49,633 bases of DNA from assembly GCF_000422645.1 (NCBI RefSeq), contig NZ_AUGL01000027.1, forward strand, positions 1-49,633, written 5' to 3'. Numbering within the stretch: position 1 is the stretch's first letter; every line of letters begins with the position of its first letter. The translations under genes were made by a program, and so were the position numbers. The notes under the pieces were generated by a model. The model was not told the origin of the DNA and did no database searches. It worked only from the letters and a program-made list of their open reading frames with translations. The stretch is from Ferrimonas futtsuensis DSM 18154. GTDB lineage: Bacteria; Pseudomonadota; Gammaproteobacteria; Enterobacterales; Shewanellaceae. Positions 1 through 49,633 of this stretch are shown in pieces.

Positions 1-649
<649 letters not shown>

Positions 650-699
650 ATATCAATTAGACTAAAAATTTGGGTAACAGAAAAACTAAGATAACTGAA

Positions 700-969
700 T
701 TAGCTAGCTTTTTGTACTTCTAAATAACCCGAACAACTGTAAGAATTCGACTTCTTTACTCGTTGAACAGTTGATACGCTCACTCCCGTAATTGCAGCCG
801 TCCTGCGGATGCTAACCCCCTTTAGTAGCTCCTCAACCACCCTTGGGTGCATAGCTAAGTCCTTCTTGCGGTCTTGGTATTTCTCCTTCAACTGAACTTT
901 AGAGAGTGCCTTGCGGCCTGCCTCAGCACTAGCCAATCGAGCCTGTCTGTACTTAGTGGACAGCGGCAC
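700..969 (-). pseudogene. Serine-recombinase (resolvase/invertase) C-terminal HTH fragment
   Basis: The frame resembles the C-terminal end of serine site-specific recombinases: a charged linker (RQARLASAEAGRKAL...), then a helix-turn-helix, with VVEELLKGVSIRRTA and GVSVSTVQRVKKS near residues 45-72. That arrangement matches the Hin-type DNA-binding domain that follows the catalytic domain in resolvases. The N-terminal catalytic domain with its active serine is missing. The only available start, a GTG at 967-969, falls in sequence that also reads as the end of another gene (959-1006), which points to a 5' truncation at a recombination junction near 955. It could still be expressed as a small DNA-binding protein. 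Confidence 0.5.
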
Positions 970-1006
970 CTTCTACAACTACGACGGCATCGAACTGCCC
1001 TGGTAA
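959..1006 (+). pseudogene. Possible 3' tail of an interrupted resident gene
   Basis: A plus-strand frame reads DSGTFYNYDGIELPW and then stops with TAA at 1004-1006. Composition changes here from AT-rich accessory DNA to GC-rich core-like codons (ttctacaactacgacggc). I read this as the end of a core gene whose remainder was removed or displaced when the DNA to the left arrived. The parent gene is not recognised, and 15 residues are too few to be sure that this is coding. Confidence 0.3.
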
Positions 1007-1094
1007 GACTCATTGTTAACAGAGTGTGTCCAAAGCTGGAAATCCTCCGGTCCCGGCATTAGAGTAATTGAGTCGTGTCAGTTAGGAAGAGAGA

Positions 1095-1532
1095 ATGGAA
1101 CCCCGTCGTCCCAAATCCAGCAACATCCCCAAGATTATCGGGCTGATCCTCGGTGGCTATGCCCTGTTTGCCGCCCTGGTGATCGCCTTCTACGACCCCG
1201 CCCCCGCCACAATCGCGGATATGGACTGGGATGATCGCCAGGTGTTCAACCAGAACACCATTGCCACCCTCTCTCTGGGAGACGGTAAAAAGCAGGTAAT
1301 GGAAGCCCTGGGCGCCCCCAACTTCAATGACGCCCAGATCATCGACGGTGTGGAGATGCAACTGGTGCGCTACCGTACCCATCACGTCAAGAGCGACGGT
1401 GAAACCACCCCGGATGAGTGCACCCCATTGCTGTTTGTCTCCGGCAAGCTGGTGGGCATAGGTGACCATGCGGTGGACACCTACATGAGCAACGGCCTGC
1501 CCAAGCTTCAGCAGGTCAGCGCCTCCAACTGA
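1095..1532 (+). CDS. DUF3192 family membrane-anchored protein
   Basis: The protein has 145 aa: a positively charged N-terminus, one hydrophobic segment (about residues 12-32, IIGLILGGYALFAALVIAFY) and a periplasmic domain. The domain carries the DUF3192 signature seen in Shewanella and Vibrio proteins: an N-terminal LSLGDGKKQVMEALGAP helix-turn resembling the SmpA/BamE fold, then YRTHHVKSDGETT-DECTPLLF and a glycine-rich end (VGIGDHA). Many homologues are lipoproteins; here there is no lipobox, so an uncleaved anchor is more likely. The ATG is preceded by AGGAAGAGAG. The gene is monocistronic, with a strong terminator after it. Function unknown. Confidence 0.75.
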   Translation: MEPRRPKSSNIPKIIGLILGGYALFAALVIAFYDPAPATIADMDWDDRQVFNQNTIATLSLGDGKKQVMEALGAPNFNDAQIIDGVEMQLVRYRTHHVKSDGETTPDECTPLLFVSGKLVGIGDHAVDTYMSNGLPKLQQVSASN

Positions 1533-1548
1533 TTGCATCAACACAAAT

Positions 1549-1577
1549 AAAAAAGCGCACCCTGGGGTGCGCTTTTT
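1549..1577. terminator. Bidirectional rho-independent terminator
   Basis: The stem AGCGCACCC / GGGTGCGCT is flanked by an A-tract on the left and a T-tract on the right. It can terminate both the DUF3192 gene and the convergent S9 peptidase gene, whose stop is at 1600. Confidence 0.88.
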
Positions 1578-1599
1578 TGTGGTGGTTCACTCCAGCCGG

Positions 1600-4335
1600 T
1601 TACTCTTCGGCCTTGCTCTTGAGGTAGGGCACGCCCTCACTCCACCACTTGGGCGCCTCAGCCCCCTTGAGGTAGTGGTCGAAGAACTGCTTCATCTTGA
1701 TGCTGTAATCCAGTTTGTTGGGGTACTTCTTCAGGTGATGGGGCTCCCCCTCATACTGCAGCATCACCACCGGCTTGGCGGCCCGGCGCATCGCCATGTA
1801 CAGCTCAATACCCTGAGGATAGGGCACGGCGTCATCCTCGTCACCGAACATGATCACCAGCGGGGTATCGATGCGATCCACGTGGAAGATGGGGCTGTTC
1901 TCGATGTAGAGGTGGGGCGCCTCCATCAGGGTCTTGCCGATGCGGGACTGGCCGGACTCATACTGGAACTGACGGGTCAGGCCGGTGCCCAGACGGATGC
2001 CGCCGTAAGCACTGGTCATGTTGCTCACCGGCGCGCCGGAGACCGCCGCCGCAAACAGGTCGGTCTGGGTGATCAGGTAGGCGTCCTGATAACCGGCCCA
2101 GGAGTGGCCCTGGATGCCGATGGCATCCTGTTTGGCGATGCCCATGTCGATCACCTGCTGCACTCCGGGCAACATGGAGGCCAGGGAAGACTGGCCGGGA
2201 TGGCCCACTTCGAAGCGGATGTCCGGCAGGAACACCGCGTAGCCGTCATTCACATACTGGGCGAAATTGGGCCTGTGGTTCAGGGCCATCTGCGGGAAGT
2301 TGTGCAGACGCTGACTCATGAAACGGTAGAAGTAGACCAGGGTCGGCAGGGGGTTGTCCCCCTTGTAGCCTGGCGGGGTGATCACCACCCCCGATAGGGG
2401 CTTGCCGTCGTTGGAGCGCCAGTGCACCAGCTGCGCCTGCCCCCACTCCAGCTCCTTGAGCTGGTCGCCGAGACGACTGACCGGCTTGAGGCTCTTCACC
2501 TGACTGCCGGTCACCAGCAGATCCGGATAGAGGTCATAACGCTGCTTCTTGAACAGCAGGGTATCGGCATCCTCCGCCTTGGCCACGAAGCTCAGCTTGT
2601 ACTCCCCTTGCTGGGCGGGCTTAAGGCTGGCACCGGTCAGGTGATACACCCCTTCCCGCTTGTCGAAGTCATTGTAACCGTGCACCAGCAGAGGCGTGGC
2701 GGCGTCCACCAGATCGCTGCGCTCGTCGGTATCGATCACCCGGTACTGCCAGTTGTCCGCCCGCCCCTGAGTCAGGGCATTCAGCTTACCACTGCCGTCC
2801 AGGCGCCAGATATCAAACTTGTCGTACACCAGCACGCCGGAACCATCGCTCAGCCAGGGACCAAAGCCGTAGCCCGGCGCCGGCGAGGGGTAATCATGAT
2901 CCTCGTTGGCAAACCCCGCCTTGGGACCGCCGGCCACCTGGGTGGTGCTGCCACTGGCGATGTCGTATTGATGGAGCTGGCCACGCACATACCAGGCCAC
3001 CGCATCATCCAGTGGCGACAGGCTGGGCTGATCATTGCTGCCGGATTGAGTCACCAGCAGGCGCCGCTCGCCGCTGTCCATGTCCACCAGGTACCAATCC
3101 TTGTAGAAACCGGCCCAGGAGATCATCTTCAGATAGGGCTTGTCGCTGCTGGCCAGCAGATAACGGGCGTTGTCGCCCACTTCGACGTCCGGCACCCTGG
3201 CGTCCGCCAGCTGCACGAAACGCTTGTCCTCGAGGTGCCACACCCCGACGTAGTTGTGTTTACGGGCCTTGGAATACTGGTTGATCTCGTTGGTCTTGAT
3301 CCGCGGGTCATCCCCATGCCAGACATTGAGCTCCACCCGGGACAGCAGCACCTCCATATCCTGGAGGTCGCCGTCGGTCTTGAGATCGCGGATCACCCCC
3401 TCTTTGGGCAGGGGCAGCTGCCGTCCGACAAACAGACGCTGGCCGTCACGACTGAAGTGCAGCTTGCTGTGTTCGGTAACCAGCATGCCATCCTCCGGCA
3501 GAGGCAGGGCATCGGCGGGCCTGGGTCCCTGGCTCAGCCACAGCTCATGAATCAGCTGATGCGCCTCACCGGGCTTCAGGTAGGCGGTGGTGAAGGCCAC
3601 AGCGCCGCCGGATTCACTGATGGCCAGCGTGGCGGCCCCCCAATCCTGGCGCTGCCACAGCACGGTGTCCTGCCCCGTGTCCAGATACCTCAGGGTCACG
3701 CCATTGGCCACCCCATCCTGATGGCTGGTGGCATAGACCAGGACATTGGCATCCCGGGCCAGGGCAAACTGAGTCACAGACTCCAATGCCAGCTCGGTGC
3801 CACTGTTCAGATCCAGCAACAGGGCCCGGCTGCCCAACTTGTCGGCATCGATCGCCGCCTCATCCGCCTCCTCTCCCTTCTCCTTGTCGACCTCCTCGGC
3901 CTTGAAGCTCAGCATCAGGAAGCGGCCATCGGCAGAGAAGTCTGCCTTGGTCACCGCCTCAAATACCCGCTGTTCGCCGGTGGCGGTGTTCACCAGGATG
4001 CGATCCACATCCATCTTGGCCGCCTTCTTCTTGCCGGCGTTCTCCTGCTTCCACAGAGGCGCTTTGCGCTCGAACAGGGCATAGGCGCCGTTGGCACTGA
4101 GCTGAGGCTCTACGCCGCGTTCCACCTGCCACAGACCGCCGTCCAGTCCCCGGACCAGCCCCCGGGGTTCACCCCGATCCGGCTGAGCCACATAGGCCAC
4201 CCACTGGCCATTGTCGGCAATGACCGGATCTTTAAGGGTTTCAAAATTCATGATCTGCTGCAGGGATAGGGGCGCCGCCGTAGCGGAGGCGCAGGCCAGC
4301 CCGACCAGGGCGGCAAGGGGATGCCAAATCCTCAA
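1600..4335 (-). CDS. Secreted S9-family (prolyl oligopeptidase-type) peptidase
   Basis: This is a large alpha/beta-hydrolase peptidase of about 911 aa. A TTG at 4333-4335, six bases after AAGGAG, gives the N-terminus MRIWHPLAALVGLACASATAA, a clean signal peptide. The frame stays open to 4473, but that extension has no ribosome site and hides the signal sequence. The middle of the protein is a beta-propeller-like region with repeated WRLDGSG/YDIASG strands. The C-terminal hydrolase domain holds the nucleophile elbow GHSWAGY (Ser about 745), the acid in GDEDDAVP (about 834) and the histidine in GEPHHLKK (about 866). It probably hydrolyses oligopeptides in the periplasm or outside the cell. Such exopeptidases are numerous in proteolytic marine Alteromonadales. 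The exact specificity cannot be read from the sequence. Confidence 0.87.
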   Translation of the reverse strand: MRIWHPLAALVGLACASATAAPLSLQQIMNFETLKDPVIADNGQWVAYVAQPDRGEPRGLVRGLDGGLWQVERGVEPQLSANGAYALFERKAPLWKQENAGKKKAAKMDVDRILVNTATGEQRVFEAVTKADFSADGRFLMLSFKAEEVDKEKGEEADEAAIDADKLGSRALLLDLNSGTELALESVTQFALARDANVLVYATSHQDGVANGVTLRYLDTGQDTVLWQRQDWGAATLAISESGGAVAFTTAYLKPGEAHQLIHELWLSQGPRPADALPLPEDGMLVTEHSKLHFSRDGQRLFVGRQLPLPKEGVIRDLKTDGDLQDMEVLLSRVELNVWHGDDPRIKTNEINQYSKARKHNYVGVWHLEDKRFVQLADARVPDVEVGDNARYLLASSDKPYLKMISWAGFYKDWYLVDMDSGERRLLVTQSGSNDQPSLSPLDDAVAWYVRGQLHQYDIASGSTTQVAGGPKAGFANEDHDYPSPAPGYGFGPWLSDGSGVLVYDKFDIWRLDGSGKLNALTQGRADNWQYRVIDTDERSDLVDAATPLLVHGYNDFDKREGVYHLTGASLKPAQQGEYKLSFVAKAEDADTLLFKKQRYDLYPDLLVTGSQVKSLKPVSRLGDQLKELEWGQAQLVHWRSNDGKPLSGVVITPPGYKGDNPLPTLVYFYRFMSQRLHNFPQMALNHRPNFAQYVNDGYAVFLPDIRFEVGHPGQSSLASMLPGVQQVIDMGIAKQDAIGIQGHSWAGYQDAYLITQTDLFAAAVSGAPVSNMTSAYGGIRLGTGLTRQFQYESGQSRIGKTLMEAPHLYIENSPIFHVDRIDTPLVIMFGDEDDAVPYPQGIELYMAMRRAAKPVVMLQYEGEPHHLKKYPNKLDYSIKMKQFFDHYLKGAEAPKWWSEGVPYLKSKAEE

Positions 4336-4497
4336 GAGTGACTCCTTAATAGTAATTATTCGCGCTTTCGACCTTTCTCTATCTGTAACCACAGCGTTAA
4401 AAAAGGTAAGATGGCGCCCGACTATGCTAACAAAGCCCCCGATAAGAGTCACAAAATAGAGGGGCAGGATCATTAAGACCTATGGAAGGATGTATCC

Positions 4498-5505
4498 ATG
4501 TCTAAACGCAATATTACGGTAATTCCCGGCGACGGGATCGGTCCAGATATCGTCGAAGCCACCCTGAAGGTCCTGGACAAGGCCGGGTGTGATTTCAACT
4601 ATGAATTCGCCGATGCGGGGCTGATGGCTCTGGAAAAGCATGGCGAGTTGCTCCCCCAGAAGACCCTCAACCTGATTGAAAAGAACCGGGTCACCCTGAA
4701 AGGTCCTCTCACCACCCCTATCGGTGAAGGCTTTACCTCCATCAACGTTACCCTGCGGAAGAAGTTCAACCTCTACGCCAACGTACGCCCCGTGTTGTCC
4801 CTCAAGGGCACCCAGGCGCGCTACGACAACGTTGATATCATCACCATCCGCGAGAACACCGAAGGGATGTACTCGGGGGCCGGCCAGCGGGTCAGCAACG
4901 ACGGTGAAACCGCCGAGGCGATGAGCATCATCACCCGCGAAGGTGCCGAACGCATCTGTACCTTCGCCTATGAGCTGGCTCGTAAAGAGGGCCGCAAGAA
5001 GGTGACCGCGGTCCACAAGGCCAACATCATGAAATCCACCTCAGGCCTGTTCCTGAAAGTGGCCCGTGAAGTGGGCGAGCGCTACCCGGACATCCAGTCC
5101 GACGAGATGATCGTCGACGCCACTTGCATGAAGTTGGTGATGGATCCCAGCCAGTTCGACGTCATTGTCACCACCAACCTCTTCGGTGACATCCTGTCTG
5201 ATCTGTGCGCCGGCCTGGTAGGCGGTCTGGGCATGGCCCCAGGCGCCAACATCGGTAAAGATGCCGCCATTTTCGAAGCGGTTCACGGCAGTGCCCCCGA
5301 CATCGCCGGCCAGAACCTGGCCAACCCCACCGCCCTGTTGCTGGGTGCGGTGCAGATGCTGGAATACCTGGGCATGGCCGACAAGGCATCTCGCATCCGC
5401 GATGCGGTCCGTGACACCATCGCCGCCGGCGAGCATGTTACCCGTGACCTGGGCGGTGAAGCGGGCACCACCGAGTTCACCGACGCCATCCTGGCTCGCC
5501 TGTAA
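4498..5505 (+). CDS. Isocitrate dehydrogenase (NAD-type, LeuB-like family)
   Basis: The 335-residue enzyme belongs to the isocitrate/isopropylmalate dehydrogenase family and would catalyse oxidative decarboxylation of isocitrate to 2-oxoglutarate in the TCA cycle. Visible features are the N-terminal VIPGDGIGPDIV, the substrate loop TPIGEGFTSINVTLRKKFNLYANVRP (described by its key Ser and Arg residues), IRENTEGMYSG, the catalytic Lys in VHKANIMK, the metal aspartates in TTNLFGDILSDL, and the cofactor loop HGSAPDIAGQNLANP. The last reads Asp-Ile rather than the Lys-Tyr of NADP enzymes, which favours NAD. Length matches the short NAD-IDH group rather than the 416-residue E. coli Icd. GGAAGGA precedes the ATG. 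The gene diverges from the S9 peptidase and ends at its own terminator. Confidence 0.88.
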   Translation: MSKRNITVIPGDGIGPDIVEATLKVLDKAGCDFNYEFADAGLMALEKHGELLPQKTLNLIEKNRVTLKGPLTTPIGEGFTSINVTLRKKFNLYANVRPVLSLKGTQARYDNVDIITIRENTEGMYSGAGQRVSNDGETAEAMSIITREGAERICTFAYELARKEGRKKVTAVHKANIMKSTSGLFLKVAREVGERYPDIQSDEMIVDATCMKLVMDPSQFDVIVTTNLFGDILSDLCAGLVGGLGMAPGANIGKDAAIFEAVHGSAPDIAGQNLANPTALLLGAVQMLEYLGMADKASRIRDAVRDTIAAGEHVTRDLGGEAGTTEFTDAILARL

Positions 5506-5531
5506 TTCACAGCAGTTCCAGGCTAATGCCA

Positions 5532-5561
5532 TAAAAAAGGGGCCAATAGGCCCCTTTTTAT
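5532..5561. terminator. Bidirectional terminator between idh and rlmM
   Basis: The stem AAGGGGCC / GGCCCCTT with an AATA loop has A and T tracts on either side. It serves the convergent isocitrate dehydrogenase and rlmM transcripts. Confidence 0.9.
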
Positions 5562-5571
5562 TGTCTGTCCC

Positions 5572-6636
5572 TCAGATGCGGTACAGATGGACGGTGATCT
5601 CTTCCCTGTCATGGTAGAGATGCTTGGCCTGCAGCCCATAGCGAACCCCCGCCTTGCGCAGCATGGCGGTCATCTCACCGAAGCACTCCGCCACCGCCTG
5701 ATAGCGCTGTTTCATTGGCAGCTTCAGGTTGAAGATGGTCTCCTTGCACCAACCCTCGATGATCCAGGTGGCCATCCGCGCCGCCACCTTGTGGGGCTGA
5801 TCCGCCATGTCGCACACCATCCAGTGGATGCGGGGATCCTCAGGCACGAACTTAAAGCCATCCTCGGCGAAATGGGTCACCTGACCGGTCTCCATCAGGC
5901 TCTCGGCCATGGAACCGTTATCCACCGAGGAGACAAACATGCCGCGGCGCACCAGCTGATAGGTCCAGCCTCCCGGACAGGCCCCCAGGTCCACCGCATA
6001 CAGGCCGCCATGCAGCCGCGCCTCGGTTTCCTCTTCGTTGAGGAACACCAGGAAGGCTTCATCCAGCTTCAGGGTGGAGCGGCTTGGCGCGTCGCTGGGG
6101 AACTTGAGCCTGGGGATCCCCATAAAGAAGGGGGAGCCGTTATCGGAGCGGCTGTAACCCACGTAACCGTTCTGATTGTCGGTGAGAAACAGGTGGATGC
6201 GGGGCATCTTATCCCGCTCCTGGACAGTCAGGAGTCCCTGCTTACGCAGCCCCTGACGCAGTGGCACGGTCAGTTTCTTACAAAACGGCAGCACCTGACG
6301 GTAGGCATCGCCATCGGCGGACTCTACCCACAGCTTACCCGCCTTGGGCAGCGCCTTGGCATGAGCCAGCACCGCGCCGACACGATCCCCCAGGGGCATG
6401 TCGGTGAGCTGTCCCACCACACAGAACCAGCTACGGGCGAAGATAAGCCGGTGAAAGTCCAGCTCATGCATCAGCTTGTCGGCGTCACCGTTCTGGTAAC
6501 ACTCGAACAGTACAAAGCCCGAATCCTTCTCCAGACGTGGAAAGCCGAACACCTCCAGGGTGGCGGCACTGTCCTGGATCTCTGCGGCACACTCCTTCTC
6601 GAAACCGGGACGACAATGCAGCAACAGGGTATTCAT
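5572..6636 (-). CDS. rlmM: 23S rRNA 2'-O-ribose C2498 methyltransferase RlmM
   Basis: RlmM (YgdE) methylates the ribose of C2498 in the peptidyl-transferase loop of 23S rRNA using S-adenosylmethionine. The start at MNTLLLHCRPGFEKECAAEI agrees with the family and overlaps the upstream ygdD stop by 4 bases (ATGA). Features in order are a THUMP-like N-terminal domain to about residue 160, then a Rossmann methyltransferase domain with AVDLGACPGGWTYQLV (SAM site) and the catalytic KDKE set (Lys in STLKLDEAF, Asp in MVCDM, Lys in NLKLPMK, Glu in EEITVHL). Its 354 residues match the family length. It is translationally coupled to ygdD, as in the E. coli gcvA-ygdD-rlmM order. Confidence 0.95.
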   Translation of the reverse strand: MNTLLLHCRPGFEKECAAEIQDSAATLEVFGFPRLEKDSGFVLFECYQNGDADKLMHELDFHRLIFARSWFCVVGQLTDMPLGDRVGAVLAHAKALPKAGKLWVESADGDAYRQVLPFCKKLTVPLRQGLRKQGLLTVQERDKMPRIHLFLTDNQNGYVGYSRSDNGSPFFMGIPRLKFPSDAPSRSTLKLDEAFLVFLNEEETEARLHGGLYAVDLGACPGGWTYQLVRRGMFVSSVDNGSMAESLMETGQVTHFAEDGFKFVPEDPRIHWMVCDMADQPHKVAARMATWIIEGWCKETIFNLKLPMKQRYQAVAECFGEMTAMLRKAGVRYGLQAKHLYHDREEITVHLYRI

Positions 6637-7016
6637 GACACTCTCTCCCAGCGCCATACGGCGGCAAACATCAACATCCAACCCACCATCAGCAGAATGC
6701 CGCCCATGGGGGTAATCATCCCTATGCCCTTGGTGCCGAGCAGCACCAGCGCATAGATGCTGCCGGAAAAGCCCAATATCCCAAGCACCACCAGGCTACC
6801 GGCCCAGGCCAGCAGTCTGGAGCTGTTGGAGCGCATCCACAGGGCCACCGCCATCAGCAGCAAGCAGTGGAAAAACTGATACATCACCGCGGTATTAAAG
6901 CTCTCCACCAGGTGAGGCGGTGCCACCTTGGTGAGGCCGTGGGCACCGTAGGCTCCCAGGGCAGTGGCCATGGCACCACCAAAGGTGGCCAGGGCCATAA
7001 AGGCGCGTTTCATCAT
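6633..7016 (-). CDS. ygdD: DUF423 inner-membrane protein YgdD
   Basis: This 127-residue DUF423 protein has about four membrane helices and the family's opening motif LGAYGAHGL, followed by YQFFHCL and a C-terminal ITPMGGILLMVGW. Its molecular role is unknown. It lies between the hydrolase gene (ATGA overlap at its start) and rlmM (ATGA overlap at its end), so translation of the three genes is likely coupled. The E. coli homologue sits directly beside gcvA and rlmM, so the synteny supports the call. Confidence 0.9.
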   Translation of the reverse strand: MMKRAFMALATFGGAMATALGAYGAHGLTKVAPPHLVESFNTAVMYQFFHCLLLMAVALWMRSNSSRLLAWAGSLVVLGILGFSGSIYALVLLGTKGIGMITPMGGILLMVGWMLMFAAVWRWERVS

Positions 7017-7633
7017 GGTTCTAATCCTAAAATAAAGGCCCGGCAGGCTGCGGCGGCGTGTTGGAGGTTCTGTTCCTCGGTCACGCCACTGGCCTTCCTG
7101 GGCTTCAAACTGTGGTCACCATCGGTGACGTACTGCAGACGCACATGGCCCGGCAGGGCGATACCTTCAAGTTCGCCCCGATTGCCAAAACTGTCCCGTT
7201 CCCCCTGAAGGACCAGAGTGGGTACCCGCCCTTCGGTCAGAGGCTCCAGTCGCCATTGGTCCGGTTTGCCCACCGGGTGAAAGGGGTAACCCAGGGCGAT
7301 GAGCCCCGCGACCGGATTGTCCAGGGCCCAGGTGGCACTGACCCGGCCGCCCAGGGATTTGCCACCGAGCACCAGAATGCGGTCATCACGGCGATACTCC
7401 TCAACCAGGTCGCCAAGGGCGTCCAGCAGGCGCGGCATTCTATCAGGGGGGCGGCGCTTGTTGGTAGCCCGAATGGTCTGCATATAGGGAAATTCGTAGC
7501 GCACCACGCAGAGATCCTTTCCGGCGATGGCCCCGGCCATGGTTTCCATGAAGGGGTGATCCATGCCGGCACCGCTGCCGTGGGCCAGCAGCAGCCAATG
7601 GTGGGCATCCCGGTTGCCGTCGATTCTGACCAT
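7013..7633 (-). CDS. KANL3/Tex30-type alpha/beta hydrolase
   Basis: This is a 206-residue alpha/beta-hydrolase. It has the family opening LLLAHGSGAGMDHPFM (oxyanion region), VRYEFPYM, the nucleophile elbow GGKSLGGR (Ser near residue 91), an acidic position in LVLQGERDSFG and a C-terminal histidine in DGDHSLKPR. Together they form a complete Ser-Asp-His triad. Substrate unknown; homologues are annotated only as predicted hydrolases. The ATG at 7633 lies five bases after AAGGAG, so I prefer it to the in-frame GTG at 7636. The ribosome site overlaps the gcvA stop, and the gene's own stop overlaps ygdD. It therefore sits as an extra gene inside the gcvA-ygdD-rlmM block. Confidence 0.85.
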   Translation of the reverse strand: MVRIDGNRDAHHWLLLAHGSGAGMDHPFMETMAGAIAGKDLCVVRYEFPYMQTIRATNKRRPPDRMPRLLDALGDLVEEYRRDDRILVLGGKSLGGRVSATWALDNPVAGLIALGYPFHPVGKPDQWRLEPLTEGRVPTLVLQGERDSFGNRGELEGIALPGHVRLQYVTDGDHSLKPRKASGVTEEQNLQHAAAACRAFILGLEP

Positions 7634-7642
7634 CACAACTCC

Positions 7643-8569
7643 TTAAATATCGTAAGCCGGCGCCGGGATCGGGTCCGACTCATTCTCCAGACGGAAGGTG
7701 TCGACCATCCACTCGCGAAACGCCGAGATCTTGCCGAGGTCCGCCTGACTCTCCTGGCACACCAGGTAGTAGGCGTTCTTGCTGGGCAGCACCTTGTCGA
7801 TGGGGCAGATCAACCGGCCCGCTTCGATGTCCGGTCTGGCCAGCACCGAGTAACCCAGGGCCACACCATGACCGTGGATCGCCGCCTGCAACACCAGGGA
7901 GGAGTGGCTGAAGATCGGCCCCTGGCTGACATTGGGCAACTCCACCTCCGCCATCTTGGCCCAGGTCTTCCAGTCGCGGCGGGACATGTCGTGCAACAGG
8001 GTGTGGAGTCTCAGGTCCTCGGCACTTTTGAGAGGTTTGGGACCGGCGAGCAGCTGAGGAGAGCACACTGGCACCAGGGATTCCGCCCTGAGCATGTCCG
8101 CCCTGAGCCCTGGCCATTTACCCCGACCGTAATAGATGGCCACATCCACATCGTCGGACAAGGATCCCTCATCCATATCCACCGCCTTAATCCGAACATC
8201 CACGTCGGGATGAAGCTCGGAAAACTTGGCCAGACGGGGCACCAGCCACTGAATGGCGAAGCTGGGTGCCATGCTGACCGTCAGTGAGCCGCTGGCACTC
8301 CTGGCCAGCAACCGTTCGGTGGCGTCACTCAGCTGAGTGAAGAGGTCCTTGATGTCCAGAAAATAGCTTTGGCCCTCTTCGGTGAGCAGTAAGGAGCGGT
8401 TTCTGCGCCTGAAAAGTTTTAATCCCAAAAACTCTTCCAGTGCCTTTATCTGGTGACTGATTGCGGCCTGGGTCACAAATAATTCTTCTGCTGCCCGCGT
8501 GAAGCTGAGGTTGCGGGCGGCCGCTTCAAAGGCCTTAACGGCGTTGAGCGGGGGCAGGCGGCGGGACAT
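7643..8569 (-). CDS. gcvA: GcvA-type LysR-family transcriptional regulator
   Basis: The protein is a 308-residue LysR-type regulator. The N-terminus holds the winged HTH (PPLNAVKAFEAAARNLSFTR, then AAISHQIKALEEFLG), and residues about 90-295 form a periplasmic-binding-like effector domain. The opening and the pairing with ygdD and rlmM match GcvA, which in E. coli activates the glycine cleavage operon gcvTHP when glycine is present and represses it with purines through GcvR. The gcv operon itself is not in this window, so the target is inferred. LysR regulators usually repress themselves from the divergent intergenic region, here 8570-8712. Confidence 0.85.
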   Translation of the reverse strand: MSRRLPPLNAVKAFEAAARNLSFTRAAEELFVTQAAISHQIKALEEFLGLKLFRRRNRSLLLTEEGQSYFLDIKDLFTQLSDATERLLARSASGSLTVSMAPSFAIQWLVPRLAKFSELHPDVDVRIKAVDMDEGSLSDDVDVAIYYGRGKWPGLRADMLRAESLVPVCSPQLLAGPKPLKSAEDLRLHTLLHDMSRRDWKTWAKMAEVELPNVSQGPIFSHSSLVLQAAIHGHGVALGYSVLARPDIEAGRLICPIDKVLPSKNAYYLVCQESQADLGKISAFREWMVDTFRLENESDPIPAPAYDI

Positions 8570-8712
8570 AGGGTTACCTCAAGGTTACCGGATAAGATTT
8601 TCTAATACCGAATATTATATTAAATCGTTTGTTATCACTATCCCGTCCGGCTATTTTTCACCCCGTAGACGCACTGTTTTTAACCTTCTTCCTGAGATCG
8701 ATGAGGCCCGAC

Positions 8713-8940
8713 ATGACCACTTTAAGCCTGCTTATCCCCACCGTAGTTGCCGTTGCCATGCACAACCCCCTGGCCCAGCCGGAGGCGGTGGAGTTTAACC
8801 TCAACGAGATTCATCAACAGATCGAACTACAGCTGGAGCAGCAAGTTCAGCGGATGCAGGCCGAGCAGGCCACCATGGAAGTGAGCGAGCCTATGGATGT
8901 TGCGACTCAACCCGCTCCGAAAGCCACCCTGTCTGACTAA
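8713..8940 (+). CDS. Small secreted protein of unknown function
   Basis: This 75-residue protein starts MTTLSLLIPTVVAVAMHNPL, a plausible signal peptide ending near residue 22. The rest is hydrophilic and rich in Gln and Glu: helical HQQIELQLEQQVQRMQAEQA, then a Pro/Thr-rich tail. No family is recognised. The start was chosen for the GAGG six bases upstream and for the signal peptide; the frame extends upstream without support. It is divergent from gcvA. Its architecture (signal peptide plus short Gln-rich helix) resembles the gene at 26097-26387. Confidence 0.5.
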   Translation: MTTLSLLIPTVVAVAMHNPLAQPEAVEFNLNEIHQQIELQLEQQVQRMQAEQATMEVSEPMDVATQPAPKATLSD

Positions 8941-8957
8941 GATTCGCAAGGAAGAAG

Positions 8958-8984
8958 CCCTGTCGCCAAGGTCGGGCGACAGGG
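8958..8984. terminator. Strong GC hairpin between the small secreted gene and kdsA
   Basis: A ten-base-pair stem, CCCTGTCGCC / GGCGACAGGG, with a seven-base loop. On the minus strand it lies just after kdsA and is followed by a broken T-run (TTCTTCCTT). It is probably the kdsA terminator, although the U-tract is poor. Confidence 0.5.
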
Positions 8985-9014
8985 GCGAAGTGTCAGGGCG
9001 TATTCACCCTCATC

Positions 9015-9893
<879 letters not shown>

Positions 9894-11141
9894 TTACCCA
9901 CCCGCCAATACTTGCAATATCTGTCCGCTGAACCAGGCCATGTAGGTGCCCACCGCGTAACCCAGCACCGCCAGCAGCACGCCCACCGGCGCCAGGCTGG
10001 GGTGGAAGGCACTGGCCACCACCGGAGCACTGGCCGCGCCCCCTACGTTGGCCTGACTGCCTACGGCCATATAGAACAGCGGCGCCTTGATCATCTTGGC
10101 CATCCCCAGCATCAGGGAGGCGTGCACCAGCATCCAGATGCCGCCCAGCAGGAAGTACACCGGGGAGTCCAGAATGGCCTTGATGTCCATGTGCATGCCG
10201 ATGGTCGCCACCAGCACATAGATAAAGGCAGACCCCACCTTGGAGGCGCCCGCCTCCTCAAGCTTAGCCACTCGGGTCAATGACAGAGCAATACCCACGG
10301 CAGTCGCAATCACGATCAGCCAGAAAAACTTGGAGTGCAGGCTGTAGCGTTTCAGCTCCGGGAAGTTATCAGCAAACCAGGGGCTGAGGACGTCTGCGCC
10401 CAGATGAGCCAGGCCGGTGACACCGAAGCCGATGGCCACGATGAAGATCAGGTCATTGAGATGAGCCATACGCGCATTGTTGGCCTCCCAGTGGGACATC
10501 TTGTCTTTCAACGCCTCGATGGCGGAGGCATCGGCCCCGTTGGCGGCGTCGATCTCTTTCGCTTTGCCCGCCATAAACAGCAGTACGGCCATCCAGATGT
10601 TGGCCACTATCACATCCACGGCGATCATGGCCGAGAAGATGTTATCGCCCACGCCGTAGATCTCCTTCATCGCAGTCTGGTTGGCACCGCCGCCGATCCA
10701 GCTTCCCGCCACCGTGGTCATGCCGCGCCATACTGCCTCAGGGCCGTGGCCACCGAGCAGTTCGGGGAAGATGGCCGAGGTGACCAGCAGGGCGATGGGT
10801 GCGCCGATGACGATCCCCAGGGTGCCGGTGAAAAACATGATGATCGCCTTGGGCCCCAGGCGGGCGATGGCGCGCAGATCCAGCTTCAGAGTCAGGAGCA
10901 CCAGGGCGGTGGGCAGCAGGAAACGAGAGGCGACGTAGTACAGCGTCTTGTCGTCGCCATCGATCACCCCGAAGCTGTTGAGCAACGACGGGATGAAATA
11001 ACACAGCAGCAGAGCGGGAACGAATCGGTAGAACCCCTGCCAGAAGGGGTGGCGGCTCTGGTGGGTGTAGAACACCGCCCCCAGTACCAGCATTAAAATA
11101 CCCAGCACAGTGGCCGGGTTGGTGAACATTGCCTGTTGCAT
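9894..11141 (-). CDS. DUF819 family membrane protein
   Basis: This 415-residue polytopic inner-membrane protein has about ten hydrophobic segments and belongs to the DUF819 (YjcL-like) family. Recognisable pieces are SWIGGGANQTAMKEIYGV near the middle and GSQANVGGAASAPVVASAF near the end. These two glycine/asparagine-rich re-entrant segments are arranged like those of sodium-coupled carboxylate or bile-acid transporters. Transport is an inference; the family has no firmly established substrate. In Shewanella relatives a DUF819 gene also sits between sirB2/prmC and kdsA. The 101-base gap to sirB2 contains a hairpin, so it probably has some independent expression. Confidence 0.85.
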   Translation of the reverse strand: MQQAMFTNPATVLGILMLVLGAVFYTHQSRHPFWQGFYRFVPALLLCYFIPSLLNSFGVIDGDDKTLYYVASRFLLPTALVLLTLKLDLRAIARLGPKAIIMFFTGTLGIVIGAPIALLVTSAIFPELLGGHGPEAVWRGMTTVAGSWIGGGANQTAMKEIYGVGDNIFSAMIAVDVIVANIWMAVLLFMAGKAKEIDAANGADASAIEALKDKMSHWEANNARMAHLNDLIFIVAIGFGVTGLAHLGADVLSPWFADNFPELKRYSLHSKFFWLIVIATAVGIALSLTRVAKLEEAGASKVGSAFIYVLVATIGMHMDIKAILDSPVYFLLGGIWMLVHASLMLGMAKMIKAPLFYMAVGSQANVGGAASAPVVASAFHPSLAPVGVLLAVLGYAVGTYMAWFSGQILQVLAGG

Positions 11142-11217
11142 AACTTCCTCGAATTATTATTGTCACCGGTCTTAGCCGGCGTACTTTTTTATTCTCTGGC
11201 CCCGGGGACCAAGTAAA

Positions 11218-11238
11218 GATGGCGCCTCCGGCGCCATC
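11218..11238 (-). terminator. Hairpin downstream of sirB2
   Basis: A perfect nine-base-pair stem, GATGGCGCC / GGCGCCATC, with a three-base loop lies five bases after the sirB2 stop. A weak U-run (TTTACTT) follows on the minus strand. It probably ends or attenuates the hemA-to-sirB2 transcript. Confidence 0.65.
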
Positions 11239-11242
11239 AAAA

Positions 11243-11626
11243 TCAACCCATCAGGATGGGAGTCTTGGTCATGGCCACCTTGGCGATCATGCCCAGCCAT
11301 CCCAGGGCGCCAAAGAAGGCCAGAACTCTCAACAGCTTGCCCTTGCTCTTCATGGCAAAGACGCCGAGCAGTATGTAGGCCACCAGGCTCAGCAGCTTCT
11401 CGGTCAGCCAGGGGCTGGAGCCTGGGTACTGCGCAATCAGGAAGCAGAGGGCGGCCCCTGAGAGCAGCAGCAGGGTATCCACCACATGGGGGAACACCTT
11501 AACCCAGCGGCGGTTCATGAAACGGGAGCCGCTCATGCTCCAGATGAATCTCAGGGTCAACAGGGTCACGCTCATGCCGATCATCAGCATGTGGAAATGT
11601 TTGACTCCAGGGTAGAGTGCGTCCAT
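11243..11626 (-). CDS. sirB2: SirB2 family inner-membrane protein
   Basis: The protein has 127 aa and four predicted membrane helices. It carries the SirB2/YchQ pattern: KHFHMLMIGMSVTLLTLRF, HVVDTLLLLSGAAL, EKLLSLVAYILLGVFAMK and GMIAKVAMTK. SirB2 was named from a Salmonella invasion-gene screen, but its biochemical role is unknown. It almost always follows prmC. Here the prmC stop and the sirB2 start share one base (TAATG), so translation is coupled. Confidence 0.9.
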   Translation of the reverse strand: MDALYPGVKHFHMLMIGMSVTLLTLRFIWSMSGSRFMNRRWVKVFPHVVDTLLLLSGAALCFLIAQYPGSSPWLTEKLLSLVAYILLGVFAMKSKGKLLRVLAFFGALGWLGMIAKVAMTKTPILMG

Positions 11627-12471
11627 TAAATCTCCTTGGTTGCCGCAATCAGACGGCCAAAACTGAATCTTTCCCTTCCGGCCAGATCCTTGCCGGATCC
11701 AACCTCGGTGTAACCGAAATGTTCAAACAGGGCTCGCACCTGAGCAGCCTGATTGTAACCGTGCTCTAACACCATGGTGCCGCCATCATTGAGGAATTGG
11801 CGGCCATTTTCAACAATATGGGTAATATCCACCAACCCATCCTCTCCGGAGGTGAGGGCGGACAACGGCTCGAAACGCACGTCACCCTGGCTCAGGTGGG
11901 GATCGGCCTCCTCGATATAGGGAGGGTTGGAGATCACCAGATCGAAGCGTCGCCCTTCGAGAGAGTCGAACCAACTGCTCTGCATAACCTCCACATCCAG
12001 TCCCAGGGCATCCCGATTCTCCCGGGCCAGCACCACCGCCTCCTCCTTGAGATCGACGGCGGTGATGCGCCAATCGGGGCGTTCACTGGCCAGTGCCAGG
12101 GCGATGGCTCCGGTACCGGTCCCCAGATCCACTACGCGGCTGCCCGGTTTCAGATCCCTCGCCAGGGCAAACTCCACCAACGCCTCGGTATCGGGCCTGG
12201 GGATTAACGTGCTGGGATTGACTTTCAGCGGCAGCGACCAGAACTCCCTGACCCCGGTGATGTGGGCCACGGGCTCTCCGGCGCCCCGGCGGCTCAGCAG
12301 AGCATCAAACTGAGCCTGCTGCTCCGACGTCAGCTCCCGCTCAGGCCAGGTGTAGAGATAGGTTTTGGGGCGTTCCAGCACAAAGCAGAGCAGTAACTGG
12401 GCATCCAGCCTTGCCGACTCCCCCCCCTGCAGGCGACTGGCGCCATGGGCCAGAGCCTGATCCAGGCGCAC
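11626..12471 (-). CDS. prmC: Release-factor glutamine methyltransferase PrmC
   Basis: PrmC (HemK) N5-methylates the glutamine of the GGQ motif in release factors RF1 and RF2, raising peptide-release efficiency. The 281-residue protein has an N-terminal helical substrate domain, then a SAM-binding Rossmann domain with VVDLGTGTGAIALALA, and the catalytic NPPY in LVISNPPYIEE. The start is GTG, two bases after the prfA stop, with GGAGGAG inside the end of prfA. PrmC's substrate RF1 is therefore encoded directly upstream and coupled to it, the usual hemA-prfA-prmC arrangement. Confidence 0.95.
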   Translation of the reverse strand: MRLDQALAHGASRLQGGESARLDAQLLLCFVLERPKTYLYTWPERELTSEQQAQFDALLSRRGAGEPVAHITGVREFWSLPLKVNPSTLIPRPDTEALVEFALARDLKPGSRVVDLGTGTGAIALALASERPDWRITAVDLKEEAVVLARENRDALGLDVEVMQSSWFDSLEGRRFDLVISNPPYIEEADPHLSQGDVRFEPLSALTSGEDGLVDITHIVENGRQFLNDGGTMVLEHGYNQAAQVRALFEHFGYTEVGSGKDLAGRERFSFGRLIAATKEI

Positions 12472-12473
12472 CC

Positions 12474-13553
12474 TTACTCCTCCGCCAGAGCGGCCAGCAT
12501 GTCCGCCTGGTACTCCTGGAGGATGGGCTGTGCCAGGGCATCCAGGTCCCCTTCGATCACCTCGTTGAGGCGATACAGGGTCAGGTTGATGCGATGGTCG
12601 GTCACTCTGCCCTGAGGATAGTTGTAGGTGCGGATACGCTCGCTGCGATCACCGGACGCCATCAGGTTGCGACGGGAGCTCTGCTCCGCGTTGCGACGCT
12701 TCTCATCTTCTGCAGCCTGCAGGCGGGCAGCAAGGATGGACATGGCCCGGGCACGGTTCTTGTGCTGGGAGCGCTCATCCTGGCACTCCACCACCACCCC
12801 GGAGGGAAGGTGGGTAATGCGGATGGCGGAATCGGTTTTGTTGACGTGCTGACCACCGGCACCGGAGGCGCGGAAGGTGTCTACCTTCAAGTCAGCAGGA
12901 TTGATCTCAATCTGCTCCGCTTCCGGCAGCTCCGGCATCACGATCACGGTACAGGCGGAGGTGTGGATGCGTCCCTGAGATTCGGTGGCCGGTACCCGTT
13001 GAACCCGATGGCCACCGCTTTCAAACTTCATCACCCCATAGGCGCCGTCACCGGACAGCTTGGCGATCACCTTGGAGAACCCGCCATGCTCACCCTCGGC
13101 GGCGGACATCAGTTCAATGCGCCACCCCTTGGTTTCGGCATAACGGCTGTACATGCGGAAGAGATCACCGGCAAAGATGGAGGCTTCATCGCCGCCAGCG
13201 CCGGCGCGAATCTCGATAAAGGCATTGGAGTCGTCCTTGGGATCCCTGGGCAGCAGCAGGATCTGCAGCTCATCTTCCAGTCTCTCGCGAACGGACTGGG
13301 CCTCTTTGAGCTCCTCTTCCGCCATCTCTTTCATGTCGGGATCGTCGAGCATCTCCTCGGCAGTCTCGATATCTTCGCCGGCCTGACGGTAGGCACTGAA
13401 CGCCTTCACCACCTCTTCCAGCTGGGAGAACTCCTTGGAAAGAGCACGGAATCGATCTTGATCGGAGATCACATCGGGCTCGCCCAACAGCGCCTGAACC
13501 TCTTCATAACGCTCGAGCAAGCCCTCTAGTTTTGCAATAACGGAAGGCTTCAT
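12474..13553 (-). CDS. prfA: Peptide chain release factor 1
   Basis: RF1 recognises UAA and UAG in the ribosomal A site and triggers hydrolysis of the peptidyl-tRNA. In this 359-residue protein the codon-reading tripeptide is seen in [12 protein letters not shown] (the PAT of RF1, distinct from the SPF of RF2). The catalytic GGQ is in [17 protein letters not shown] and is the site methylated by PrmC. No frameshift is present or expected in RF1. The start [19 protein letters not shown] matches the family. It lies 29 bases after hemA in the same operon. Confidence 0.97.
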
Positions 13554-13582
13554 CTTTTCAACTTTAACAAATAACGCTGGCG

Positions 13583-14833
13583 CTAATTGTCGTTGATGCC
13601 AAGGGCCTTACGCAAGAGGTCTAGGGAATTCAGGTCGCCGGAACGTGCGGCCTGGGACAGGGCCTGGGTTGGAGAGTGGATCAATCTGTTGGTCAGTTTG
13701 TTGGCCAACTCACTCAACACCTGCTCCGCAGAGGCCCCGGATTTCAGCTTGGCCAGGGAGCGCTCAAGCACCTCATCCTTGGTGGCCAGACTCTGATCCC
13801 GGAACTGTTTCAGGGTATCGATGGAATCCAGGCTGCGCAGCCAGTCCATAAACTCTTCGGACTGCTGATCGGCGATCACCTCGGCCTGCTCGGCGGCCTC
13901 GAGGCGGGATTCCATGTTCTTCTGAACGATTCCCTGCAGGTCATCCACAGTGTACAGGTAGGCATTTTCCAGCTCTCCCACCTCGGCCTCGATGTCGCGA
14001 GGCACCGCGATGTCCACCAGCAGCATCGGCTGCTGACGGCGCTGCTTCAGGGCGTTTTCCACCATCCCCTTGCCCAGGATCGGCAGTGGTGACGCGGTGG
14101 AGGAGATGACGATGTCCGCCTGGGGCAGGCACTCGGGGATCTGAGGCAGGGTAACGACCCTGGCGCCAAACTCCTCCGCCATCCCTTCAGCACGGCTGAC
14201 GGTGCGGTTGGCCACCGTCATGGTGGTCACACCCGCCTCTTTGAGGTGACGGGCCACCAATTCGATGGTCTCACCGGCCCCGACCAGCAGTACGTTGGAC
14301 TTGGACAGGTCATCGAAGATGTGCTTGGCCAGGTTCACCGCGGCGAAGGCTACGGAGACCGCCGACGAGCCGATCTCGGTTTCGGTGCGGATCTTCTTGG
14401 CCACCTTGAAGGTGTGCTGGAACATGCGGTCCAAGGTGTGGGACACGGTACCGTGTTGCTGGGCGTTGCCAAACGCCTGCTTGATCTGTCCCAGAATCTG
14501 AGGTTCTCCCAACACCAGGGAGTCCAGCCCGGCAGAAACACGCAACAGGTGTTTGACCGCCGCCTGGTTTTCGTGAAGATAGAGGCTGGCTCGCACCTCA
14601 TCTTCGGGCAGGTTGTGGTACTCCACCAGCCAGTCCACCAGGGCTTGGCTGTCTGCACGGTTGATGTAGAGTTCGGTGCGGTTGCAGGTAGACAGGATCA
14701 CCGCTTCGCCAGTCGGCGTCAGCCTGGACACGCTCTTGAGGGCATCGCCCAGGATGTCCGGTCCAAATGCCAGTTTCTCCCGCAGAGAGACACTGGCGGT
14801 CTTGTGGTTGATCCCAATTGCTACTAACGTCAT
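13583..14833 (-). CDS. hemA: Glutamyl-tRNA reductase HemA
   Basis: HemA reduces glutamyl-tRNA(Glu) to glutamate-1-semialdehyde with NADPH, the first committed step of the C5 pathway to haem. The N-terminal catalytic domain has [17 protein letters not shown] and the nucleophilic cysteine in [11 protein letters not shown]. The NADPH domain holds [16 protein letters not shown], and the helical C-terminal dimerisation domain begins near residue 310. At 416 residues it matches the family. The N-terminal region has no obvious CP haem-regulatory motif. It starts the minus-strand operon and is divergent from lolB, the arrangement found across gammaproteobacteria. Confidence 0.96.
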
Positions 14834-14951
14834 GGTTCTCCAGCTTAAACCCGAAATTTGAACATGGGTCGAGATTTGCGCAATTCTATGCGCAAAAGCG
14901 CAACCTTGAAAGACGGTTGTCGACTCTAAACAATGGTTATGTTGCTGATTG

Positions 14952-14960
14952 TGGTACAGT
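14952..14960 (+). promoter_or_regulatory. Possible extended -10 promoter for lolB
   Basis: TG-G-TACAGT reads as an extended -10 element about 20 bases before the lolB start, in the 145-base hemA/lolB divergent region. No good -35 is seen at the matching distance, so the call is weak. Confidence 0.3.
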
Positions 14961-14978
14961 GCACAAAACAGGTAATTT

Positions 14979-15578
14979 ATGCTTAAACGCCGATCTCACC
15001 CTTATTTCATACTCTTATTTTTAATGTGGTTGTCCGGCTGTGCCACCGCTCCCCCTGCATCCAGGGACTCCGCCTCACCATCAGATTTAACCCGTTGGCA
15101 ACTCAAGGGAAAGCTGGCCATTATCCAACCGGAAGAGCGACTTTCCGTCAATCTTCACTGGCAGCATAACGGCAACCGCGACGATCTTAGACTGACCAAC
15201 CTGTTTGGCTCAACCCTGATCACCCTACAGGCTTCGGAAAATGGGGCCAAGATCCGTTACCAGGACAAAACCTATTCAGGCAACAACGCTTCTGAGCTGT
15301 TAGGACGCCTAACTGGCTGGGCAGTTCCCCTGACTGATCTTTCTCGTTGGATTCTTGGGCAGGGATCACAAGATGAGGGGCAAACCCTGCTGGATGACAA
15401 TGGCTGGCCGTCTCAGGTCACGCTGATATTGGATCCCAATCAACCGCCCTGGCAGATGAAATATCAAGGTTGGCAACAAATTGAGGGTTATCGCATCCCC
15501 AGAATGGTCAGCTTGCGCCAGGGGGACAACAGGTTAAAATTGGCGCTTTCTGACTGGCAACCGGAGCTTCCAAGGTAA
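14979..15578 (+). CDS. lolB: Outer-membrane lipoprotein receptor LolB
   Basis: LolB receives lipoproteins from the periplasmic carrier LolA and inserts them into the inner leaflet of the outer membrane. It is itself a lipoprotein: the 199-residue precursor has a charged start, a hydrophobic stretch and the lipobox LSGC with Cys at about residue 21. The mature part begins ATAPPAS, with no Asp at +2, so outer-membrane sorting is expected. WQLKGKLAI and a hydrophobic-cavity beta-barrel fold fit the family. It is divergent from hemA. Its stop shares one base with the ispE start (TAATG), giving translational coupling. Confidence 0.93.
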
Positions 15579-16429
15579 TGCCAAGCACAAGCCGTAACTG
15601 GCCCGCCCCCGCCAAACTCAACCTCTTCCTTCACATCAACGGTCGTCGGGACGATGGCTACCATGAGTTGCAGACCCTGTTCCAGATTCTGGATTTCGGC
15701 GACACCCTGCATTTCACCATCACCGAGACCCCGGAGGTCACTCTGACTCCGGCCATCGAAGGGGTGGCCGATGAAGACAACCTGATTGTTCGGGCAGCCC
15801 GTCTGCTGCAGAAACACACCGGCTGTACCCTGGGCGCCCGGATAACGCTGGAGAAGCGCCTGCCCATGGGCGGCGGACTGGGAGGAGGCTCCTCAGACGC
15901 GGCCACCACCCTGGTGGCATTGAACGCTCTGTGGGGGCTGAATCTTGATGAAGATACCCTGGCAAATCTGGGACTGGGACTGGGTGCCGATGTCCCGGTG
16001 TTTGTCCGAGGCCGCGCCGCCATTGCCGACGGCGTCGGCGAGAAGTTGCGCCCGGTTGAGGTTGAAGAGCCCTGGTACCTGGTGATCGCCCCCGGCGTGG
16101 AGATCTCCACCGCCGAGATTTTCGGCCACCCCAGCCTGACCCGGGACACCCCGAAATTGGCCCAGCCGGAGTGCCGTCCCAGCCAATGGCACAATGACTG
16201 CACCCCCGTGGTGTTGCAAAGCCATGGTCAAGTTGCAAACGCCTTGGGCTGGTTGATACAATACGCGCCGTCTCAAATGACCGGCACCGGCAGCTGTGTT
16301 TTTGGCACCTTTTCCACCCAGGAGGAGGCGCTGAACGCCTATGCCGATCTGCCCAATGAGTGGCAAGGGTTCGTTGCTCGTGGCTGCAACCGCTCCCCCT
16401 TGATGGGACGGTGCCAACAGCCCCTGTAA
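15578..16429 (+). CDS. ispE: 4-diphosphocytidyl-2-C-methyl-D-erythritol kinase
   Basis: IspE phosphorylates the 2-hydroxyl of CDP-methylerythritol in the non-mevalonate isoprenoid pathway. The 283-residue protein is a GHMP kinase with N-terminal [13 protein letters not shown] (catalytic Lys/Asp region), the ATP-binding loop [32 protein letters not shown], and a C-terminal [10 protein letters not shown] motif. The start overlaps the lolB stop by one base. The lolB-ispE-prs order is widespread in gammaproteobacteria. Confidence 0.96.
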
Positions 16430-16488
16430 GAGCAGCAACCGGCGACTCCACACCCAAAACAAAATAAGCCTAGCCTGAGGTTAATACT

Positions 16489-17436
16489 GTGCCCGACATC
16501 AAGCTCTTTGCCGGCAACGCGACTCCTGAACTGGCCCAGCGTATTGCCAACCGTCTCTACTGCTCCCTGGGCGAGGCCGACGTAGGTCGTTTCTCCGATG
16601 GCGAAATCAGCGTCCAGATCAACGAGAACGTTCGTGGTGCTGATGTCTTCATTATTCAGTCCACCTGCGCCCCTACCAACGACAACCTGATGGAGCTGGT
16701 GGTGATGGTGGATGCCCTGCGCCGCGCCTCAGCTGGCCGAATCACTGCTGTGATCCCCTACTTCGGCTACGCCCGTCAGGACCGTCGTGTTCGCTCTGCC
16801 CGTGTGCCAATCACCGCCAAGGTCGTCGCCGACTTCCTCTCCAGCGTGGGTGTTGACCGCGTGCTGACCTGTGACCTGCACGCTGAGCAGATTCAGGGTT
16901 TCTTCGACGTTCCTGTGGACAACGTATTCGGCAGCCCAGTGCTGCTGGAAGATATGCGCGCCAAGAACCTGGACAACCCCGTAGTGGTTTCCCCGGACAT
17001 CGGTGGCGTAGTTCGCGCCCGCGCCGTTGCCAAGCTGCTGGACGACTCCGACCTGGCCATCATCGATAAGCGTCGCCCCCGCGCCAACGTGTCTCAGGTG
17101 ATGCACATCATCGGTGACGTTCAGGATCGTGACTGCATCATCGTCGATGACATGATCGACACCGGCGGCACCCTGTGTAAGGCTGCCGAAGCCCTGAAAG
17201 AGCGTGGTGCCCGTCGCGTATTCGCTTACGCCACCCACCCAGTTTTCTCCGGCAACGCCCCGCAGAACATCACCAACTCCGTGATCGACGAAGTGATCGT
17301 CACCGACACCATTCCTCTGACCGAAGAGATGCGTGCCACCGGTAAGGTGACTCAGTTGACCATGTCCTCCGTGATGGCCGAAGCGATCCGTCGCGTCAGC
17401 AACGAAGAGTCCATCTCCGCGATGTTCGAGCATTAA
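16489..17436 (+). CDS. prs: Ribose-phosphate pyrophosphokinase Prs
   Basis: Prs makes PRPP from ribose 5-phosphate and ATP for nucleotide, histidine, tryptophan and NAD synthesis. The 315-residue sequence is nearly colinear with E. coli Prs: the flexible loop [16 protein letters not shown], the metal site in [14 protein letters not shown], the PRPP-binding loop [18 protein letters not shown], and the C-terminal end [11 protein letters not shown]. It uses a GTG start ([15 protein letters not shown]), preceded by GAGGTTAA. It is separated from ispE by 59 bases and followed by a terminator, so it may be both read through from lolB-ispE and transcribed on its own. Confidence 0.97.
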
Positions 17437-17461
17437 TCTGCTCACAAATTTCTAATCCGAC

Positions 17462-17489
17462 AAAGGCGTTCTTCAGGAACGCCTTTTTT
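17462..17489 (+). terminator. Terminator after prs
   Basis: The stem AAAGGCGTTC / GAACGCCTTT with a loop of four bases (TTCA) is followed by a T-run. Confidence 0.9.
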
Positions 17490-17585
17490 ATTGTTTCTAC
17501 AAAAATATTATTTAATTACCTTTCACCCTGCGATCTTATGCGCACATTTCGCCAAGTAATTCAGTTCAACAACAAGTGCGACTGA

Positions 17586-17607
17586 TTGTCACATTACTGT
17601 AATGATA
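17586..17607 (+). promoter_or_regulatory. Possible Pho box upstream of the nucleotidase
   Basis: Two 11-base direct repeats, TTGTCACATTA and CTGTAATGATA, resemble the PhoB consensus (CTGTCAT plus four A/T bases, twice). The first matches five of seven core positions and the second about six. A phosphate-starvation site would suit a secreted nucleotidase. The match is imperfect and was made by eye. Confidence 0.3.
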
Positions 17608-17633
17608 CATTAGTGTTTCGGAATTCTTGCGAG

Positions 17634-17649
17634 TGTGATCTTGATCACC
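17634..17649 (+). promoter_or_regulatory. CRP-type operator upstream of the nucleotidase
   Basis: TGTGA-TCTTGA-TCACC matches the cAMP-CRP consensus TGTGA-N6-TCACA at nine of ten half-site positions. A weak -10 candidate (TGATAC, 17669-17674) lies about 30 bases after its centre, the spacing of a class II activated promoter. The nucleotidase ATG is 82 bases downstream. Confidence 0.6.
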
Positions 17650-17731
17650 CAAGCGCGAATGCCATTAGTGATACCTTCCCACCAGCCAAGGTGGCGGAAA
17701 ACTCATAAAATAAATCAATCGAGTATCCAGT

Positions 17732-19474
17732 ATGATGAAATTGCAAAAATCCCTGATCGCGGTCTCCCTGCTGGCAGCCCTGTCTGCCTGTTCTGACTCC
17801 GACAACGACAAGCCGGCTCCCGAAGTCTGCGGCGCCGACAACTGCACCAAATTCACCATCCTTCACACCAACGACAACCACGGTCGTTTCTGGGAAAACG
17901 GCTACGGCGAGTACGGCATGGCTGCCCGTAAGACCCTGGTCGACCAGATCCGCGACGAAGTGGAAAAAGATGGCGGGTATTCGCTGCTGCTGTCCGGCGG
18001 CGACATCAACACCGGTGTACCAGAGTCCGATCTTCAAGACGCCAAACCCGATTTCATCGGCATGAACATGATCGGTTACGACGCCATGGCCGTGGGTAAC
18101 CATGAATTCGATAACCCTCTGGATGTACTGGAAAATCAGCGTGACTGGGCTGACTTCCCCATGCTGGCTGCCAACATCTATGACGCCGATGGTGAGCGCT
18201 ACTTCCAGCCCTACAAGATCTTTACCCTGGGTGAACTGCGCATCGCCGTGGTGGGCCTGACCACCGAAGATACCGTGAAGATCGGTAACCCCAACTACAT
18301 CTCTGAGCTGACCTTCACCGATCCCAAAGAGGAACTGAAGAAGGTTATCGCCGAGATCGAAGAGAACAAGAGCGCCGACCTGGTGTTCGCCACCACCCAC
18401 ATGGGTCACTACGCCAATGGCGACCACGCCTCCAACGCCCCGGGTGACGTCGCCTTGGCTCGCGCCATGGAAGAGGGTCAACTGGCTGCGGTAATCGGTG
18501 GTCACTCTCAGAACCCGGTATGCATGAGCGCCGATGGCAACAGCTACGACGCTGATTTTGCTCCCGGCAGCGACTGCAAGCCAGATCAGCAGAATGGCAC
18601 CTGGATCATGCAGGCCCACGAGTGGGGCAAGTACGTTGGTCGTGCCGACTTCGAATACTACGGCGGCGAACTGCACCTGACCAGCTACAAGCTGATGCCT
18701 GTTAACCTGGCCCAGTACGACGGCTGGCGCGTAGTCAAGGACGAGCAGGGCAACGTGGTTCGCGTGGCTGAAGAGATCAAGCCTGACTCCTTCGTAAAAG
18801 AGACCCTGCGCCCCTACCAGGAAGCCGGCCAGGCTCAGCTGGATGTGGTTATCGGCTCTACCGACCAGACCTTCGTCGGCGGTGACCGCGACGTGGTCCG
18901 TGCCCGTCAGGCGGCCATTGGTCAGCTGCTGATCTCTGCGCAGCGCACCCATCCTCAAATCAACGCTGACTTCGGCATCATGAACGGTGGCGGTATCCGC
19001 GCCGACATCGCCGCCGGTGACATCAGCTACCGTCACGTACTGACCGTCCAGCCCTTCGGCAACGTGGTATCCCGCGCCGCCATGAGCGGCAGCGAGCTGA
19101 CTACCTACCTGGCCTCTCTGGCCACCATCGAGGGCGCCGGTAAGAATGGCGGTTACGCCCACTTCAGCAACATCGAAATGACCGTAGACTGCGGTGAGAA
19201 GACCGTAGAGATCGCCAAGATCAACGGTGAGAACTTCGATGCCGGCAAGGAGTACACCTTCTCCATCCCGGACTTCAGCGCCGCTGGCGGTGACGGCTAC
19301 CCAGTGATCGACGTGATCAACACCGGCCTGGTGGACGCAGACATCCTGAGAAACTACGTTGAAACCAACTCCCCGCTGAGCTGGGCCGACTACGAGCCTC
19401 AGGGCGAAGTTGAGTACGTCAACAACGAAAGCGGTTACACCGGCGGTTGTGGCGCGGCTCCAGCAGCTGACTAA
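17732..19474 (+). CDS. UshA-like 5'-nucleotidase / metallophosphatase lipoprotein
   Basis: This 580-residue secreted metallophosphoesterase has a two-domain UshA layout. The N-terminus is a lipoprotein signal with lipobox LSAC (Cys about 20). The catalytic domain (residues about 35-310) has metal-binding blocks LHTNDNHGRF, LLSGGDINTG, VGNHEFDNP, THMGHY and GGHSQN. The C-terminal 5'-nucleotidase domain (about 340-555) has MNGGGIRADIAAGDISY and a substrate-stacking region ending near FSAAGGDGYPV. It would release phosphate and nucleosides from extracellular nucleotides at the cell envelope. Asp at +3 after the lipid cysteine (C-S-D) does not clearly force inner-membrane retention. It stands alone, with a CRP-like site upstream and a terminator after it. 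Confidence 0.88.
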   Translation: MMKLQKSLIAVSLLAALSACSDSDNDKPAPEVCGADNCTKFTILHTNDNHGRFWENGYGEYGMAARKTLVDQIRDEVEKDGGYSLLLSGGDINTGVPESDLQDAKPDFIGMNMIGYDAMAVGNHEFDNPLDVLENQRDWADFPMLAANIYDADGERYFQPYKIFTLGELRIAVVGLTTEDTVKIGNPNYISELTFTDPKEELKKVIAEIEENKSADLVFATTHMGHYANGDHASNAPGDVALARAMEEGQLAAVIGGHSQNPVCMSADGNSYDADFAPGSDCKPDQQNGTWIMQAHEWGKYVGRADFEYYGGELHLTSYKLMPVNLAQYDGWRVVKDEQGNVVRVAEEIKPDSFVKETLRPYQEAGQAQLDVVIGSTDQTFVGGDRDVVRARQAAIGQLLISAQRTHPQINADFGIMNGGGIRADIAAGDISYRHVLTVQPFGNVVSRAAMSGSELTTYLASLATIEGAGKNGGYAHFSNIEMTVDCGEKTVEIAKINGENFDAGKEYTFSIPDFSAAGGDGYPVIDVINTGLVDADILRNYVETNSPLSWADYEPQGEVEYVNNESGYTGGCGAAPAAD

Positions 19475-19499
19475 CCTCAGCGTTTAACTCGCACCGATT

Positions 19500-19526
19500 A
19501 AGGCGGCTCCTCGAGCCGCCTTTTTT
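19500..19526 (+). terminator. Terminator after the nucleotidase
   Basis: The stem AAGGCGGCTC / GAGCCGCCTT with a short CTC-type loop is followed by a T-run. Confidence 0.9.
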
Positions 19527-19544
19527 GTTGCCTGTGGCGATAAA

Positions 19545-19574
19545 TTGAGAACACCGGGGTCAAAGTGGTACACT
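19545..19574 (+). promoter_or_regulatory. Promoter of the pth-ychF operon
   Basis: TTGAGA, 18 bases, then TACACT preceded by TG-G (an extended -10). Transcription would start near 19581, giving a GC-rich leader of about 110 bases before pth. The leader has several short complementary stretches, but I cannot assign it to a known leader family. Confidence 0.6.
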
Positions 19575-19691
19575 GCGCTGCCTTTGCCCCCAGGCCGGTC
19601 CCCGGCAGGGTCATCGACTGAAGGTGGAAGGGTTCATCTCCCTTTCTCAGGCAGCTCCCAAGGTTTATTAGTTAAAAGAGTCCAAAAGACA

Positions 19692-20288
19692 GTGAGTAAC
19701 GACATTAAGTTGATCGTCGGCCTGGCCAACCCAGGGCCGGAATACAGCAATACCCGTCACAATGCCGGCGCCTGGCTGGTGGAGGAGCTGGCCCGCATGC
19801 ACGGTGTCAACCTCAAGGCGGAGAGCAAGTTCTTTGGACTCACAGGTCGAATTCAACAGGGAAGTGCCGATCTGCGCCTGCTGATCCCCACCACCTTTAT
19901 GAACCTCTCCGGCAAAGCTGTCGGTGCCATGGCCAACTTCTATGGCCTGACTCCGGAGCAGATCCTGGTGGTTCACGATGAGCTGGACCTTCCCCCCGGC
20001 GTTGCCCGTCTGAAAAAAGGCGGCGGCCACGGCGGTCACAATGGCCTGAAAGACACCATCAGCAAACTGGGCAACAACAAAGAGTTCTACCGCCTGCGTA
20101 TCGGCATCGGCCACCCGGGCGATAGAAACAGAGTGAGTGGTTACGTATTGGGCAAAGCGCCCGCTGCCGAGCAGCGTGCCATTGATGAAGCCGTGGACGA
20201 AGCGTCCCGCTGCATCGACATCCTGCTCAAAGACGGCATCACCAAAGCAATGAATCGACTCCATACATTCAAGGCCGAGCCGGCCTGA
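19692..20288 (+). CDS. pth: Peptidyl-tRNA hydrolase
   Basis: Pth cleaves peptidyl-tRNAs that drop off ribosomes, recycling tRNA. The 198-residue protein has [19 protein letters not shown] with the catalytic His, [22 protein letters not shown] with the catalytic Asp, and [13 protein letters not shown]. The start is GTG at 19692 (GTG AGT AAC GAC), which aligns with the family N-terminus. The frame opens further upstream to 19545, but that stretch is promoter and leader. The ribosome site is weak. ychF follows 24 bases later, the usual pairing. Confidence 0.94.
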
Positions 20289-20312
20289 ACGTAAACAGAA
20301 AGGTTTTCCATC

Positions 20313-21404
20313 ATGGGTTTTAAATGCGGAATCGTCGGCCTGCCTAACGTGGGCAAGTCCACCCTCTTCAATGCACTGACCAAAGCCGGTATCGAAGCGG
20401 CCAACTTCCCCTTCTGCACCATCGAGCCGAACACCGGCGTGGTGCCCGTGCCAGACAGCCGTCTGGATGCCCTGGCGCAGATCGTCAACCCCCAGCGGGT
20501 GCTGCCCACCACCATGGAGTTTGTGGACATCGCCGGCCTGGTAAAGGGGGCCTCCACCGGTGAAGGCCTGGGCAACAAATTCCTGGCCAACATTCGTGAA
20601 ACCGATGCCATCGGTCACGTGGTACGCTGCTTCGAGAACGACAACATCGTTCACGTGGCCGGCGGCGTGGACCCGGGTGCCGACATCGAGGTGATCAACA
20701 CCGAGCTGGCCCTGGCCGATCTGGACGCCGTAGAGCGCGCCCTGCTGCGTCTGGGCAAACGCGCCAAGGGCGGTGACAAGGACGCCAAGTTCGAAATCAC
20801 CGTACTGGACAAGGTCAAGCCAATTCTGGAAGAGGGCGGCATGGCTCGCTCCGTAGAGCTGGACACCAATGAGAGAAAGGCGATCGACTACATGGGTCTG
20901 CTGACGCTCAAGCCCACCATGTACATCGCCAACGTCAATGATGACGGTTTCGAGAACAACCCCTACCTGGATCAGGTACGTGAAATCGCCGCCAAAGAGA
21001 ATGCCGTGGTGGTTGCAGTATGCGCCGAAATCGAATCGGAGATCGCCGAGCTGGATGACGAAGAGCGTGACGAGTTCATGGCGGATCTGGGCATCGAAGA
21101 GCCCGGCCTGAACCGAGTCATTCGTTCCGGCTACGAACTGCTGGATCTGCAAACCTACTTCACCGCCGGTGTGAAAGAGGTGCGCGCCTGGACCATCCCC
21201 GTGGGTGCCACCGGCCCTCAGGCTGCCGGTAAAATTCACACCGATTTCGAGCGTGGTTACATCCGCGCCGAGGTGATCGCCTACGACGACTACGTCGAAC
21301 TGGGGGGCGAAAACGCCGCCAAGGAAGCCGGTAAAAAACGCTCCGAAGGTAAAGACTACATTGTTAAAGATGGCGACGTTATCCACTTCCTGTTTAACGT
21401 CTAA
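20313..21404 (+). CDS. ychF: Redox-regulated ribosome-associated ATPase YchF
   Basis: YchF is an Obg-family P-loop protein that prefers ATP, binds ribosomes and modulates catalase/peroxide responses. The 363 residues match E. coli length: G1 [19 protein letters not shown]2/G3 [19 protein letters not shown], and the variant G4 [10 protein letters not shown] in place of NKxD, the feature behind ATP preference. A central coiled region and a C-terminal TGS domain (about 280-360, [20 protein letters not shown]) follow. It is co-transcribed with pth and ends in a terminator. Confidence 0.96.
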
Positions 21405-21430
21405 CCCCCCCGTCTGACAAGGACACTCTG

Positions 21431-21460
21431 AACGCCCCGCAGCAGCGGGGCGTTTCTTTT
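21431..21460 (+). terminator. Terminator after ychF
   Basis: The stem AACGCCCCGC / GCGGGGCGTT with an AGCA loop is followed by TCTTTTTT. Confidence 0.88.
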
Positions 21461-21491
21461 TTCCGGCCATCCTCGGCTACACTTTCCCTCT

Positions 21492-21550
21492 GATTCGGTG
21501 GCGCCCCTGGTTAAGGAGCATTCGCAACTCGACCAGGGGAAAACCGAATC
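21492..21550. repeat. Nested perfect inverted repeat upstream of the tRNA operon
   Basis: Two perfect eight-base arm pairs are nested: GATTCGGT (21492) with ACCGAATC (21543), and inside them CCCCTGGT (21504) with ACCAGGGG (21532). They are separated by a four- versus three-base internal bulge and a 20-base loop. The RNA would be a long stable hairpin on either strand. It has no clear T-tract, so it is not an ordinary terminator. It lies between the ychF terminator and the tRNA promoter. Confidence 0.7.
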
Positions 21551-21604
21551 GGTCATTTTGCAGTCGAACGATGCTTCTGGGCCCAAATCCGTGGAAAAAA
21601 GCGG

Positions 21605-21633
21605 TTGACCCAATCCACGGTTCTACGCATAAT
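21605..21633 (+). promoter_or_regulatory. Stringent-type promoter of the tRNA operon
   Basis: TTGACC, 17 bases, then CATAAT, followed by a GC-rich discriminator (ACGCCCCGC) typical of stable-RNA promoters under ppGpp control. The first tRNA begins about 35 bases after the predicted start. Confidence 0.78.
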
Positions 21634-21673
21634 ACGCCCCGCTTCCCACGATGGGGAGAGAAAACAAAACGAT

Positions 21674-21750
21674 GGCTACGTAGCTCAGCTGGTTAGAGCA
21701 CAGCACTCATAATGCTGGGGTCGCAGGTTCAAGTCCCGCCGTAGCTACCA
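21674..21750 (+). tRNA. tRNA-Met (elongator, anticodon CAT)
   Basis: A 77-base elongator tRNA-Met with encoded CCA. The anticodon loop is CTCATAA. The acceptor stem GGCTACG pairs with CGTAGCT, leaving a G1-U72 wobble at the end of the helix; the second copy at 21885 has the normal G1-C72. It is first in the tRNA operon. Confidence 0.95.
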
Positions 21751-21801
21751 TCTCCTTTTCGAGATGGATAGAGACTTCTCTTAACGTTTGTTTTCATCTG
21801 T

Positions 21802-21876
21802 TGGGCTATCGCCAAGCGGTAAGGCAGCGGGTTTTGATCCCGCCATTCCCAGGTTCGAATCCTGGTAGCCCAGCCA
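21802..21876 (+). tRNA. tRNA-Gln (anticodon TTG)
   Basis: A 75-base tRNA-Gln beginning TGGGCTATCGCCAAG, with anticodon loop TTTTGAT (TTG) and encoded GCCA end. Three intact copies of this gene lie in the operon and appear identical. Confidence 0.95.
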
Positions 21877-21884
21877 TTTTTCGT

Positions 21885-21961
21885 GGCTATGTAGCTCAGC
21901 TGGTTAGAGCACAGCACTCATAATGCTGGGGTCGCAGGTTCAAGTCCCGCCATAGCCACCA
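21885..21961 (+). tRNA. tRNA-Met (elongator, anticodon CAT)
   Basis: Second elongator tRNA-Met, 77 bases. It is identical to the first in the body but differs by a compensated pair in the acceptor stem (GGCTATG / CATAGCC) and has a normal G1-C72. It starts nine bases after the preceding tRNA-Gln. Confidence 0.95.
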
Positions 21962-21994
21962 TTATTTCGTTGCCCGCAACGACATAACTCCTGT

Positions 21995-22079
21995 GCGGGA
22001 GTGGCGGAATTGGTAGACGCGCCAGATTTAGGTTCTGGTATCGCAAGGTGTGAGAGTTCAAGTCTCTCCTCCCGCACCA
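21995..22079 (+). tRNA. tRNA-Leu (anticodon TAG)
   Basis: An 85-base class II tRNA beginning GCGGGAGTGGCGGAA, with anticodon loop ATTTAGG (TAG), a long variable arm and encoded ACCA. It closely resembles E. coli leuW, which is also in a Met-Leu-Gln operon. Confidence 0.95.
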
Positions 22080-22090
22080 TTTAATTCAGT

Positions 22091-22165
22091 TGGGCTATCG
22101 CCAAGCGGTAAGGCAGCGGGTTTTGATCCCGCCATTCCCAGGTTCGAATCCTGGTAGCCCAGCCA
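22091..22165 (+). tRNA. tRNA-Gln (anticodon TTG)
   Basis: Second intact 75-base tRNA-Gln copy, with encoded GCCA, 12 bases after tRNA-Leu. The sequence matches the copy at 21802. Confidence 0.95.
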
Positions 22166-22246
22166 TTTTATGATGAGATGGTTAGAGACAACGGGTTTTA
22201 CTCCCGGCGTCGGCGCCCAGGTTCGCAAATCCTGGTAGCCCAGCCA
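22166..22246 (+). pseudogene. Decayed tRNA-Gln copy with a TTA anticodon loop
   Basis: The 3' part (CCAGG... CCTGGTAGCCCAGCCA) is clearly derived from tRNA-Gln, and a D-arm-like GGTTAGAGA remains upstream. The 5' acceptor strand TGGGCTA is gone, and the T loop has gained two bases (TTCGCAAAT). The anticodon arm CGGG-TTTTACT-CCCG still pairs but would present TTA, complementary to the UAA stop. With no acceptor stem it should not be a working tRNA. Confidence 0.75.
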
Positions 22247-22287
22247 TCTTTCAAGTGGCTGCATCTGGCACCCATTTAACAATTTGT

Positions 22288-22362
22288 TGGGCTATCGCCA
22301 AGCGGTAAGGCAGCGGGTTTTGATCCCGCCATTCCCAGGTTCGAATCCTGGTAGCCCAGCCA
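22288..22362 (+). tRNA. tRNA-Gln (anticodon TTG)
   Basis: Third intact tRNA-Gln, 75 bases. It is the last complete tRNA of the operon and is followed ten bases later by the first terminator hairpin. Confidence 0.95.
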
Positions 22363-22372
22363 TCTTTCAAAG

Positions 22373-22396
22373 AACCAGCCGAGTGCTGGTTTTTTT
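22373..22396 (+). terminator. Terminator A1 of the tRNA operon
   Basis: AACCAGC / GCTGGTT stem with a run of Ts. The T-run merges directly into the TTTTGATCCC of the following tRNA-Gln half. Confidence 0.85.
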
Positions 22397-22440
22397 GATC
22401 CCGGCGTCTACCCCCAGGTCCGAACCGGGTAGCCCAGCCA
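22391..22440 (+). pseudogene. tRNA-Gln 3'-half remnant 1
   Basis: From the anticodon loop (TTTTGATCCCGGC) to an intact TAGCCCAGCCA end. It has no 5' half; its anticodon-loop Ts coincide with the terminator U-tract. Confidence 0.8.
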
Positions 22441-22449
22441 TAAAAAAGA

Positions 22450-22477
22450 AAAAGCCTGCTTTCGAGCGGGCTTTTTT
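22450..22477 (+). terminator. Terminator B1 of the tRNA operon
   Basis: AGCCTGC / GCGGGCT stem (one G-T pair) with an A-run before and six Ts after, again running into a tRNA half. Confidence 0.82.
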
Positions 22478-22520
22478 GATCCCGGCGTCAGCCCCAGGTC
22501 CGAACCGGGTAGCCCAGCCA
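22472..22520 (+). pseudogene. tRNA-Gln 3'-half remnant 2
   Basis: The same layout as remnant 1, with a slightly different variable region (GTCAGCCCC) and the same derived T-arm and intact GCCA end. Confidence 0.8.
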
Positions 22521-22530
22521 TCTTTCAAAG

Positions 22531-22554
22531 AACCAGCCGAGTGCTGGTTTTTTT
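22531..22554 (+). terminator. Terminator A2 of the tRNA operon
   Basis: An identical copy of hairpin A1 with its T-run, 158 bases downstream. Confidence 0.82.
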
Positions 22555-22598
22555 GATCCCGGCATCTACCCTCAGGTCCGAACCGGGTAGCCCAGCCA
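22549..22598 (+). pseudogene. tRNA-Gln 3'-half remnant 3
   Basis: It differs from remnant 1 at two positions (GGCATCTACCCTC against GGCGTCTACCCCC) and has an intact GCCA end. Confidence 0.8.
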
Positions 22599-22605
22599 TA
22601 AAAAG

Positions 22606-22635
22606 AAAAAGCCTGCTTTCGAGCAGGCTTTTCTT
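22606..22635 (+). terminator. Terminator B2 of the tRNA operon
   Basis: A perfect AGCCTGCT / AGCAGGCT stem with a TTCG tetraloop, then TTTTCTT. It is followed by a barely recognisable fourth tRNA remnant (TTCCGGCGTTTGCTCCC...AGGTCCG) up to about 22668. Confidence 0.8.
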
Positions 22636-22686
22636 GTTCCGGCGTTTGCTCCCAACAACAAAGGTCCGCGTCTGTGCGGGCCGCCT

Positions 22687-24747
22687 CTACTGTTTATCCG
22701 GTGCTGGCCTGGCGGCAATGGCCAGCATCTGCTGGTAGCGTTCGGCAATCAGATTGAGCTGATAGAGCACAAAGCCGGTCCTGTCGACTCTGCCCTCCTC
22801 CACCAGTCGGTACAACCGCTGTCGCTCCTGCTCGACAGACTCGGGCCACTGGCCACTGCCCTGCCCCTCCAGCGCCTGATTCAGGGCAGCCACCGCCCCG
22901 GTAAGCACCCGGTGGGCAGTCTGAGACTGCTCCTCAGTCAGCTGGATACCACGCCGCGCCGCGGGAGCCAGGGCATTGAGATGGGACTGCGTCTCCTTAT
23001 AGAGCCGAATCAGCTCTGCCGAATCACGGTGACGACTGTAACTGGGCTCCTGACGCATCTGTTCGAAGCTGCTGGTCAGGGCCACCCCCTGCTCATAGGT
23101 ATAGCGGCGAGCCCGTGCCAGAGACAGAGAGGTGGCCTCCTTCCCCTCAAATACCGACAACACCAGCAACAGATAGTGATTCAACCGTCCAATTGCCTGT
23201 CGCCTCAGCTCAGCCTGGCGGCCACCCTGCCACTGCGGCCAGAGATATCGGTACCCCAGCAGCACCACAGCACAGCCAATAACGGTTTCCAGCAGGCGCA
23301 AAGGCATCACGCTCATCCCCTGTCCGGCGATGTACTCGAACACCATGATCAGAATGATGGTGCCCAGGGTGCAGGAGTAGCCGTGGTGCACAGGGATCAG
23401 CGAGAGGGTAGGCGGCACCAGTACCAACCCCAGAGCCAGGGCCCAGTTGCCGGTCAATCCCAGCGACAGCGCGCTGGCCGCCAGCCCCAGCCCCACCAGG
23501 GTACCCCAGATCCTCTGCCAGGCCCGCTGACGGGTATCGACGATGCCACCCCGGACCACCAGCAGGACGGAGAGCAGTGCCCAATACCCCTTGTCCAGAT
23601 GAAAGTACTGGATGATCCCCATGGTCATCGCCAGCAGCAGTCCCTGGCGCACCGCGCCGCGGAAGATGGGCGAGGACCAGTTCAGGTGCTGCCGCCAGCG
23701 TTGCCAGTGATCCATGACCGGCTCCTGACCTATCATCGGCCGGCGGTAGAGCGGCGCCACCCTCTGGGCCAGACGGCTTATCCGCCTCGCGTTGGAGACA
23801 AAATAGGGCGCAATGCTAGCGAAACGGCCTCGCTGCAGCGGGGTCAGGGCGGTCAGCAACTGCTGCTCCACATCCGCCAGTCTCGGGTCCTCCCCCAGGG
23901 GGTGGACCGTCACCAGGTGGTCCGCCACCTGGCGCAGGCGCCGGCTGGTCACCGCCACCCACAGGCGATAGGCGGGCAATACCCCTGGCTGGGCAAACAG
24001 GGCACGACTGAGTTCGGGGTTGGGGATCGCCTGCAATCTCTCCTGCAGGTCCACCGCCGCCACAAACGCCTGATACAGCTCCGGCGTCAGCCGCTGTCGG
24101 GATTTGGCCACCGCCACATAGCGCCGAACCAGGGCCAGCTGCTCAGCCAGCGGCAGATCGAATCGGGCCCCCAGAGAGGGGTCCTCCAACCAACGTAGCC
24201 GGCTGGCCAGGATCACCGCCAGCCGTCGATAGCTCAGGGCCAACGCCTGGCGCAGCGGATACTCCCTCTGGGCACGAAACCACCAGTCGGAAAACAGCAC
24301 CACCCACAGGGCCGCCAAAGTAGTGCCTAGGGCAAACTGCCAGGCCGGGATCACCCCGGCCGAGACCTGGGACATGGCCGCCATCACCAGCGCGGCAAGC
24401 CCGGTCCTGCCCGACAACTCACCAAAGGCGGACAGGGTAGTCAGCAGCACGCCGGCCAGCAGCAGGGCCGGTACCAGCGAAGGAGGCCACCAGGCGCCCA
24501 GGGCGCCAAACACCCAGGCCACGCCACCGAGCAGGGGGATGGACCAGGCCAGACGCTTGCCCCAGCCCGGAGAGGGTTGATCTATGCCGGAGATAAATAC
24601 GCAGGGCAGGGCCAGCAGCGACAGCAGCCCCAGCAAAAACAGGTCCAGGGTCCAGGCCAGGGCCAGCCACAGCATGACCGCCGTGCTGAGACGCAGCGCC
24701 AGATTGATGTGACCGTTGAACCACCAGCGCCGAAAGGAGAGCAGCAC
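22687..24747 (-). CDS. FUSC / YccS-type inner-membrane protein
   Basis: A 686-residue protein of the fusaric-acid-resistance (FUSC)/YccS superfamily. It has two membrane blocks (about residues 12-160 and 375-505), each with five or six helices and each followed by a soluble helical domain. The family signature appears as GYWALLSVLLVVRGGIVDTR and a following QRIWGTLVGLGLAASAL. These proteins are implicated in efflux of aromatic or other toxic acids; the substrate here is unknown. The start is GTG, two bases after the ubiF stop, with no clear ribosome site, so translation probably depends on coupling to ubiF. Confidence 0.82.
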   Translation of the reverse strand: MLLSFRRWWFNGHINLALRLSTAVMLWLALAWTLDLFLLGLLSLLALPCVFISGIDQPSPGWGKRLAWSIPLLGGVAWVFGALGAWWPPSLVPALLLAGVLLTTLSAFGELSGRTGLAALVMAAMSQVSAGVIPAWQFALGTTLAALWVVLFSDWWFRAQREYPLRQALALSYRRLAVILASRLRWLEDPSLGARFDLPLAEQLALVRRYVAVAKSRQRLTPELYQAFVAAVDLQERLQAIPNPELSRALFAQPGVLPAYRLWVAVTSRRLRQVADHLVTVHPLGEDPRLADVEQQLLTALTPLQRGRFASIAPYFVSNARRISRLAQRVAPLYRRPMIGQEPVMDHWQRWRQHLNWSSPIFRGAVRQGLLLAMTMGIIQYFHLDKGYWALLSVLLVVRGGIVDTRQRAWQRIWGTLVGLGLAASALSLGLTGNWALALGLVLVPPTLSLIPVHHGYSCTLGTIILIMVFEYIAGQGMSVMPLRLLETVIGCAVVLLGYRYLWPQWQGGRQAELRRQAIGRLNHYLLLVLSVFEGKEATSLSLARARRYTYEQGVALTSSFEQMRQEPSYSRHRDSAELIRLYKETQSHLNALAPAARRGIQLTEEQSQTAHRVLTGAVAALNQALEGQGSGQWPESVEQERQRLYRLVEEGRVDRTGFVLYQLNLIAERYQQMLAIAARPAPDKQ

Positions 24748-24749
24748 TA

Positions 24750-25916
24750 TTACAGACCCATGGCGTACTGCATCACCTTACGCTTGATGGGGCCAGAGTG
24801 TTCCGCCAGAGTCAGCCCAAGATTTCGCACCAGTTTCAGAGGCAGGTGGTCGTTGCTGAACATCAGGTAGAAGGCATCCATGGCCGATTGCATCGCCAGG
24901 TTGTCCGGGTGACGGCGACGCTGGTAGCGCTTGAGGACAGACTCGCCGTGAATGGGCTCATCCCGCTCCATCGCCTCACGCAGCACTTCAGCCAGCACCG
25001 CCACATCCTTGAAGCCCAGATTGACGCCCTGTCCTGCCAGGGGGTTGATGGTGTGGGCCGCGTCGCCCAGCAGCACCATGCGTCCCTTGAAGTAGGCCTT
25101 GGCATGCTGCCGGGTCAGGGGAAAGCTGGCCAGTTGCTCAATCTCAAACTCCCCCAGGCGATCGGGGAAGGCGGCAACGATGGCGCGTTTGAGCTCGGAA
25201 GGACTCAGACGCTTAAGCTCGGCAACCGTCTGCGGGGCGTCATACCACACCAGGGAAGCGTGATTGCCCGCCAGGGGCAACAGAGCCCTGGGGCCGGTCG
25301 GGGTAAACTCCTGCCAGGTGCCCTGTTGCTGAGGCTCCTGGGTGCGGATATTGATGGCCAGACAGTGCTGACGGTAGTTCCAGCCGCTGACCCCGATCCC
25401 CGCCTGGCGACGCACCTGGGACTGGGCACCGTCGCACCCCAGCAGCAACTGCCCCTGGTAGAAGGTGCCATCGGCCTCCAGCCAGGCGCCCTGATCATCC
25501 TGCCAGAAACGCTCTGGACGGACGCCGGTGATCAGGCGGATGCGGCTGTGACGACGCACCGCCTGCCACAAAGAGAGTTGCAGAATGCGATTTTCAACAA
25601 TATGACCCAGATGGGACAGCCCAAGCTCATCGGCGTCGAAACAGATGCGGCCCCCTTGCCACTCCCAGGTTTCCAGGGTCCGATAGGGGGCACTGCGCAT
25701 GCTCTCCACACCGGCCCAGCCTCCCAGGCTCTCAAGCAGTCGCTCCGATGCCTGACTGATGGCACTGACGCGAAGGTCCATGGGCTGCTCGGCGTTATAA
25801 TCAGCCGGCTCCCGGGCTTCAAACAGAGTGACCTCCAGGCCCAGGTCCGCCAGGGCCAGGGCACTGGCCGCTCCCACCATGCCGCCACCGGCAATCAAAA
25901 TATCGCTCTGCTCCAT
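24750..25916 (-). CDS. ubiF: Ubiquinone-biosynthesis FAD hydroxylase UbiF
   Basis: A 388-residue class A flavoprotein hydroxylase of the UbiF/UbiH/UbiI group. UbiF hydroxylates 2-octaprenyl-3-methyl-6-methoxybenzoquinol, a late aerobic step in ubiquinone synthesis. Motifs in order are the FAD dinucleotide fold IAGGGMVGAASALALADLG, the DG motif LLGCDGAQSQVRR, and the GD block VLLGDAAHTINPLAGQGVNL. UbiF is chosen over the other two because it sits next to miaB, as in E. coli, where ubiF and miaB diverge. Without alignment a UbiH/UbiI identity cannot be wholly excluded. Confidence 0.87.
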   Translation of the reverse strand: MEQSDILIAGGGMVGAASALALADLGLEVTLFEAREPADYNAEQPMDLRVSAISQASERLLESLGGWAGVESMRSAPYRTLETWEWQGGRICFDADELGLSHLGHIVENRILQLSLWQAVRRHSRIRLITGVRPERFWQDDQGAWLEADGTFYQGQLLLGCDGAQSQVRRQAGIGVSGWNYRQHCLAINIRTQEPQQQGTWQEFTPTGPRALLPLAGNHASLVWYDAPQTVAELKRLSPSELKRAIVAAFPDRLGEFEIEQLASFPLTRQHAKAYFKGRMVLLGDAAHTINPLAGQGVNLGFKDVAVLAEVLREAMERDEPIHGESVLKRYQRRRHPDNLAMQSAMDAFYLMFSNDHLPLKLVRNLGLTLAEHSGPIKRKVMQYAMGL

Positions 25917-25983
25917 CCCATCCTTCCGGGCTCCAACGAAGATGGGGCCATCATATCATGACCAATTCTTACCGGCTGTAACT

Positions 25984-26015
25984 GAGTGTGTGTTTCCCGG
26001 CCATTCCACACACTC
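25984..26015. repeat. Perfect inverted repeat in the ubiF / small-gene divergent region
   Basis: GAGTGTGTG and CACACACTC form perfect nine-base arms around a 14-base spacer. No T-run follows. It could be an operator or a leader hairpin for the small secreted gene starting at 26097. Confidence 0.6.
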
Positions 26016-26096
26016 CTTTACAACCCTTCCCTGGCAGCTTCAGAGCAGCTCCTACACTTAGCTTGCGAAAGCCACTCTGGACCTGTGAGGTGAGTT

Positions 26097-26387
26097 ATGA
26101 AGGCCCCAACGACAATGCTGATGTTTGCCCTGGCCCCCCTGCTGTTAACGGCCGCCCCGAGAGCCGATTACACCATGGAGGTGTATGCCCCCCTGCCGAT
26201 CGTGGCCCAGGCCCAGTTTGAAATGGAGGAGCAACTCAAAGACGATATTCTGGCGCAGTCTCGCCAGGCCCTGATGGCCAGTGGACTGGAGCTAAGCGAA
26301 CAGTTTGCCCAAGCAGAAGAAACAGATACCCAGCGCTCGGCGCCCATAAAAGCCACTGCCGGGCCTCAAACCCTAAGCCCCCAATGA
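26097..26387 (+). CDS. Small secreted protein of unknown function
   Basis: The 96-residue protein has a signal peptide (MKAPTTMLMFALAPLLLTAA, cleavage likely near PRA-DY) and a hydrophilic, Gln/Glu-rich mature part predicted to be largely helical (QFEMEEQLKDDILAQSRQAL). No domain is recognised. GAGG lies six bases before the ATG, and codon use is like the neighbouring core genes, so I consider it real. It diverges from ubiF and precedes miaB by about 90 bases. Its size, signal peptide and Gln/Glu helix resemble the gene at 8713-8940; homology between the two is not established. Confidence 0.55.
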   Translation: MKAPTTMLMFALAPLLLTAAPRADYTMEVYAPLPIVAQAQFEMEEQLKDDILAQSRQALMASGLELSEQFAQAEETDTQRSAPIKATAGPQTLSPQ

Positions 26388-26480
26388 TGGTTAACACTGT
26401 GCAGCAACTAGCCAGATGGAGTTTTCGGGTTTAGAATAGCCCGCTATTTTTTCATTAGGTAATACGAGCGGCACAGTTTG

Positions 26481-27911
26481 ATGAGCAAAAAACTGCACAT
26501 TAAAACCTGGGGTTGCCAGATGAATGAGTATGACTCCGACAAGATGGCGGGTCTGCTCGAATCCTTTGGCAACTACTCCCTGACCGAGGACGCGGCACAA
26601 GCCGACGTGCTCCTTCTGAACACCTGTTCCATCCGTGAGAAGGCGCAGGAGAAGGTGTTCCATCAGCTGGGTCGCTGGAAGCCTCTCAAGGAAGCGAACC
26701 CCAACCTGGTGATTGGCGTTGGCGGCTGTGTGGCCTCCCAGGAGGGGGACGCCATTCGCGAGCGCGCCGCCTTCGTGGACATCGTCTTTGGCCCCCAGAC
26801 TCTGCATCGCCTGCCGGAGATGATCACCCGCATCCAGCAGGGTGAACACGGTGTGGTGGATGTTTCCTTCCCTGAAATCGAGAAGTTTGACCGTCTGCCT
26901 GAGCCCCGCGCCGAGGGTGCCACCGCCTTCGTCTCCATCATGGAAGGGTGCAACAAGTACTGCAGCTTCTGTGTGGTGCCCTACACCCGGGGTGAAGAGG
27001 TGAGCCGTCCCCTGGACGACGTCCTCTACGAGATTGCCCAACTGGCGGAGCAGGGAGTGCGTGAGATCAACCTGCTGGGCCAGAACGTCAATGCTTACCG
27101 CGGTGCCACCCATGACGGTGAGATCTGCAGTTTTGCGGATCTGCTGCGCTATGTGGCCGCCATCGACGGCATCGACCGCCTGCGCTATACCACCAGCCAT
27201 CCGGTGGAGTTCACCCAGGACATCATCGACGCCTACGCCGATGTACCGGAGCTGGTGGACTTTCTGCACCTGCCGGTCCAGAGCGGCTCCGACCGCATCC
27301 TGACCCAGATGAAACGCAACCACACCGCGCTGGAGTTCAAATCGATCATCCGTCGTCTGCGCAAGGTGCGCCCGGAGATCCACATCAGTTCCGATTTCAT
27401 CGTAGGTTTCCCCAACGAGACCGACGACGACTTCGAGCAGACCATGAAACTGATCCAGGAGATCGACTTCGACCAGAGCTTCTCCTTCATCTACAGCCCC
27501 CGCCCCGGCACGCCGGCGGCGGATCTGCCCGATGACGTGACCGAAGAGACCAAGAAGCAACGTCTCTACATCCTGCAGGAGCGGGTCAATCAGCAGGCGA
27601 TGCAGTACAGCCGTCGCATGCTGGGCACCGTTCAGCGCATCCTGGTGGAGGGCACCTCCAAGAAGAATGTGATGGAGCTTCGCGGCAAGACCGAGAACAA
27701 CCGCACCGTAAACTTCGAAGGCGCCCCCGAGATGATCGGCAGCTTCGTCGATGTGGAGATCACCGAGGTTATGCCCAACTCATTACGTGGTATAGTGGTA
27801 AGGACCGAGGATCAGATGGATCTGCGCCGTCAGTTGCGCCCTTCTGAGATTCTCGCCAAGCGCCCCGCCGGCGAACCAGACGAGCTGGGCGTTGCCACTT
27901 TTCAGCCGTAA
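26481..27911 (+). CDS. miaB: tRNA-2-methylthio-N6-dimethylallyladenosine synthase MiaB
   Basis: MiaB adds a methylthio group to i6A37 of tRNAs reading UNN codons. The 476-residue radical-SAM enzyme has an N-terminal UPF0004 domain with three cysteines for the auxiliary 4Fe-4S cluster ([30 protein letters not shown]), the radical-SAM cluster motif [19 protein letters not shown], and a C-terminal TRAM domain. The ATG at 26481 gives [11 protein letters not shown]; a TTG directly before it is less likely. It opens the miaB-ybeZ-ybeY-corC-lnt run, as in E. coli. Confidence 0.97.
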
Positions 27912-27923
27912 TCGGAGACCGGC

Positions 27924-28979
27924 TTGACCAACAAATTAGTGACACACGATGTGTACCTCGAGCCGGCTGAAAGCAGCCGGCTTGCCGCCCTGTGCGGCCC
28001 CTTCGACGATAACCTGAAACAACTGGAGCGCCGACTCGGCGTAGAGATCAGCTACCGCAACAACCACTTTCAGGTGGTGGGTCAGCTTCAGTTTGTTCAT
28101 GGCGCCATCGGCATCCTCAAGGACCTCTATGTGCAGACCGCCCCGGTACGCGGCGCCATGCCGGATCTGGAGCCCGATCAGGTGCACCTGGCGATTCAGG
28201 AGTTCGTTGCCCTCGAAGCGGAACAGGATGAGAGCGCCTTGGGCAAAGAGGTGTTCTTCAAGACCAAGCGTGGCATCCTCAAACCCCGCAACCCCAACCA
28301 GGCGCAGTACATCCGTAACATCATCAGCCACGACATCACCTTCGGTGTCGGTCCGGCCGGTACGGGTAAGACCTACCTGGCGGTGGCGGCTGCGGTGGAT
28401 GCCCTGGAGCGCCAGGAGGTGCGTCGCATCCTGCTGACCCGCCCCGCGGTGGAAGCGGGTGAGAAGCTGGGCTTTTTGCCCGGCGACCTCTCCCAGAAGG
28501 TGGATCCCTACCTGCGTCCCCTGTACGACGCCCTGTTTGAGATGTTGGGTTTCGAGCGGGTGGAGCGGCTGATTGAGCGCAACGTCATCGAAGTGGCCCC
28601 GCTGGCCTACATGCGTGGCCGCACCCTCAATGATGCCTTCGTCATCCTGGATGAGAGTCAGAACACCACCACAGAGCAGATGAAGATGTTCCTGACCCGT
28701 ATCGGCTTCAACAGCCGGGCGGTGATCACCGGCGACATCACCCAGGTGGATCTGCCGCGCAATGTCCGTTCCGGCCTGCGCCACGCCATCGAAGTGCTGC
28801 GCGATGTGGAATCCATCAGCTTCAACTTCTTCCAGAGCGGCGACGTGGTCCGTCACCCCGTGGTGGCGCGCATCGTTGACGCCTATGAGAAACATGACCA
28901 GGAGCAACACAAGCTCAAGGTCGAGCGGGAGAAAACCCGCCAGCAGGAGGAGGCCAAAGAGGATGGAACTGATTCTTGA
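27924..28979 (+). CDS. ybeZ: PhoH-family ATPase YbeZ
   Basis: A PhoH-like P-loop protein of 351 residues. It has an N-terminal KH-like nucleic-acid domain and then Walker [15 protein letters not shown] and Walker [15 protein letters not shown]. coli YbeZ interacts with the endoribonuclease YbeY and is linked to rRNA maturation and RNA unwinding. The start is TTG ([14 protein letters not shown]) with GGAG eight bases upstream, 12 bases after miaB. The 3' end overlaps ybeY by 17 bases, so the two partners are translationally coupled. Confidence 0.93.
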
Positions 28980-29418
28980 TCTTCAGCCTGTAGCCGAAGG
29001 CTTTGATCTGCCAAGCGAAGCCCAGTTCCAAAGCTGGGCCGAGGCCGCCCTGGCCCAGGAGCGCGACATTGCGGAGCTGAGCATCCGTATCGTCAGCGCC
29101 GAAGAGAGCCAGGAACTCAACCGCGACTACCGGGGCAAGGACAAACCCACCAATGTGCTCTCCTTCCCTTTTGAAGCACCGCCGATGATCCCCACCGACC
29201 TGATCGGTGACCTGGTGATTTGTGCAGAAGTTGTTGAAAAAGAGGCAAAAGAGCAACAAAAAACTGCCAGGGACCACTGGGCCCACATGGTTGTACACGG
29301 TTGCCTGCATCTGATAGGTTATGATCATCTGGAGGATGAGGAAGCGGAGCAGATGGAAACTCTGGAAACCCGCATTCTCCATGGACTGGGCATCAGCGAT
29401 CCTTACACGGAACGCTGA
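28963..29418 (+). CDS. ybeY: Endoribonuclease YbeY
   Basis: YbeY is a zinc-dependent single-strand endoribonuclease needed for 16S rRNA 3'-end maturation and 70S quality control. The 151-residue protein carries the diagnostic H-x3-H-x5-H site as [11 protein letters not shown], plus the preceding [19 protein letters not shown]. The ATG (MELILDLQP) lies inside the end of ybeZ, after AGGAGGAGG-type sequence. Longer forms of the frame starting inside ybeZ are artefacts. Confidence 0.95.
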
Positions 29419-29449
29419 GCCTTTTTTGCTGTTTTAACGACGAGAAGTT

Positions 29450-30340
29450 ATGAACGAAGACAACCCTCCGTCGAGCCAGGGCTCTCCTAAAAAGAGCTGG
29501 CTTGAGCGCATTTCCCAGCTGTTTGGCGGTGAGCCGAAAAACCGCAAAGAGCTGGTCGACGTGATCCAGGACGCCGAAGAGCGGGATCTGATTGACCAGG
29601 ACACCAAAGAGATGATCAAAGGGGTGCTGGAGGTTTCCGACCTGCGCGTCCGTGACGTGATGATTCCACGCTCCCAGATTATCGCCATCGAAAAGAATCA
29701 GGACCTGGGTGCCTACCTGTCCACCATCATCGAATCCGGCCACTCCCGCTTCCCCGTTGTGGACAAGGATAAGGACCACATCGAAGGGATCCTGCTGGCC
29801 AAGGACATGTTGCCCTACGGCTTCAGCGGCGACGCCAGTGAAGTGGAGCTGGAGTCTATCATGCGCCCCGCGGTGGTGGTCCCCGAAAGCAAGCGGGTGG
29901 ACGTACTGCTCAAGGAGTTTCGTCAGAAACGCTACCATATGGCCATCGTCGTCGATGAGTATGGCGGCGTATCTGGCCTGGTCACCATCGAGGATATCCT
30001 CGAGGAGATCGTCGGCGACATCGGCGATGAGTTCGACACCGATGAGGATCAGTCCCAAAACATCCGCAAGGTGGGCAAACAGGTGTGGTCCGTGGCCGCC
30101 CTGACTCCGGTCGAAGAGTTCAATGAGCACTTTGGCTCCGAGTTTTCCGACGAGGAGTTCGATACCATCGGCGGCATCGTCAGCCACGCCTTCAACCACC
30201 TGCCCATGCGCGGTGAAAAGGTGGAACTGGCGGGCTTCGAGTTCAAGGTGGTCAACGCCGATACCCGGCGGCTGCTGCAGCTGCAGGTGCGCAACCTGGA
30301 GAAGCAGAACCCCCAGACCGAGGATGAGTCTGCCGCCTGA
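29450..30340 (+). CDS. corC: CBS-domain protein CorC (YbeX)
   Basis: A 296-residue cytoplasmic protein with an acidic N-terminus, two CBS domains (about residues 65-190, beginning VRDVMIPRSQIIAIE) and a C-terminal CorC/HlyC domain (about 200-285, with EEFDTIGGIVSHAFNHLP). It is linked to magnesium/cobalt efflux in Salmonella and to ribosome maturation in E. coli through its ybeZYX context. It has no membrane segment. The stop overlaps the lnt start by one base (TGATG). Confidence 0.93.
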   Translation: MNEDNPPSSQGSPKKSWLERISQLFGGEPKNRKELVDVIQDAEERDLIDQDTKEMIKGVLEVSDLRVRDVMIPRSQIIAIEKNQDLGAYLSTIIESGHSRFPVVDKDKDHIEGILLAKDMLPYGFSGDASEVELESIMRPAVVVPESKRVDVLLKEFRQKRYHMAIVVDEYGGVSGLVTIEDILEEIVGDIGDEFDTDEDQSQNIRKVGKQVWSVAALTPVEEFNEHFGSEFSDEEFDTIGGIVSHAFNHLPMRGEKVELAGFEFKVVNADTRRLLQLQVRNLEKQNPQTEDESAA

Positions 30341-31905
30341 TGTTGTCCCGGCCCTCCTCCAAACTCCGGTTGATGATGGCGCTGCTGTGCGGCGCCCTCT
30401 CCCCCTTTGCTTTTGCCCCCTATCACTTCAGTCCGGTGCTGCTGCCAGCGCTGATGGGTCTGTTATGGCTCAGTGAAGCACAGACAGCCAAACGCAGTGC
30501 CCTGCTGGGCTGGAGCTTCGGCTTTGGCCTGTTTGCCCACGGCATCGCCTGGGTGCATGTGAGCATCGACAATTTCGGCGGCCTGCCCCTGCCGGTGTCT
30601 CTGCTGCTGATGACCCTGCTGGCGAGTTATCTGGCGCTGTTCCCTGCCCTGACCCTAGGGCTGCTGGGTCGATTCTGGCCCGAAGCCAGCGGTCGCAGGG
30701 TGCTGGCCTTCTCGGCATTGTGGCTGCTAACTGAGTGGCTCAGGGGTAAGCTGCTGACCGGCTTCCCCTGGCTGTGGCTGGGCTACAGTCAGGTGGAGGG
30801 CCCCCTCGCTCCTTTGGCCAGCTCTCTGGGTGCCCTGGGCCTGGGCTGGCTTATCGCCCTGCTGGCCGGCGCGCTGCTGATGCTGCTGCGCCGCCGCTGG
30901 CTGTGGCTGCTGGCACCGGCCTCCACCGCCCTGGCCCTGACTCTGCTGCCCACTCTGAACACCATAGAGCGCAGTGGCGAAACCTTCTCAGTGGCCCTGG
31001 TTCAGGGCAACATCCCCCAGAGTCTCAAATGGGAGCCCGAGCAACTTTGGCCCACCCTGCTCAAGTACCAGGACCTCAGTCGCCCCCATATGGATGCGGA
31101 TCTGGTGGTGTGGCCGGAGGCGGCGGTGCCCGCCCCGGAGATGATGGTGGACGACTTCCTCAACAGCTTCGATCATGCGGCCGCTTTCCGGGGCACCCAT
31201 GTGATCACTGGCATCATCAGCGCCGACAGTGTCACCCGGGAGTTCTTCAACTCGCTGCTGGTGCTGGGAGACGATGATGGCCCCAGGCGCCACCAGCCCG
31301 GTGACGATAACCGCTACCACAAGAGCCATCTGCTGCCCATCGGCGAATTTGTGCCCCTGGAATCAGTGCTGCGCCCCCTGGCCCCCCTGTTCAACCTGCC
31401 CATGTCCTCCTTCACCCGGGGCGACAGGGTGCAGCAGAACTTGCGGGCTGGCGAGCTCAACCTGGCGCCGGCCATCTGTTACGAAATTGCCTTCCCCGAG
31501 CAGCTCAGGGCCAACATCACCGACGACACCGATCTGTTGCTGACCGTCTCCAATGACGCCTGGTTTGGTCACTCTACCGGCCCGCTGCAGCACATGGAGA
31601 TCGCCCGGATGCGCTCCATGGAGCTGGGTAAGCCACTGCTCAGGGTCACCAACAATGGCGTCACCGCCATTGTGGATGAACTGGGAAGGATGCAGGCAAA
31701 GCTGCCTCAGTTTGAGGAGGGGGTACTCACCGGCGATGTGGCCCTGGTTCAGGGCAGCACGGTGTTTGGCCGTTATGGCCAGAACAGCGCCTGGTTACTG
31801 GCGCTGCTGGCTCTGGTGGGTGCCTGTATCAGGGTGCCAGCATCTTCCGCGAGAAGAAGCGATGATCGCACTCAGGACAGGCCGGCAGAAGATCAGGCCG
31901 ATTGA
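30340..31905 (+). CDS. lnt: Apolipoprotein N-acyltransferase Lnt
   Basis: Lnt adds the third acyl chain to the N-terminal cysteine of lipoproteins at the inner membrane, completing maturation before Lol sorting. The 521-residue protein has about six N-terminal helices, then a periplasmic nitrilase-like domain. The catalytic triad is visible as Glu in VVWPEAAVPAPE, Lys in RYHKSHLLPIGEFVP and Cys in APAICYEIAFPE. It is coupled to corC. The last 77 bases overlap the convergent DUF1451 gene, and the C-terminal cytoplasmic tail (ASSARRSDDRTQDR) is encoded in that overlap. Confidence 0.95.
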   Translation: MLSRPSSKLRLMMALLCGALSPFAFAPYHFSPVLLPALMGLLWLSEAQTAKRSALLGWSFGFGLFAHGIAWVHVSIDNFGGLPLPVSLLLMTLLASYLALFPALTLGLLGRFWPEASGRRVLAFSALWLLTEWLRGKLLTGFPWLWLGYSQVEGPLAPLASSLGALGLGWLIALLAGALLMLLRRRWLWLLAPASTALALTLLPTLNTIERSGETFSVALVQGNIPQSLKWEPEQLWPTLLKYQDLSRPHMDADLVVWPEAAVPAPEMMVDDFLNSFDHAAAFRGTHVITGIISADSVTREFFNSLLVLGDDDGPRRHQPGDDNRYHKSHLLPIGEFVPLESVLRPLAPLFNLPMSSFTRGDRVQQNLRAGELNLAPAICYEIAFPEQLRANITDDTDLLLTVSNDAWFGHSTGPLQHMEIARMRSMELGKPLLRVTNNGVTAIVDELGRMQAKLPQFEEGVLTGDVALVQGSTVFGRYGQNSAWLLALLALVGACIRVPASSARRSDDRTQDRPAEDQAD

Positions 31906-32332
31906 AGGTCATCTCATGGCCGCACTTGTCGCACACCAGGATCCCCAGGCCGACCACCTCACCGGCTTCGTAGGTTCCCTGGTGGCGCAGGTCTTCGCCC
32001 AGTTCATGCCACTCCAGCTGGCTCTTATCGGTGATCTCCGCCAACCACTGCCACAAAGTGTTCTCCAGCCCCAGGGTAAACAGGCTTGAGGGCTGCTCCA
32101 CCTGATCACCCGCGTGCAGGACAAACTCAGCCAGGTCCCGGCGCAGAAACTGCTCCACCATCTCCAGCTCGCCCTGAGACAGGCTCTCCTTAAGCTGAAG
32201 GTAGGCACTGCTGTCTGTCAGAACCTGACTGAGCTGGCTCAGAGTCAGGTCCGGATCCTCCTGATAACGGCGCTCCATCTCCCTCAGCAGCGCCTCGTAA
32301 CGTTCAATCAACCGACTTTTTTCTTCCGCCAT
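31829..32332 (-). CDS. ybeL: DUF1451 zinc-ribbon protein (YbeL-like)
   Basis: A 167-residue protein with a charged, coiled-coil-like N-terminal two-thirds and a C-terminal zinc ribbon (CDKCGHEM, then LPACPECDHRFFSR; four cysteines as two CxxC). It matches DUF1451, which includes E. coli YbeL (about 160 aa), also located near leuS. The ATG at 32332 (MAEEKSRLIERY) follows GGAG at six bases and is preferred over longer options up to 32488. Function unknown. The 3' end overlaps the lnt gene tail to tail by 77 bases. Confidence 0.85.
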   Translation of the reverse strand: MAEEKSRLIERYEALLREMERRYQEDPDLTLSQLSQVLTDSSAYLQLKESLSQGELEMVEQFLRRDLAEFVLHAGDQVEQPSSLFTLGLENTLWQWLAEITDKSQLEWHELGEDLRHQGTYEAGEVVGLGILVCDKCGHEMTFNRPDLLPACPECDHRFFSRKMLAP

Positions 32333-32633
32333 GGCCATCTCCATTGCAGCTGGGTCAGACAGTACCGGCGAAGCCGCCAGCACAATTCGTTGATATCTTT
32401 GGTATAACACATAATCCACTCCGCCGACATCCCTTGTACTTAAGGGGCCACACTCCGGGTGAGACTGGCGTTCGTCCGGCAGTGGCACCTGGGATGCAGC
32501 CAGCGGATAATCGGGAAAAATCGGCCCCTCCCATCATTGGTATTAGCCGCCCGCTGAGTTATTCTATGCAGATCTTTTTATGAGCCATAGTTGGCTCGAA
32601 ATCAAAATATCAGTCGTGGATCCTATCGTGTCG

Positions 32634-35213
32634 ATGCAAGAGCAATACAACCCCAGCGATATCGAACCCAATGTGCAGCGCCACTGGGAACAGCAACAAA
32701 CCTTCACCGCCGTTGAGCAAGAGGGCAAAGAGAAGTTCTATTGCCTCTCCATGTTCCCCTACCCCAGCGGCCGTCTACACATGGGCCACGTGCGCAACTA
32801 CACCATCGGTGACGTGATCTCCCGATACCAGCGTATGCAGGGCAAGAATGTGCTGCAGCCCATCGGTTGGGACGCTTTCGGCCTGCCTGCCGAGAATGCC
32901 GCCGTAAAAAATAAGGCGGCACCGGCCCCCTGGACCTACGAAAACATCGATTACATGAAGGGTCAGCTGAAGATGCTGGGCTTCGGTTACGACTGGAATC
33001 GTGAACTGGCCACCTGTAAGCCGGATTACTACCGCTGGGAGCAGTGGTTCTTCACCGAGCTCTACAACAAGGGGCTGATCTACAAGAAGACCAGCTCAGT
33101 AAACTGGTGTGATAACGATCAGACCGTGCTGGCCAACGAACAGGTTATCGACGGCTGCTGCTGGCGCTGCGACACCCCGGTGATCCAGAAGGAGATCCCC
33201 CAGTGGTTCGTGAAGATCACCGACTACGCCGATCAGCTGCTCAGCGACATGGATCAGCTGGACGGTTGGCCAGAGATGGTGAAAACCATGCAGCGCAACT
33301 GGATCGGTCGCTCCGAAGGGGTAGAGATGACCTTCGACGTGGATGGCATGGATGAAAGCTTCACCATCTACACCACCCGCCCCGATACCGTGATGGGTGT
33401 GACCTACGTCGGCATCGCCGCCGGCCACCCATTGGCTGCGGTCGCCGCCCAGAACAACCCTGAACTGGCGGCCTTTATCGACGAGTGCAAGAACACCAAG
33501 GTTGCCGAAGCGGAGCTGGCCACCATGGAGAAGAAGGGGATGGCCACCGGCCTGTACGCCATCCACCCCCTCAACGGCGCCAAGGTGCCGGTGTTCGTCG
33601 CCAACTTCGTCCTGATGGATTACGGCACGGGTGCGGTGATGGCCGTTCCTGCCCACGATCAGCGTGACTACGAGTTTGCCTCCAAGTACGGGCTGGAGAT
33701 CAAACCGGTAATCAAACCCACCGACGGCGAGCTGGACATCAGCGAGCAGGCCTACACCGACAAGGGCGTCCTGTTCAACTCCGGCGAGTTCGACGGCCTG
33801 GACTTCGACGGTGCCCTGAACGCCATCGCCGCCAAGCTGGGTGAACTGAGCAAGGGCCACAAGACCACCAACTTCCGTCTGCGCGACTGGGGTGTGTCCC
33901 GTCAGCGTTACTGGGGCGCCCCGATCCCCATGGCCACCCTGGAGAACGGTGAAACCGTCCCGGTGCCCGCCGAAGATCTGCCGGTGATCCTGCCGGAAGA
34001 TGTGGTGATGGATGGCGTGACCAGCCCCATCAAGGCGGACAAGGCCTGGTCCCAGACCACCATCAATGGTGAGAAGGCCACCCGCGAAACCGACACCTTC
34101 GACACCTTTATGGAGTCCTCCTGGTACTACGCCCGCTACACCAGCGTCGGTACCGACGACGCCATGCTGGACCCCAGCAAGGCCAACTACTGGCTGCCGG
34201 TAGACCAGTACATCGGCGGCATCGAGCACGCCAACATGCACCTGCTCTATTTCCGCTTCTTCCATAAGCTGCTGCGCGACGCCGGCCTGGTAAGCTCCGA
34301 CGAGCCCGCCAAGCGCCTGCTGTGCCAGGGCATGGTGCTGTGTGACGCCTTCTACTACACCGGTGACAACGGTCAGCGAGTCTGGGTTGCCCCCACCGAG
34401 GTGACTCTGGAGCGTGATGCCAAGGGTGCCATCGTCAAGGCCACCGACGGCGAAGGCCGTGAGCTGGTGCACTCCGGCATGACCAAGATGTCCAAGTCCA
34501 AGAACAACGGCATCGATCCCCAGGAGATGGTGGACAAGTACGGCGCCGACACCGTGCGCCTGTTCATGATGTTTGCCGCCCCGCCAGAGATGACCCTGGA
34601 GTGGCAGGAGTCTGGTGTAGAAGGCGCCAACCGCTTCCTCAAGCGCCTGTGGAAGCTGGCTTACGAACACCTCAACCTGGGCACCGCCCCGGCCCTGGAC
34701 CTGACTGCACTGAGCGGCGATCAGAAGGCCCTGCGCCGTGACCTGCACAAGACCATCGCCAAGGTGGGCGATGACCTGGGGCGCCGCCAGACCTTCAACA
34801 CCGCCATCGCCGCGGTGATGGAACTGATGAACAAGCTGACCAAGGCACCCAGGGAGTCCGAACAGGATCGCGCCCTGATGCAGGAAGCCCTGGAAGCCGT
34901 GGTTAAGATGCTGGCCCCCATCACTCCCCATGTGTGTTTCCACCTGTGGAACGCCTTGGGCATGGACGGGGACATCGACACCCAAGCGTGGCCTGTGGCG
35001 GACAAGGACGCCATGGTCGAAGAGGAGAAGCTGATCGTGGTGCAGGTGAACGGCAAGGTTCGCTCCCGCATCACCGTGGCCGCCGACGCCACTCAGGAGC
35101 AGGTCCAGCAACTGGCCCTCTCTGAGGAGAACGTCAGCAAGTTCACCGACGGCAAGACCCTGCGCAAGGTGATCTACGTGCCCGGCAAGCTGCTCAACAT
35201 CGTAGCCAACTAA
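32634..35213 (+). CDS. leuS: Leucyl-tRNA synthetase
   Basis: LeuS charges tRNA-Leu, one species of which is encoded at 21995 in this window. The class I enzyme has its HIGH-type motif in [15 protein letters not shown], a CP1 editing domain (about residues 220-420, with [13 protein letters not shown] and the [16 protein letters not shown] aspartate), and KMSKS in [16 protein letters not shown]-terminal anticodon-binding and Leu-specific domain follows. Starting at [11 protein letters not shown] gives 859 residues, one fewer than E. coli. The frame extends upstream to 32580 without homology. The ribosome site is weak. leuS heads the leuS-lptE-holA-nadD operon. Confidence 0.97.
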
Positions 35214-35223
35214 GGAGATCGGA

Positions 35224-35712
35224 GTGCTGAGACACGCTCTGACCGCCCTGCTGGCACTGACCCTTCTGGTCAGTGCCGGTTGCGGCTTTCATCTCAAGGG
35301 GGATTATCTGATCCCCGAACCGCTTCAGACTCTGCAACTGGAGAGTTCTGATGAGTATGGTGAGCTGCACCGCCTGGTGGGCGAGCGTCTGCGCCTCTCC
35401 GACATCGATGTGGTGGAGAACGACTCCGCTCCCCGGCTCTGGCTGGGGGACGACAATCTGGAGCGCTCCACCCTCTCCCTGTTTCCCTCAGGCCAGGTGG
35501 CGGAGTATGAGCTGATCTACTCAGTGAAGTTTGCCGTGGGTTTCCAGGGCAAACCCTCCCAGAGCTTCGATCTGGAGATCCGCCGCGACTACCTGGACGA
35601 TCCCCGCACCGCCCTGGCGAAAAACCGCGAGCTGGATCTGCTGCTCAAGGAGATGCGTGCCGAAGCGGCTGATCGCATCATCCGCACCCTCTCCAGCATC
35701 AAGGTTCAATAG
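35224..35712 (+). CDS. lptE: LPS-assembly lipoprotein LptE
   Basis: LptE (RlpB) plugs the outer-membrane LptD barrel and helps deliver lipopolysaccharide to the cell surface. The 162-residue precursor starts with GTG after AAGGAG and has a signal sequence ending in the lipobox SAGC (Cys about 20). GFHLKGDYLIPEPLQTLQLES follows; the Gly-Phe-His-Leu start of the mature protein is typical. It lies 11 bases after leuS and is immediately followed by holA, a conserved trio. Confidence 0.93.
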   Translation: MLRHALTALLALTLLVSAGCGFHLKGDYLIPEPLQTLQLESSDEYGELHRLVGERLRLSDIDVVENDSAPRLWLGDDNLERSTLSLFPSGQVAEYELIYSVKFAVGFQGKPSQSFDLEIRRDYLDDPRTALAKNRELDLLLKEMRAEAADRIIRTLSSIKVQ

Positions 35713-36732
35713 ATGCGGATCTTTGTCAGCCAGCTGGGGCAGCACCTGACCCAGCTGCCTGCCATCGTCATGGTGTTTGGCGACGACCTGCTGCTGCGGG
35801 ATGAAGCCAGGGACCAGATCCGGGCTGCCGCCCGTGACCAGGGGTTCAGCGAACGCCTCTCCCTGGTTCAGGAGTCTCCCTTCAACTGGCAGGACCTGGC
35901 CCAGGAGTGCCAGTCCCTCTCCCTGTTTGCCAGTCGCCGCATCATCGAACTGGAGCTGCCCAACAGCAAACCCGGTGCCGATGGCAGCGCAGTACTGACC
36001 GAATTGGCCCCCCGGCTTCAGGACACCCTGCTGCTGCTCCATGGCCCCAAACTGGGCAAGGAGCAGACCAACAGCAAGTGGTTCAAAACCCTGGAAGCTG
36101 CTGGCCTCTATGTTCAGGCCCTGACCCCGGAAGGCCCCCATTACCAGCGTTGGCTGCAGGGGAGGCTTCGCCATCATGGGGTTAACCTACAGCCCGATGC
36201 CCTGGCTCAGTTTGGCGAGATGTTCGAAGGCAATCTGCTGGCCGCCGACCAGGCGATGGCCCAACTGGCGCTGCTGGCCGGCAACCGCAGCATCGGCAGC
36301 GATGCCCTCTCCAAGCTGCTCTCCAACCAGTCCAGATACACGGTTTACCAGCTGACGGACCTGTTGCTTCAGGGGCAGTGCGACAAGGCGCTGACCGTGC
36401 TGGGGCAGCTCAAACTGGAGGACACCGCACCTGTACTGATCAACTGGGCCCTGATCCGGGAGCTGCAGCTGTTGCTGGAGCTGCAACAAGGGGTGAGCCG
36501 GGGAGAGAATCAGGCTGCCCTGTTCAAGAAGCTGAAGATCTGGCCCAAGCGTCAGGCCCTCTATCGGGGCTGTCTGCACAGACTGCCCCTGGCCCGCATC
36601 GCCTCCCTGCTGGGGCGCTGTGGCGCCCTGGAACAGCGTATCAAGGGTGAAGCCGAGTCTCCCTGGACCGAACTGAGCGAAGTCTGCCTGGGCTTTGCCC
36701 AGCGCTATCAGGAGTTCACACCATGTCACTGA
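35713..36732 (+). CDS. holA: DNA polymerase III delta subunit HolA
   Basis: HolA is the wrench subunit of the clamp loader that opens the beta sliding clamp. The 339-residue protein has the delta-family pattern: MRIFVSQLGQHLTQLPAIVMVFGDD at the N-terminus (a LYR-type GDD loop), SLSLFASRRIIELELP for beta-clamp contact, and a C-terminal helical collar domain. The ATG directly abuts the lptE stop (TAG ATG). The end overlaps nadD by ten bases. Confidence 0.93.
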   Translation: MRIFVSQLGQHLTQLPAIVMVFGDDLLLRDEARDQIRAAARDQGFSERLSLVQESPFNWQDLAQECQSLSLFASRRIIELELPNSKPGADGSAVLTELAPRLQDTLLLLHGPKLGKEQTNSKWFKTLEAAGLYVQALTPEGPHYQRWLQGRLRHHGVNLQPDALAQFGEMFEGNLLAADQAMAQLALLAGNRSIGSDALSKLLSNQSRYTVYQLTDLLLQGQCDKALTVLGQLKLEDTAPVLINWALIRELQLLLELQQGVSRGENQAALFKKLKIWPKRQALYRGCLHRLPLARIASLLGRCGALEQRIKGEAESPWTELSEVCLGFAQRYQEFTPCH

Positions 36733-37376
36733 GGATGCTCGGCCTGCTGGGGGGCACCTTCGATCCCATCCACAACGGTCACCTGCAGATGGCACTGGAG
36801 CTGCACCGTCGCCTGGGGCTGGATGAGCTGAGGCTGCTGCCCAACCGTCTGCCGCCTCACAAGCCCGGCGCCCACGCCGACAGCGAGCAACGCCTGGCCA
36901 TGGTGAGACTTGCCTGTGCGCCACACCCTCAGCTGTCCGTGGACGACCGTGAACTCAAGCGTCAGCAGCCCTCCTATACGGTGGACACCCTTGAGCAGCT
37001 CAGACAGGAGCACCCTGACGATGCCCTGTGCTTCATCATCGGCATGGACTCCCTGGTCAGCTTCAACCAGTGGTATCTGCCAGAGCGAATCCTGGAACTG
37101 GCCAATCTGGTGGTCTGCCGTCGTCACGGCATCGCAGCGCCGGAGCTGGGTGCGTTCAACGAGGCGATCACTACGGATCCACACACCTTAAGCGAGCACC
37201 CCTGCGGTCAGATCCTGCTGACGGACCTGGAACCTGTGGGTCTCTCCTCAACCGCCATTCGGGCCGCCCTGGCGTCAGGCCAGCTGCCCCGTGACCACAT
37301 TCCCGCCGCCGTTGCCGACTATATCGACCACAATGGCCTCTATGACCATGGAGTCGCCCCCGGCGGCAGGGTATAA
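36723..37376 (+). CDS. nadD: Nicotinate-nucleotide adenylyltransferase NadD
   Basis: NadD converts nicotinate mononucleotide and ATP to deamido-NAD in NAD synthesis. The 217-residue protein has the nucleotidyltransferase motif GGTFDPIHNGH near the N-terminus, PNRLPPHKP, FIIGMDSLVSFNQW, and the C-terminal LSSTAIRAAL (the ISST signature variant). Translation starts inside holA. It is followed after 35 bases by rsfS. Confidence 0.95.
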   Translation: MSLRMLGLLGGTFDPIHNGHLQMALELHRRLGLDELRLLPNRLPPHKPGAHADSEQRLAMVRLACAPHPQLSVDDRELKRQQPSYTVDTLEQLRQEHPDDALCFIIGMDSLVSFNQWYLPERILELANLVVCRRHGIAAPELGAFNEAITTDPHTLSEHPCGQILLTDLEPVGLSSTAIRAALASGQLPRDHIPAAVADYIDHNGLYDHGVAPGGRV

Positions 37377-37411
37377 TGGTCCGCTTTGCATATTAACCTT
37401 GGGAGCCGACA

Positions 37412-37747
37412 GTGACCCCCGTAGAACTGAAAGACTTTGTAGTAGAGAAAGCTGAAGAGCTGAAGTGTCGTGACCTGGTGGTCCTGGACATCAGCGACAA
37501 ATCCACCGTGGCCGAATTCATGGTGGTGTGCAGCGGCACCTCCAAAACCCACGTTCGCGCCATCGCCGAGAACGTGGCCCTGGAAGCCAAGCGCATCGAT
37601 CAGGCCCCTCTGGGCGTTGAAGGCAAAGAGTCCGGAGAATGGGTTCTGGTTGACCTGGGTGACGTGATTCTGCACTCCATGCAGGAGCAGACTCGTGACT
37701 TCTACCAGCTGGAGAAGCTGTGGTCCGCTCATCCGGAGCAGAAATAA
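37412..37747 (+). CDS. rsfS: Ribosomal silencing factor RsfS
   Basis: RsfS (YbeB) binds ribosomal protein L14 and blocks joining of 30S and 50S subunits during starvation. The 111-residue protein has the family core: CRDLVVLDISDKSTVAEFMVV, CSGTSKTHVRAIAENV, SGEWVLVDLGDVILHSMQ and FYQLEKLW. It starts with GTG after GGGAG. rlmH follows three bases after the stop, a nearly universal pair. Confidence 0.96.
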   Translation: MTPVELKDFVVEKAEELKCRDLVVLDISDKSTVAEFMVVCSGTSKTHVRAIAENVALEAKRIDQAPLGVEGKESGEWVLVDLGDVILHSMQEQTRDFYQLEKLWSAHPEQK

Positions 37748-37750
37748 CCG

Positions 37751-38218
37751 ATGAAGCTGAAGCTGATCGCCGTCGGCACCAAGATGCCCGACTGGGTTCA
37801 GAAGGGGTTCGCCGAGTATCAGCGGCGCTTCCCCCGGGATCTGCCTCTGGAGCTGATTGAGATCCCCGCGGGTAAGCGCGGCAAAAATGCGGACATCCCT
37901 CGCATCCTGGAGAAGGAGGGCGAGGCGATGTTGGCAGTCTGTCAGGGGTGTCGTATCGTCACCCTGGATATCCCCGGCAAGCCGTGGGACACCCCCCAGC
38001 TGGCCCAGCAACTGGAGCGCTGGCAGATGGACGGGCGGGATGTCGCCATCCTTATCGGGGGTCCTGAAGGGCTGGCACCCGCCTGTAAGGCCGCGGCGGA
38101 ACAGAGCTGGTCCCTCTCCAATCTGACCTTGCCTCACCCCCTGGTTCGGGTAATCATGGCGGAGAGCCTGTACCGGGCCTGGAGCATCAACAACAACCAC
38201 CCGTATCACAGAGAGTAA
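37751..38218 (+). CDS. rlmH: 23S rRNA pseudouridine-1915 N3-methyltransferase RlmH
   Basis: RlmH methylates pseudouridine 1915 in helix 69 of 23S rRNA within the assembled 70S ribosome. The 155-residue SPOUT enzyme has the same length as E. coli RlmH. It shows the knot motifs [26 protein letters not shown]-type [36 protein letters not shown] (described by its trefoil-knot Pro and Leu residues), and the C-terminal NNHPYHRE that completes the active site. Confidence 0.96.
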
Positions 38219-40096
38219 ATGCGTTTTTATCAGCGTACCAAGATCCGCGACGATGCCGCCGAGGCCGCCCTGTTCCGCAGACGGGCCGTGGTCTCACTCT
38301 TTGGCGTTCTGGCGCTGATCGGCATACTGCTGAGCAATCTCTACGTCATTCAAGTGGTCGACCACAGCGAATACCAGACCCGCTCCAATGACAACCGTAT
38401 TCGGGTGGTGCCCGTGGCCCCCAACCGCGGACTCATCTATGACCGCCATGGGGTACTTCTGGCAGAAAATCAGCCGGTCTACTCCCTGGAGGTGATCCCT
38501 GAACAGGCGAAGCACCTGGAGCAGAGCCTCACCGAACTGGCCCAGTTCTTCGCCATCCCAGAGAGTGACCAGCAGGAGTTCCTCGAGCGGGTGAAAGCCC
38601 GCCGCAGCTTCAAGTCCACCACTTTGCTCAGCAAGCTCAGTGAAGATCAGGTGGCCAAATTCAGCGTCAACCAACACCGCTTCCCCGGATTTCAGATCGT
38701 CGCCGGACTGAAGCGAAACTACCCCTTTAAAGACAGCCTGACCCACGCCCTGGGCTATGTGGCCCGCATCAACAGCAATGACGTGGCCAACCTGGAAGCG
38801 GAGGGCAAAGCCGCCCTCTATGCCGCCACCAAAGACATCGGCAAACTGGGGGTGGAGCGTTTCTACGAGCAGGAGCTCCATGGAGTGCCGGGCCTTCAGG
38901 AAGTGGAGGTCAACAGCCGGGGACGGGTGGTGCGCACCCTGGACACCACCGCACCCAGGGCGGGGGATGACCTCTACCTCAGCCTGGACCTGTCACTGCA
39001 ACAGAAGGCTCAGGAGCTGCTGAAAGATCACCGGGGCGCCCTGGTGGCCATCGATCCCAGGGATGGCGGCATCCTGGCCATGGTCTCCAACCCCAGCTAC
39101 GATCCCAACCTGTTTGTTCACGGCATCAGTGGCAAGGATTACCGCAGTCTGCTCAATGACCGCTCCCGACCGCTGATCAACCGGGCAACCCAGGGGCAGT
39201 ACGCCCCCGCCTCCACCGTCAAGCCGATGCTGGCGCTGGTAGGGCTGGAGGAGGGCAAGATCACCGTGAAAACCCGCATCTGGGATCCAGGCTGGTGGCA
39301 GATCCCCGGCGTGGAGCGCAAGTACCGCAACTGGAAGCGCTGGGGTCACGGCTGGGTGGACGTCTACGACGCGCTGATCAAATCCAATGACACCTTCTTC
39401 TACCAGTTGGCCTACGACATGGGCATCGACACCATCAGCCGCTATATGCTGGATTTTGGCTTCGGCCAGTATTCTGGTGTCGACCTCAAGGAGGAGTCCG
39501 CCGGCATCATGCCTTCACGGGATTGGAAGCAGGTGCGCTACAAGGAACCCTGGTACATCGGTGACACCATCTCCGTAGGCATCGGTCAGGGTTACTGGAC
39601 CACCACGCCCCTGCAACTGACCGAAGCACTGACGGTACTGATCAACAGAGGCCGGCATTTCACCCCCCACCTGCTGCGCGCCAAGGGACAGGAGGGGCAG
39701 ATGGCACTGACCGAGCCCTCGGAACGCCGCCCCCTGGTCCTGAAGAACGACAACGCCTGGGAGATCGTCCACGACGCCATGGTGAAAACCGCCGAGGGGC
39801 GCTTCGCCGACGCCTCCTACACCGCCGCCATCAAGACCGGTACCGCCCAGGTGTTTGGCCTGGCAGAGGATGCCAAGTACGAGAAGGACAAGATCGCCGA
39901 ACACTTGCGGGATAACGCCCTGATCGTCGGCTATGCCCCGGCTGACAACCCCACCATTGCCCTTACCGTGGTGCTGGAGAACGCCGGTTGGGGTGGCGCT
40001 AACGCCGGCCCCATCGCCCGGGCACTGCTGGATCACTACCTGGAACCCAAGCCTGACTCAACCAGCCAGGAGGTCGCCAAGACCAATGAACACTAG
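38219..40096 (+). CDS. mrdA: Penicillin-binding protein 2 (MrdA)
   Basis: PBP2 is the transpeptidase of the elongation machinery, cross-linking new glycan strands made by RodA. The 625-residue protein has a short cytoplasmic tail, one membrane segment (about residues 22-44), a dimerisation/pedestal domain ([15 protein letters not shown]) and the transpeptidase domain. Active-site motifs are STVK (in [11 protein letters not shown]), SND (IKSNDTFF) and KTGTAQ. The ATG abuts the rlmH stop, and the 3' end overlaps rodA by 11 bases, coupling the two partners. Confidence 0.96.
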
Positions 40097-41195
40097 AGTA
40101 CGCAAAGGCCCCAACCTCTGGGTGCGGCTGCATATCGACCTGCCTCTGCTTCTTGGCATCCTCACCCTGATGGGCTTTGGCCTGATGGTGCTTTACGCCG
40201 CCAGTGGCCAGAGTCCATTGATGCTGGAGAAGCAACTGGTGCGCATCGGCCTGTCCCTGACCGTGATGTTCGCCATTGCCCAGATCAATCCCGAGGTGTT
40301 TCGCCGCTGGGCCCTGCCCATCTTTCTGGTGGGGATCGCCCTGCTGGTGGCGGTGGAGCTCTTTGGTGAGGTCAACAAAGGCGCGCAGCGCTGGCTCAAC
40401 CTGGGCTTTATGGAGTTTCAGCCATCGGAACTGATGAAGCTGGCCTTCCCCATCACCATGGCCTGGTACATCAGCCGCTACCCCCTGCCACCGAAAAAGC
40501 GCTACCTGGCAGGCGGTGCCGCCATCTTGCTGGTGCCGACCCTGCTGATTGCCTCCCAGCCTGATCTGGGCACCTCCATTCTGGTGGCCGCCTCCGGCGT
40601 GTTCGTGCTGTTCCTGGCCGGCATGAGCTGGGCCGTAGTGGCAGGCTGCGTCTTGAGTGTGCTGGCCTTCCTGCCGGTGCTGTGGTTCTACCTGATGAAG
40701 GACTATCAACGCACCCGGGTTCTGACCCTGCTGGATCCGGAGAAAGATCCCCTGGGTGCGGGCTACCACATCATCCAATCCAAGATCGCCATCGGCTCCG
40801 GTGGACTCTCCGGCAAGGGCTGGCTGGGGGGCACACAATCCCAGTTACAATTTCTTCCCGAGCGCCACACCGACTTCATCTTCGCGGTGTTGGGGGAGGA
40901 GTTTGGCCTGATCGGCGCCCTGGTGCTGCTGGCCATCTACCTGTTTATCGTCGGTCGCGGCCTGGTGATCGCCTCCAGAGCCCAGACCCCCTTTGCCCGC
41001 CTGCTTGGCGGCAGCATCATCCTGACCTTCTTTGTCTATGTGTTTGTCAACATCGGCATGGTCTCCGGCATCCTGCCTGTGGTCGGCGTTCCCCTGCCCC
41101 TGGTCTCCTATGGCGGCACATCCATGCTGACATTGATGGCGGGATTTGGCATGCTCATGGCTATTCATACCCACAGACGCTTTAACAGCAGATAG
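40086..41195 (+). CDS. rodA: SEDS peptidoglycan polymerase RodA
   Basis: RodA (MrdB) is the glycosyltransferase of the elongasome and works with PBP2. The 369-residue polytopic protein has about ten helices. It carries SEDS motifs [31 protein letters not shown], the catalytic-aspartate loop [19 protein letters not shown], and [13 protein letters not shown]. The true start, [13 protein letters not shown], lies inside the end of mrdA. A longer frame from 39933 is an out-of-frame read of mrdA sequence. Confidence 0.95.
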
Positions 41196-41209
41196 CCGGG
41201 AAGCTAATA

Positions 41210-42166
41210 ATGACCAAATGGTTACTCCTTTCGGCACTGGGTCTCTCCAGTGCCGCCTTCGCCATGACGCCTCAGCAGCAGTTTGTCCAGGAGTGGACCG
41301 CCAAAGGCCTGGAGCGCAGCTACATCGAACAGGCCCTGGAGCAGGCCAGCAAGAATCAGAAGGTGCTGGATGCCATCTCCACCCCCTGGGAAGCCAAACC
41401 CTGGTATCAGTACCGTCAGCTGTTCCTGACTCAAGAGCGGGTCGAGGATGGCATCGCCTTCTGGCAGGAGCATAAAGAGACCCTTGAGCGGGCCGAAGCC
41501 CAGTTTGGCGTGGATGCCTCGATGATCGTCGCCATCATCGGCATCGAAACCCGCTATGGCCGCCACACCGGTACTTATCCGGTATTGGATGCCCTCTATA
41601 CCCTGGGGTTCTACTATCCCAAGCGCGCCAAGTTCTTCGCTTCCGAGCTGGGCCACTACCTGACCCTGGCCCAGCAGGAGGGCTGGACTCTGGGTGACAC
41701 CAAGGGCTCCTACGCCGGTGCCATGGGCTGGGGCCAGTTTATCCCTTCCAGTTACCTGGCCTACTCGGTAGATTTCGACGGCGACGGCAAACGGGATCTG
41801 TTGAACAACCCGGTGGACGCCATCGGCAGCGTGGCCAACTACTTTGCCGAGCACAAGTGGTCCCACCAAGCTCCGGCCGCCGCCGCCATCGATGCCCCCA
41901 CCAATGAGCCTGCCAAGGCGCTGATGTGGAACGGCAAGCCCCTGACCGCCACCGTGGGTCAGCTCAAAGCCAGTGGCGCCCGGGTTCAGGGGGCGAATGC
42001 GGACAAGGCGGCGCTGCTGGCACTCCAGAGCAATGAAACCGACACTCAGTACTATCAGGTGTTCCCGAACTTCTACACCATCACCCGGTACAACCGCAGC
42101 CCGCTCTATGCCATGGCGGCGGTCGAGTTTGCCAAGAGGCTTCAGGATGCCTATGACCAACCTTAA
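41210..42166 (+). CDS. mltB: Lytic murein transglycosylase B (soluble form)
   Basis: MltB cleaves the MurNAc-GlcNAc bond in peptidoglycan, forming 1,6-anhydro ends. The 318-residue protein has a signal peptide MTKWLLLSALGLSSAAFA and then the MltB/SLT fold with the catalytic Glu in IIGIETRYGRHTG. It continues with GAMGWGQFIPSSYLAYSVDFDGDGKRDL and SVANYF. Unlike E. coli MltB there is no lipobox cysteine, so it is probably periplasmic and soluble. It sits between rodA and rlpA, and its end overlaps rlpA by 14 bases. Confidence 0.93.
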   Translation: MTKWLLLSALGLSSAAFAMTPQQQFVQEWTAKGLERSYIEQALEQASKNQKVLDAISTPWEAKPWYQYRQLFLTQERVEDGIAFWQEHKETLERAEAQFGVDASMIVAIIGIETRYGRHTGTYPVLDALYTLGFYYPKRAKFFASELGHYLTLAQQEGWTLGDTKGSYAGAMGWGQFIPSSYLAYSVDFDGDGKRDLLNNPVDAIGSVANYFAEHKWSHQAPAAAAIDAPTNEPAKALMWNGKPLTATVGQLKASGARVQGANADKAALLALQSNETDTQYYQVFPNFYTITRYNRSPLYAMAAVEFAKRLQDAYDQP

Positions 42167-42956
42167 GCTCGCCCTTGCCGGACTTTTGACCCTGGGGCTG
42201 CTGGCCGGGTGCAGCAACGGCCGCTACCACATGTCCCAGGACAGGGCCCCGAGCAACGCCCCGGATGTGAGCCAGCTGGAGCAGCCCAAACCCAGGTATG
42301 AGCCCCCCAGTAAGCAGGGCAACAAAGACTACATGGTGTTTGGCCGCAACTACCAGGTGAAGAAAAGTGCCTCAGGCTACGTTGAGGAGGGCACCGCCTC
42401 CTGGTACGGCGCCAAATTCCATGGCCACCTCACCTCCAATGGCGAAACCTACGACATGTACGGCTTCAGTGCCGCCCATAAGAGTTTGCCTCTGCCCACC
42501 TATTTGCGGGTTACCAATCTGGATAATGGACAGAGTGTGGTGGTGCGGGCCAACGACCGTGGCCCCTTCCACGGCAACCGGTTGATCGATCTTTCCTACG
42601 CCGCCGCCTTCCATCTCGGCATGCTGAAGCAGGGAACGGCCAAGGTGCGCATAGAGGCCCTGGCCACCGAACCCAACCCCGCGCCCCTGCTACCTCAAGC
42701 CCAAGTGAGCCAGTACCTGCAGTTGACCGCCTCCTCCAACGAACAGGCGCTGCAACAGTTGGCCGTTCAGTTGGAGCAGACTTATGGCGTCGGCAGCCGC
42801 CTGCTGAGGCAGGGTGGATTGTACAAGCTGCAGCTCGGGCCCATCGAGGATCCCTTCCGCAGCCGGGAGATGCTGGACACCATAAAGGCCGCTGGCTACC
42901 CGGGTGCCTTTACGGTTTATGAAAGTTCGGGTGCGCCGGAAACTTTTGTCCGGTAA
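42153..42956 (+). CDS. rlpA: Rare lipoprotein A, septal lytic transglycosylase RlpA
   Basis: RlpA is an outer-membrane lipoprotein that, in Pseudomonas, digests glycan strands lacking stem peptides at division sites. The 267-residue precursor has lipobox LLAGC (Cys about 19) and a double-psi beta-barrel (about residues 70-160, GTASWYGAKFHGHLTSNGE ... VVVRANDRGPFHGNRLIDLS). A C-terminal SPOR domain (about 185-265) binds denuded septal peptidoglycan. The ATG lies inside the end of mltB. Confidence 0.94.
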   Translation: MTNLKLALAGLLTLGLLAGCSNGRYHMSQDRAPSNAPDVSQLEQPKPRYEPPSKQGNKDYMVFGRNYQVKKSASGYVEEGTASWYGAKFHGHLTSNGETYDMYGFSAAHKSLPLPTYLRVTNLDNGQSVVVRANDRGPFHGNRLIDLSYAAAFHLGMLKQGTAKVRIEALATEPNPAPLLPQAQVSQYLQLTASSNEQALQQLAVQLEQTYGVGSRLLRQGGLYKLQLGPIEDPFRSREMLDTIKAAGYPGAFTVYESSGAPETFVR

Positions 42957-42967
42957 AGGGAACCAAG

Positions 42968-42976
42968 TGATATACT
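42968..42976 (+). promoter_or_regulatory. Possible extended -10 promoter for dacA
   Basis: TG-A-TATACT in the rlpA-dacA gap, 63 bases before the dacA start. A TTGTCC lies 19 bases upstream of the hexamer, longer than ideal. Confidence 0.45.
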
Positions 42977-43038
42977 CCCCTTTCGGTGTTAAGGACACAC
43001 GACTAACATCAAACGCACAGGATTCCAGTCTAGTCATT

Positions 43039-44205
43039 ATGAAAAATCTGAAGCACTCGCTTTTGGGCCTGTCAGGCCTGCTGTTTGCCGCCTCCGCCAC
43101 CGCCATTCCAGCCGTGGTGCCCAATCCCCCGTCGGTAAACGCCACCTCCTATGTATTGATGGACTTTCAGACCGGGCAGATCCTGGCTGAAGAGAACGCT
43201 TACGACCGTCGGGCGCCTGCCAGCCTGACCAAGATGATGACCTCTTATGTACTGGGCCAGGAGTTGGCCCAGGGCAACGTCAAACTCACAGACAAGGTCA
43301 AGATCAGCAAGAACGCCTGGTCCAAGAACTTCCCCGATTCCTCCAAGATGTTCATCGAAGTGGGCAAAGAGGTCCTGCTGGAGGATCTGAACCGGGGCAT
43401 GGTGATCCAGTCCGGTAACGACGCCTGTGTCGCCATCGCCGAGCACGTCGCCGGCAGCCAGGGCGCCTTCACCGACCTGATGAATGCCTGGAGCACCCAG
43501 CTGGGGATGATGGATACCCATTTCGCCAACGCCCACGGCCTGGATAACGACGAACACTACACCACCGCCTACGACATGGCGCTGCTGGGACAGTCGCTGA
43601 TTCGGGATGTGCCGGAAGAGTATGCCCTGTACGCGGAGAAGGAGTTCACCTTCAACAAGATCCGTCAGCATAACCGTAACGGCCTGCTGTGGGATCGCAG
43701 CCTGGGTGTGGACGGCATCAAGACCGGCCACACCAGCAACGCCGGCTACAGCCTGGTGGCTTCTGCCAAGCGCGGCGACATGCGCCTGGTAAGCGTGGTA
43801 ATGGGCGCCAAGAGTGCCTCCTCCCGCGAAGCCGAGAGTAAGAAGCTGCTGAACTACGGCTTCCGCTTCTTCGAAACCATTACCCCTTACAAGGCCGGTG
43901 ACCAGTTTGTCAGCCACAAGATCTGGTACGGCAGCCAGCCCGAAGTAAGCTTGGGCGTGCTGGAAGACACCCCGGTGACCATCTACCGTGGTCAAGCGGA
44001 AAAGCTGGAAGCCAACTTCGAGCTGACCGAAGAGCTGAAGGCGCCCCTGTCCAAAGGCCAGGTTGTGGGCAAGCTCTACTTCCAGCTGGACGGCAAGGAT
44101 ATCGCCGAATACAAGCTGGTGGCGCTGCAGGATATCGAAGAGGGCTCCTGGTTCTCCAAGCTTGTCGACTACATCAAGCTGCTGGTGATGAGCTGGTTTA
44201 ATTAA
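43039..44205 (+). CDS. dacA: D-alanyl-D-alanine carboxypeptidase DacA (PBP5/6 type)
   Basis: DacA trims the terminal D-Ala from peptidoglycan pentapeptides and limits cross-linking. The 388-residue precursor has a signal peptide (MKNLKHSLLGLSGLLFAASATA). The active-site motifs are SLTK (RRAPASLTKMMTSY), SGN (VIQSGNDACVA) and KTG (GIKTGHTSNAG). A C-terminal beta-domain and an amphipathic membrane anchor (FSKLVDYIKLLVMSWFN) follow. The start at 43039 is chosen from the signal peptide; the frame is open further upstream. It is followed by a terminator before ybeD. Confidence 0.96.
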   Translation: MKNLKHSLLGLSGLLFAASATAIPAVVPNPPSVNATSYVLMDFQTGQILAEENAYDRRAPASLTKMMTSYVLGQELAQGNVKLTDKVKISKNAWSKNFPDSSKMFIEVGKEVLLEDLNRGMVIQSGNDACVAIAEHVAGSQGAFTDLMNAWSTQLGMMDTHFANAHGLDNDEHYTTAYDMALLGQSLIRDVPEEYALYAEKEFTFNKIRQHNRNGLLWDRSLGVDGIKTGHTSNAGYSLVASAKRGDMRLVSVVMGAKSASSREAESKKLLNYGFRFFETITPYKAGDQFVSHKIWYGSQPEVSLGVLEDTPVTIYRGQAEKLEANFELTEELKAPLSKGQVVGKLYFQLDGKDIAEYKLVALQDIEEGSWFSKLVDYIKLLVMSWFN

Positions 44206-44237
44206 GGTTCCCCCCTTAGCCGGAGCAACCAACCCAG

Positions 44238-44267
44238 TGAAGGCCTGCAACAGCAGGCCTTTTTCGT
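44238..44267 (+). terminator. Terminator after dacA
   Basis: AGGCCTGC / GCAGGCCT stem with a four-base loop (AACA), then TTTTTC. Confidence 0.85.
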
Positions 44268-44284
44268 TGGCGGCGATTGAAATT

Positions 44285-44293
44285 TGATACACT
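44285..44293 (+). promoter_or_regulatory. Possible extended -10 promoter for ybeD
   Basis: TG-A-TACACT, about 46 bases before the ybeD start and just after the dacA terminator. The -35 match is poor. Confidence 0.4.
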
Positions 44294-44338
44294 AACCCCC
44301 ATAACGGCTGCAGCCGAACCAATCCTGTTGGAGTAATC

Positions 44339-44602
44339 ATGGATACCAAATTTGACGAGCTTCTGGAGTTCCCCTGCCGTTTTCCGTTTAAGGTAATCGG
44401 TCACGCCGATGAGTCCCTGCCTGACAAGGTGGTGGCGGTGATTCAGACACACGCACCGGGAGACTACCAACCCGCTGTGCGCCCCAGCAGCAAAGGAAGC
44501 TACCACTCGGTGACCATCAACATCACCGCCACCAGTAAGGAGCAGCTGGAAACTCTGTATACCGAACTTGGCGCAATCGACGGCGTAATCCGGGTTCTAT
44601 AA
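44339..44602 (+). CDS. ybeD: DUF493 family protein YbeD
   Basis: An 87-residue ACT-like alpha/beta protein of family DUF493: [37 protein letters not shown], then a conserved end IDGVIRVL. It has the same length as E. coli YbeD. It is suggested to regulate the neighbouring lipoate genes or an allosteric partner, but no biochemical role is established. It lies in the conserved dacA-ybeD-lipB position. Confidence 0.95.
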
Positions 44603-44612
44603 TGTGATCCAT

Positions 44613-44641
44613 CTGGCATTTATGCCTTGTGCAGGTATAAT
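44613..44641 (+). promoter_or_regulatory. Promoter of lipB-lipA
   Basis: CTGGCA, 17 bases, then a perfect TATAAT, 36 bases before the proposed lipB start. Confidence 0.65.
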
Positions 44642-44676
44642 GCGGCCTATCTCTTCCCACAAGGCGTGATAAAGGA

Positions 44677-45330
44677 TTGGTCGCAAAAACTCTTATCGTG
44701 CGTCGCCTGGGGCTACAGCCCTATGAGCCCGTCTGGCAGGCGATGCAGCACTTCACCGACACCCGAACTCAGGACGATGCCGACGAGCTTTGGCTGCTGG
44801 AACACGCCCCGGTTTTTACCCAGGGTCAGGCAGGCAAGGAGGAGCACCTGCTCAATACCGGCGACATTCCTGTGGTTCAGGTGGACAGAGGCGGTCAGGT
44901 GACCTATCACGGCCCGGGACAGCTGGTGGCCTACCCACTGCTGAACATCAAACGATTGGGCATTGGGGTTCGCCAGCTGGTGACTCACATCGAAGAGAGC
45001 CTGATTGAACTGCTGGCTCCCTACGACATCACCGCCTATGCCAAGGCAGACGCCCCCGGTGTCTATGTGGACGATCGCAAAGTGGCCTCCCTGGGCCTGA
45101 GAATTCGAAAGGGGTGCTCATTCCATGGGCTGGCCCTGAACGTCGACATGGACATCAGCCCCTTTATGAGAATCAACCCCTGCGGTTACGCAGGGATGGA
45201 GATGGTCCAGACCTCCCACCTGGGTGGCCCCAAGAACGTCTCCGCAGCCGCCGATGAGCTGGCACAGATATTCTATAACAAACTGGGATACACCCAGTTG
45301 ACCCTGAGTGAAGGATTGCCCCATGAGTGA
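44677..45330 (+). CDS. lipB: Octanoyl-[acyl-carrier-protein] transferase LipB
   Basis: LipB moves octanoate from acyl-carrier protein to lipoyl domains, the first step of lipoate synthesis. The 217-residue protein has [13 protein letters not shown], the signature [20 protein letters not shown], and the catalytic Lys/Cys pair in [21 protein letters not shown] and [11 protein letters not shown]. The N-terminus [15 protein letters not shown] aligns with family members, which requires a TTG start at 44677. The nearby AAAGGA is too close to this codon to act as a normal ribosome site, so the exact start is uncertain. It overlaps lipA by eight bases. Confidence 0.93.
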
Positions 45331-46291
45331 ACGCCCACAGCGGCTGGTTCCCGGCGTCAAACTGCGTGATGCCGAGAAGGTCGCCCGCATCCCCGTGAAA
45401 GTGGTACCCACAGATCGGCAGGAGATGCTCCGCAAGCCCGACTGGCTGAGGGTCAAGCTGCCCGCTTCCAGTCAGAAGATCGACGAAGTTAAAAGCGCCA
45501 TGCGCAAGCACGGCCTGCACTCGGTCTGTGAAGAGGCCTCCTGCCCCAACCTGTCCGAGTGTTTCAACCACGGTACTGCCACGTTTATGATTCTGGGGGC
45601 AATCTGCACCCGCCGCTGCCCCTTCTGCGACGTGGCCCATGGCCGTCCGCTCAAGCCGGATCCGGAAGAGCCACTCAAGCTGGCCAGAACCATTCGTGAC
45701 ATGAAGCTCAAGTATGTGGTGATCACCTCGGTGGATCGGGATGATCTGCGTGATGGCGGCGCTCAGCACTTTGCCGACTGCGTTCGCGAAATCCGCGCCC
45801 TGTCGCCTCACATCAAGATCGAGATCCTGGTACCCGATTTCCGCGGGCGCATCGACCGCGCTCTGGAGATCCTGGCCACCGAGCCACCGGATGTGTTCAA
45901 CCACAACCTGGAAACTGCACCCCGCCTCTATCGTAAGGCTCGCCCGGGTGCCAGCTATCAGTGGTCGCTGGATCTGTTGAAGAAGTTCAAAGAGATCCAC
46001 CCTGACGTGCCCACCAAGTCCGGACTGATGATGGGGCTGGGTGAGACCAACGAAGAGATTCAGGAAGTGTTGCGGGACCTGCGTGCTCACAATGTTGAGA
46101 TGCTGACTCTGGGGCAATACCTGCAACCGAGCAGGCACCACCTGGCCGTAGAGCGCTACGTGCCGCCCGCGGAGTTTGACGCACTGAGAGACTACTCGCT
46201 CGAGCTGGGCTTCACCCAGTCCGCCTGCGGCCCGCTGGTCAGGTCCAGCTATCACGCCGACCTTCAGGCCCAGGGCAAAGAGGTGAAATAG
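45323..46291 (+). CDS. lipA: Lipoyl synthase LipA
   Basis: LipA inserts two sulfurs into octanoyl groups on E2 and H-proteins. The 322-residue radical-SAM enzyme shows the auxiliary-cluster cysteines in [18 protein letters not shown], the SAM-cluster motif [10 protein letters not shown], and the C-terminal RSSY (LVRSSYHAD), whose serine ligates the auxiliary cluster. The ATG at 45323 follows GAAGGA at seven bases and lies inside the end of lipB; an upstream GTG at 45308 is less likely. It ends at a bidirectional terminator. Confidence 0.97.
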
Positions 46292-46320
46292 AAAAAAGGA
46301 GCCGTCGGGCTCCTTTTTTT
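46292..46320. terminator. Bidirectional terminator between lipA and rimI
   Basis: AAAAAAGGAGCC / GGCTCCTTTTTT, a perfect stem with a four-base loop (GTCG). It serves both convergent transcripts. Confidence 0.92.
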
Positions 46321-46332
46321 ATTGGTGCGAGA

Positions 46333-46782
46333 TTACTCGTCCAGGGTCAGTTTCATGATCACCGCGTCTTCTCGGCCGCTCTCCCCCTGGTAATAGCCTT
46401 TACGGACAGCCAGAGGCTCAAAGCCTATTTGCCGGTACAGGCCCAGGGCGGGCGTGTTGCCAGCCCTGACCTCAAGAAAGCAGCATTCCGCCCGCTCACT
46501 CCTGAGCTGCTGCAGACAGCGATGCAGCAGGTGCCTGCCCAGCCCCTGCCCCCTGAGCTCCGGCAGTATGCAGATATTCATCAGGGTCGCCTCGCCCACC
46601 ACAGTCTGGGTAATGTAATAGCCCACAACTCGGCCTCCCCAGAGCAGTGCCTCGCCCCGATAGCCGCTGCCGATGCAGCTCTCCAGTGTAGCCCTGCTCC
46701 AGGGAAAGGAGTGACACAGCTGCTCGATGGCAAACAGTTCATCCAGCTCAACCGACGCCATAGCTACAAACCGATGACTCAC
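46333..46782 (-). CDS. rimI: Ribosomal-protein-alanine N-acetyltransferase RimI
   Basis: RimI acetylates the N-terminal alanine of ribosomal protein S18. The 149-residue GNAT protein has the acetyl-CoA pyrophosphate loop LPELRGQGLGRHLL, LEVRAGNTPALGLYRQIGFEP, and the C-terminal YYQGESGREDAVIMKL, all typical of RimI. It starts with GTG, sharing GTGA with the holD stop. The holD-rimI pair is conserved in gammaproteobacteria. Confidence 0.94.
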   Translation of the reverse strand: MSHRFVAMASVELDELFAIEQLCHSFPWSRATLESCIGSGYRGEALLWGGRVVGYYITQTVVGEATLMNICILPELRGQGLGRHLLHRCLQQLRSERAECCFLEVRAGNTPALGLYRQIGFEPLAVRKGYYQGESGREDAVIMKLTLDE

Positions 46783-47132
46783 GCCACCTTCCTCAGCACC
46801 GACCAGAGACGGCGCTTGCCCTCTGAAGACCCGAGTTCCTCTGCTGTCAGGGCAAGATGCACCTCTCCACCCTGGCGCACCTCAAGATTGCGTCCATCGC
46901 CGCACTGGACCCGGCACTCTCCCAAGTCCAGTTCCCGCAGCGCCAGTCTGATATCCTCATCCAGAGCCTCACAGAGCCCCGGAAGAGTGATGGTCAACTC
47001 AGGATGCTGCGGTACACCTTCAGAGCCAGCAGAATCGCTTTTTGAGCCCTCTGAGTACTCTTCCCGGAGCGTCCACTGAGAAAACCCCAGGGTTGCCAGA
47101 TAGCGCGCCCTTTGCCCGGTATCGTCCTGCAT
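46779..47132 (-). CDS. holD: DNA polymerase III psi subunit HolD
   Basis: HolD bridges the clamp loader and the chi subunit, which binds SSB. The 117-residue protein shows the psi N-terminal signature RARYLATLGFSQWTLRE, where the clamp-loader-binding peptide lies, followed by a poorly conserved domain. Sequence identity in this family is low, so the call relies on that motif and on pairing with rimI. The ATG at 47132 follows GGGAG and shares a base with the upstream stop (TGATG); a GTG at 47135 is an alternative. Confidence 0.85.
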   Translation of the reverse strand: MQDDTGQRARYLATLGFSQWTLREEYSEGSKSDSAGSEGVPQHPELTITLPGLCEALDEDIRLALRELDLGECRVQCGDGRNLEVRQGGEVHLALTAEELGSSEGKRRLWSVLRKVA

Positions 47133-47635
47133 CACTCCACTCCCTCATACCTTGCCATCAGGATCGCGTCCTCCACCTGACCATTGCGAAAAGCAAACCC
47201 CTTCATCCGTCCCTCCTCGCAAAAACCAAGATTGCGATACAGGGCAACCGCCCCCTCGTTGGACGCAAACACTTCAAGCTCGATGCGGCTGATCCCCAGC
47301 CAGTTGTCACAAGTATCGATTAACTCTCGAAGTAGGCCGGATGCCACCCCCTGCCTCCTGTGTTCCGAGTGAACCACCACGCCAAGGCTGGCAGCATGAC
47401 GGCGCCTCGGTTCGGACCCGAAGGTAATCAGGCAAGCATGGCCCAACACCTTTTGCTGGCGAACCGCGACCAGACATTGAAGGTCATGCCCCATCTGCTG
47501 AAGCCTTGCCCGCCATTCATCTTCTGACATAAACGGCGTATGCAAAGAGTTCTCGACGCAACTGCGCTGGCGATAAATCTCCGCCACGGCAGCCAGGTCA
47601 CTTGCCACCATAGGGCGTATGGAAACGGAAGACAT
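47132..47635 (-). CDS. GNAT-family N-acetyltransferase (YhhY/AaaT-like)
   Basis: A 167-residue acetyltransferase resembling E. coli YhhY (AaaT, an L-amino-acid N-acetyltransferase). It has an N-terminal SIRPMVASDLAAVAEIYRQ, the CoA loop VVVHSEHRRQGVASGLLREL, and the family-specific CDNWLGISRIELEVFASNEGAVALYRNLGF (described by its Trp and Glu). The start MSSVSIRP is chosen from homology; no good ribosome site is seen. A longer frame to 47773 crosses a terminator and tRNA-Trp. It heads a coupled three-gene unit with holD and rimI. Confidence 0.82.
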   Translation of the reverse strand: MSSVSIRPMVASDLAAVAEIYRQRSCVENSLHTPFMSEDEWRARLQQMGHDLQCLVAVRQQKVLGHACLITFGSEPRRRHAASLGVVVHSEHRRQGVASGLLRELIDTCDNWLGISRIELEVFASNEGAVALYRNLGFCEEGRMKGFAFRNGQVEDAILMARYEGVE

Positions 47636-47706
47636 CAACAAACTGTCCAATGGATTTGATGGCTCAGTGTATACCAGCCGGAAACAGCGTGGGAGGGTAA
47701 ACGCAA

Positions 47707-47735
47707 AACGGCCCGCAGATTTCTCTGCGGGCCGT
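47707..47735 (-). terminator. Terminator of tRNA-Trp
   Basis: An 11-base-pair stem ACGGCCCGCAG / CTGCGGGCCGT, just after the tRNA-Trp 3' end and followed on the minus strand by TTTTGCGTTT. Confidence 0.85.
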
Positions 47736-47743
47736 CTGGAATG

Positions 47744-47820
47744 TGGCAGGGGTGGCAGGACTCGAACCCGCAACCATCGGTTTTGGAGACCGCTGTTCTA
47801 CCAATTGGAACTACACCCCT
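47744..47820 (-). tRNA. tRNA-Trp (anticodon CCA)
   Basis: AGGGGTG acceptor, D-arm GTTC / GAAC, anticodon arm CGGTCTCCAAAACCG (CCA), T-arm GCGGGTTCGAGTCCTGC and encoded GCCA. The D-loop (CAATTGGTA) is one base longer than in E. coli tRNA-Trp, giving 77 bases. Confidence 0.95.
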
Positions 47821-47834
47821 AGCGAACGAGGTGA

Positions 47835-47862
47835 ATTATACGTCCCCAGGTTGAAAGGTAAA
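47835..47862 (-). promoter_or_regulatory. Promoter of tRNA-Trp
   Basis: TTTACC, 16 bases, then a perfect TATAAT on the minus strand, about 15 bases before the mature tRNA 5' end. The -35 overlaps a short palindrome (AAAGGTCTTTACCTTT). Confidence 0.72.
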
Positions 47863-47929
47863 GACCTTTTTCATTGAAAAATAGCCGACTGACCAACTAA
47901 CCAGCAATGACCGTCAATTTTAGACAGTT

Positions 47930-48103
47930 TTATCCTCTTGCCACTTCAGAGCAGTGCTTCTGCAGAGAATCACCATCAATTTCTGAACCATAGGAATCTT
48001 CGAGTACGGCGACCAGTTGCCGACCCAGGTTACCGGAACGCCAGTTCTCACGCTCATTAAAGCCTTCGGTACCATTCTCAGGAGTCTTATCAAATTCGTT
48101 CAT
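47930..48103 (-). CDS. 57-residue acidic protein of unknown function
   Basis: A short frame starting MNEFDKTPENGTEGFNERE and ending HCSEVARG, with GAGG six bases before the ATG. It is acidic, with one central segment (RQLVAVLEDSYGSEIDG) and no membrane helix or known domain. GGTAACCTGGGTCGGCAACTG shows core-like codon use. It lies between the rrn operon end and tRNA-Trp on the same strand. No homologue is recognised; it could be spurious. Confidence 0.4.
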   Translation of the reverse strand: MNEFDKTPENGTEGFNERENWRSGNLGRQLVAVLEDSYGSEIDGDSLQKHCSEVARG

Positions 48104-48554
48104 ACTCTACCTCATTCCGTTGTCTGTTCTGGGATACTGCGAGTCAGTGAGTGAAGGTATATCACTTCCTCTCAGCTTAGACTATTTGACCAAAGTCTAA
48201 CTCCGCCCCTACCTCTGTTTGAACCCGGTCACTGAGCAAAGTTCAGCCTGTCAGAAATTGGCAAACACATAGCTCAGAAGCTATTGATAAAGCAAAATTT
48301 ATTTTGATCATGTCGCCTGCGAGCAGTTCGTTAAAGTAGGTGTGATTGGAATAGCACAGATCGATAGGGAATAGGATTCGGGCAGGTGCAGCAAGATAAC
48401 CATCGATTTCAATCATCCTCGATTAACACTCCATCGATTAACAGCCACAGGCTCCTGGGTTCTTCTGAACAACCACAGTGTACTTGGCTCAGTAAGTGAT
48501 CCCTTCCTTGCTCAAACCATCATCATTCCCGCTGCCCAACCAAGACCAGGCGGT
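48104..48554. other. Intergenic stretch with no recognised gene
   Basis: About 450 bases of mixed composition between the 57-aa ORF and the first dispersed repeat. I see no convincing ORF, terminator or RNA gene. Short repeats of ATCGATT (48400-48440) are visible. Confidence 0.5.
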
Positions 48555-48674
48555 CCGTCATGCCGGCGAACGCCGGTATCCAGAGTCTGCGGTTTTGTAG
48601 GCTAACGTAGGAAAGCCACTGGACCCTGGCCTGCGCCAGGGAGACGATTGTGCATGTGGGTTGGGGAGTGCTTT
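48555..48674 (+). repeat. Dispersed repeat element, copy 1
   Basis: It begins CCGTCATGCCGGCGAACGCC and contains two hairpins: GCCGGC/GCCGG near the start and CCCTGGC/GCCAGGG near 48623-48640. Its end is GGGGAGTGCTTTGT. Copy 2 lies 247 bases downstream in the same orientation. Similar CGTCATGCCGGCGAA... repeats occur scattered in many proteobacterial genomes. Confidence 0.75.
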
Positions 48675-48801
48675 GTTGCTGTATCAGGGGGTATTGGCTA
48701 GCGAAGTCCTTCTTCGCCTTGGCACCTAGAGTCTAAGTCCTCCTGTCAGAGCAGCTGGCACACGGGGTGCCAAATCCAACCTAATGCTGCTTCCCCTAGC
48801 A

Positions 48802-48920
48802 CCGTCATGCCGGCGAAGGCCGGTATCCAGAGTCTTTGATTTTAAAGGGGCAAAGCAAAGCCACTGGACCCTGGCCTGCGCCAGGGAGACGATTGTGCGT
48901 GTGTTGAGGGGAGTGCTTCG
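48802..48920 (+). repeat. Dispersed repeat element, copy 2
   Basis: The same start (CCGTCATGCCGGCGAAGGCC), the same CCACTGGACCCTGGCCTGCG core and the same GAGTGCTT end as copy 1. The middle differs (48835-48858), where copy 1 has a different spacer. Confidence 0.75.
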
Positions 48921-48966
48921 TCGCCCTTATCGAGCAACCAGGAAGCACTAAACAGCAGAAACGAAA

Positions 48967-48994
48967 AAAGCCCGTAGCGTTAGCTACGGGCTTT
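48967..48994 (-). terminator. Distal rrn terminator (third)
   Basis: A perfect 12-base-pair stem AAAGCCCGTAGC / GCTACGGGCTTT, followed on the minus strand by a T-run. It follows the second decayed 5S copy. Confidence 0.88.
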
Positions 48995-49005
48995 CTCGTA
49001 TTTGG

Positions 49006-49120
49006 TGCCTGACGATGACCTACTCTCACACGGACTCTCTCCAACACCGCCACACCACCATCGGCGCTACTGTGTTTCACTGCTGGGCGCCGGCGGCGGG
49101 AATGAGCGCATGGGATCAGG
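49006..49120 (-). pseudogene. Decayed 5S rRNA copy 2
   Basis: On the minus strand the 3' part matches the intact 5S (GAGAGTAGGTCATCGTCAGGCA), as does the segment around AGTGAAACACAGTAGCGCC. The helix IV region has an altered, longer sequence, and the 5' part is disrupted by about 25 unrelated bases. At 49107-49136 a new palindrome replaces the 5' end. Confidence 0.7.
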
Positions 49121-49159
49121 GGCCTGATCTCATGCGTGCTTTAGGACCTAAAACGAAAA

Positions 49160-49183
49160 AAGCCCAACCTTGCGGTTGGGCTT
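49160..49183 (-). terminator. Middle rrn terminator (second)
   Basis: AAGCCCAACC / GGTTGGGCTT stem with a TTGC loop and a T-run on the minus strand. It follows the first decayed 5S copy. Confidence 0.85.
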
Positions 49184-49196
49184 CTCTCTGAATAAG

Positions 49197-49256
49197 TGCC
49201 TGACGATGACCAAGTCTCACACGGACTCTCTCCAACACCGCCACACCACCATCGCG
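49197..49256 (-). pseudogene. Decayed 5S rRNA copy 1 (3' half only)
   Basis: It matches the 5S 3' end, then the same altered helix IV stretch as copy 2 (CTCACACGGACTCTCTCCAAC on the plus strand). It stops near 49256, where unrelated sequence begins. The 5' half is missing. Confidence 0.7.
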
Positions 49257-49277
49257 CCGATGGTAGCTGAAAATGAA

Positions 49278-49305
49278 AAAGCCCGTTGCGTGAGCAACGG
49301 GCTTT
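49278..49305 (-). terminator. Proximal rrn terminator (first)
   Basis: A perfect 12-base-pair stem AAAGCCCGTTGC / GCAACGGGCTTT with a T-run on the minus strand, 12 bases after the intact 5S gene. It is closely similar to the distal terminator. Confidence 0.88.
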
Positions 49306-49316
49306 CTCGTATTTGG

Positions 49317-49433
49317 TGCCTGACGATGACCTACTCTCACATGGGAACTCCCACACTACCATCGGCGCTACTGTGTTTCACTTCTGAGTTCGGCATGGGA
49401 TCAGGTGGGACCACAGCGCTATGGTCGTCAGAC
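49317..49433 (-). rRNA. rrf: 5S rRNA (intact)
   Basis: On the minus strand it contains the conserved GGTCCCACCTGATCCCATGC, CCGAACTCAGAAGTGAAA, GCGCCGATGGTAGTGTGGG and GAGAGTAGG. The two ends pair (GTCTGACGA with TCGTCAGGC). It lies about 90 bases after the 23S 3' end. Confidence 0.95.
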
Positions 49434-49523
49434 GAATTTGGAACAATTCGCACAAGCTGTTTTCTCGTTTGCATTTTCGCAAGCGCTTTTCTATCTGGGA
49501 TTTCAAAACCCATTGGGTGTTGT

Positions 49524-49633
49524 ATGGTTAAGCCTCACGGGTCATTAGTACAGGTTAGCTCAACGCCTCACAACGCTTACACACCCTGCCTATCAACGTC
49601 CTAGTCTTGGACGGCCCTTTAGAGACCTTAAAG
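49524..49633 (-). rRNA. rrl: 23S rRNA, 3' end (partial at window edge)
   Basis: On the minus strand the sequence reads GGGCCGTCCAAGACTAGGAC, then GATAGGCAGGGTGTGTAAGC, and ends GAGGCTTAACCAT, matching the last part of gammaproteobacterial 23S rRNA. The rest lies beyond the window. Confidence 0.95.

Follow-up and report, generated by a model that had tools for sequence, protein, structure and literature searches.

The tyrT repeats of Escherichia coli and the rtT RNA that they yield have, to our knowledge, so far been an isolated oddity. In the K-12 locus, the final 19 nt of tRNA-Tyr recur at 178-base intervals, with an insert in the T loop, and the likeness of the present DNA to this locus, pointed out in a preliminary description of the sequence, was borne out by our analysis. 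The K-12 tyrT stretch contains six occurrences of the final 17 nt of tRNA-Tyr, of which two are the ends of intact genes and four are extra copies. In these extra copies AAGGTTCG stands on one side of a long insert and AATCC...CCA on the other, so that the tRNA part is split in the T loop, and none of the six CCA ends has a terminator-like hairpin in the 60 nt that follow it. The repetitive tRNA gene/pseudogene cluster of Photobacterium phosphoreum likewise combines tandem tRNA genes and decayed copies.

Published work describes rtT-like elements as BIMEs that can terminate bidirectionally and act as terminators or attenuators (PMC2965389), and rttR is listed as REP-containing (PMC12306157). 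Two further papers describe 3'ETS-LeuZ of E. coli, an RNA that lies between the CCA of a tRNA and an intrinsic terminator and pairs with RyhB (PMC6191717), and the gyrA gene of M. smegmatis, at which tandem hairpins terminate better than a single one (PMC8355165). A search of open-licence papers by title returned no report of an architecture made of terminators and tRNA remnants.

The window, i.e., the whole stretch of DNA that we analyzed, comprises the 49,633 nucleotides of contig NZ_AUGL01000027.1 of Ferrimonas futtsuensis DSM 18154 (G000). It contains an operon with the order tRNA-Met, Gln, Met, Leu, Gln, decayed Gln and Gln, with ychF upstream and a convergent gene for a FUSC/YccS-like membrane protein downstream (22687..24747, minus strand; Pfam FUSC_2 5.6e-18, FUSC-like 1e-12). 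A consensus scan gave one sigma-70-like promoter candidate for the operon, TTGACC-17-CATAAT at 21605..21633 on the plus strand, where 0.7 were expected. The first four tRNA genes are intact and span 21674..22079 (plus strand; ARAGORN and Rfam RF00005). They are followed on the same strand by an intact tRNA-Gln (TTG) at 22091..22165 (ARAGORN), by a decayed tRNA-Gln at 22186..22246 with a perfect 3' end (BLAST, 79% over tRNA positions 21-75) and by the last intact tRNA of the operon, tRNA-Gln (TTG) at 22288..22362 (ARAGORN). The preliminary description had placed the decayed halves after the last intact gene; the array does lie there, but the further decayed copy ending at 22246 precedes that gene, and it has no terminator-like hairpin within 60 nt after it.

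Downstream of 22362, the plus strand carries A1, a tRNA-Gln 3' half, B1, a second half, A2, a third half and B2, where A and B denote predicted intrinsic terminators. A1 lies at 22372..22396 (stem 22372-22392, T-run to 22396; -10.6 kcal/mol, z -3.78) and is followed by a half with an altered T loop at 22393..22440. B1 lies at 22448..22477 (-17.3 kcal/mol, z -3.92) and the second half at 22474..22520; A2 lies at 22530..22554 (stem 22530-22550, T-run to 22554; -10.6 kcal/mol), the third half at 22551..22598 and B2 at about 22604..22634 (-16.1 kcal/mol). All three halves end in GCCCAGCCA. They were located by word scans because the BLAST scan for tRNA fragments overlooked the Gln array units, and neither ARAGORN nor Rfam RF00005 called them as tRNA. 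Each of the four hairpins is GC-rich with a U-tract directly after it, as expected of an intrinsic terminator predicted from sequence; their z-scores range from -3.75 to -3.92, and for each hairpin 0 of 200 shuffles folded as well. Owing to its A-rich left flank, B2 is terminator-like on the minus strand too (22633-22606), towards the convergent FUSC gene, and in this orientation it is the sole array terminator listed by a simple consensus scan.

The alternation of hairpin terminators with tRNA-Gln 3' halves was therefore confirmed as four hairpins in the order A-B-A-B with three halves, while the earlier count of four units holds for the terminators and not for the tRNA parts: the tail 3' of B2, TTTTCTTGTTCCGG, is decayed past naming as a tRNA half. 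Recounting gave the same 2 mismatches over 78 bases between the A1 and A2 units. The T-runs had been said to coincide with the anticodon loop, and in three units they indeed run into TTTTGATCCC. The pattern TTTTTGATCCC N{20,38} GCCCAGCCA occurs three times in the window and never in 100 shuffles. The three array units of the window retain 16 nt of the 3' end and have a substituted T loop without insert. By eye, the 3' halves are closer to the decayed tRNA-Gln copy (CCCGGCGTC) than to the intact gene (CCCGCCATT); judging from the shared CCCGGCGTC, the Gln 3' half probably derives from an already decayed copy that was joined at the U-tract. A 90-aa ORF (22284-22556, plus strand) runs over the last tRNA-Gln into the array, most of which it covers; it is probably incidental.

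We then compared the Gln locus among relatives. Of 152 genomes of the family, 5 contain the exact pattern, each of them a Ferrimonas, and 28 matching stretches were present in 84,980 species genomes; the three examined belong to F. sediminicola, F. aestuarii and F. kyonanensis. When the definition of the junction was relaxed, it was recognized at the Gln locus of 6 of 14 Ferrimonas genomes (G000, G001, G005, G008, G009, and G012). In all six species the FUSC gene adjoins it, and the five other FUSC proteins are 61-97% identical to that of the window. As six species share the junction, one of them (G012) with a one-contig genome, it is not recent and does not result from misassembly. The search of related genomes proposed at the outset thus revealed conservation at the species level, and the idea of a recent duplication was abandoned. 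A single ordinary terminator stands at the Gln locus of G002, G003, G004, and G011, which we counted against a role in serial termination. G006 shows one tRNA-Gln in another context, and the comparison leaves G007, G010, and G013 unplaced.

The copy number of the Gln array differs between species. The array of G012 reads A-B-A-B-B, and that of G008 has four consecutive A-type units plus a decayed fifth and no B. Identity between A units is 94-97% within G000 or G012 and 79-84% between these genomes; B is 93% identical between them. Since A copies are alike within a genome and unlike between species, their similarity reflects concerted evolution, or homogenization, rather than recency; the 2/78 difference loses its value as a sign of age, as the A units within G012 and G008 are equally similar. 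Nine species have a stem at the equivalent position that keeps its seven pairs while the letters differ, with 63 of 63 cells paired when G-U is counted, in a hand-picked comparison that assumes homology and omits G005, where an assembly gap cuts the first hairpin. One stem pair varies among A-T, T-A, and C-G across the nine species. One hairpin of G005 has decayed to -5.0 kcal/mol, another point against serial termination. By eye, a decayed tRNA-Met, absent from the window, follows the first tRNA-Met in G008 (L006 717-792), G012 (L005), and G009 (L008).

Reading of other tRNA tails revealed a like construction in G000 at tRNA-Cys (two loci), Phe, Ser(tga) (two loci), and Asn, with a more diverged one at Gly. 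The same was seen in G012 at Pro(tgg), where two terminators alternate as A-B-A-B, Pro(ggg), Cys, and Asp, and in G002 at Asp, in 181-nt units. By eye, fusion at the anticodon loop is confined to the Gln array, and the other arrays read join the tRNA part and the terminator elsewhere. Recombination between a U-tract and the anticodon loop had been put forward as the founding event; the junction is real at Gln (TTTTGATCCC), but it cannot explain the architecture generally because other arrays of the genus have the architecture without it.

To count such copies, we scanned for the 3' 14-mer of each tRNA outside intact genes, allowing two mismatches. G000 has 17 extra copies in 11 of 36 loci, G012 has 30 in 13 of 39 and G002 has 16 in 4 of 20, compared to one copy in 1 of 20 loci in another genus of the family (G050). 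Control words (the 14-mer reversed or reverse-complemented) gave 0 or 1 match per genome, and the tRNA 5' 14-mer gave 8, 12, 4, and 2 copies in G000, G012, G002, and G050. Using a 12-mer with one mismatch, we found extra 3' ends of the own tRNA at 28 of 95 loci from the three Ferrimonas genomes and at 2 of 40 control loci from two other genera (G050 0/20, G018 2/20; Fisher p = 0.0013). In this comparison G002, G050, and G018 contribute 20 selected regions each, fewer than all their tRNA loci, and the G012 loci exclude three places taken for rRNA-operon spacer tRNAs. Counts for G000 are lower bounds, as this genome is a draft of 39 contigs with 61 tRNA matches, versus 119 in G012 and 120 in G002, both one-contig. 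Ten G000 contigs (C3, C6, C15, C16, C17, C19, C23, C25, C26, and C27) have an end within 100 nt of a tRNA gene; these ends and the low tRNA number indicate that tRNA arrays probably collapse in the draft.

Two further loci were noticed by eye. At L119 (767-986), a strong intrinsic terminator lies between two intact tRNA-Ser(gga) genes and ends directly before the second, which would therefore need read-through or a promoter of its own. At L122 (1-720), a tRNA-Gly tail has about five modules whose acceptor-like ends seem changed on both strands (GCGCCGC/GCGGCGC), possibly as compensatory changes.

We next analyzed how copies are coupled to terminators, using 62 copies from G000, G012, and G002 (12-mer, up to one mismatch). 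With tail copies defined by the absence of an intact tRNA within 400 nt downstream, 42 are tail and 20 internal. A terminator-like hairpin follows within 60 nt in 37 of the 42 tail copies and in 3 of the 20 internal ones (Fisher p = 2.9e-8); background windows have one in 186 of 4344 cases (4%). The coupling also appeared when terminators were taken as the starting point: 28 additional tail terminators were identified with no regard to tRNA similarity, and 19 of them have a 3' 12-mer of the own tRNA within 40 nt before them (up to 2 mismatches, 15 of the 19 exact), and sampled 12-mers of other tRNAs gave 0 of 28. By genome, these are 5 of 8 in G000, 12 of 14 in G012, and 2 of 6 in G002. The low proportion in G002 counts against serial termination, as do the 17 of 20 internal copies that keep their 3' end without a terminator.

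What the copies keep and lose was determined with 12-nt tiles along whole tRNAs, so that copies were not chosen by their 3' end. In G000, G012, and G002, respectively, the number of copies per tile is 0.30, 0.48, and 0.33 near the 3' end; it falls to 0.026, 0.034, and 0.037 where the tiles cover the T loop and 5' T stem, and the anticodon arm has 0.11, 0.15, and 0.04. The corresponding control values for these three regions are 0.003, 0.010, and 0.018 in G050 and 0.076, 0.042, and 0.039 in G018. Tiles at the tRNA 5' end reach 0.31 (G000) and 0.50 (G012), from only two to five loci. Matches anchored at the 3' end are 18-24 nt long in 40 of 70 copies and 11-17 nt long in 25; the retained Gln segments begin at the anticodon loop. 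A perfect hairpin at the T loop is found in 12 of 56 unique remnants and in 422 of 5711 control windows, but 15 of 65 intact tRNAs also have one when measured in this geometry, so that we make no claim of a universal hairpin insert. Some T arms, though not all, do carry inserts. The Gln modules of G009 and G005 have one of 232 bp (L008 1241-1472 in G009), whose core is a dispersed repeat of about 140 bp with 11 matches in G000, 19 in G012, and at least 40 in G010 (40 of 77 candidates scored), present in 8 of 14 Ferrimonas genomes. Rfam gave no match to this insert up to E = 0.01 at the two loci searched.

Between G000 and G012, the last 20 nt differ at 7 of 241 positions and the interior at 119 of 897 (p = 7e-7; pairs scoring below 0.2 dropped), a difference biased by the search word, as the final 12 nt served to find the modules. 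Outside this word, at bases 13-20 counted from the 3' end, 4 of 81 positions differ versus 103 of 800 in the interior, a weak difference (p = 0.03; pairs scoring below 0.5 dropped). An identity profile from gapped alignments was left unused, as these ran back into intact genes. Spacer and terminator diverge as fast as the interior (67/454 vs. 119/897), and therefore only the pairing of the terminator looks kept, a further point against serial termination.

The analysis establishes the layout of the array, the potential of its hairpins as terminators, the return of such modules at many tRNA loci, homogeneity within genomes and a loss centered on the T loop. We lean towards the reading that the array consists of tandemly duplicated tRNA+terminator units that were inactivated at the T arm and kept as serial fail-safe terminators. 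It is backed by four strong hairpins in series, the kept stem pairing, the coupling at tails, the enrichment in the genus, the homogeneity of A units and the better termination reported for tandem hairpins at gyrA of M. smegmatis. A tRNA+terminator unit would have been duplicated in tandem at the operon tail, and its tRNA part inactivated chiefly at the T arm, presumably because a defective tRNA that is still processed would do harm; the acceptor 3' strand and CCA would remain. A polymerase passing the first terminator would then meet a second, third, and fourth at a spacing of about 80 nt. If these terminate in vivo and serial termination is selected, the row would insulate a tRNA operon that is likely heavily transcribed from the convergent FUSC gene, with copies gained, lost, and homogenized by unequal exchange. 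The good 3' ends of the internal copies that lack a terminator are left unexplained by serial termination. In a bolder reading that we consider unlikely, the genus maintains a module of T-loop-inactivated tRNA with acceptor 3' strand and CCA kept, coupled to terminators at tails, with a functional CCA end and in the same class as tyrT/rtT. Each module would then stop polymerase and yield a defined small RNA, and the CCA end might, for example, set where RNase E or exonucleases trim read-through RNA.

The same arrays could be inert duplication debris, left without selection by unequal exchange at tRNA tails, as a mutational process of the genus, and by homogenization, a possibility that we take seriously while holding it to be rather doubtful. 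Homogeneous A units, variable copy number and the existence of tRNA 5' copies, fewer than those of the 3' end (8, 12, and 4 vs. 17, 30, and 16), fit it, as does decay of distal copies in some arrays (by eye, the third Cys module at L101 and the third Ser module at L105, besides the G005 hairpin). However, stem pairing that outlasts sequence change, loss centered on the T loop rather than random, and, weakly, the low divergence of bases 13-20 argue against it. That the modules serve to yield small RNAs, like the rtT RNA of E. coli, seems improbable. The tyrT repeats have a like CCA end and T-loop break, 3'ETS-LeuZ pairs with RyhB (PMC6191717), and RtT model (RF00391) scores of Ser(tga) modules are 32.2-39.2 bits in G000, where the two tRNA-Ser(tga) tails match, and in G012, where one of two does. 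Sub-threshold matches up to E = 0.1 occur in 10 of 14 Ferrimonas genomes (L105 851-963; L204-L213). Yet the gathering score of 45 bits is reached in none of the 14 (best 39.2, at a Ser tail), positions 20500-24500 of the window give no match up to E = 1, and a conserved pairing seed would not vary between close species as the A hairpins do. Released fragments may, as speculated in the preliminary description, also occupy RNases or CCA-adding enzymes. The anticodon loop and T loop are the usual crossover places of tRNA-targeting integrases. Retained segments that start near the T loop or, for Gln, at the anticodon loop would be expected of attachment-site scars, tandem tRNA 3' ends left by integrative elements. 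We rejected this explanation as very improbable, as the anticodon arm 5' of the break persists in many remnants; moreover, the terminators come with the same spacers that follow intact genes, and an unsystematic reading of the stretches showed no integrase gene. For the architecture as such, an assembly artefact is close to impossible: G000 is a draft with many contig ends near tRNA genes, but the junction recurs in one-contig G012 and in four other drafts (G001, G005, G008, and G009), several with other A-hairpin sequences. Assembly error, named in the preliminary description as what would remove the array, is ruled out by these independent assemblies.

The array is thus real, common to several Ferrimonas species and wider than first noted. 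tRNA operons ending in rows of remnants and terminators look like a recurring design, beyond one E. coli operon. About three in ten of the examined Ferrimonas tRNA loci show a like anatomy, i.e., dozens of natural replicates. These make it possible to compare what persists (3' end, terminator) with what is destroyed (T loop), and to test directly if tRNA operons depend on terminators in series. For a strongly transcribed operon that faces a convergent gene, such a series at its end would be a natural benefit. For annotators, tandem tRNA 3' fragments are not necessarily integration scars, and draft assemblies can break at them.

Among known systems, 3'ETS-LeuZ shares with the Ferrimonas modules its position from CCA to terminator, and tRNA-remnant repeats are not described for it in the available part of the paper (PMC6191717). 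Some Ferrimonas Gln modules recall REP/BIME elements by their dispersed-repeat insert in the T arm, from which the Gln array of the window is free; the terminators are conventional GC hairpins with U-tracts, unlike REP/BIME elements. The closest relatives are the tyrT repeats (RtT/rttR, RF00391), represented here by the tyrT locus alone. Both have tandem tRNA 3' ends, from the T loop to CCA, downstream of their own intact tRNA genes, and over all Ferrimonas loci the tile profile and match lengths show the same break or insert at the T loop with about 20 nt of 3' end kept. The tyrT repeats also place one copy between intact tRNA genes, have a long insert that interrupts the tRNA part at the T loop and contain the tpr ORF, to which the 90-aa ORF over the Ferrimonas Gln array may be compared. 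They concern tRNA-Tyr and have no intrinsic terminators, whereas in Ferrimonas many tRNA families are involved and tail copies come with strong intrinsic terminators. The Ferrimonas arrays are a terminator-bearing, multi-operon variant of the tyrT repeats.
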